Shown here one piece after another: positions 1 to 36,486 of a DNA stretch of 36,486 nt (within the stretch, counting starts at the first letter, position 1; the number at the start of each line of letters is the position of its first letter). Position numbers and translations under genes: made by a program. The stretch comes from Gammaproteobacteria bacterium (GTDB lineage: Bacteria > Pseudomonadota > Gammaproteobacteria > Arenicellales > CAJQKF01): NCBI GenBank assembly GCA_030429665.1, contig JAUIEZ010000038.1, forward strand, positions 1 to 36,486, written 5' to 3'. The notes under the pieces are model-generated. The model was not told the DNA's origin. It made no database searches and saw only the letters and a list, made by a program, of their open reading frames with translations.

Positions 1-53
1 CGGGAGAGCGCGCCGGATTCGTTCTCCAGCAGCAACGACAGGATGCGTCTCAT
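1..53 (-). CDS. ilvN: Acetolactate synthase small subunit, N-terminal fragment
   Basis: Only the first 17 codons are in the window; the gene runs off the left edge. They read MRRILSLLLENESGALS, the usual opening of the ACT-domain regulatory subunit of acetolactate synthase (IlvN/IlvH). That subunit binds valine and sets feedback inhibition of the catalytic subunit. The ATG lies 2 bases after the ilvB stop on the same strand, so the two are co-transcribed and probably translationally coupled. Identification rests on the N-terminal signature plus position. Which isozyme name applies (ilvN or ilvH) cannot be decided. Confidence 0.85.
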   Translation of the reverse strand, partial: MRRILSLLLENESGALS

Positions 54-55
54 GT

Positions 56-1798
56 TCAGGCAAGCTCCCGCTCGGCCACATTCTCGGTCACGTTGCTGGC
101 GGGCTTGAGCGCCATCTCGTGATGTCCCTTGCCCGCAGCGATCATCGGGTAGACGTTCTCGGTCTGATCAGTGACGAAGTCCAGGAAGTAAAGACCCTTT
201 TCGTCGGCCAGGGCCTCGCGCAGGGCGCCCTCGACGTCGGACGGTTTCTCTATGCGCATGCCCTTGTGACCGAAGCTCTCGGCCATTTTCACGAAATCGG
301 GCAACGCATCCATGTACGAGTGCGAATAGCGGCGATCGTAGAAGAACTCCTGCCACTGGCGCACCATGCCCAGGTAGCGGTTGTTCAGGTTGACGATCTT
401 CACGGGCAGGTCGTACTGTTTGCACGTGGCGAGTTCCTGGATGCACATGAGTATGCTGGCCTCCCCGGTCACACACGCGACGGTGGCGTCGGGGTGCGCG
501 AACTTCACGCCCATGGCCGCGGGAAGGCCGAATCCCATCGTACCCAGCCCCCCCGAGTTGATCCAGCGCAGCGGCTTCTTGAACTTGTAATACTGTGCCG
601 CCCACATCTGGTGCTGGCCGACGTCCGAGGTCACGTAGGCGTCACCGCCGGTCAGTTCGTAGAGTTTCTCGATGACGTACTGCGGCTTGATCACGTCGCT
701 GCTGTCGCGGTCATACTCGAGGCACTTGATTCCGCGCCAGTCGTTGATCTGCTTCCACCAGGCCGCCAACGCGTCCGCGTCGGGTTTCGCCTCGCTGCGC
801 TTCAAGGCCGCGAGAAGGTCGCGCAGGACCGGCGCAGCCTGGCCGACGATGGGAATCTCGGCGGTCACCACCTTGCCGATCGAAGCCGGGTCCACATCGA
901 TGTGGATGATGCGGGCATGGGGCGCGAACTTCTTGACGTCTCCCGTGATGCGGTCGTCGAATCGCGCACCCACGGCCAGCATGACGTCGCACTCGTGCAT
1001 GCACAGGTTGGCCTCGTAGGTGCCGTGCATGCCCAGCATACCGACGAACAGCGGGTCGTCGGCAGGAAACGCGCCAAGACCCATCAGCGTATTGGTGCAC
1101 GGGTAGCCGAGGTAGCGCACGAGTTCAGTGAGTTCCGCATGGGCTCCACCGCTGACCACGCCGCCACCCGAGTAGATGATCGGCCGCTTGGCGCTCGCCA
1201 GCAATCCCGCCGCGCGGGCGATCTGCTTGGGGTGGCCGCGCTTGGACGGCGCGTAGGAACGCATCTCGATGGCATCGGGATAGTAGTACTCCGTGACGGC
1301 GGCGGTGACGTCCTTGGGCACGTCCACCACCACCGGGCCGGGCCGTCCGGTGGTCGCGATGTAGAATGCCTTCTTCATCGTCGTCGCCAGGTCGCGCACG
1401 TCTTTCACCAGGAAATTGTGCTTCACGCAGGGACGGGTGATGCCCACGGCGTCGACTTCCTGGAAGGCGTCGTCTCCGATCGCCGAAGTCGATACCTGGC
1501 CGGAGATAACCACCAGCGGGATGGAATCCATATAGGCGGTGGCAATGCCGGTCACCGTGTTGGTTACGCCGGGTCCCGAAGTGACCAGGACCACGCCCGG
1601 TCTGCCGGTGGCGCGGGCGAAGCCGTCAGCGGCGTGAGCCGCGCCCTGCTCGTGACGTACCAGTACGTGCTTTACGACGTCCTGCTTGTAAAGGGCATCG
1701 TAAATATGCAACGCCGCCCCGCCAGGATAGCCGAAGATATATTCGATACCTTCGTCCTGCAGGCAGCGCACCAGTATGTCCGCACCAGTCAGTTCCAC
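56..1798 (-). CDS. ilvB: Acetolactate synthase large (catalytic) subunit
   Basis: This 580-residue ThDP enzyme condenses two pyruvates to acetolactate, or pyruvate with 2-oxobutyrate, in the first common step of valine, leucine and isoleucine synthesis. Seen: the N-terminal ThDP domain with FGYPGGAALHIYDAL and the catalytic Glu at about residue 50 (RHEQGAAHAADGF), a central FAD-binding-type domain, and the C-terminal ThDP/Mg segment TGEASILMCIQEL followed by LNNRYLGMVRQWQ. Length and motifs match the IlvI/IlvB family in full. The start is GTG, preceded by a GAGGTG Shine-Dalgarno. It lies upstream of ilvN on the same strand. Together with leuCDB elsewhere in this window it supplies much of the leucine pathway. 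Confidence 0.96.
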   Translation of the reverse strand: MELTGADILVRCLQDEGIEYIFGYPGGAALHIYDALYKQDVVKHVLVRHEQGAAHAADGFARATGRPGVVLVTSGPGVTNTVTGIATAYMDSIPLVVISGQVSTSAIGDDAFQEVDAVGITRPCVKHNFLVKDVRDLATTMKKAFYIATTGRPGPVVVDVPKDVTAAVTEYYYPDAIEMRSYAPSKRGHPKQIARAAGLLASAKRPIIYSGGGVVSGGAHAELTELVRYLGYPCTNTLMGLGAFPADDPLFVGMLGMHGTYEANLCMHECDVMLAVGARFDDRITGDVKKFAPHARIIHIDVDPASIGKVVTAEIPIVGQAAPVLRDLLAALKRSEAKPDADALAAWWKQINDWRGIKCLEYDRDSSDVIKPQYVIEKLYELTGGDAYVTSDVGQHQMWAAQYYKFKKPLRWINSGGLGTMGFGLPAAMGVKFAHPDATVACVTGEASILMCIQELATCKQYDLPVKIVNLNNRYLGMVRQWQEFFYDRRYSHSYMDALPDFVKMAESFGHKGMRIEKPSDVEGALREALADEKGLYFLDFVTDQTENVYPMIAAGKGHHEMALKPASNVTENVAERELA

Positions 1799-1860
1799 GA
1801 TTCACCTCGAGATTCCGGGAAAAATTGGCCCACCTGGGACTGGGCCGAGTCGAACGGGTT

Positions 1861-1890
1861 AGTATAAACGGCCAACGCAGGCGAGGTAAA
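1861..1890 (-). promoter_or_regulatory. Candidate sigma70 promoter for ilvB-ilvN
   Basis: On the minus strand, TATACT (1861-1866) is preceded by TTTACC (1885-1890) with an 18-base spacer; each matches consensus at 4 to 5 of 6 positions. The predicted transcript would start near 1854, giving a leader of about 55 bases. I see no attenuator leader peptide rich in Leu/Val/Ile codons in that leader. Assigned by eye only. Confidence 0.4.
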
Positions 1891-2021
1891 TTCCCCGTTC
1901 GGCGGACGGTTGCCCGCCGATTCGGTGGCGAAGCGCCCGGTGGGGACCACGACGCCACGCGGCGCGGGCGATACAATCGCACCGAGCCTTCATCGTTACC
2001 CGAATACACTCTCGCCTCCCA

Positions 2022-2834
2022 ATGGACTTCGCGCCCCGCATCGACGTTACCCTCACACGCCGCGCGCGTGCCGGGTTCATATCCGATCTTCACCTGGGAC
2101 CCGACCGTCCCGACATCGAGGCGCGACTGGAACACTTCCTCGATGGCGCCGCCGGGCGGCTGGACGTGCTGTTCATACTCGGTGACCTGTTCGAGTTCTG
2201 GATCGGCGACGATGCCGCTGAACTGTGCGGTCACGAAAGAGCGGTGCAGCGGCTGGCGGCGTTCTTTCGCGACACCGATTGCCGTGGGTACGTCATGCAC
2301 GGCAATCGGGATTTCCTGATCGGCGGCGAATTCTGTCGCCGGGTCGGTTGCGAATTGCTCGCCGACCCCTGCCCCCTGATCGTCGACGGCGTACCCGTGC
2401 TGCTGACCCACGGCGATGCCTACTGCACCGACGACGTCGAGCACCAGCGGTTTCGCGCCATGGTTCACGACCGACGCTGGCAGGCGGAGTTCCTCGCCCG
2501 GGATGCCGAGACTCGGCTCGCCTTCGCCATCGACGCGCGCTCGCAAAGCGAGTCCGGCAAGTCGCGAAAGCCGCTCGATATCATGGACGTCAACGACACT
2601 GCCGTGGAGGCGGCGATGTCGGCGTACGGCGCACGGCTGATGATCCACGGTCACACCCATCGACCGGCAATCCATCGTCACCGGGTCGACGGCGCCGAGG
2701 CGTACCGCGTGGTTCTCGGCGACTGGTTCGCGCAGGAGAATTCACTGACCATGGCCGACGGCATGCTGCGCTACGAGCTCGGCGACGAAATTCATGCCCT
2801 GCCCGTGATCGGCCGTACCGCGGGGCGCCGCTAG
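2022..2834 (+). CDS. lpxH: UDP-2,3-diacylglucosamine diphosphatase
   Basis: LpxH cleaves the pyrophosphate of UDP-2,3-diacylglucosamine to give lipid X, the fourth step of lipid A synthesis, at the inner face of the cytoplasmic membrane. The 270-residue product carries the full calcineurin-like metallophosphoesterase signature: SDLHLG (D22, H24), GDLFEFWIGDD (D55), GNRDFL, THGD and HGHTHRPAIH. The family usually has about 240 residues. Here about a dozen extra residues precede the first motif, so the true start could be later, but no better in-frame start is seen before the SDLHL motif. It is divergent from ilvB and convergent with purF. A TACAAT -10-like element lies at 1972-1977 but has no convincing -35. 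Confidence 0.93.
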   Translation: MDFAPRIDVTLTRRARAGFISDLHLGPDRPDIEARLEHFLDGAAGRLDVLFILGDLFEFWIGDDAAELCGHERAVQRLAAFFRDTDCRGYVMHGNRDFLIGGEFCRRVGCELLADPCPLIVDGVPVLLTHGDAYCTDDVEHQRFRAMVHDRRWQAEFLARDAETRLAFAIDARSQSESGKSRKPLDIMDVNDTAVEAAMSAYGARLMIHGHTHRPAIHRHRVDGAEAYRVVLGDWFAQENSLTMADGMLRYELGDEIHALPVIGRTAGRR

Positions 2835-2842
2835 GCCGACCG

Positions 2843-2859
2843 CGACCCGGGCCGGGTTT
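2843..2859. terminator. Possible weak hairpin between convergent lpxH and purF
   Basis: The 48 bases between the lpxH and purF stop codons hold a short GC inverted repeat (ACCCG / CGGGT, three-base loop) followed by only a few T residues. It may help end transcription from one or both sides but is not a canonical terminator. Confidence 0.2.
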
Positions 2860-2882
2860 CCACCCGTCGGCGAGCGGCTCGG

Positions 2883-4400
2883 CTATTGCAGCTCGCTGAC
2901 GTCGGTGGAGTCGAGTTCGGAGGCCGACTGCACGCCCGCGCGGGCGCCGCGTACGGTCTCGATACGCTCGAGGTATTCCGGCGAGACGTCGCCGGTGATG
3001 TAGTGTCCGCTGAAGCACGACGCGTCGAAGGCGTCGATGCGCGGGTTGCCTTCGCGCACGGCTTCCTCGAGATCGCCCAATTCCTGGTAGAACACCCTGT
3101 CGGCGCCGATCTGGCCGCGAATCTGCTCGGTGTCCCGACCGCTGCCTACCAGTTCGGCGGTGGTGGGCATGTCGATTCCGTAGACGTTTGGGAATCGTAC
3201 CGGCGGCGCGGCCGATGCGAAATAGACTCTCTTGGCACCCGCATCGCGGGCCATCTGTATGATCTGTTGAGACGTGGTACCGCGCACGATGCTGTCGTCG
3301 ACCAGCAGCACGTTCTTCCCGCGAAACTCGAGATCAATCACGTTGAGCTTCTGGCGCACCGATTTCCTTCGCTGGGCTTGTCCCGGCATGATGAAGGTGC
3401 GCCCGATATAGCGGTTCTTGATAAACCCCTCGCGGTACTTCAGACCCAGCTCCCACGCCATCTGCAGGGCCGACGTGCGGCTGGTGTCCGGCACCGGGAT
3501 GACCACGTCGATGTCGTTGTCCGGCCAGTCCTGCTTCAGCCGCCGACCGAGCTTTTCGCCCATCCGCATGCGTGTCTTGTAGACAGCCACGTCGTCCATG
3601 ATCGAATCGGGCCGCGCCAGGTAGACATACTCGAACAGGCAAGGCGCGAGCTTCGGGTCGTCCGCGCAGACCCTTGTGTGCACCTTGCCGTCGACGCCGA
3701 ACAGCACCGCTTCGCCCGGCGCGACGTCGCGCACCAGCTCGTAGCCAAGCACGTCGAGCGCGACACTTTCCGACGCGAACATGCGCGAATCACCGCCGCT
3801 CTCCTCGCGCTGGCCGAAAACCAGCGGTCGTATACCGAACGGGTCACGAAACGCCAGGATGCCGTAGCCGACGATCAGCACCACGACCGCGTAGGCGCCT
3901 CGACAGCGCCGGTACACGCCGCGCACGGCGTTGAAGATGTCGTCGGGCGTGGCGCGAAGCCGTGCTTCGCCCACCGCGGCGTAGAGCTCGTGGGCGAACA
4001 CGTTGAGCAGGATCTCGGAGTCGGAGTTTGTGTTGATCTGCCGAAGATCCTCGCGAAACAGCGCGTCGCTCAATTCGCGCGTATTGGTCAGGTTGCCGTT
4101 GTGTCCCAGCGCGAGGCCGAAGGGGGAGTTGACGTAGAAGGGCTGGGCCTCGGCGCGGGAATCGCACCCGGCGGTGGGATAACGCACATGGCCGATGCCC
4201 ATGGTTCCCATCAGCTGCAGCATGTGACGAGTGTGAAACACGTCCCGCACCAGGCCGTTGTCCTTGCGCAGGTATACCCGGTTGCCGTCGCAAGTCAGGA
4301 TGCCGGCGGCGTCCTGGCCGCGATGCTGGAGCACGGTCAGACCGTCGTAGAGCTCCTGGTTAACCGGGTTCGATCCGATGATTCCGATGATTCCGCACAT
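2883..4400 (-). CDS. purF: Amidophosphoribosyltransferase
   Basis: PurF makes 5-phosphoribosylamine from PRPP and glutamine, the committed first step of de novo purine synthesis. The protein has 505 residues, the standard length for the Gram-negative type. It starts MCGIIGIIG, so Cys2 becomes the N-terminal nucleophile of the class II glutaminase domain after Met removal. The phosphoribosyltransferase half shows the PRPP loop [14 protein letters not shown] at about residues 365-380. No cysteine-rich 4Fe-4S C-terminus of the Bacillus type is seen. The start lies 1 base beyond the cvpA stop, so it is the last gene of the minus-strand dedD-cvpA-purF run, as in E. coli. Confidence 0.97.
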
Positions 4401-4401
4401 A

Positions 4402-4956
4402 TCAGTTTTCCGTACCGGTGCCGGTTACACTGTCCGGCAATGTTTCCAGTGGCCGAAGAAAATCCCGGTTGTCCAGGTACTCGTAGACCGGCTCGAAGTA
4501 AGGCACCAGCAGCGAGCCCTGGAACCATGGCTTTGCCGTGGCCGGCGTCAAGCGGATCACGAAGACCAGCGCCAGCGATATGGCAAGCCCTCGCACCAGG
4601 CCGAACAACGCGCCCAGCGTCCGGTCGGTCCCCGCCACGCCCACGTAATTCAGCACCTTGACCAGGATCATCGCCGTCATGGACAGGAGCAACAGGCTGA
4701 CGACGAAAATGCCCGCCAGCGCGACCATGTACTGAATCTCCGGGGATTGCAAGTACGGCGCCAGGTAGGCGGCGACCTGGTCGGCATAGTGCAACGCCAG
4801 CCAGATGGAAACGATCCACGAAACGAGCGCCAGCACTTCGCGGATCAGGCCTCGCACGATGCCCACCACCGCGGAGATCACGAACACCGCGAGCAACACG
4901 TAGTCGAGCGCTGTCAGTGCGACGTTCAGGCGCCGACACCCCTGGCAAGGCGACAC
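4402..4956 (-). CDS. cvpA: Colicin V production protein family membrane protein
   Basis: CvpA is a small inner-membrane protein, nearly always next to purF, needed for colicin V export in E. coli and linked to envelope homeostasis; its molecular role is unsettled. The translation shows four hydrophobic helices: [17 protein letters not shown], the [17 protein letters not shown] region, [20 protein letters not shown] and [17 protein letters not shown]. The family motif [15 protein letters not shown] is present. The only standard start in frame is a GTG that adds an unusual 11-residue Cys-rich lead. Family homology begins about there, and a CTG at 4929 preceded by CAGGGG is a possible alternative start. 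It sits between dedD and purF in the conserved order. Confidence 0.9.
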
Positions 4957-4980
4957 GTCGCGCCCGCCACGGCCGCGCCG

Positions 4981-5706
4981 CTACCGTTCTCGATCGACGA
5001 ATCCATTGAGATCGTAGCCCTTCGAAATCTCGGACTTGGCCCGTACCGCCGACTTGCGGTCGGGGTACGGACCCACCCACACCCGGACCATGGCCTTGCC
5101 GTTCACGGTGATGGATTCGCTCGACGGCGCGTAGCCGCCTTCCCTGAGTCGTCGGCTGATGCCGTCGGCATTGGCCTTGTCGCTGAACGCCCCGACGCGC
5201 ACGATCCACGATTCGTCGGCCTTTGGCGCTTCGCGCTGTGCCGGTCGAGTCGGCACGGAAGCCACGGCGGGTTCCTCCGCCGGCCCATCCGCCTTGACGG
5301 TGTTGATGCGGGGCACCGGCTTGGGCAGGCTGGTGGCGGGCTCCAGGACGGGATTCATATCCAGCGCGGGCGGTGGCGCGACCGCCTCGGGCACGGCTAC
5401 CCTCGCAACTTCGCTTGCGTCCGGCTTGCTTTCATCGGGCAGCACCTGGGACGGCGCGGATTCGGCGACGAGCGGTTCCACGGGCGCCGAGGCGGGAGAC
5501 GGTGCGCGCGTCTCGCCCGACTCCGCCCCCACGATGCGCGAGACGAACGTGCTCTCCTCGGGCGCGGACGCAGGCTGCGCGGACTTCCCGGCGTCTCCCG
5601 GATCGAGCAACAGGGAGACCGCCGCGACCGCGGCGCCGATGAGTATGACCGCGCCGGTCAGCCGATGCTTCAGGTTCAGGGGTTGGTCGCTGGCCGTGGG
5701 GGGCAT
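4981..5706 (-). CDS. dedD: SPOR-domain membrane protein, DedD-like
   Basis: DedD is an inner-membrane protein whose periplasmic SPOR domain binds denuded peptidoglycan at the division septum. The 241-residue product has a short cytoplasmic lead (MPPTASDQPLNLKHRLTG), one transmembrane helix at about residues 16-35 (TGAVILIGAAVAAVSLLLD), a long Pro/Ala/Glu-rich linker, and a C-terminal SPOR domain from about 165 (WIVRVGAFSDKANADGISRR through VRVWVGPYPDR). Gene order folC-dedD-cvpA-purF matches the classical E. coli arrangement. The folC stop is 24 bases upstream and the cvpA start about 25 bases downstream. Confidence 0.93.
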   Translation of the reverse strand: MPPTASDQPLNLKHRLTGAVILIGAAVAAVSLLLDPGDAGKSAQPASAPEESTFVSRIVGAESGETRAPSPASAPVEPLVAESAPSQVLPDESKPDASEVARVAVPEAVAPPPALDMNPVLEPATSLPKPVPRINTVKADGPAEEPAVASVPTRPAQREAPKADESWIVRVGAFSDKANADGISRRLREGGYAPSSESITVNGKAMVRVWVGPYPDRKSAVRAKSEISKGYDLNGFVDRER

Positions 5707-5730
5707 GAAATAATCGAGACAGCCGTGACG

Positions 5731-7026
5731 TCACCGGGACGGGGAATAGGGGTCCAGATGCAGGTGGCGCATTATATCACCCACCGCATAGAACGAACCG
5801 AAGGCAACGACGAGATCGGCCGGGGCGGCCGCGGCGAGCGCCTCGTCCATGGCCGCGACCACGGTGTCCGAGACCGTTGCCGGCGCCGCGGACACCTCGC
5901 CGATAGCCGCGACCAGCAGGTCGGCGCCGGCGGCGCGCGGATTGTCCAGCGGCGCCACGAACCACCGATCCACCAAGTCGCCGACGTGACGAACCGAGGC
6001 GGCGATGTCCTTGTCCGCGAGCATGGAAAACACGCCGAGAATACGACCCGCCGGTCGGTGATCGCGCAGCCACCCGGACAGCACGGCCAGGCCGTCGGCA
6101 TTGTGGGCCACGTCGAACACGATGGCGGGCGCGCCCTCTACGCGTTGCAACCGTCCGGGCATCGACGCGGCGGCGATTCCCGACGGAAGGCAACGGTCGG
6201 AAACCGGCAGGTAATCGTTCGCCCGCTTGACTACCGCTATCGCGCCGGCCGCGTTGACCACCTGGTGCGGTCCGCCCGCCGGCAGCGGCAGTCCGGGCAC
6301 CGCGGCCACGCGGCCGCTCGGCGGTCCGGTCCAATGCCAGCACCCGCCCTCGATCGCGACGCGATAGTCGACCCCGTACTGCCACAGATCGCAGCCGCGT
6401 GCCGCGGCGATTTCACGCAACGCGCGCGGCGGCCGCGTGCCGGCAGCCACCGCGCGACCACCGTATCGCAAGATACCGGCCTTCTCGCGCGCGATCTTCT
6501 CCACCGTGTCGCCCAGCCACTGCTGGTGATCGAGGCCGACCTCGGTAATCAGCGCGACGTCTGCGTCAACGATGTTCACCGCGTCGAGTCGGCCTCCCAT
6601 GCCGACTTCCAGTATCACCGCGTCCGGGGGTTCCTTCGCAAACACGTACAATGCCGCGAGGGTGCCGAACTCGAAATACGTCAGAGGGATATCTCGACGC
6701 GCGGCGTCCACGGCGGCGAACGCCTCCTCCAGCGTCGAGTCGTCGACCGGCGCGCCGGCGATTCGCACCCGCTCGTTGTAACGCACGAGGTGCGGCGAGG
6801 TGTATGCGCCGGTGAGATAGCCGGCCTGGGAATAGATCGACTCGAGGTAGGCGACACTCGATCCCTTCCCGTTGGTGCCGGCCACGGAAATGTAACGGCA
6901 TCGAGCGGGCAGGCGCATTGCGTGGGCGACCCGTCGCACGCGATCCAGGCTCAGGTCGATGGAGCGATAGTGGACCTGCTCGATATGCACGAGCCAGTCG
7001 TCCAGGGCGCGCCGCGCCGGGTTCAT
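5731..7026 (-). CDS. folC: Bifunctional dihydrofolate synthase / folylpolyglutamate synthase
   Basis: FolC adds L-glutamate to dihydropteroate and then further glutamates to folates, using ATP. The 431-residue protein has the Mur-ligase-like P-loop SVAGTNGKGSSVAYLES near residues 45-60, the TSPHLVRYNERVRI segment, the EVGMGGRLDAVN motif, and the C-terminal FDVAHNADGL motif. The ATG giving MNPARRALDDWL was chosen because homology starts there; the open frame extends 30 codons further upstream but that stretch is low-complexity and overlaps accD. It starts 10 bases after the accD stop. Confidence 0.95.
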   Translation of the reverse strand: MNPARRALDDWLVHIEQVHYRSIDLSLDRVRRVAHAMRLPARCRYISVAGTNGKGSSVAYLESIYSQAGYLTGAYTSPHLVRYNERVRIAGAPVDDSTLEEAFAAVDAARRDIPLTYFEFGTLAALYVFAKEPPDAVILEVGMGGRLDAVNIVDADVALITEVGLDHQQWLGDTVEKIAREKAGILRYGGRAVAAGTRPPRALREIAAARGCDLWQYGVDYRVAIEGGCWHWTGPPSGRVAAVPGLPLPAGGPHQVVNAAGAIAVVKRANDYLPVSDRCLPSGIAAASMPGRLQRVEGAPAIVFDVAHNADGLAVLSGWLRDHRPAGRILGVFSMLADKDIAASVRHVGDLVDRWFVAPLDNPRAAGADLLVAAIGEVSAAPATVSDTVVAAMDEALAAAAPADLVVAFGSFYAVGDIMRHLHLDPYSPSR

Positions 7027-7036
7027 CGAATCGGGG

Positions 7037-7951
7037 CTATTCGTCGGAGGAAGGCTCGACCGGCACGATCTCCTCCAGGTCGGGGACGATCGTACCGCCG
7101 AATCCCAGCGTATCAAGCAGCGTCGCGATGGTATCGCGCATCTGCAACCGGCCCACGATCATGTCGATGGCGCCGTGATCGAGAAGGAACTCGGCACGCT
7201 GGAAGCCCTCCGGCAGCTTCTGCCGCACGGTTTGTTCGATCACGCGCGGACCGGTAAATCCCACCAGCGCGCCCGGCTCGGCGATGATGATGTCGCCAAG
7301 CATGGCGAAACTCGCGGAAACGCCGCCCATGGTCGGATCGGTGAGGACGGAAACGTACGGCAGGCCGTCGTCGTGCAAGCGCGCCAGCGCGGCGGAGGTT
7401 TTGGCCATTTGCATCAAAGACAACAGCGCCTCCTGCATGCGCGCTCCGCCGCTCGCGCTGAAACAGATGAATGGGCAGCGCGCTTCGCGCGCCGCCTCGA
7501 CGCCTCGCACGAATCGCTCGCCCACGACCGATCCCATCGAGCCGCCCATGTAGCGAAACTCGAATGCCGCGGCAACCACGGGCGCCCGCTTCAGCGTGCC
7601 GCTGGCCGTAATCAGCGCTTCGCGCTCCCCGCTGGACTTTTCCGCCTCGCTGATGCGATCCCGGTATCGCTTGGAATCGCGAAACTTCAGCGCGTCCACC
7701 GGCCGCAAGCCGGCGGCGATCTCTTCCATGCTGTCCCGGTCGAGAAACGACTGTAGACGCAACCGGGCCGGAATGCGCATGTGGAAGCCGCACTTGGGGC
7801 AGACCCGGAGATTGCGCTCGATCTCGGCGCCGTAAAGCACCGCGCTGCAGGACTCGCACTTGCTCCATACGCCCTCGGGTACGCCGCGCTTGCCGCGCAG
7901 CCCCTGCACGGAGTTGATCTTGGGCGGAAACAGCCTCTCGAACCAGTTCAT
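7037..7951 (-). CDS. accD: Acetyl-CoA carboxylase carboxyltransferase beta subunit
   Basis: AccD is the beta subunit of the carboxyltransferase that moves CO2 from biotin to acetyl-CoA, giving malonyl-CoA for fatty acid synthesis. The 304-residue product has the N-terminal zinc ribbon (Cys 32, 35, 51, 54) followed by the crotonase-like fold with [18 protein letters not shown] and [15 protein letters not shown], and the [20 protein letters not shown] motif. Its ATG overlaps the trpF stop by four bases (ATGA), which suggests translational coupling. AccD is known in E. coli to bind its own mRNA; nothing here confirms or excludes that. Confidence 0.97.
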
Positions 7952-8622
7952 CGGGCCTCGCTCGATATCTCGTCGTTCGACCGCGCGGCATCGGCGACGC
8001 GCACGGCCTGCATGAACTCGGTGACAAGGACGGGATCCTTGACCCCGGGCGACGCCTCCAGGCTGGAACTGACGTCCAGCGCGTAGGGGCGTGCCTGGCG
8101 GATCGCTTCGTGCACCGAGACCGCGTCCAGTCCGCCGGCAAGGATCACCGGCCGCTCGCTGAACGCACCGGCCCGCCGCCAGTCGAATCGCCGCCCGGTG
8201 CCGCCCACAACGCCCGGCACGAAAGTGTCGAGCAACAGCGCGCGGGCTTCCGGATGCGTTTTTGCGAACGCGTGTACGTCGGAATCGTCACGCATGCGTA
8301 AAGATTTGATATAGGGCAATGACATCCGTTCGCACGCCGCCGACGGCTCGGCGCCGTGAAATTGCAGCAGGTCCGGTCGTAGGGCGTCGATCCAGCGCCG
8401 GTGCGTCATCTCCTCAAGGTCCACCGTGACCAGCACCAGCGATACGAAGGGCGGCACCGCCGCGCGGATGGCGGCGGCATCCGTGATCGCCGCGCAACGA
8501 GGGCTCGGTTCGTAATACACCACGCCGATGGCGTCGGCGCCCGCCGCCACCGCCGCTCGTGCGTCCTCGGCACGGGTAATTCCGCAGATTTTGACCCGGG
8601 TTCGCACGCAGAACGTATCCAT
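7948..8622 (-). CDS. trpF: Phosphoribosylanthranilate isomerase
   Basis: This monofunctional TrpF (224 residues) performs the Amadori rearrangement of phosphoribosylanthranilate in tryptophan synthesis. Seen: RVKICGITR with the catalytic Cys at about residue 13, the TIM-barrel segments [19 protein letters not shown] and the phosphate-binding end [15 protein letters not shown], which contains the general-acid Asp. The last motif has Ser where most homologues have Gly (DVSSGVE). The start is the ATG of [10 protein letters not shown]; a GTG five codons later is an alternative. It lies 77 bases after truA and overlaps accD. In many relatives trpB and trpA would follow directly, but here they are divergent on the other side of truA. 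Confidence 0.95.
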
Positions 8623-8699
8623 GGTGGATGAGTGGACTGGGCCGGGCGCCGCGTTGCCCGGCAATAGTGCGTTAATCGCGCTCATGAAGACGGCCGATT

Positions 8700-9527
8700 T
8701 TACCAGAATCGGGGTGGCGGCGGCGCGGGCGGCAACCCATGACGCTTGTCGTAGTCGACCCCGGTCAGGTACAGGCCGGCAGCCGGCGCGGTGACGCCGC
8801 CGGCCGTGCGGTCGCGCGAGTCGAGGACTTGCCTTGCCCAGTCGACGTCTCGTTCGCCGCACCCGATGGCCATCAACACACCGGCGATGTTGCGCACCAT
8901 GTGGTGCAGGAATCCGTTCGCCTCGAGGTCCAGCCACACGAAGCATCCCGATCGCGCAACGTCCAGCCGATAGAGAGTTTTTACCGGGTTTTTCGACTGG
9001 CAGGCGGCGGCCCTGTAGGCGCTGAAATCGTGCTGCCCGAGCAACTCGCGCGACGCCAGACGCATGCGGGAGACGTCCAGCGGACGATATTCCCAGCTCA
9101 CGTGGTGGCGCAGCAATGCCGGTTTCACGGGCTGATTGGCGATCACGTAACGGTAGCGACGCCGCCGCGCGCCGAAGCGGGCGTGGAAATCTCCGTGCAC
9201 GGACCGTATCCAGTGAATGGCCACGCCGTCGGGCAGGTGCGTGTTGGTGCCCCTCAACCAGCCGTGATCGCTGCGGCTGGCGGGCGTGGAGAAGTGTACG
9301 ATCTGCGCGGTGGCGTGTACCCCGGCGTCGGTTCGACCCGCGCACACCACCCCCACCGCGTGGTTGGCGACGAAGGACAGCGCCTGCTCCACGCCCGACT
9401 GGACCGTGCGCGTGCCATTCTGCCGCTGCCAGCCGCTGAACAGTGCGCCGTCGTATTCCACGCAGGCCGCATACCGGGGCGTGGCGCGACCGTCCTGCGG
9501 CGTGTCCAGGGTGGAAATGTCGGTCAT
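8700..9527 (-). CDS. truA: tRNA pseudouridine(38-40) synthase
   Basis: TruA converts U38, U39 and U40 in the tRNA anticodon arm to pseudouridine. The 275-residue protein has the catalytic-Asp motif GRTDAGVHATAQIVHF, the opening RYAACVEYDGALFSGWQRQ, and the C-terminal NGFLHHMVRNIAGVLMAIG typical of TruA. The ATG giving MTDISTLDTPQ was chosen because the long upstream extension of the open frame is Arg-rich and unlike any TruA. It leads the minus-strand truA-trpF-accD-folC-dedD-cvpA-purF group. Confidence 0.95.
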   Translation of the reverse strand: MTDISTLDTPQDGRATPRYAACVEYDGALFSGWQRQNGTRTVQSGVEQALSFVANHAVGVVCAGRTDAGVHATAQIVHFSTPASRSDHGWLRGTNTHLPDGVAIHWIRSVHGDFHARFGARRRRYRYVIANQPVKPALLRHHVSWEYRPLDVSRMRLASRELLGQHDFSAYRAAACQSKNPVKTLYRLDVARSGCFVWLDLEANGFLHHMVRNIAGVLMAIGCGERDVDWARQVLDSRDRTAGGVTAPAAGLYLTGVDYDKRHGLPPAPPPPRFW

Positions 9528-9542
9528 GGGGAAGCGCTCATG

Positions 9543-9548
9543 TATAAT
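9543..9548 (+). promoter_or_regulatory. Perfect -10 element upstream of trpBA
   Basis: TATAAT lies about 210 bases before the trpB start, in the truA-trpB divergent region. No good -35 is present 16 to 18 bases upstream, so this is only a candidate for the trpBA promoter. The resulting leader of about 200 bases shows no run of Trp codons or clear attenuator. A LysR-type TrpI site, as used for trpBA in pseudomonads, cannot be assigned by eye. Confidence 0.35.
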
Positions 9549-9602
9549 CGCGCGTCTCGACGGTGACGGGTTGCGCTTGGCGGTGAACGATGCGGGCTCG
9601 GC

Positions 9603-9608
9603 ATTGTA
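9603..9608 (-). promoter_or_regulatory. Candidate -10 element for the truA operon
   Basis: On the minus strand the hexamer reads TACAAT and would start a transcript about 70 bases before truA. The -35 region is poor. It faces the plus-strand TATAAT at 9543-9548, so transcripts from the two would overlap at their 5' ends. Confidence 0.25.
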
Positions 9609-9758
9609 GCCGAATCCACCCCTCGATCGAATCCTGGCGCGCCGCGCGAGCCTTCGAGCCCACGACCGGCGATCGGCCCCGTTGCCGCGACCGGGGCGCC
9701 ATGCGGGTTCTCCGTCGACGGGACGCACCGGCGCCGTTCACCGCTAACCGAGCCAGCA

Positions 9759-10970
9759 ATGCAAAAACCCGAATCCTATCGAAGCGGACCGGACGAATCC
9801 GGCCACTTCGGCAAGTTCGGCGGCCGTTTCGTCGCCGAGACCCTGATGCCCCTGATCCTCGACGTCGAGCGGGCGTGGAACGAAGCGCGCAACGACCCGG
9901 GATTCAAGAGGGATTTCGACTTCTACGCCGAGCACTACATCGGCCGTCCCAGTCCGTTGTACCACGCGCGAAGACTGAGCGAGGAGCTCGGCGGCGCGAA
10001 AGTGTACTTCAAGCGAGACGAGCTCAACCATACCGGCGCGCACAAGATCAACAACACCCTCGGGCAGATCCTGCTCGCCCGACGCATGGGCAAGACCCGC
10101 ATCATCGCCGAGACCGGCGCCGGTCAGCATGGCGTGGCCACGGCGACGGTGTGCGCCTTGTTCAACCTGCCGTGTGTCGTCTACATGGGCGCCACGGACA
10201 TCGCGCGACAGGCGCCGAACGTGTTCCGCATGAAGCTTCTCGGCGCCGAGGTGATACCGGTTCACAGCGGCACGGCGACCCTCAAGGACGCCATGAACGA
10301 GGCGCTGCGCGACTGGGTAGCCAATGTCGAGGAAACCTTCTACATCATCGGCACCGTGGCCGGGCCGCACCCCTACCCCGCCATGGTGCGCGATTTCCAG
10401 TCGGTGATCGGCGACGAGGTGCGCGAACAGATCATGCGCGCCGAGGGGCGCCTTCCCGATGCGCTGGTCGCCTGCATCGGCGGCGGGTCTAACGCCATGG
10501 GCCTGTTCCACCCGTTCCTCGACGACGAAGGCGTGTCCATCTACGGTGTCGAGGCGGCCGGTGACGGCATCGAGACCGGGCGTCACGCGGCCTCGTTGAG
10601 CGGCGGAGAGCCCGGCGTGCTGCACGGTAATCGAACCTATCTACTGCAGAACGACGACGGACAGATCATCGACGCCCATTCGATTTCCGCGGGCCTGGAC
10701 TATCCTGGCATCGGCCCGGAACACAGTTGGCTGCACGACGTGGGACGCGTCGAATACGTTGCCGTAACCGATGCCCAGGCGCTTGAAGCGTTCAAGCTGT
10801 GCTGCCGTACCGAGGGCATCATCCCGGCCCTGGAACCCGCCCACGCGCTGGCCTACGTCCAACAACTCGCGCCAACGATGTCCAGGGAGGAGATCGTGGT
10901 CATGAACCTGTGCGGGCGCGGCGACAAGGACGTGTTCGCCGTGGCCGAGGCCCTGGGAGTCGAGCTATGA
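9759..10970 (+). CDS. trpB: Tryptophan synthase beta subunit
   Basis: TrpB is the PLP enzyme that joins indole, channelled from TrpA, with serine to make tryptophan. The 403-residue product has the PLP lysine in [13 protein letters not shown] (K96), the [12 protein letters not shown] loop, and the glycine-rich phosphate-binding segment [15 protein letters not shown]. It opens like TrpB1-type enzymes ([19 protein letters not shown]). No strong Shine-Dalgarno is visible. Its stop overlaps the trpA start by four bases (ATGA), so the subunits are translationally coupled and can be made in equal amounts. Confidence 0.97.
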
Positions 10971-11803
10971 CTGCGCGCAAGCCAGCGAGTCGCCTGGAAC
11001 GACGTTTCGAGCAACTGCGCGCGGAATCGCGCCCGGCGCTTGTCACCTTCGTTACCGCGGGTGATCCGGATCCGGAAACGGGATTCGCGGTTTTCTCGAG
11101 CCTGGCTCGTGCCGGCGCCGACATCATCGAACTCGGCATGCCGTTCTCCGACCCCATGGCGGACGGCCCGGTCGTCCAGGAAGCCGGCCAGCGGGCGCTG
11201 GCGGCGGGCATGACGCTGCGCAAGACGCTCGACCAGGTGCGACGCTACCGCGAGCAGGACGATGAGACGCCCGTCATCCTGATGGGTTACTACAACCCGA
11301 TTCACCATTTCGGCCCGGAATCCTTTCTCGACGCCGCAGTCGAGGCCGGTGTCGACGGACTGATCATCGTCGACCTGCCGGTGGAGGAGGACGACGAACT
11401 CTGCCATCCCGCGATGGCCCGCGGGATTCACTGGATTCGTCTCGCCACGCCCACCACCGACGACGCGCGCCTGCCCAGGGTGCTAACGAACACCAGCGGT
11501 TTCGTCTACTACGTCTCGGTGCTCGGCGTCACCGGCACCCGCTCGGCCCAGGACGAGGAAATCCGCCGGGCCGTCGAGCGACTCAAGTCGCATACGGACC
11601 TGCCGATCGCCGTGGGTTTCGGCATCCGCAGTCCCGAGCAGGTGGCAAAGATCGGCGCCGTGGCCGATGCGGTCGTGGTGGGATCGGCCATCGTGTCACT
11701 GGTCGCCGAAAATCTCGATGCCGACAAACGACCGAACAGCGTGCTGATCGACAAGGTATCCGACTTCGTCGCCAGCCTGGCGGCGGCGACAAGAGGAACG
11801 TAG
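10967..11803 (+). CDS. trpA: Tryptophan synthase alpha subunit
   Basis: TrpA cleaves indole-3-glycerol phosphate to indole and glyceraldehyde 3-phosphate. The 278-residue TIM barrel carries the two catalytic acids, Glu55 ([11 protein letters not shown]) and Asp66 (PMADGPVVQ). It also has the phosphate-binding region with [12 protein letters not shown] and [12 protein letters not shown]. The start was taken at the ATG overlapping the trpB stop; the longer open frame upstream is inside trpB and is not a real extension. A hairpin follows the stop codon directly. Confidence 0.97.
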
Positions 11804-11824
11804 GCCGAAGTCTCCGACTTCGGC
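11804..11824 (+). terminator. Hairpin directly after trpA
   Basis: A perfect eight-base inverted repeat (GCCGAAGT / ACTTCGGC, five-base loop) begins at the base after the trpA stop. It has no T-run behind it, so it is not a classical intrinsic terminator. It may act as a 3'-end stabiliser or separate the convergent trpBA and cyclase transcripts. Confidence 0.4.
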
Positions 11825-11858
11825 GGCAGTCGCCAAGGCGGAATTCGAGCCAACGCGG

Positions 11859-13118
11859 TCAGCTGCTCGCGTCTGCTTCCAATCCGAATATCTGCAAGGG
11901 CGCGCCGACGCCCTTTAGTGGGTGAGAGCCAAGATCGACCAGCGCCACGCCGTCGAGCGCCGCGGCCAGGTCCCCCGACACCAGTACGGGTCGCGACAGC
12001 GCCTTGGTCAACTCCTCGATTCGCGCCACTTCGTTCGCGCACGGCCCGATGACGGAAAATTCCAGCCGCGCGGGGACGCCGATGTTTCCGAACAGGACGT
12101 CGCCAAGGTGCAGCGCGATACCGAACTTCACCGGTTTACCCGTCGCTTCCAGGGCGTCGCGACGGCGCAACGCCTCGCGAACCGCGCTGACGACGTTACG
12201 GCTCGCCGCCGCCATCTGTCGCTCGTCCGACACCGGGAAGATCGCCAGAACCGCGTCACCGACGAATCGCAGCACCTCGCCACCGTTGTCCAGGACCGCG
12301 CCAGCCGTGCACTCGAAGTAGTCGTTGAGCAACGCGAGAAACTCCTCGTGGGACATGCGCGCCGCCAGTTGCGTCGATTCGCGCAGATCGCTGTACCACA
12401 CCACGGCGTGAATGCGATCGCCGTCGCCGCGCCTGATGCTCCCCGCGAGCACCTTGCGTCCGGCCTCGGGACCGAGGTACGCGGAAAGCACGTTACCGGC
12501 AATCTCGTCCTTTACCCTCACCTTGGTGGCCACGGCAAGCTGTCGCTGTACGCGTATCAACACGGCAAGTTGGTCGTCGGTGAATCCGCCGGGAACTTCG
12601 GTCGTCCACGATCCGATCATGCCGGATGGGTTCTCGCCGATCGTTTGCCTGCCGTCAAACGAGACGAGATAGGCGAAATAATCCGTAAATCCTTCGTCGC
12701 GAAATTCTTCGAGCACCGGAAAGTCGACCATCGCGCCTTCGCCGGCCAGTCGACGGCGCATCATGGAGATGCCATTTTCCATCATGTAGCGCAGCGGGCT
12801 TCTCCGCCACGCTTCATTGGCCTCCTCGTCATGGCCGTGCGGAACCACCTGCAAAGGTTCGTCCGGGCTGAAGATCAGCGTCTTGCTGCGATATAACGGG
12901 TGAAGCGTGGAATAGCCGACCATGGCACGGGCGAGCGGGACGCCGGCGGCGTGCAACTGGCGACAACACCCCGCGAACAACGATTCGAGTTGCGGTTCAC
13001 CCAACGCCTGTTCGACGAGCCAGTCGCAAATCGCGTCGACAATGACCGCGCTAATCGCGCCGCCGCGAGAGACGGGTTCCCCACCGCCCGGATTCGACGA
13101 CTGTTCCGCGACGACCAT
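11859..13118 (-). CDS. Class III adenylate/guanylate cyclase with N-terminal sensory-type domain
   Basis: The 419-residue protein has an N-terminal domain of about 200 residues with no clear transmembrane segment, perhaps GAF-like, and a C-terminal class III cyclase domain at about 235-415. Both metal-binding aspartates are present (D244 in WYSDLRES, D288 in RFVGDAVLAIFP). So are the transition-state Asn and Arg (N362 and R366 in GPCANEVARIEE). The position that often holds the adenine-selecting Lys before the second Asp motif is Arg284, so ATP versus GTP specificity is open. It starts 64 bases after fimV on the same strand and is probably co-transcribed. This matters because FimV is needed for activation of the CyaB cyclase in P. 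aeruginosa; a link here is inference. Confidence 0.88.
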   Translation of the reverse strand: MVVAEQSSNPGGGEPVSRGGAISAVIVDAICDWLVEQALGEPQLESLFAGCCRQLHAAGVPLARAMVGYSTLHPLYRSKTLIFSPDEPLQVVPHGHDEEANEAWRRSPLRYMMENGISMMRRRLAGEGAMVDFPVLEEFRDEGFTDYFAYLVSFDGRQTIGENPSGMIGSWTTEVPGGFTDDQLAVLIRVQRQLAVATKVRVKDEIAGNVLSAYLGPEAGRKVLAGSIRRGDGDRIHAVVWYSDLRESTQLAARMSHEEFLALLNDYFECTAGAVLDNGGEVLRFVGDAVLAIFPVSDERQMAAASRNVVSAVREALRRRDALEATGKPVKFGIALHLGDVLFGNIGVPARLEFSVIGPCANEVARIEELTKALSRPVLVSGDLAAALDGVALVDLGSHPLKGVGAPLQIFGLEADASS

Positions 13119-13182
13119 GAAAAATGCCTATCGGGATATCGTCCTGCGGAGCGTTCGCTGCGCGTGCCGAACCAACAACGGG

Positions 13183-15693
13183 TCAAAAACTGCTGGCGAG
13201 TTCCGACGCCTGCTGCCGCTGGGCCTCGTTGCCCTCCTTGAGCACTTCCTCGATGAACCCTCGCGCCGCATCCTTGTCGCCCATCTCCAGGTAAGCCTTG
13301 GCGAGGTCAAGCTTGGTGGCGATTTCGCTTGCCTTGAAATCATCGATCGGCTCGGCGCCGAATGCATCCGCCTCCTCGGCGAAAGATCTCGACGGCGTCG
13401 ATGGCGTGCCCAAACCGCCGCCAAAGGGCAGACTCACCGAGTCGGTATCGACGTCGATGCCGCGCTGGTCGTCCGGGGCGACCTGGTCGGCGCCGGCTTC
13501 GAGGTTGCCCCGACCCGTCGAAGGCAAATCGAGGGGTATCGAATCTTCCGTGCGCGGCGAGAATTCGTTGGCTCGGCTGAATGGCGCGCTGATCAGGTCG
13601 AGACTGCCGCTGTCCCGATCCACCCCGGACGCTTCGCGGCTGGAAAGGTGGGTGTCGATCGTAGTCGTCCCACTGCCTCCGCCGGCAAACAACGGGTGCC
13701 GGGGCGAGATGCGTCGTCCCATCTCGGCGACACGACCCCATCGGCTCGCGTCCTTGCCGATGGCCGGATACAACTCCTCGGCGAGCGACTCGAAGGCACG
13801 AACATCCTTGCGCTTCTGGTAAACCTCCAGGAGCTTTAGTTTGAGTTCGACCCGCGACGGGTCGCGACGGATGGCGTCCTGAAGCACCTCCATGGCTTGC
13901 TGATCTCGCCCGTAAGCCATGTAGACCTCGGCCTCTGCAACCGGATCCACCTCGTCCGCCTGCATGGCACCCATGCCGGGAGCGCCCATCTCGGACATGA
14001 ACGACGTCTGCATCAGGCTGCCGCTCTGCTGGCTGTCCGCTCGCGTGGAATGGCGCGATTGCTGGCTCGAATCCATGCGCGGAACCTGGGTGAAGGCCGA
14101 CGACTGGGAGCGCATGTCGTAAGTGCTTCCGGTCATCATGGTTTCTTCGAATTCCGCGTAGGACTGGCGACGGCGAATGTAGACGACGATGCCGATCAGG
14201 AGGACGATCGCCGCCAGCGCCAGCAACACCTTCCACAACATGTCGCCGCGTAATATTTCATTGAGCGGCTCGAGCAGCGAGGTCGAACTGGTCACGCGGA
14301 CCTGGCTCGCCCCGGCGGGTGCGGCAGCCGAGTCCTCACCGCTCGTCGCCCGGGCACCGGCGTCGCCCGCCCCGGCACGGTTGTCCGCGCCGCCGGCGCC
14401 CGCGGCGCCGCTCGACCCGCGATCGGCGGAAGCGCTCTGCTCGGCAAGCGCCAGTCCCGGGTTCTCCAACCTCAACAGCTTGTTCGTCTCCTTGATCTGC
14501 TCTTCCAGCATGGCAAGGCGTTCGCGCAATTCCTTGTTCTCCAGCTCGGTCGAGAGCAAGGACTCCTCCATGACCGCAAGCTGAGATTTCAGGGCCCCGA
14601 CTTCCTCGCTGTCGCCGCTGGCGGTTGCCGCGGCCTGCGTGCCGTCGTCGGACTGGATGATTCGGAGCACGTCTTCCGACAGGCCGGAGCCCTCGGCCGG
14701 CGCACCAGCCGCCGACCGCGTCGTCCCGGTGGGTTCGGCCCGCACGGAGCCGTCGTCCGAAGGCAGCGCGCTCGGGGTAGCGGCGGGCGTACCGGCGGCG
14801 AGCTGCGAGCCGGCCACCCGGTTGCGGTAGGCCAGCCATTCATTGAGATGCTTGGAGTACTCGGCGCTGGCCACCACCTTGGAAATCGCCGCCATTTCCT
14901 GGCCGGTCGGCAGGACCATGGTGGAACCTTCCTTGACCAGGTTGATATTCCCCAGAATGAAAGCCTCGGGATTGCGCTGCAACAACGCGATCATCGCCTG
15001 GAATACGTCCACGCCCTGCGGCAGGTTCATGCCGGCGACGATGTCCGATAATGTTTCTCCGCGGCGAATCGGACCGTAAAGCGGTCCGCCGCGCGCCGGT
15101 CGGGCCGCGGCCTGTGCCGCCAGCCTGGCTGGCGACAGGGGCTCTGCCGAAGGCTGCTGCCCCTGGGGTTGGCCCTGGCGGATCGTACTGCCTGCCGGAT
15201 CGGCACCCGCCACGCGGGGACTGCTCACCGACGCGGGCCGCCCCTGGGCATAAAGAGGCGGATCGAGCAGCGCCGTGTACTCGCGGATCAACTTGCCGCC
15301 TGCCCACTCGATGGCGACGAGGAAATGGAGAAAGGGTTCCGTAACCGGATCGTCGGTCGTCAGTCTGATGAATGCGTCGCCGTCCTCGCGGACCTGCGTC
15401 TCGAGTTTCACCAGGGAAAGCAGCGACGAGCGCTCGACGCCGGCTCGGGTAAAATCCGAGCGCGATCCGAGCCCGACCTCCAGCGTGTTGAGTTCCGCGG
15501 GGGTTGTCGACAAAAGCTCGATTTCTGCCTCGAGCGGTTGATCGAGCGCCGACAGCACACGCATCTTGCCCAGACCGACCGCCCAGGTATCGGCGGAAAC
15601 GAGGACAAGCAGTGCGGCGAGGAGGCGTCCTATCAGGTTCACAGCCAGAGATTTCCGTAAGTTATGATAGTTCGTCATGTACTGGATTCGCAT
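13183..15693 (-). CDS. fimV: FimV/HubP-type polar peptidoglycan-binding protein
   Basis: FimV-family proteins are inner-membrane polar hubs that organise type IV pili, twitching, flagella or chemoreceptors and bind peptidoglycan. In order: a signal-like hydrophobic segment (AVNLIGRLLAALLVLVSA), the FimV N-terminal domain (LGKMRVLSALDQPLEAEIEL), a periplasmic LysM domain at about 206-265 (IRRGETLSDI and MVLPTGQEM), and a coiled coil at about 365-410. A transmembrane helix follows at about 485-507 (WKVLLALAAIVLLIGIVVYI). The acidic cytoplasmic tail has a TPR (AEVYMAYGRDQQAMEVLQDA) and the conserved FimV C-terminal helix pair (KLDLAKAYLEMGDKDAARGF). Length 836 residues. An ATG five codons in is an alternative start. 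Confidence 0.94.
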   Translation of the reverse strand: MRIQYMTNYHNLRKSLAVNLIGRLLAALLVLVSADTWAVGLGKMRVLSALDQPLEAEIELLSTTPAELNTLEVGLGSRSDFTRAGVERSSLLSLVKLETQVREDGDAFIRLTTDDPVTEPFLHFLVAIEWAGGKLIREYTALLDPPLYAQGRPASVSSPRVAGADPAGSTIRQGQPQGQQPSAEPLSPARLAAQAAARPARGGPLYGPIRRGETLSDIVAGMNLPQGVDVFQAMIALLQRNPEAFILGNINLVKEGSTMVLPTGQEMAAISKVVASAEYSKHLNEWLAYRNRVAGSQLAAGTPAATPSALPSDDGSVRAEPTGTTRSAAGAPAEGSGLSEDVLRIIQSDDGTQAAATASGDSEEVGALKSQLAVMEESLLSTELENKELRERLAMLEEQIKETNKLLRLENPGLALAEQSASADRGSSGAAGAGGADNRAGAGDAGARATSGEDSAAAPAGASQVRVTSSTSLLEPLNEILRGDMLWKVLLALAAIVLLIGIVVYIRRRQSYAEFEETMMTGSTYDMRSQSSAFTQVPRMDSSQQSRHSTRADSQQSGSLMQTSFMSEMGAPGMGAMQADEVDPVAEAEVYMAYGRDQQAMEVLQDAIRRDPSRVELKLKLLEVYQKRKDVRAFESLAEELYPAIGKDASRWGRVAEMGRRISPRHPLFAGGGSGTTTIDTHLSSREASGVDRDSGSLDLISAPFSRANEFSPRTEDSIPLDLPSTGRGNLEAGADQVAPDDQRGIDVDTDSVSLPFGGGLGTPSTPSRSFAEEADAFGAEPIDDFKASEIATKLDLAKAYLEMGDKDAARGFIEEVLKEGNEAQRQQASELASSF

Positions 15694-16124
15694 TCGTCAA
15701 ACCGCGCGAATAAGGCTCGCGGTGGTTGCCTTGGCGCTGTGAACCGAACGACGTTGATTGTATGCCTCCCCGAAATCCAAGCCCAGAGGGACGTCCGTTT
15801 CATCGTCACCGGAGCCCGTCTTCGCCAGCCATGCCCGGACGACAGTCCCGCGGCCAGGCGCCGGCCGATCATCCATGGCATGATTCGCGTCCGCCACCGG
15901 CCACCGGGAACGAGGCTCCCAGCCCCGTTAACCCACTCGACCGGCCGGTTCGGCCAATTTTGGCGGTCTCCCACCTAAAGCCGGTATTCAATAGGGTTGC
16001 TTTCGCTTTGTCAATAAAAGCAGGAAATTCATAGACTAAAGAACGACTCACGTTGACAAATGTGGATTCTCGATCGGTCGCGGCACCGACGACCGCGGGC
16101 AACGATACCGTTCGGCGCGCGACT
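15694..16124. other. Gene-free gap between leuB and fimV
   Basis: These 431 bases hold no open frame with convincing coding character; those present are Arg/Pro-rich and overlap each other on both strands. In Pseudomonas the asd gene occupies this place, but no aspartate-semialdehyde dehydrogenase remnant could be recognised. The right part is less GC-rich and contains a promoter-like pair reading toward fimV. Confidence 0.6.
15986..16014 (-). promoter_or_regulatory. Candidate promoter for fimV-cyclase
   Basis: On the minus strand a perfect -35 TTGACA (16009-16014) is followed after 17 bases by TTGAAT (15986-15991), four of six matches to the -10. The transcript would have a leader of nearly 290 bases before fimV, which is long, so an additional nearer promoter is possible. 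Confidence 0.4.
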
Positions 16125-17207
<1,083 letters not shown>

Positions 17208-17233
17208 GGGGTCGATTGCTTCTTCGTCGTTGA

Positions 17234-17881
17234 TCAGGCGAGATCCTGGAACAGCCACGGCGCCTCACCGGCGCGACGCTGCTCGTAGGCGCGAATGTCG
17301 TCGGCATGCTGCAAAGTGATGCCGATCTCGTCGAGACCGTTGACCAGGCAGTGCTTGCGAAACGGGTCGACCTCGAACGCGTGGCGACTCCCGTCTGGCG
17401 TGGTGACGGTTTGCGACGGCAGATCGACGGTCAGCGCATAGCCCTCGGTCGCTTGCACCGCCTCGAACAATTCGTCGACCACCGCCTCGTCGAGCACGAT
17501 CGGCAAGAGGCCGTTCTTCAATGCGTTCCAGTAGAAAATATCGGCGAACGAGGGCGCGATGAGCACGCGAAAGCCGTAGTCGCGAAACGCCCACGCGGCG
17601 TGCTCACGCGAAGAACCGCAGCCGAAGTTCTGGCGCGCCAGGAGGATGGAGGCATCCTTGTATCGCGGTTGGTTGAGGACGAATTCCGGGTTCAGCGGCC
17701 GCTTGGAGTGGTCCTGCCCGGGTTCGCCGCTGTCCAGGTAACGCCAGGCGTCGAACAGGTTGTCGCCAAAGCCGAACTTGTGGATCGCCTTGAGGTATTG
17801 CTTGGGGATAATGGCGTCGGTATCGACGTTCGACCGGTCCATCGGCATCACGATGCCGGTCACGTTGACGAGCGGTTCCAT
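17234..17881 (-). CDS. leuD: 3-isopropylmalate dehydratase small subunit
   Basis: LeuD pairs with LeuC to isomerise 2- to 3-isopropylmalate. The 215-residue product has the family opening ([20 protein letters not shown]), [10 protein letters not shown], and the swivelling-domain signature [20 protein letters not shown]. It also has the [20 protein letters not shown] segment. Length agrees with proteobacterial LeuD (about 200 to 215). It lies 12 bases after leuC and 26 before leuB, so the three are one operon. Confidence 0.97.
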
Positions 17882-17893
17882 GGGTCGGGTTCT

Positions 17894-19297
17894 CTAGATT
17901 CGGGTGACGTCGACGAAGCGGCCGTGAACCGCCGCGGCGGCGGCCATGGCCGGCGAGACGAGGTGGGTGCGGCCGCCGTAGCCCTGCCGACCCTCGAAGT
18001 TGCGGTTGGACGTGGACGCGCAGCGCTCGCCGGGTTCCAGGCGGTCGGCGTTCATCGCCAGGCACATTGAGCATCCGGGCTCGCGCCACTCGAAACCCGC
18101 CTCGACGAAGACGCGGTCGAGGCCCTCGGCCTCGGCCTGACGCTTGACCAGGCCCGAACCGGGCACCACCAGAGCCAGCTTGATGCTGTCGGCCACCTTG
18201 CGCCCTTTCACGACCGCCGCCGCCGCGCGCAGGTCCTCGATGCGGCTGTTGGTGCACGAACCGATGAACACCTTGTCCGGCGCGATGTCGGTGATCGGCG
18301 TGCCGGCGGCCAGGCCCATGTAGGACAGCGCGCGCTGGTAGCCGTCGCGCTTCGCCGGGTCGTCGATGCTCTCGGGGTCGGGCACGGCCCCGTCCACGGA
18401 CACGACCATTTCCGGCGACGTGCCCCAGGTGACCTGCGGCCTCAGCGAGGCGGCATCGATGGTCACCTCGCGATCGAACCGGGCGCCGGGATCGCTCACC
18501 AATTCCCGCCAGTTGGCCACCGCCTTTTCCCACAACTCGCCGCTCGGAGCGAACGGCCTGCCTTTGACGTAGTCGATGGTGGCGTCGTCCACGGCGACCA
18601 TGCCGTACCGGGCGCCCGCCTCGATGGCCATGTTGCACATGGTCATGCGCTGCTCCATCGACATGGCGCTGACAGCCTCACCGGCGAACTCGATGGCGTG
18701 TCCGGTGCCGCCCGCCGTACCGATGGTGCCGATGATGGCCAGCACCAGGTCCTTGCCGGTGACCCCGGCAGGCAGCATGCCCTCGATATTGACGCGCATG
18801 TTCTTCGCCTTGCGCTGCACGACGCACTGGGTCGCGAGAGCGTGCTCGACATCGGACGTGCCGATACCGAAGGCAAGGCACCCGAAGGCACCGTGGGTCG
18901 ACGTGTGGGAGTCACCGCACACGACGGTCATGCCAGGCAGCGTCGCGCCCTGCTCCGGCCCGATGACATGTACGATGCCCTGGCGCGGATCCATCATGTC
19001 GAACTCGGTGAGGCCGAATTCGTGGCAGTTGGCGTCGAGCGTGTCGACCTGCAGTCGCGATACCGGATCGGCGATGCCCGCCGCTCGGGACGTGGTAGGC
19101 ACGTTGTGGTCGGCGACCGCCAGGTTGTTGGCGAGCCGCCACAGCGGCCGGTTCGCGTTGCGCAGGCCGTCGAAGGCCTGCGGCGACGTCACCTCGTGCA
19201 CCAGGTGCCGATCGATATAGAGCAATGTGGTGCCGTCGTCTTCCTGGCGCACGACGTGGCTGTCCCAGAGTTTGTCGTAAAGGGTGCGAACTGCCAT
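17894..19297 (-). CDS. leuC: 3-isopropylmalate dehydratase large subunit
   Basis: LeuC carries the 4Fe-4S cluster and most of the active site of isopropylmalate isomerase. The 467-residue product starts [16 protein letters not shown]. It has the aconitase-family motif [20 protein letters not shown] and the cluster cysteines at about residue 347 ([12 protein letters not shown]) and about 407 and 410 (GCSMCLAMN). A Shine-Dalgarno CAGGAAA precedes the ATG. It is the first gene of leuCDB, and an extended -10 lies upstream. No leader peptide rich in leucine codons was recognised in the short region before it. Confidence 0.97.
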
Positions 19298-19335
19298 GGT
19301 TTCCTGCTGGTAATTCTCGTCACGTTAATCGGAAA

Positions 19336-19344
19336 ATCGTACCA
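19336..19344 (-). promoter_or_regulatory. Extended -10 promoter candidate for leuCDB
   Basis: The minus strand reads TGGTACGAT, an extended -10 (TG-N-TACGAT), about 40 bases before the leuC start. No good -35 is seen, which is tolerable for extended -10 promoters. Confidence 0.35.
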
Positions 19345-19459
19345 CATTCCACGCGCACCGGGACGCCCCACGACAGCGGCGCGGCCGCCTTGGCGACCGT
19401 TTACACCGGCGGCGCGTGTGTATACCCTCCACGTCCGATATCCGGCACCAAGACATCCC

Positions 19460-19846
19460 ATGGAGTTTGGCATCTATCTTCACCATCTGGCGGAAGCGCT
19501 CGGCGAAGCCCAGCTTCCGGTTAACGGCCGCTGGCAGCGCGCCGCGGAAATCGTGCGCGCCGACGCCGTCCACTATCCGCTGGTGAAAAAGATCGTGGCG
19601 GACCTTTACAAGCGGGGCCGCTGCAGCAAGCCGTCCGACCCGATCTCCATCGACGCCATCCTCGACTACCTGGGTCAACTGCATTACGAACTGGAAACCG
19701 AGCCGGGCAACGACCTGGATGCCATCGAGCTGGTTGAACGCATCGGGGAAATCAGCGTTTCCCTGTTCTCCGCCAGCGGCGATCCCAAGACCCTGCGCCG
19801 ACCCGACCGCGACGGCACGCCCGGATTGCGCCGGCCGCTTGGCTGA
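19460..19846 (+). CDS. Small protein of unknown function
   Basis: I do not recognise this 128-residue product. The composition looks genuinely coding: a mix of charged and hydrophobic residues with helical segments (GIYLHHLAEALGEAQLP, HYPLVKKIVADLYKRG, AILDYLGQLHYELET, AIELVERIGEISVSLFSA), in contrast to the Arg-rich shadow frames. There is no signal peptide, membrane helix or cysteine cluster. The open frame continues far upstream across leuC on the other strand, so the start is inferred: this ATG is the first one clear of leuC. It stands alone, divergent from leuC and convergent with aroC. Confidence 0.6.
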   Translation: MEFGIYLHHLAEALGEAQLPVNGRWQRAAEIVRADAVHYPLVKKIVADLYKRGRCSKPSDPISIDAILDYLGQLHYELETEPGNDLDAIELVERIGEISVSLFSASGDPKTLRRPDRDGTPGLRRPLG

Positions 19847-19892
19847 ACCGGGATCGGGGTTCGCCCGGCGATGCCGTCGCGGGCGGCGACCG

Positions 19893-20957
19893 TCAGGGGC
19901 GAACGCCGTTCTGCGCCCGGTCGCGAAGCACGTGATCCATGAGCACCAGGGCCACCATGGCCTCGGCGATCGGCACCGCGCGGATACCGACACAGGGATC
20001 GTGCCTGCCCGTGGTCACGACCTCCACCGCATTGCCATCGAGGTCGACGGTACGGCCGGGCACCTGGATGCTCGAGGTGGGCTTGAGCGCCAGCGTCGCG
20101 ATCACGTCCTGCCCGGTCGAAATTCCGCCGAGCACGCCGCCGGCATTGTTCGACAGGAACCCCTCCGGGGTGATCTCGTCGCGATGCTCTGAACCCTTTT
20201 GCCCGACGCTCGCGAATCCCGCGCCGATCTCCACGCCCTTGACCGCGTTGATGCTCATCAGCGCGCCGGCGAGGTCGGCGTCCAGCCGGTCGAACACGGG
20301 CTCGCCGAGACCGGCAGGCACGCCGGATGCCACGACCATCACCTTTGCGCCGATGGAATCTCCCTCGCGGCGCAATGACGTGATCAAGGCTTCCATCTCG
20401 CCCACGCGGGACGGGTCCGGGCAGAAAAAATCGTTACTCTCGACGGCTTCCCAATCCATCGCGCCGACGCGAATCGAGCCAAGCGCGGTGAGACAACCGC
20501 GCACGCTCACGCCGATGGTCGCCAGGTACTTCTTGGCGATTGCGCCGGCTGCCACGCGTATGGCGGTCTCGCGGGCCGACGAGCGGCCGCCGCCGCGGTA
20601 GTCCCGCACGCCGTACTTCTTCTGGTAGGTGAAATCGGCATGACCGGGACGAAACCGGTCGCGGATCTTGCCGTAGTCCCGTGAGCGCTGGTCCTGGTTG
20701 CGGATCAGCAGACCGATGGGCGTGCCGGTGGTGCGTCCTTCGAACACCCCGGACAGGATCTCCACCGCGTCGTCCTCGCGACGCTGCGTGGTATACCGCG
20801 ACCGGCCCGGCTTGCGTCGATCGAGGTCGACCTGCAAGTCGGCCTCGGCGAGCGGCAGGCCGGGCGGGCAACCGTCCACCACGCCTCCCAGCGCGGGACC
20901 GTGGCTCTCGCCGAAGGTGGTGACGGTAAACGACCGTCCGAACGTGTTACCCGGCAT
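19893..20957 (-). CDS. aroC: Chorismate synthase
   Basis: AroC eliminates phosphate from EPSP to give chorismate, using reduced FMN as a catalyst; it feeds the trp genes present elsewhere in the window. The 354-residue protein shows all three family signatures: [18 protein letters not shown] at the N-terminus, [20 protein letters not shown] in the middle, and the C-terminal [20 protein letters not shown]. Length is normal. It ends the minus-strand mrp-dcd-aroC run, 36 bases after dcd. Confidence 0.97.
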
Positions 20958-20993
20958 CGGAACACATCGCGCGCACAGCCGACCTCGCGCCGG

Positions 20994-21560
20994 TCAAACG
21001 CGCGGCAGGGTCACGCCCTGCTGGCCCTGGTACTTGCCCTTGCGGTCCTTGTACGACATCTCGCACGCTTCGTCGGACTCGAAGAAAATCACCTGCGCCA
21101 CGCCCTCGTTGGCGTAGATTCTCGCGGGCAGCGGCGTGGTGTTCGAGAACTCCAGCGTCACGTAGCCTTCCCATTCGGGCTCGAACGGCGTGACGTTGAC
21201 GATGATGCCGCAGCGTGCGTAGGTGCTCTTGCCGAGACAGATCGTCAGCACGTTTCGCGGAATGCGGAAGTACTCCACGGTGCGCGCCAGGGCGAACGAA
21301 TTGGGTGGAATGATGCACACGTCGCCCTTGAAGTCCACGAAGCTCGAGGCGTCGAACTGCTTGGGATCGACAATGGCCGAGTTGATGTTGGTAAAGATCT
21401 TGAACTCGTTGGAACAACGAATGTCGTACCCGTAGCTCGAGGTACCAAAGGAAATCACCCGATTGTCCTCGCTGCCTCGAACCTGGCCGGGTTCGTAAGG
21501 CTCGATCATGCCGTGCTCGGTCGCCATGCGGCGAATCCACTTGTCCGACTTGATGCTCAT
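20994..21560 (-). CDS. dcd: dCTP deaminase
   Basis: Dcd converts dCTP to dUTP, the main source of dUMP for thymidylate synthesis in Gram-negative bacteria. The 188-residue protein starts [19 protein letters not shown] and carries the trimeric dUTPase-fold signatures [36 protein letters not shown] (the Ser-Arg and Glu catalytic region) and the C-terminal [11 protein letters not shown] lid. The upstream open-frame extension overlaps mrp and was excluded. The pairing mrp-dcd is common in gammaproteobacteria. Confidence 0.97.
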
Positions 21561-21588
21561 CGGCAAATCGCTGCCCTTGACCGTGTAA

Positions 21589-22680
21589 TCAATTGTTCTG
21601 GATGACGATGGAGGGAAACTTGTCGCTGTAGTCGCGCTTGCTGATGGACAGTTTCGCGGCCAGTTTTCGCGCGATCTCGCGATAGTTCCCAGCCAACCGC
21701 CCATCCGGATCGGCGACCACGGTCGGCCGGCCTCCGTCGGCGTTTTCGCGGATGCTGCGGTCGAGCGGCACGTCGCCGAGGTAGTCGACACCGTAGTCCT
21801 CGGCCATGCGCCGGCCGCCGCCCTCGCCGAAGATATGTTCCTCGTGGCCGCAATTGGAGCAGATGTGGGTGCTCATGTTCTCCACCACGCCAAGCACCTG
21901 TATCTCCACTTTCTCGAACATCCGGTAGGCCTTGCGCGCATCGAGCAGCGCGATGTCCTGGGGCGTCGTGACGATCACCGCACCGGTCACCGGCACCTTC
22001 TGCGCCAGGGTGAGCTGCGTGTCGCCGGTACCGGGGGGCAGGTCGACGATCAGGTAGTCGAGGTCGCGCCAGCGGGTATCCTTCAGGAGCTGCTCGAGCG
22101 CCTGGGTGACCATGGGCCCACGCCAGATCATCGGCGTCTCCTCGTCGATCAGAAAGCCGATCGACATGGCCTGCAGGTGGTAGCTCTCGAGTGGTTCGAG
22201 GCTCTTTCCGTCGCGCGATTCCGGCTTGGCAGAGACACCCAGCATGCGCGGTTGGCTGGGGCCGTAGATATCCGCATCGAGAATACCTACCTGGGCACCC
22301 TCGGCGGACAGCGCGAGGGCGAGGTTCACGGCCACGGTGGACTTGCCGACGCCGCCTTTTCCGGAGGCCACCGCGATGATGTTCTTGACGTTAGCGATGG
22401 GTTGAACGCCCTTCTGCACGCTGTGGGCCGTTACTTCCAGGCCAATGTCGACGTGCACATCGGCACCGGCGTCGATCGACGTCACCGCATCGGCGATGGC
22501 AGCCTTCAGTTCGTCGTGCCAGCCGGCAGCCGGGTAGTTGAACACCACCGAAACGTCGACCTTCGAACCGTCCACGGATACCTGCTTGACCAGCTTCGAG
22601 GAGACGATGTCCTTGCCGGTATTGGGGTCGACGATATTCTTCAGCAACGCTTCGACGGCAGCCTTGGTCAGCTCACTCAT
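21589..22680 (-). CDS. mrp: Iron-sulfur cluster carrier protein, Mrp/ApbC family
   Basis: Mrp/ApbC is a P-loop ATPase that binds and transfers 4Fe-4S clusters to apo-proteins. The 363-residue product has an N-terminal MIP18/DUF59-like domain (residues 1-85), the deviant Walker A motif [15 protein letters not shown] at about 106-120, the [15 protein letters not shown] switch region, and the cluster-binding Cys pair C274/C277 ([17 protein letters not shown]). [13 protein letters not shown] is taken as the start. It is divergent from metG, and client enzymes LeuC, Nth and the RnfB-like ferredoxin are encoded nearby. Confidence 0.95.
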
Positions 22681-22752
22681 AGTGTTTCCGGATCTATCCA
22701 GGGGAATTGCCGTACGGGAAAAGGCCGGCAATGGTAAAGCTTCGGCGAGTAT

Positions 22753-22779
22753 TTGTCACACGCCTCGATGGGATATAAT
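22753..22779 (+). promoter_or_regulatory. Promoter for metG-rnfB-nth
   Basis: A perfect -10 TATAAT (22774-22779) is preceded by TTGTCA (22753-22758), five of six matches, with a short 15-base spacer. Transcription would begin near 22786, about 33 bases before the metG ATG. Confidence 0.55.
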
Positions 22780-22818
22780 TTTAGGAGTTTATTGCGGAAA
22801 TTTCAGCCCGACCCCTCG

Positions 22819-24852
22819 ATGTCCGACTCCAAGCGAAAAATCCTCGTCACCAGCGCCCTGCCCTACGCCAACGGGCCGATCCACATAGGCCACCTGCTGG
22901 AGTACATCCAGACGGATATCTGGGTGCGCTTCCAGCGCCTGCGCGGCCACGAGATCTACTACGTCTGCGCAGACGACGCCCATGGCACACCGATCATGCT
23001 CAAGGCCAAGGCCGAGGGCATCACCCCGGAAGCGCTGATCGAGCGTTTCAGCGCCGAGCACCGCCGCGATTTCGACGATTTCTCGATCAGCTTCGACAAC
23101 TACTACACCACCCATTCACCGGAGAATCGCGCGCTCGCGGAGTTCATCTTCGGCCGGCTCGACGCCGGCGGACACATCAAGAAGCGGGTGATCAGCCAGG
23201 CCTTCGATCCGGTGGAAGGCATTTTCCTGCCCGACCGTTTCATCAAGGGCGAGTGCCCACGGTGCGGCGCGCCGGACCAATACGGCGACAGCTGCGAGGT
23301 ATGCGGCGCGACCTACAGCCCGGCCGACCTGGTCAATCCGCGTTCGGCGATTTCCGGCGCCACGCCGGTCGAAAAGGAAACCGAGCATTATTTCGTATCG
23401 CTCGGCAACTTCACCGACATGTTGCGCGAGTGGACGGCCGGTGGCCACGTCCAGGAGGAAGTTCAGAACAAGCTCAGGGAGTGGTTTGACACCGGACTGC
23501 GAGACTGGGACATTTCCCGCGACGCGCCCTACTTCGGATTCGCCATTCCCGGCGAGAGCAACAAGTATTTCTACGTTTGGCTGGACGCGCCGATCGGCTA
23601 CTTCGCCAGCTTCCGCAACCTGTGCGACCGCGAGGGGATCGATTTCGACGCCTTCTGCCAGGCCGGATCGAGCGCGGAGATGTACCACTTCATCGGCAAG
23701 GACATTCTATACTTTCACACCCTTTTCTGGCCGGCGATGCTTCACGGCGCCGGATTCCGCCGCCCCAGCGCGGTATGGGCTCACGGCTTTTTGACCGTCA
23801 ACGGCCAGAAGATGTCCAAGTCACGCGGTACGTTCATCAGCGCCCGAGCCTACCTGGACCACCTGGCGCCGGACTACCTGCGCTACTACTTCGCCGCCAA
23901 GCTGAACCATCGCGTCGAGGATCTCGATCTCAACCTGGAAGACTTCCAGCAGCGGGTCAATTCGGACCTCGTTGGCAAGGTGGTGAACATCGCCGCCCGC
24001 TGCGCGGGATTCGTGAACAAGCGATTCGACAATCGCCTGGGCGCTACGCTGGACGACCCCGCGCTGCTCGACGCATTCGTGGCCGAATCGGAGAATATTG
24101 CCGCATTCTTCGAGGCGCGGCAGTTCAGTCGTGCCATTCGCGCCATCATCGAGCTGGCCGACCGCGCCAACCAATACGTCAACGACCGCGCGCCGTGGGT
24201 GGTTGCGAAGCGCGAAGGCGCCGATGACGAACTGCTGCGCATTTGCACCCAGGGTCTCAACCTGTTTCGGGTGCTGATGATCTACCTGGCGCCGGTGGTT
24301 CCCGACCTCGCCGGCCGGGTGTCGACGTTTCTGTGCTCGCCGGTCGACGCGCGCGAGGCCTGGGCCCGCGTCGGCGAGCCGTTGCTCGACCACCGAATCG
24401 GCAAGTTCACCCACCTGTTGAAACGCGTCGAACCGGGCCAGGTCGACGCCATGATCTCGGCCTCGAGAGAACCGGGCCCGACGGCGAACCCCTCACAAGA
24501 GACGAAGATGAGCGAGAAAAAAGACGACACCATCGACATCGACACCTTTGCCCGCGTCGACCTTCGCGTCGCGCGCATCGTCGAGGCCAGCCTGGTGGAT
24601 GGAGCCGACAAGCTCCTGCAGCTGACCCTGGACACGGGCGGCGAGCGCCGAAACGTGTTCGCCGGTATACGCGCCGCCTACGATCCCGCCGAACTGGTTG
24701 GCCGACTGACGGTCGTGGTCGCGAACCTGGCGCCGCGAAAAATGCGCTTCGGCGTTTCCGAGGGCATGGTCCTGGCCGCGGGGCCGGGCGGCAAGGATAT
24801 ATTTCTGTTGTCGCCCGACGATGGCGCCGAGCCCGGCATGCGGGTCAAGTGA
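22819..24852 (+). CDS. metG: Methionyl-tRNA synthetase with C-terminal tRNA-binding domain
   Basis: MetG charges tRNA-Met for initiation and elongation. The 677-residue protein has the class I HIGH motif (HIGH, residues 22-25), the zinc knuckle with [19 protein letters not shown] at about 145-165, and KMSKS at 331-335. The alpha-helical anticodon domain follows, then a C-terminal OB-fold EMAP/Trbp111-type tRNA-binding domain from about residue 575 ([17 protein letters not shown]), which drives dimerisation. The ATG was chosen because homology begins [23 protein letters not shown] nine codons earlier (22792) has AGGAG closely upstream but lies almost on the predicted transcript start. The stop overlaps the next gene (GTGA). 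Confidence 0.97.
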
Positions 24853-25490
24853 CCGACATCGAGTCCATCGACCAGTGGCTGCCGCAAACCCAGTGTACGC
24901 GTTGCGGCTACCCGGACTGCCGCGCCTATGCGGCGGCCGTGGCCGGTGGCGAGGCGGGGATCGACCGATGCCCGCCCGGCGGCCGCTCGACGCTGGGCGG
25001 CCTGGCGACGCTGCTCGGCGTCGACGAACCCGCGGGACTCGCCGAGGACGTCGAACCGTTTGAGGGCTTTGCGACGGCGCGCATCCGCGAGCATGAATGC
25101 ATCGGCTGCACCAAGTGCATCGAGGCTTGCCCGGTGGACGCCATTATCGGCAGCGGTAAGAAAATGCACACGGTGATCGAGTCCGACTGCACGGGCTGCG
25201 AGTTGTGCCTGCCGCCGTGCCCGGTGGACTGCATCGACCTGGCGACACCGCGAACGCCGTTTGCGCCGTCGCGGGCATGGCCGGCCTTTCCCGCCGGCGC
25301 GGCCGCGCGATATCGCGCGGCCCGAGAGCGTCGCCGCGGCCGCGAGCGGCGAAACACGTCGACGACGCCTGTTCGGAAGGAATCCGACCACCTCGCGGGA
25401 GCGGCCCGCGAGGTCGAAGCCGAGATTCGGCAGCGCGTTCTCGACGCCGTGGCGCGAAGTCGCGCGCGTCGGCGACAGGCGAATCCGTAA
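24849..25490 (+). CDS. RnfB-like soluble iron-sulfur protein, stand-alone
   Basis: The 213-residue product matches the cluster-binding part of RnfB/RsxB. Seen: the RnfB 4Fe-4S motif with Cys 16, 19, 24 and 41 ([14 protein letters not shown]), then two ferredoxin CxxCxxCxxxCP motifs at 84-94 and 114-124. The C-terminal 80 residues are Arg/Ala-rich and probably helical. The N-terminal transmembrane helix of membrane-bound RnfB is missing, and rnfA, C, D, G and E are absent from the window. It starts at GTG overlapping the metG stop and is followed by nth after 11 bases, echoing the rsx-nth linkage of E. coli. Likely a soluble electron carrier; its partner is unknown. I give no rnfB symbol because a complete Rnf complex cannot be inferred. 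Confidence 0.85.
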
Positions 25491-25501
25491 GGTCCTCGGC
25501 C

Positions 25502-26131
25502 ATGGAACAGAGAAAGATCAACCTGGTATTCCGCCGTCTCGCAAAGGCGATACCCGAGCCGGCCACCGAGCTTGACTACAAGACGCCATTCGAGCTGCTG
25601 GTCGCGGTAACGCTGTCCGCCCAAGCGACGGACGTATCGGTCAACAAGGCGACCGCGTCGTTGTTCAAGGTGGCTCGCACGCCCGAGGCCATCCTCGAAC
25701 TGGGCGTCGAAGGATTGATCCCGCATATTCGGACCATCGGATTGTTTAACAGCAAGGCCCGGCATATCGTGGCCGCGAGCCGCATACTGGTGGAACGTCA
25801 CGGCGGCCGCGTGCCGGACAATCGCGCCGACCTCGAGGCGTTGCCCGGGGTCGGGCGCAAGACGGCCAACGTGATTCTCAACACGGCGTTCGGCCAACCC
25901 ACCATCGCCGTGGACACGCATATATTCCGCGTCGGCAACCGTACCGGCATCGCGCCGGGCAAGACACCGCTCGCGGTGGAACGCGCCTTGCTGGAGTGCG
26001 TGCCGAAGAAATATCTCAAGGATGCCCACCATCTCCTGATTCTCCACGGACGTTACACGTGCAAGGCGCAGAGGCCATCGTGCGCGGAATGCTGTATCGT
26101 CGACCTGTGCGAGTTCGACGCCAAGCGCTGA
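25502..26131 (+). CDS. nth: Endonuclease III
   Basis: Nth removes oxidised pyrimidines from DNA and cuts the abasic site (bifunctional glycosylase/lyase). The 209-residue protein aligns with E. coli numbering at the helix-hairpin-helix LPGVGRKTANVIL, catalytic Lys120 and Asp138 (AVDTHIFRV). The C-terminal 4Fe-4S loop has the C-x6-C-x2-C-x5-C spacing (CKAQRPSCAECCIVDLC). It is the last gene of the metG-rnfB-like-nth group, 126 bases before the bufferin-type cluster. Confidence 0.97.
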   Translation: MEQRKINLVFRRLAKAIPEPATELDYKTPFELLVAVTLSAQATDVSVNKATASLFKVARTPEAILELGVEGLIPHIRTIGLFNSKARHIVAASRILVERHGGRVPDNRADLEALPGVGRKTANVILNTAFGQPTIAVDTHIFRVGNRTGIAPGKTPLAVERALLECVPKKYLKDAHHLLILHGRYTCKAQRPSCAECCIVDLCEFDAKR

Positions 26132-26202
26132 TGCGACCCGGGCGGGTTCGAAACTTTTCGCCCGACGTGCAGTCATATGCGACAGGCAACACGCCAATGC
26201 CC

Positions 26203-26221
26203 CCGGCGCCACGGGCGCCGG
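26203..26221 (+). other. GC hairpin in the leader of the DUF2282 gene
   Basis: A perfect eight-base inverted repeat (CCGGCGCC / GGCGCCGG, loop ACG) ends 25 bases before the strong Shine-Dalgarno of the bufferin-like gene. It has no T-run. It could stop read-through from nth, protect the 5' end of the mRNA, or be a regulatory site. No convincing sigma70 promoter is visible in this gap. Related operons are under ECF sigma factors in some bacteria, so a non-sigma70 promoter is possible. Confidence 0.4.
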
Positions 26222-26246
26222 ACACGACCTTCCGACCCCTACGAAT

Positions 26247-26252
26247 AAGGAG
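26247..26252 (+). promoter_or_regulatory. Very strong ribosome binding site
   Basis: AAGGAG (within TAAGGAG) sits five bases before the ATG of the DUF2282 gene. Few other genes in the window have such a match, which fits a precursor peptide made in large amounts. Confidence 0.7.
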
Positions 26253-26257
26253 TTCTC

Positions 26258-26518
26258 ATGAAAAACCCGAAGCTTGCCGTATCGACCGCCGTGTCCGGGC
26301 TGATCGCCCTGGGCCTTGCCTCGACCCCGCTGACCGCGAGCGCCGCGGACAGCGAGAAATGCTACGGCGTCGCCAAGGCCGGCAAGAACGACTGCCAGAC
26401 CAACACCAGTGCCTGCGCGGGGACCTCGACGGAAGACGGCCAGGGCGACGCCTGGTTGTTCGTGCCCGCGGGGCTATGCGAAAAACTCGTCGGCGGCAGC
26501 CTCGAGTCCAAGGCCTGA
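26258..26518 (+). CDS. bufA: Bufferin-like DUF2282 precursor peptide
   Basis: The 86-residue product has a Sec signal peptide (MKNPKLAVSTAVSGLIALGL, cleavage expected after ASA near residue 29). The short mature region has four cysteines at 35, 46, 53 and 74 (EKCYGVAKAGKNDC, ACAG, GLCEKLVGG). These and the DGQGDAW motif are hallmarks of the DUF2282 family. Family knowledge: such peptides (bufferins, or gold-induced Gig proteins) are RiPPs in which a DUF692/DUF2063 enzyme pair modifies cysteines so that the exported peptide can bind copper or similar metals. The enzyme pair follows immediately. The symbol is given by family and operon pattern. The metal bound here is unknown. Confidence 0.88.
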   Translation: MKNPKLAVSTAVSGLIALGLASTPLTASAADSEKCYGVAKAGKNDCQTNTSACAGTSTEDGQGDAWLFVPAGLCEKLVGGSLESKA

Positions 26519-26525
26519 TCCGACC

Positions 26526-27389
26526 TTGTCGTCGCGAGACGCCATCGCGAATCCGATCCCGGCAGATGCCGGGATCGGTCTTCGCGGAGATCACTACCGG
26601 CGCGTGGACGCCGAGCGCCCAAACGTGGCGTTTCTCGAAGTCCACAGCGAGAACTATTTCGGCCGGGGCGGCGTACCCCACTACTACCTCGAGCGACTGG
26701 GTACCCGCTATCCGTTGAGCTTTCACGGGGTCGGCCTGTCGCTGGGTTCCACGGACCCGCTCGACGAGAATCACCTGGACCGGCTTCGCGAGCTCGAGCA
26801 AGCCTATCGGCCCGCCCTCGTCTCGGAACACCTGTCATGGAGCTCGGTGGGAGGTGTTTTCACCAACGACCTGCTGCCGTTGCCGCTGACGCTCGAGAGC
26901 CTCGATCACTTCAGTCGCCGCGTGGATCACGTTCAGTCTCGCCTGGGTCGCCGGCTGCTCGTCGAGAACCCGTCGACCTATCTCGAACTGACCGATTCGC
27001 GGATCGACGAGACCGAATTCCTCAACACCCTCGCCGCTCGCACCGGTTGCGGCATCCTGCTCGACGTGAACAACGTCTTCGTTTGCGCGACCAACCACGA
27101 CTTCGACGCCAATGCCTACATTGAAGCGATCGACGCCGATTCGGTGGCCGAGATCCATCTCGCCGGCCACGTGGAAAACCGCTTCGACGGCGGCACCATA
27201 CTTATCGACAGTCACAACCGCCCGGTCTGTGACGCGGTGTGGAAACTGTATCGTCACGCCCTGGCGTACGTCGGCCCGCGCCCCACGCTGGTCGAGTGGG
27301 ACAGCGACCTGCCGGCGCTAGACGAATTGCTGGACCACGCCGCGCATGCCCGTGCCTTGCTGGAAGAACACCGTGCCGTCGCTGCGTGA
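26526..27389 (+). CDS. bufB: DUF692 multinuclear non-heme iron oxidase (MNIO), bufferin-modifying
   Basis: The TIM-barrel DUF692 protein of about 287 residues belongs to the MNIO family, iron enzymes that rewrite cysteines in RiPP precursors. Likely metal ligands are seen in order: FLEVHSENYF, LSFHGVGLSLG, LVSEHLSWSS, LLVENPSTYLE, GILLDVNNVFV, EIHLAGH, LIDSHNRPV and LVEWDSDLP, all typical of DUF692. The start is inferred as TTG seven bases after the bufA stop. It is the only standard start codon between the bufA stop and the first family motif (GIGLRGDHYRR); the longer open frame runs back through bufA. Low start strength may keep enzyme levels below the precursor's. Confidence 0.92.
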   Translation: MSSRDAIANPIPADAGIGLRGDHYRRVDAERPNVAFLEVHSENYFGRGGVPHYYLERLGTRYPLSFHGVGLSLGSTDPLDENHLDRLRELEQAYRPALVSEHLSWSSVGGVFTNDLLPLPLTLESLDHFSRRVDHVQSRLGRRLLVENPSTYLELTDSRIDETEFLNTLAARTGCGILLDVNNVFVCATNHDFDANAYIEAIDADSVAEIHLAGHVENRFDGGTILIDSHNRPVCDAVWKLYRHALAYVGPRPTLVEWDSDLPALDELLDHAAHARALLEEHRAVAA

Positions 27390-28161
27390 GTTCCAGACGC
27401 GGTTCGTCACCTCGCTGTTCGACGACGACCCGCCCGGCGAGGAACTGGCGATGGGCATCCAGGAGAACGGTTTGTCCGCAACGCGCCGCCTGGCCATCTA
27501 CCGCAACAACCTGCTCGCCAGCCTGACGGAATCCCTGGGAGATACCTACCCGGCTATTCGGGCCCTCGTCGGCGACGACTTTTTTCGCATGCTGGCGCGA
27601 CGCTACGTGCGCAAACATCCGTCTCGAAGTGGCGACCTTCATGCCTTCGGCGAGCAATTCGAGTCATTCCTCGCCGGCGTCGATGAGGCCGCCTCGCTTC
27701 CGTGGATTTCCGACCTGGCGCGACTGGAATGGCTGTATCACCTGGTGTTCCACGCCGCCGAGGAGACGCCGCTCGACGTGGCTGCTCTGGCGTGCATTGA
27801 AGAGTCCGACCACGACCGCGTGGTACTGCGCCTTCATCCCGCGTCGGCATTGACCTGGTCTCGATTTCCATTGACGGACATCTGGCGGTTGGGCATACAC
27901 GGCGACGAAGGCTCGGCCACCGTGGATCTCGATGCCGGCCCGGCGTACGTACTGATAGCCCGGCGCAAGCTCGAGATGACGTTCCAGTCGTTGCTGCCTG
28001 CCGAGTATGCATTCGTGGAGGCGATGACCGCGGGTCGGGCATTGGTCGATTGCGCCGCGGCGGCTTTCGAGGTCGACGGCGAATTCGCGCTCGGCGCGTT
28101 TCTCGGGCGCCAGTTCGCGCTGGGCAACATCACCGGCGCCGAACTCGCCGATCGCGATTGA
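27373..28161 (+). CDS. bufC: DUF2063 partner protein of the MNIO enzyme
   Basis: The 262-residue product (start GTG, MPSLREFQTRFVTSLFDD) is a DUF2063/HvfC-type protein: an N-terminal helical domain with the family stretch RLAIYRNNLLASLTESLGDT and YPAIRALVGDDFFRMLARRY, then a C-terminal domain. In characterised RiPP pathways this partner binds the precursor leader and delivers it to the DUF692 enzyme. The chosen GTG lies inside the end of bufB (17-base overlap), so the two are coupled. An ATG nine codons earlier is in frame but lies deeper in bufB. Confidence 0.9.
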   Translation: MPSLREFQTRFVTSLFDDDPPGEELAMGIQENGLSATRRLAIYRNNLLASLTESLGDTYPAIRALVGDDFFRMLARRYVRKHPSRSGDLHAFGEQFESFLAGVDEAASLPWISDLARLEWLYHLVFHAAEETPLDVAALACIEESDHDRVVLRLHPASALTWSRFPLTDIWRLGIHGDEGSATVDLDAGPAYVLIARRKLEMTFQSLLPAEYAFVEAMTAGRALVDCAAAAFEVDGEFALGAFLGRQFALGNITGAELADRD

Positions 28162-28213
28162 TCCAGCGCCCGGGACCGCCATTCGCAACAACTACCGCCA
28201 CGAGGACCCGACC

Positions 28214-28636
28214 ATGATCCGCTCCCTCATTCGATTGCTGGAAATTCTCGCCCCCGTCGCCGACCTGTTGTTGCGCTGCTGGGTCGCCTGGGTGTTTCTG
28301 AAGTCGGGAATTAACAAGTATGAGTCCATGGACACCACGCTGCTGTTGTTCCAGCACGAGTACTCGGTGCCCGTTCTGCCACCCGATATCGCCGCCTATG
28401 TCGCCACCGCCGTGGAACTCGTATTCCCGGTGTTGCTCGCCATTGGCCTGGCGGGACGGTTCTCGGCCGGCGTGCTGTTCTTTTTCAACATCGCGGCGGT
28501 CATATCATACCCGGGACTGAACCCGGCCGGGCTGCAGCAGCACCTGTTGTGGGGCATCATGCTGCTCGTACCGTTCCTGCATGGACCGGGCAAACTCTCC
28601 ATCGACCACGTGTTTCGCCTGCGCGCCGGTATCTGA
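28214..28636 (+). CDS. DoxX family membrane protein
   Basis: This 140-residue protein has four predicted membrane helices (APVADLLLRCWVAWVFLKSG, YVATAVELVFPVLLAIGLAG, FSAGVLFFFNIAAVISY and LLWGIMLLVPFL). The DoxX signature is present: RCWVAWVFLKSGINKY and, at the end, HGPGKLSIDHVFR. DoxX-like proteins regularly accompany DUF2282/DUF692/DUF2063 genes; they are thought to act in redox or quinone-linked membrane processes, but the role in bufferin operons is not settled. It lies 52 bases after bufC and 12 before the radical SAM gene. Confidence 0.9.
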   Translation: MIRSLIRLLEILAPVADLLLRCWVAWVFLKSGINKYESMDTTLLLFQHEYSVPVLPPDIAAYVATAVELVFPVLLAIGLAGRFSAGVLFFFNIAAVISYPGLNPAGLQQHLLWGIMLLVPFLHGPGKLSIDHVFRLRAGI

Positions 28637-28648
28637 GGCTGCCATTCA

Positions 28649-29650
28649 ATGAAAGACCCATCACCTGTCACTGTCTCGCCGCCGACCCGTGCCGCGCTTT
28701 CGTTCACGGCGGCGTTACGCCGCCACGGCCTCGAACCGCTTCGGCGCGCGCCGCTGTCGACGCTGCAAGTCAACCTGGGACGACTGTGCAACCAGGCCTG
28801 CGAGCACTGTCACGTGGATGCGGGACCCAAGCGCACCGAGATCATGAGCAGGACCATCATGGATCGCATCGTGCGGTGGTGTGGCGACAACGGCATTTCC
28901 GACGTCGACATCACCGGTGGCGCGCCCGAGATGAACCCCGGTTTTCGCGGTTTCGTCGATCGGCTGCTCGACACCGGGGCCGCGGTAGGCGTGCGATGCA
29001 ACCTGACCATCCTGCTGGAATCGGGTTATGAGGACCTTGCCGATTGGTACGCCCGGCGCCATATCCACCTGACCTGCTCGCTGCCCTGCTATAGCCGGGA
29101 GAACGTCGACGGTCAGCGCGGCAAGGGAGTTTTCGATCGCAGCATCGAGGCGCTGAAACGGCTCAACGCGGCCGGCTACGGGAAGGACCCCGCGCTCGTT
29201 CTCGACCTCGTGTACAACCCGGGCGGCGCGTTCCTGCCGCCACCCCAGGCGGCACTGGAGCAAGAATACAAACGCGAGCTCGCCGGCCGTTTCGGCATTG
29301 TCTTCAATCGCCTGCTGGCGCTGGCCAACCTGCCCATCAACCGATTCGAACGATTCTTGCGCAACAACCGCCAGCTCGAGTCGTACCAGGACATGCTGAT
29401 CGATGCATTCAACCCGGAAACCGTGTCCGCGCTGATGTGCCGCCACATGGTCAGCGTGGACTGGCTGGGCAACGTCTACGACTGCGATTTCAACCAGATG
29501 CTGGACATGCCGTTGGTCGAGGAAGGCCGGCGGGCGAAGCTCTGGGAACTGGCGCGACAGGACTTCGAGAACCGGTCCATCGCGGTCAACCGCCATTGCT
29601 TCGGCTGCACGGCCGGCGCGGGAAGCAGTTGCGGCGGCAGCCTGTCGTAG
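28649..29650 (+). CDS. ArsS-like radical SAM/Cys-rich protein
   Basis: The 333-residue protein has the radical SAM CxxxCxxC cluster motif at C47, C51 and C54 (LCNQACEHCHVDAGP), the VDITGGAPEMN SAM-binding stretch, and a DUF3641-type C-terminal domain. That domain ends in a Cys-rich tail with C317, C320 and C328 (CFGCTAGAGSSCGGS). This is the architecture of ArsS (radical SAM/Cys-rich family), which in arsenosugar synthesis attaches a 5'-deoxyadenosyl group to arsenic. No arsM or other arsenic gene is in the window. Here it follows doxX by 12 bases and so appears to be the fifth gene of the bufferin operon. Function could be arsenic chemistry or modification of the DUF2282 peptide; the sequence does not decide. 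Confidence 0.88.
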   Translation: MKDPSPVTVSPPTRAALSFTAALRRHGLEPLRRAPLSTLQVNLGRLCNQACEHCHVDAGPKRTEIMSRTIMDRIVRWCGDNGISDVDITGGAPEMNPGFRGFVDRLLDTGAAVGVRCNLTILLESGYEDLADWYARRHIHLTCSLPCYSRENVDGQRGKGVFDRSIEALKRLNAAGYGKDPALVLDLVYNPGGAFLPPPQAALEQEYKRELAGRFGIVFNRLLALANLPINRFERFLRNNRQLESYQDMLIDAFNPETVSALMCRHMVSVDWLGNVYDCDFNQMLDMPLVEEGRRAKLWELARQDFENRSIAVNRHCFGCTAGAGSSCGGSLS

Positions 29651-29686
29651 CCTTCGGCACGGTCGACGCTGGGTCGGTTCGTGCAG

Positions 29687-30445
29687 TCAACGGGATTCCT
29701 GTCCCCGCTGCCGAAGCGCCTCGTACAGCATTACGCCGGCAGCCACGGAGACATTGAGACTTTCCACGCTTCCTTTCATGGGAATGCGTGCGAGGAAATC
29801 GCAGCGCCTGCGCGTCAACTCGCGCAGCCCGCCGCCTTCGGCGCCCAGCACCAGCGCCACGGGGCCCGTCAGATCGCACTGAAATACGCTTTGGGAGGCA
29901 TCGTCGGCGGCACCCGTGATCCACACCCCGCGTTCCTGCAGCATCTGCATGGTACGTTCCAGGTTCGTTACCGTAAAGAACGGCACGCTGTGCGCCGCGC
30001 CCGCTGCAACGCGCGAGACGACCGGCGTAATACCGCAGGCACGGTCGCGCGGCACCACGACGGCGTCGACACCGGCTGCGTCGGCGGTACGCAGGCAGGC
30101 GCCCAGGTTGTGGGGATCCTGGACGCCGTCGAGAACGAGCAGCAGCGGCTCGTGCGCCAGGTTCTCGAGGAACGACTCCAGGGTCACCGGCGCCGGCGCC
30201 TCGATGCGTGCGCAACTCGCCAGCACGCCCTGGTGGCGAAGACCGGCGGCTCGTCGGTCGAGCTCCGCCCTGGGCAGTCGGGTGACGGTCACGCCGCGTT
30301 CGGCGGCGAGCGCCGCGATCTCGGCAACCCGCTTGTCGTCGCGGCGCTGGTCGACGAACAACTCGACGACGCCTTGCTCGCGCTTCTTCAGCGCCAGCCT
30401 GACGTCGTGCAGGCCGCCGATCAGTGAGGTTTTACCTTTTTCCAC
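29687..30445 (-). CDS. rlmB: 23S rRNA (guanosine-2'-O-)-methyltransferase
   Basis: RlmB methylates the 2'-O of G2251 in the 23S rRNA P-loop. The SPOUT protein of about 252 residues has the N-terminal substrate-binding domain (GGLHDVRLALKKREQG) and the knotted catalytic domain. Motifs are LLLVLDGVQDPHNLGACLRT, VALVLGAEGGGLRELTRRRC and IPMKGSVESLNVSVAAGVML. Start uncertain: GTG at 30445 overlaps rnr by 25 bases. CTG at 30424 overlaps the rnr stop as CTGA, has an AAAGG upstream, and matches best where homologues begin. The long open frame further upstream runs inside rnr and is not real. rnr-rlmB order matches E. coli. Confidence 0.93.
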   Translation of the reverse strand: MEKGKTSLIGGLHDVRLALKKREQGVVELFVDQRRDDKRVAEIAALAAERGVTVTRLPRAELDRRAAGLRHQGVLASCARIEAPAPVTLESFLENLAHEPLLLVLDGVQDPHNLGACLRTADAAGVDAVVVPRDRACGITPVVSRVAAGAAHSVPFFTVTNLERTMQMLQERGVWITGAADDASQSVFQCDLTGPVALVLGAEGGGLRELTRRRCDFLARIPMKGSVESLNVSVAAGVMLYEALRQRGQESR

Positions 30446-32595
30446 TTTGCGCTGGTGCGCTTGCGCGTCCTCGCCTCGACGTTTTCGGGAACGAACGCGA
30501 CGTGACCTTCGTCCAGGTCGACGCCGGCCACCTTCACGCGCATGGGGTCGCCGAGCCGAAGCACCCGGCCGCTGCGTTCGCCGGCAAGCTCCAGGCGCAC
30601 CGGATCGAAGCGGAAGTAGTCCGACCCGATTTCGGAGATGTGCACGAGGCCGTCGATGAAGATGTCGTCCAGGGTGACGAACACGCCGAACTGGGTCACG
30701 CCGGTGATGCGGCCGTCGAAGGAGTCGCCGATGTGTTCCTGCATGTACTCGGCCTTGAGCCACTGGTAGACGTCGCGCGTGGCCTCGTCGGCGCGTCGCT
30801 CCGTCATCGAGCAATGATCGGCGACCGTTTCCAGCCATTCGCGCTCGGGAAACTCGCCGTCGCCGCCGACGCCGAGCCGCCGCTTTATCATGCGGTGCAC
30901 GACCAGGTCCGGGTAGCGACGGATCGGCGACGTGAAATGCGTGTAGTGGTCGAAGCCTAGCGCGAAGTGCGGCGACCTGTCGGCGCCGTAAACGGCCTGC
31001 TTCATGGTGCGAAGCACGAGCATCTGCAGCGTCTCGGCGACGTCAGGACGCTTCGCGCGGGCATCCTCCACGGCCAACATCAGGTCCGAGGCCGTGGGTT
31101 TCTTGCCGCCGCGCAGCTTGATGCCGAACGCACCGTAGACGCGACGCAGGTCATTGATGCGCTCCTCGTCTGGGTCGTCGTGCACGCGATACATCGCCGC
31201 ACCGTCGGCGTCGATGAAGCGCGCCGCGCACACGTTGGCAGCCAGCATGCACTCCTCGATCAACCGGTGCGTGGCGAGGCGCCGGCGCGTTTTTACCGAC
31301 TCGATGCGCCGGTCCGCTCCAAAGCGAAACACCGGTTCGGCGATGTCAAGGTCCAACGAGCCATTGGAAAAGCGCCGTTCACGAAGCGAGCGGTACACTG
31401 CGTGCAGCGTTTCCAGCGATTCGACGACATCCGGCGCCAGCGCATCGCGTTCACGCGCGTCGCCGTCGAGCACGGCCTGGGCGCGCTCATAGGTGAGCCG
31501 ATTGCGCGACCGAATGATCGCGGGATAGAAGCGGTAGTCGCGCACCTCGCCGCTGTCGGCCAGTCGCATCTCGCACACCAGCGCGTAGCGATTGACATCG
31601 GGCCTCAGCGAGCAAATGCCGTTTGAGAGAACCTCCGGCAGCATGGGAATGACGCGGGTGGGAAAGTAGACGGAGTTGCCCCGCTCGGCACCGCATCGAT
31701 CGAGAGCGGTTCCCGGCCGCACGTACCGGGAGACGTCCGCGATGGCGACCCACAACGTCCAGCCGGTCGCTTCCGCGCGCGCGGCGACGGCGTCGTCGAA
31801 GTCCTTCGCGTCGGCACCGTCGATCGTGACCAGCGGCACGTCGCGCAGGTCGGTACGTCCGGGTTCGTCGATCACGTCCGCATCGGTGAGGCCATCGGCC
31901 GCCGCCTCGTCGAGCACGCCGTCTGGCCACTCCCAGGGAATCTCGTGCTTGCGAATGGCGATTTCCGTTTCCATCCCCGGCGCGAGATGGTCGCCGATAC
32001 ATTCCACCACGCGTCCCGCCACGCGGCGATTCTCGAACGGGTGGTTGGTGATCTCCACGACAACGATCATGCCGTCCACCGCCTCGCCCTGGTCGTCCGG
32101 GTGGACCACCACGTCGCGCGACAGCCGGGAATCGTCCGGAACCACGAAGCCCACGCCGCGCTCGGCGACGAAGCGGCCGACGACGTGTCGCGGGCCCTGC
32201 TCCAGCAGCGACACCACGGCGCCCTCGTGGCGCCCATGGCTGTCGATATTCTTCACCCGCGCCAGCACCTTGTCCCCGTGCAGAACGCGCTGCATCTCGC
32301 GGGAGGATAGGTAGATGTCGGGTGTCTCGCCCGCGCTCGACACGAAGCCGTAGCCGTCCCGGTGGCCGATGACCCGGCCCACCACCATGTCCATGCGATC
32401 GGACAACGCGAAACGATTGCGGCGGTTGCGAAGGACGGTGCCGTTGCCGATCAGGGCATCGAGATGCCCCAATACCTGCTTGGCTGCGGTCTTGCCGGTG
32501 ACACCGAGCGCCGTGCAGATTCCGGCCAGGGACAGCGGTTCGGCCGCTTCGCCGAGAATGCGTAGAATGTTTCTTCTCGAAATGGATTCGGACAA
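30421..32595 (-). CDS. rnr: Ribonuclease R
   Basis: RNase R is a processive 3'-5' exoribonuclease that degrades structured RNA, acting in RNA quality control. The 724-residue protein has an N-terminal winged-helix domain (SRRNILRILGEAAEPLSLAG), two cold-shock domains (VGRVIGHRDGYGFV; VGRFVAERGVGFVVPDD), and the RNB catalytic domain with metal-binding DAKDFDDAV (D262, D265, D267, D268). The S1 domain (FDGRITGVTQFGVFVTLDDI) leads into a short basic tail. It is shorter than E. coli RNase R (about 813) mainly because the C-terminal Lys-rich tail is reduced. It is divergent from tRNA-Leu. Confidence 0.97.
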   Translation of the reverse strand: MSESISRRNILRILGEAAEPLSLAGICTALGVTGKTAAKQVLGHLDALIGNGTVLRNRRNRFALSDRMDMVVGRVIGHRDGYGFVSSAGETPDIYLSSREMQRVLHGDKVLARVKNIDSHGRHEGAVVSLLEQGPRHVVGRFVAERGVGFVVPDDSRLSRDVVVHPDDQGEAVDGMIVVVEITNHPFENRRVAGRVVECIGDHLAPGMETEIAIRKHEIPWEWPDGVLDEAAADGLTDADVIDEPGRTDLRDVPLVTIDGADAKDFDDAVAARAEATGWTLWVAIADVSRYVRPGTALDRCGAERGNSVYFPTRVIPMLPEVLSNGICSLRPDVNRYALVCEMRLADSGEVRDYRFYPAIIRSRNRLTYERAQAVLDGDARERDALAPDVVESLETLHAVYRSLRERRFSNGSLDLDIAEPVFRFGADRRIESVKTRRRLATHRLIEECMLAANVCAARFIDADGAAMYRVHDDPDEERINDLRRVYGAFGIKLRGGKKPTASDLMLAVEDARAKRPDVAETLQMLVLRTMKQAVYGADRSPHFALGFDHYTHFTSPIRRYPDLVVHRMIKRRLGVGGDGEFPEREWLETVADHCSMTERRADEATRDVYQWLKAEYMQEHIGDSFDGRITGVTQFGVFVTLDDIFIDGLVHISEIGSDYFRFDPVRLELAGERSGRVLRLGDPMRVKVAGVDLDEGHVAFVPENVEARTRKRTSAKWKKVKPH

Positions 32596-32629
32596 TGGAT
32601 TACCTGCCGGTTATGCGCCCGTCGCGAGA

Positions 32630-32658
32630 TTGACACGAAAATGACCGGAATGTACATT
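32630..32658 (+). promoter_or_regulatory. Near-consensus sigma70 promoter for tRNA-Leu
   Basis: A perfect TTGACA (32630-32635) is followed after exactly 17 bases by TACATT (32653-32658). The predicted start, near 32665, lies about 48 bases before the tRNA. The bases just after the -10 (TCGCACCC) are GC-rich, as in stringently controlled stable-RNA promoters. Confidence 0.6.
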
Positions 32659-32659
32659 T

Positions 32660-32690
32660 CGCACCCTCGCAAAGGGTCGCGATTTTTCTT
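32660..32690 (+). terminator. Terminator-like hairpin in the tRNA-Leu leader
   Basis: An ACCCT / AGGGT stem with loop CGCAA, extended by CGC / GCG across a one-base bulge, is followed by ATTTTTCTT. This looks like an intrinsic terminator but lies between the promoter and the tRNA, right at the predicted transcript start. It may be formed only by upstream read-through, serve as a leader structure, or be coincidence. Confidence 0.35.
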
Positions 32691-32712
32691 AATTCCGGCC
32701 CTGTCGATGTAT

Positions 32713-32799
32713 GCCGAGGTGGCGGAATTGGTAGACGCGCTAGCTTCAGGTGCTAGTGGGGGCAACCCCGTGGAGGTTCAAGTCCTCTCCTCGGTACCA
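32713..32799 (+). tRNA. tRNA-Leu (anticodon CAG)
   Basis: The 87-base gene folds as a class II tRNA. The acceptor arm is GCCGAGG paired with CCTCGGT, the anticodon arm CTAGC / GCTAG around loop TTCAGGT with anticodon CAG at 32747-32749. It has a long variable arm (GGGGGCAACCCC), a T arm with GTTCAAGTC, and an encoded CCA at 32797-32799. It reads the CTG leucine codon, the commonest Leu codon in this GC-rich genome. A run of five T bases at 32809-32813 follows and may help end transcription. Confidence 0.97.
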
Positions 32800-33052
32800 A
32801 CGTCGGTCTTTTTATTTCAGACGAATTCGGATACCCCTTCACCACCCTCACCGGGGTCGCTCGAGGGCCGAACGAGGCGTTCCCGCCCCGGACACCCGCC
32901 AATGGTACTACCCGCGATGAATGCCGTGATGGCAAACGGCGGTTGAATCGGGCGTCGAACGCGCGGGACCGGTCGGCGGGTGAGGATATCGGTTACTTGA
33001 TCGGACTCCCGGCAATGGCAATTCGAGCAGAACTCCCGATTCCACGCTCGCT

Positions 33053-34372
33053 TCACCGATCCTTTCGAATGATGTGACCGGAGCTGTTCGCCATCCGATC
33101 CTTCAGCGCCATCAACGACACGAACGCCGGAAGGAACCAGGGCCTCCCCCGGTACAAGGGCACCGTCGTGAAGTCGTGTTGCGAGAATACCGAGGCGCCC
33201 TCTTGCATTCCGAGAATCTGCCAAGCCGCCTTTCTGCCGAGATGGGTGCCGAGCGGAATGCCGTTGAAGAGGTAGGCGATGGCGAAGTGTATTCCCTCTT
33301 GCTGACTGCCCAGCTTCGGCAGCCGGTCGAAAGATCCGCAACAGTACCCGTTCCACGCACGACTGATCCGGATCTGTCCGATGTCCGGTAGCATCGCCGT
33401 CAGGTCGTCGCGCAAAAGCTCACCGACCTTCGTCACCGGCATGGATTGTCCGGGCCGGCCGCAAACGAGCAATCGATCGCCTCCGGGGGACCGGCGAATC
33501 GCCGTTATCAGGAAGTTCGTATCGGTGTAGGTTCGGTCGTGCGGCAGAACCTCGTCCAGCAAGGCCCGCGGGAGTTTGCCGGTGGCCATCATGAATCCCG
33601 GGAAAGGTACCAGGCGCCGTCGCAACCAATCGAACTCCGGGCCCGTATAGCCGTTCGTGGCGATCAGCACGTTCCGGGCGCGTAGCGAGCCACGTGAAGT
33701 CCCGACCACGAACCCCGATCCGGCTTTCGACCGGGCCACGCTCGATACGTGCGTGAAGGGGTGAACCTGTGCGCCGGCCGACAGTATCCGTGAAAGCAGC
33801 CCGGCACAATACTTCCCGGGATGGATCGAGTAGAAGTCGCGCAGCAGGACGCCGCCGACGATGGCCTTCGAACACCCGACTTCGTCGAGCAGCGCACGTC
33901 GATCGAGGCGCTCGTACTTCCAGCCCAGGTGAAGGCGCCTGAGCTCGAGCTCGGCTGTCAATCGATCCAGTTGCCGGTTCGATCGCGCCAGTATGATCCG
34001 GCCACCCTGTACCAGGTCGCAGTCCAGCCGCTCCGCCTCGATCACCTGGCGCACGCTCGAGAACGCGTCATGTAGCTCCCGGTAGTGGGACACCGCGTGA
34101 TCCAAACCGTGGCGACGCAACAGCTCCGAAAAACTGTGGCTCAAGGTCCGACCGACGAACCCCGCATTGCGCGTGCTGGCACCCTGCCCGACTCGACCGG
34201 AATCGAGCAGCACGACGGAACGACCTCCTCGACGAAGTTCGAGCGCCGCGTTCAGGCCGGTAACCCCCGAACCCACGACGGCGACGTCGATTGCGGCCGG
34301 AAGCGGCGACTGTTCCGGATTCAGCGACGGCACGCTGTCCAGCCAGTATGGTTCGTCTCGGGGGTTGCGCAT
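33053..34372 (-). CDS. FAD-dependent amine/amino acid oxidoreductase (DAO family)
   Basis: The 439-residue protein is a D-amino-acid-oxidase-fold flavoenzyme. It opens MRNPRDEPYWLDS, has the FAD-binding GxGxxG motif at 31-40 (VAVVGSGVTGLNAALELRR) and the LLDSGRVGQGASTRNAGFVG segment typical of the gamma-glutamylputrescine oxidase/OrdL branch (PuuB-like). A second FAD element is NVLIATNGYTGPEFDWLRRR. Near the C-terminus, FAIAYLFNGIPLGTHLGRKA is the usual substrate/FAD closing motif. Substrate is unknown; a free secondary or primary amine is likely from family. The start is the Met where homology begins; upstream frame is low-complexity. It is alone on its strand and divergent from the acyltransferase-like gene. 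Confidence 0.85.
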   Translation of the reverse strand: MRNPRDEPYWLDSVPSLNPEQSPLPAAIDVAVVGSGVTGLNAALELRRGGRSVVLLDSGRVGQGASTRNAGFVGRTLSHSFSELLRRHGLDHAVSHYRELHDAFSSVRQVIEAERLDCDLVQGGRIILARSNRQLDRLTAELELRRLHLGWKYERLDRRALLDEVGCSKAIVGGVLLRDFYSIHPGKYCAGLLSRILSAGAQVHPFTHVSSVARSKAGSGFVVGTSRGSLRARNVLIATNGYTGPEFDWLRRRLVPFPGFMMATGKLPRALLDEVLPHDRTYTDTNFLITAIRRSPGGDRLLVCGRPGQSMPVTKVGELLRDDLTAMLPDIGQIRISRAWNGYCCGSFDRLPKLGSQQEGIHFAIAYLFNGIPLGTHLGRKAAWQILGMQEGASVFSQHDFTTVPLYRGRPWFLPAFVSLMALKDRMANSSGHIIRKDR

Positions 34373-34709
34373 CGCACGGCTTCTTCGAGGGAGGGTTCGC
34401 CGTGTCGACCAACCGCCCCGGTTGCGTGATGTCGTACCGTGGCGACGGGCTCGACGGCGCTTCTCTCGCGGCAACGCTTCGCTCGCCCGCGCTTGCGGAA
34501 TGATCGTAGCAAAAACCACGGAACCGCGCCGGCCCCGGGGGGCGCCGCGCGCGCAACATGCGGAACTCCTCGGGTCGAAGCGTGCGTTCGGGCGGAGCAA
34601 CCATCCGGCGGCCGCGGCTGTTGCGATAGAATGGGTTGTCAAGTCGATCGATTCCGTCGGCCGCCGCGATATTGCCGCGCTCCGATACAAGCGCTTTCGA
34701 CACGAACCG
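34373..34709. other. Divergent intergenic region
   Basis: About 340 bases separate the FAD oxidoreductase from the divergent GNAT-like gene. No convincing open frame is present. On the minus strand TGCTACGAT (34503-34511) is an extended -10 for the oxidoreductase, and on the plus strand TAGAAT (34627-34632) is a possible -10 for the other gene. Neither has a good -35. Confidence 0.4.
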
Positions 34710-34772
34710 ATGTTGTCGGTGTCGACCGAACTATGCCGCTCGACGCATCCGAAACCGGATTCCGTTGCCACC

Positions 34773-35933
34773 ATGGTCAACATCAGAGAGCTTTCCGCGT
34801 ACGATCTTTCTGCTTCTGGCATGGAGGGTTACCTGCGCTGGATCCTGGAAAACGGACCGTCATCGGCGGCACCGAATATCCGGGAAGACATGCTGGTGCT
34901 GCGCGTCGACGAGACCCTGGTGCCGGTCGTCGTCAACCGGGGCAAGACCCGGAATTGCTGGCTGACGTCTCTGATTGCCTTCTATTTCGGCGAGGGCAGC
35001 CAGGAACTGTGCGCCGGGATCCGTCCCAGAATCGTCGGGAAAGCGCTGAGCAATGCGCTTCGATTGCTCGGCAGCCTTCTCGCGCTCGGCGGAATGGACA
35101 GGTCGGTGCTCGTCAACAACTGGCTATTGACCCAGAACCCCCCTTCGCGCCTGTCGTCGCATCAACTGCCGGAGCTGTTGTCATACCTCGAACACAGGTT
35201 TCCGGGTTACCTGATCGTCGTATCGTCGCTGAACCGGGTATTGAATTGCTCCTCGATCGATGCGTTGCTGAAACGCGGCGGAATTCCACTCACCAAGCGA
35301 CAGGTATACTTCATCGACAAGAACCTGGTCGATTGCTCGAGGAAGCGGAATGTTCGGTCCAACATCCGCCTGTTTCGCAAGGCCTTTGTCGCGGAGAGTG
35401 AACCGGGAATCCACCGGGCGTCCGACCATGAAATCGTTCGCGACCTTTACCGCGCCCTTTACATTGAAAAGTACTCTCGCTTCAATCCCGATTACACGAC
35501 CGAGTGGTTCAGGCTCATCGATGCCATTGGCTGGTGTAGTTCGCGTTACCTGTACCGGAAGGAGTCCACAGAGCTTCTCGCGTTCTGCCTGGATAGAACA
35601 ATTGATGCCGATAACCGGTACTTCTTGCTCGCCGGCTACCGCAAGTGGGACCGAAAGCACAACCCGTTGCGGGGCGCATACGGCGCCGTTCTCGAGTCTT
35701 TCATTGCGTCCGACGTTCGAAGACTGTGGTTGAGCGCCGGGGTCGACGAGTTCAAGGTCCATCTCGGGGCGATGCCATGCCTCGAGTACGATGTACTGGT
35801 CCTGGCGCATCTGGGCCCGGTACGGCGACTTCGAGCCACGCTGCTGTATTCCACCTTGAGTCGCCTGACCGATGCCTACTACCGCGGAGTCAGGAAACGC
35901 CTCGGATTGACCCTGCAACTGGAATACCGTTGA
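34773..35933 (+). CDS. GNAT/FemAB-like acyltransferase, substrate unknown
   Basis: The product of about 386 residues is not one I can name. Its C-terminal half resembles BioF2-like N-acyltransferases with a FemAB/GNAT fold: a catalytic-core-like stretch ending in HNPLRGAYGAVLESFIAS, then WLSAGVDEFKVHLGAMP and CLEYDVLVLAHLGPVRRLRA. This pattern (LSAG..FK...GA, then a Tyr-rich turn and a basic helix) recurs in that group. There is no signal peptide or membrane helix. The frame continues upstream, and ATG at 34710 is an alternative start adding 21 residues; neither has a Shine-Dalgarno. Base and codon use is less GC-biased than its neighbours, a sign of possible transfer. It is divergent from the FAD enzyme. 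Confidence 0.6.
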   Translation: MVNIRELSAYDLSASGMEGYLRWILENGPSSAAPNIREDMLVLRVDETLVPVVVNRGKTRNCWLTSLIAFYFGEGSQELCAGIRPRIVGKALSNALRLLGSLLALGGMDRSVLVNNWLLTQNPPSRLSSHQLPELLSYLEHRFPGYLIVVSSLNRVLNCSSIDALLKRGGIPLTKRQVYFIDKNLVDCSRKRNVRSNIRLFRKAFVAESEPGIHRASDHEIVRDLYRALYIEKYSRFNPDYTTEWFRLIDAIGWCSSRYLYRKESTELLAFCLDRTIDADNRYFLLAGYRKWDRKHNPLRGAYGAVLESFIASDVRRLWLSAGVDEFKVHLGAMPCLEYDVLVLAHLGPVRRLRATLLYSTLSRLTDAYYRGVRKRLGLTLQLEYR

Positions 35934-36271
35934 ATCCCGGGCCGTGACCCGAGAAGGCCGAACCGTGACTGTCGCGAGCCGGCGCCAGCGACGGCACCCG
36001 AGACGAGGCACTGTTGCGATCCGATCGCGACGCGCTGAATCCCGGCCCGGTCATTCGCTGTCGGGATTCGTTCGAGAAGCCCATCCACCAAGTCGCGGAA
36101 AACGGCGGGCGTTTGCTCGAGGAAGTCGCCGTGCAGCTTGCATCTCGGCGCGCACCATTTCCAGCGTTACGCCGCGATCGCCTTGGCGCCACGGGAATGC
36201 CGGGCGACGGGCTTGACCATCATGTCGTCCTCGCTATCATTCGCCCCCCGTCATCCTGCGAAATCTGCTCC
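35934..36271. other. Gap before the EamA transporter gene
   Basis: No confident gene lies in these 338 bases. On the minus strand one frame between about 36000 and 36170 reads like protein (HGDFLEQTPAVFRDLVDGLL) but has a stop just upstream and no usable start, so it may be a decayed gene end. The right end carries the promoter of the transporter. Confidence 0.4.
36213..36240 (+). promoter_or_regulatory. Promoter for the EamA transporter gene
   Basis: TTGACC (36213-36218) and TATCAT (36235-36240) are each five of six matches to the sigma70 consensus, with a 16-base spacer. The start would lie about 25 bases before the ATG. Confidence 0.5.
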
Positions 36272-36486
36272 ATGACCCGAACCGTGGCTACCGCAATCGG
36301 CTTCGCCGCGGTGCTGATGTGGTCCCTGTTGGCCCTGCTGACCGCCGCCAGCGGTAACGTGCCGCCGTTTCAGCTCGCCGCGATCTCCTTCGCCATCGGT
36401 GGAGCCATTGGTGCCGCAAGCTGGATCGCGAGGCCGTCGAGAATCGTCGCACTGCGCCAGCCGCCGGCGGTCTGGCTGCTCGGCAT
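36272..36486 (+). CDS. EamA/DMT family transporter, N-terminal fragment
   Basis: The first 71 residues are present and the gene runs off the right edge. They read as an EamA drug/metabolite transporter opening: MTRTVATAIGFAAVLMWSLL as helix 1, then a PPFQLAAISFAIGGAIGAAS helix 2. The opening resembles the YddG-like aromatic amino acid exporter branch. The substrate cannot be assigned from this fragment. No Shine-Dalgarno is obvious before the ATG, but a good promoter lies upstream. Confidence 0.8.
   Translation, partial: MTRTVATAIGFAAVLMWSLLALLTAASGNVPPFQLAAISFAIGGAIGAASWIARPSRIVALRQPPAVWLLG

Follow-up and report, generated by a model that had tools for sequence, protein, structure and literature searches.

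A Buf1 bufferin operon followed by arsS at a conserved nth locus in Gammaproteobacteria

In the window, the whole 36,486-nt stretch of gammaproteobacterial DNA analyzed here, a Buf1 bufferin operon is flanked by nth and an arsS gene, in the order bufA-bufB-bufC-doxX-arsS on one strand (positions 26258–29650). The reading that we favor, and regard as probably correct, is that the arsenosugar-type arsS holds its place at the locus independently of the bufferin operon, with which it is probably co-transcribed, while the two are chemically separate and ArsS does not act on the bufferin. As far as we have searched, no bufferin-arsS operon of five genes shared by several families has been reported before; a survey of MNIO and bufferin systems makes no mention of arsenic, and gives extremely low proportions for any further conserved genes (PMC12452194). 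If our reading is right, the locus would be a clear case of gene adjacency misleading pathway prediction.

The bufferin operon and its chromosomal block

The open reading frames and their Pfam and NCBIfam matches (Table 1) confirm the five plus-strand genes of the original prediction, and the family matches together with the order bufA-B-C-doxX bear out its assignment of the first four genes to the bufferin (gig-type) set. The bufA product has a Sec signal peptide, as judged by eye, and four Cys residues, all in the mature part and in columns conserved in the alignment of DUF2282 precursors; bufA of arsS-linked relatives is likewise of the Buf1 type. BufB also scores over the cut-off of NCBIfam NF050167 (376.9 bits, cut-off 310). 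The bufB start codon is likely a TTG, and its reading frame overlaps that of bufC, whose product matches NF050145 weakly. MNIO-PME1 systems perform thiooxazole chemistry (PMC12668002, PMC12452194), and by analogy BufB and BufC would turn cysteines of Sec-exported BufA into copper-binding 5-thiooxazoles. The bufferin (Buf1/gig-type, "captophorin") operons of Caulobacter, Cupriavidus and Legionella share the four-Cys DUF2282 precursor with its Sec signal, MNIO BufB, DUF2063 BufC and DoxX (PMC12452194, PMC5413113), but the operon in the window differs from them in being followed by arsS, in its location within a metG-rnfB-nth housekeeping block, and in having no adjoining ECF sigma factor or NrsF gene.

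Table 1. Coordinates of the genes and predicted RNA features in the window.
Feature	Positions	Strand	Description
metG	22753–24852	+	First gene of the conserved block around arsS
rnfB-like	24849–25490 (start approximate)	+	Ferredoxin-type protein, same block as metG
nth	25502–26131 (start approximate)	+	Endonuclease III
bufA	26258–26518	+	DUF2282 (Buf1-type) bufferin precursor, 86 aa; PF10048, 84.5 bits
bufB	about 26526–27389	+	MNIO/DUF692 maturase; PF05114 (MbnB_TglH_ChrH), 344 bits
Hairpin	26545–26588	+	Predicted mRNA hairpin, 5' end of bufB; covariation at synonymous codon positions
Hairpin core stem	26553–26563/26568–26578	+	Prediction
bufC	27346–28161	+	DUF2063 partner, PME type 1 like; PF09836, 89.9 bits
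doxX	28214–28636	+	DoxX membrane protein; PF07681, 64 bits
arsS	28649–29650	+	Radical SAM + DUF3641, ArsS family; TIGR04167, 434.8 bits (cut-off 300)

As judged by gene spacing, arsS is probably co-transcribed with bufABC-doxX, transcription continuing through it: the gap between doxX and arsS measures 12 nt, which leaves little room for a separate promoter or terminator. A consensus promoter scan of positions 25900–29900 gave no promoter-like site, a result that is uninformative for other promoter types, and an Rfam search of the operon returned no match.

Upstream, bufA starts 126 nt downstream of nth. The metG-rnfB-nth block is kept in relatives both with and without buf, and in 19 genomes of the window's order arsS occupies the nth spot within this block with no buf genes beside it. 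In buf-less relatives arsS comes directly after nth, nth-FIST or nth-FIST-DUF1841, and one locus (L182) holds the complete series metG-rnfB-nth-FIST-DUF1841-bufABC-doxX-arsS. At two loci (L075 and L160) doxX adjoins arsS without bufABC, and at these two and L076 TIGR04283/TIGR04282 glycosyltransferase genes are convergent with, and adjoin, the nth-locus arsS. These arrangements suggest that arsS is an older resident of the nth spot, with a place there that does not depend on the bufferin genes.

Recurrence of the gene order in other genomes

The adjacency of bufferin operon and arsS is not limited to the window's genome. The five-gene order is found in 22 of the 47 arsS-bearing genomes of the window's order, spanning five families, and a second order adds two more genomes; identical recurrence in 24 genomes, the window's included, means that the arrangement is not due to chance. 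Across the two orders the doxX-arsS gaps range from −4 to 84 nt (median 21), and gaps this short would alone suggest one functional unit, which counts against separate chemistry. The conserved order is nevertheless weak evidence of function, because the block also keeps metG, rnfB and nth, genes for which a functional connection is implausible. The BufB tree suggests that the buf cassette reached arsS independently in the two orders, although a single clade is not rejected (p-AU 0.40); the doxX tree is poorly resolved.

It is possible, although we think it unlikely, that the five genes form a joint metal/metalloid stress operon, in which ArsS keeps its arsenic chemistry and has been retained behind bufABC-doxX for beneficial co-induction by copper (or gold, or arsenite), selection acting on co-expression and not on shared chemistry. 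The maintenance of order and short gaps over five families and a second order is consistent with such selection, as are the higher frequency of MNIO genes in ArsS-positive genomes of the order (32/47 versus 3/13 ArsS-negative genomes, p=0.009, kinship ignored) and another case of proximity in G127 (locus L169), where arsS is close to bufABC-doxX and bufA is 3 kb away. The conservation of the functionally unrelated housekeeping genes in the same block argues against it, as do the 19 genomes that hold arsS at nth without buf. Moreover, most of the Buf1 loci surveyed are without arsS, and among the about 42 genomes of the class survey that contain both Buf1 and ArsS, the two are together only in G000, G169 and G285, and loosely in G127.

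ArsS, its substrate and the bufferin

The CxxxCxxC motif and Cys-rich C-terminal tail described in the original prediction are present (C47, C51 and C54, and HCFGCTAGAGSSCGG, respectively) in a protein that TIGR04167 places in the ArsS family and that also matches Radical_SAM (43 bits) and DUF3641 (PF12345, 185 bits). Both motifs agree between buf-linked and other ArsS proteins, with all of these cysteines retained. In the ArsS tree the nth-locus proteins form one clade (51 rows, SH-aLRT 95) in which buf and non-buf members are interleaved, with 7 label changes, ruling out a buf-specific ArsS subfamily; the window's protein is its lineage's own ArsS orthologue, inherited vertically.

ArsS is cited as an enzyme that adenosylates arsenic (Cheng et al. 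2021, cited in PMC12159101). The enzyme in the window would most likely act on a methylated trivalent arsenical, to which it would transfer a 5'-deoxyadenosyl radical, and its product would feed TIGR04283/TIGR04282 glycosyltransferases whose genes lie elsewhere in the genome. We assign arsS to an arsenosugar-type pathway because of the synteny of its locus and the co-occurrence of these glycosyltransferases: TIGR04283 is found over cut-off in 38 of 39 ArsS-positive and 3 of 32 ArsS-negative genomes (Fisher p=2e-15), independent of buf. In the window's genome, contig C99 carries a TIGR04283 gene (228.8 bits, cut-off 182) followed by a TIGR04282-type ORF, the latter identified by sequence similarity only. 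The TIGR04283 gene contains one in-frame TGA, reflecting either a pseudogene or a sequencing error, and this counts against our assignment. Compared with the Synechocystis ArsM/ArsS pathway (TIGR04167 with TIGR04282/TIGR04283), the Cys motifs and both glycosyltransferase types are shared, whereas the window's genome has no arsM, its arsS lies behind a bufferin operon and is unlinked from the glycosyltransferase genes, and residue 143 is Cys instead of Ala.

The absence of arsM, noted for the window, holds genome-wide: the best match to NF008823 reaches 65 bits where the cut-off is 263, and a search with another ArsM query gave nothing at E<=1e-10, in an assembly that is about 93% complete. Of 21 five-gene-operon genomes tested, no ArsM relative was found in 15, including two closed genomes, G026 and G031, and the usual source of dimethylarsinite is therefore missing, which also weighs against our reading. 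The gene is missing in many nth-locus ArsS genomes, with or without buf. The arsenical substrate may be scavenged, or may come from an unrecognised methyltransferase; a lineage with ArsS and a glycosyltransferase but no ArsM, in closed genomes too, means that where the methylated arsenic comes from can be put to the test.

The frequent absence of arsM irrespective of buf would also fit a shift of the nth-locus clade to a substrate other than dimethylarsinite, either another arsenical or a small molecule unrelated to the bufferin, and position 143 hints in the same direction, with CSLPCY in nearly all nth-locus ArsS and mostly ASLPCY in canonical ArsS linked to arsM or glycosyltransferase genes. 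Retention of all radical-SAM and C-terminal cysteines and the presence of TIGR04283 in nearly all nth-locus ArsS genomes make such a shift improbable.

A combined copper/arsenic RiPP pathway would have no need for ArsM at all. Here ArsS and bufferin would act on one another, ArsS placing an adenosyl-derived or other radical-made group on the thiooxazole peptide, or adenosylating an arsenical that the peptide presents; we consider this very improbable. The original prediction had proposed that the radical SAM enzyme may modify the bufferin peptide a second time, a proposal to which adjacency, the short doxX-arsS gaps and the lack of arsM in most five-gene-operon genomes lend some appeal, as does the cited finding that radical SAM enzymes can install thio(seleno)oxazole groups in peptides (Lewis et al. 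2021, cited in PMC12668002). In the radical-SAM/MNIO RiPP clusters (chryseobasin) and for the thio(seleno)oxazole maturase SbtM, a radical SAM gene likewise lies close to a Cys-rich RiPP system, but the gene in the window is an ArsS orthologue of a kind that persists without RiPP genes. Pfam and NCBIfam profiles matched no SPASM or RRE domain in it, its scores against peptide-maturase models are weak and far below cut-off, and a PDB search gave only remote radical SAM enzymes. An alignment of arsS-linked and unlinked BufA revealed neither an additional Cys nor any obvious site, private to the linked precursors, that would mark a second modification; a few columns (e.g. K6, Q30 and D32) are invariant among linked precursors but variable among unlinked ones, consistent with relatedness. 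With buf-less arsS at the same locus interleaved in the tree, ArsS presence tracking TIGR04283, precursors without added Cys and most bufferin operons without arsS, the proposal is not supported, and we regard it as extremely improbable.

A predicted hairpin at the 5' end of bufB

A hairpin predicted inside the start of bufB (Table 1), with no counterpart in Rfam, appears as a conserved feature of Buf1 operons. Over 37 loci it carries compensatory synonymous changes (96 of 111 third-position pairs; null 66±3), a level of covariation reached in 0 of 5000 shuffles. The hairpin provides a concrete regulatory lead on the means by which Buf1 operons might adjust the ratio of precursor to enzyme.

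Conservation of the bufferin–arsS gene order

The order, strand and spacing of the five open reading frames in the original prediction were borne out by an ORF check of the window, and family models confirmed each gene identity. The encoded products are a DUF2282 precursor (bufA), an MNIO/BufB protein well above the family cut-off (bufB), a DUF2063 protein (bufC), DoxX, and a radical SAM + DUF3641 protein for which the ArsS model TIGR04167 gives 434.8 bits (cut-off 300). The window is the entire contig C24 of a 5.0 Mb assembly in 245 contigs.

Coordinates of the features discussed
Feature	Contig	Locus	Positions	Strand
bufA-bufB-bufC-doxX-arsS operon	C24 (window)		26258-29650	+
arsS	C24 (window)		28649-29650	+
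bufB hairpin	C24 (window)		26545-26588	
bufB hairpin, core	C24 (window)		26553-26578	
TIGR04283-TIGR04282 gene pair	C99	L195	about 4123-5450	
Region of apparently split second MNIO gene, one part	C233	L196	1-2200	
Region of apparently split second MNIO gene, other part	C85	L197	1-615	

We surveyed 60 genomes, nearly all from the window's order, for ArsS and MNIO. ArsS scored above cut-off in 47, and in 22 of these, representing five families, arsS is the next gene after bufC-doxX, in the same orientation, with the complete five-gene set wherever the contig reaches far enough. Two genomes outside the order, G169 and G285, have the identical gene order, so the adjacency is not unique to the window's genome. 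The doxX-arsS spacing has a median of 21 nt (range -4 to 84 nt; n = 25 loci, one genome being counted twice). The bufferin–arsS arrangement is real and conserved and, as far as we searched, unreported. G127 (locus L169), which belongs to another family, has a bufA-bufB-bufC-doxX operon on the same strand as a separate arsS and 3 kb downstream of it.

The arsS locus and co-occurring glycosyltransferases

Nineteen genomes of the order have no bufferin genes at this site; there arsS still follows nth, nth-FIST or DUF1841, mostly within the metG-rnfB-nth block common to the window. Three loci judged by label or handle to lie outside the order (L075, L076 and L160) show the series metG-rnfB-nth-FIST-DUF1841-...-doxX-arsS with no bufABC set; beyond arsS, and convergent with it, lie genes for two arsenosugar-associated glycosyltransferases, TIGR04282 and TIGR04283. 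L076 also has, in between, a longer DoxX and a divergently oriented MNIO gene. L182 has the whole series, with bufABC ahead of doxX. The bufferin genes may have entered a pre-existing nth-arsS site, or may have been there from the outset and disappeared from several families; either way, arsS outlives them. Because metG, rnfB and nth, functionally unrelated to arsS, are kept in the same block, a conserved order is poor grounds here for assuming a shared pathway, and the locus history argues against inferring function from adjacency. In L075 and L160, where doxX adjoins arsS without bufABC, doxX may work alongside arsS or be what is left of a bufferin operon since lost.

A tree of 152 ArsS proteins places every nth-locus sequence in one 51-row set (SH-aLRT 95), within which bufferin-linked and unlinked sequences are interleaved; ArsS has thus tracked the locus rather than the bufferin genes. 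BufB proteins from bufferin–arsS operons of the window's order group together, apart from those of the second order; a single origin of both is not rejected (p-AU 0.40). At residue 143, nth-locus ArsS mostly reads CSLPCY and ArsS linked to arsM or glycosyltransferase genes mostly ASLPCY; the nth-locus form may bring an additional Cys close to the active site.

TIGR04283 is above cut-off in 38/39 ArsS-positive versus 3/32 ArsS-negative genomes tested (Fisher p = 2e-15, which overstates independence, the genomes being related). Of the three exceptions, two are closely related genomes in which arsS may have been missed by the assembly. The association holds with and without bufferin genes. The window's genome carries a TIGR04283-TIGR04282 gene pair, the TIGR04283 gene having one in-frame TGA (a pseudogene or a sequencing error); the gene is intact in relatives. 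Class-wide, ArsS is above cut-off in 156 of 321 genomes, DUF2282 precursors occur in 85, and both in about 42, a hand count from tables that covers the matches listed. Among these matches, the two are side by side only in the window's genome, G169, G285 and, loosely, G127. The tie of ArsS to bufferin is far looser than that to TIGR04283.

Bufferin and arsenic chemistry

We aligned 23 arsS-linked and 26 unlinked BufA proteins. Both sets have the identical four Cys, and no extra Cys or obvious modification site was found in the linked set. Several columns are fixed in linked and vary in unlinked proteins (e.g. K6, Q30, D32); the fixed letters are also seen in unlinked relatives, the pattern that closer relatedness within the linked set would by itself produce. 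The proposal that ArsS makes a second modification on the bufferin is thus less likely, modification of a shared residue still being compatible. Locus history, ArsS tree, TIGR04283 co-occurrence and BufA alignment all speak against it, and peptide modification by ArsS is unlikely.

MNIO-PME1 pairs put copper-binding 5-thiooxazoles on Cys (PMC12668002; PMC12452194), and ArsS adenosylates arsenic through radical SAM chemistry (Cheng et al. 2021, as cited in PMC12159101). In the parsimonious model, bufferin thiooxazole chemistry and ArsS arsenic chemistry would run separately, probably served by one transcript, with co-expression of copper and arsenic functions possible.

This model leaves the missing ArsM, the usual methyltransferase partner of ArsS, unexplained. 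No recognisable arsM turned up in the assembly as a whole: the closest match is a generic methyltransferase (65 bits; cut-off 263), and an independent ArsM query gave no match. ArsM was likewise not found in 15 of 21 five-gene genomes tested, including two single-contig assemblies (G026 and G031). Its absence does not point to bufferin, since no ArsM relative was found in four ArsS genomes without bufferin genes (G039, G044, G053 and G059). All six named genomes contain ArsS and TIGR04283.

A hairpin in bufB and a second MNIO gene

A strong, conserved mRNA hairpin is encoded at the 5' start of bufB, over the PIPADAGIG codons. It occurs in Buf1-type operons both with and without arsS, and was not found in the BufA2-type loci examined. 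In the 37 loci in register, 96 of 111 stem pairs between two third codon positions are Watson-Crick; when synonymous codons were shuffled between sequences, the count was 66.4 +/- 3.2 pairs and reached 96 in 0/5000 trials. These compensatory synonymous changes show RNA-level constraint, against a null that ignores relatedness. We infer that the hairpin probably sets the precursor/enzyme expression ratio; a role in mRNA processing is another candidate. No Rfam family matches it, and the MNIO survey PMC12452194 nowhere mentions a hairpin, stem-loop, attenuation or terminator.

The window's genome has a second MNIO gene, apparently split across two contig ends and adjoined by genes for a DUF2063 partner and an MsrP-like oxidoreductase. 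In G001, which belongs to the same genus, MNIO occurs with a BufA2-type precursor.
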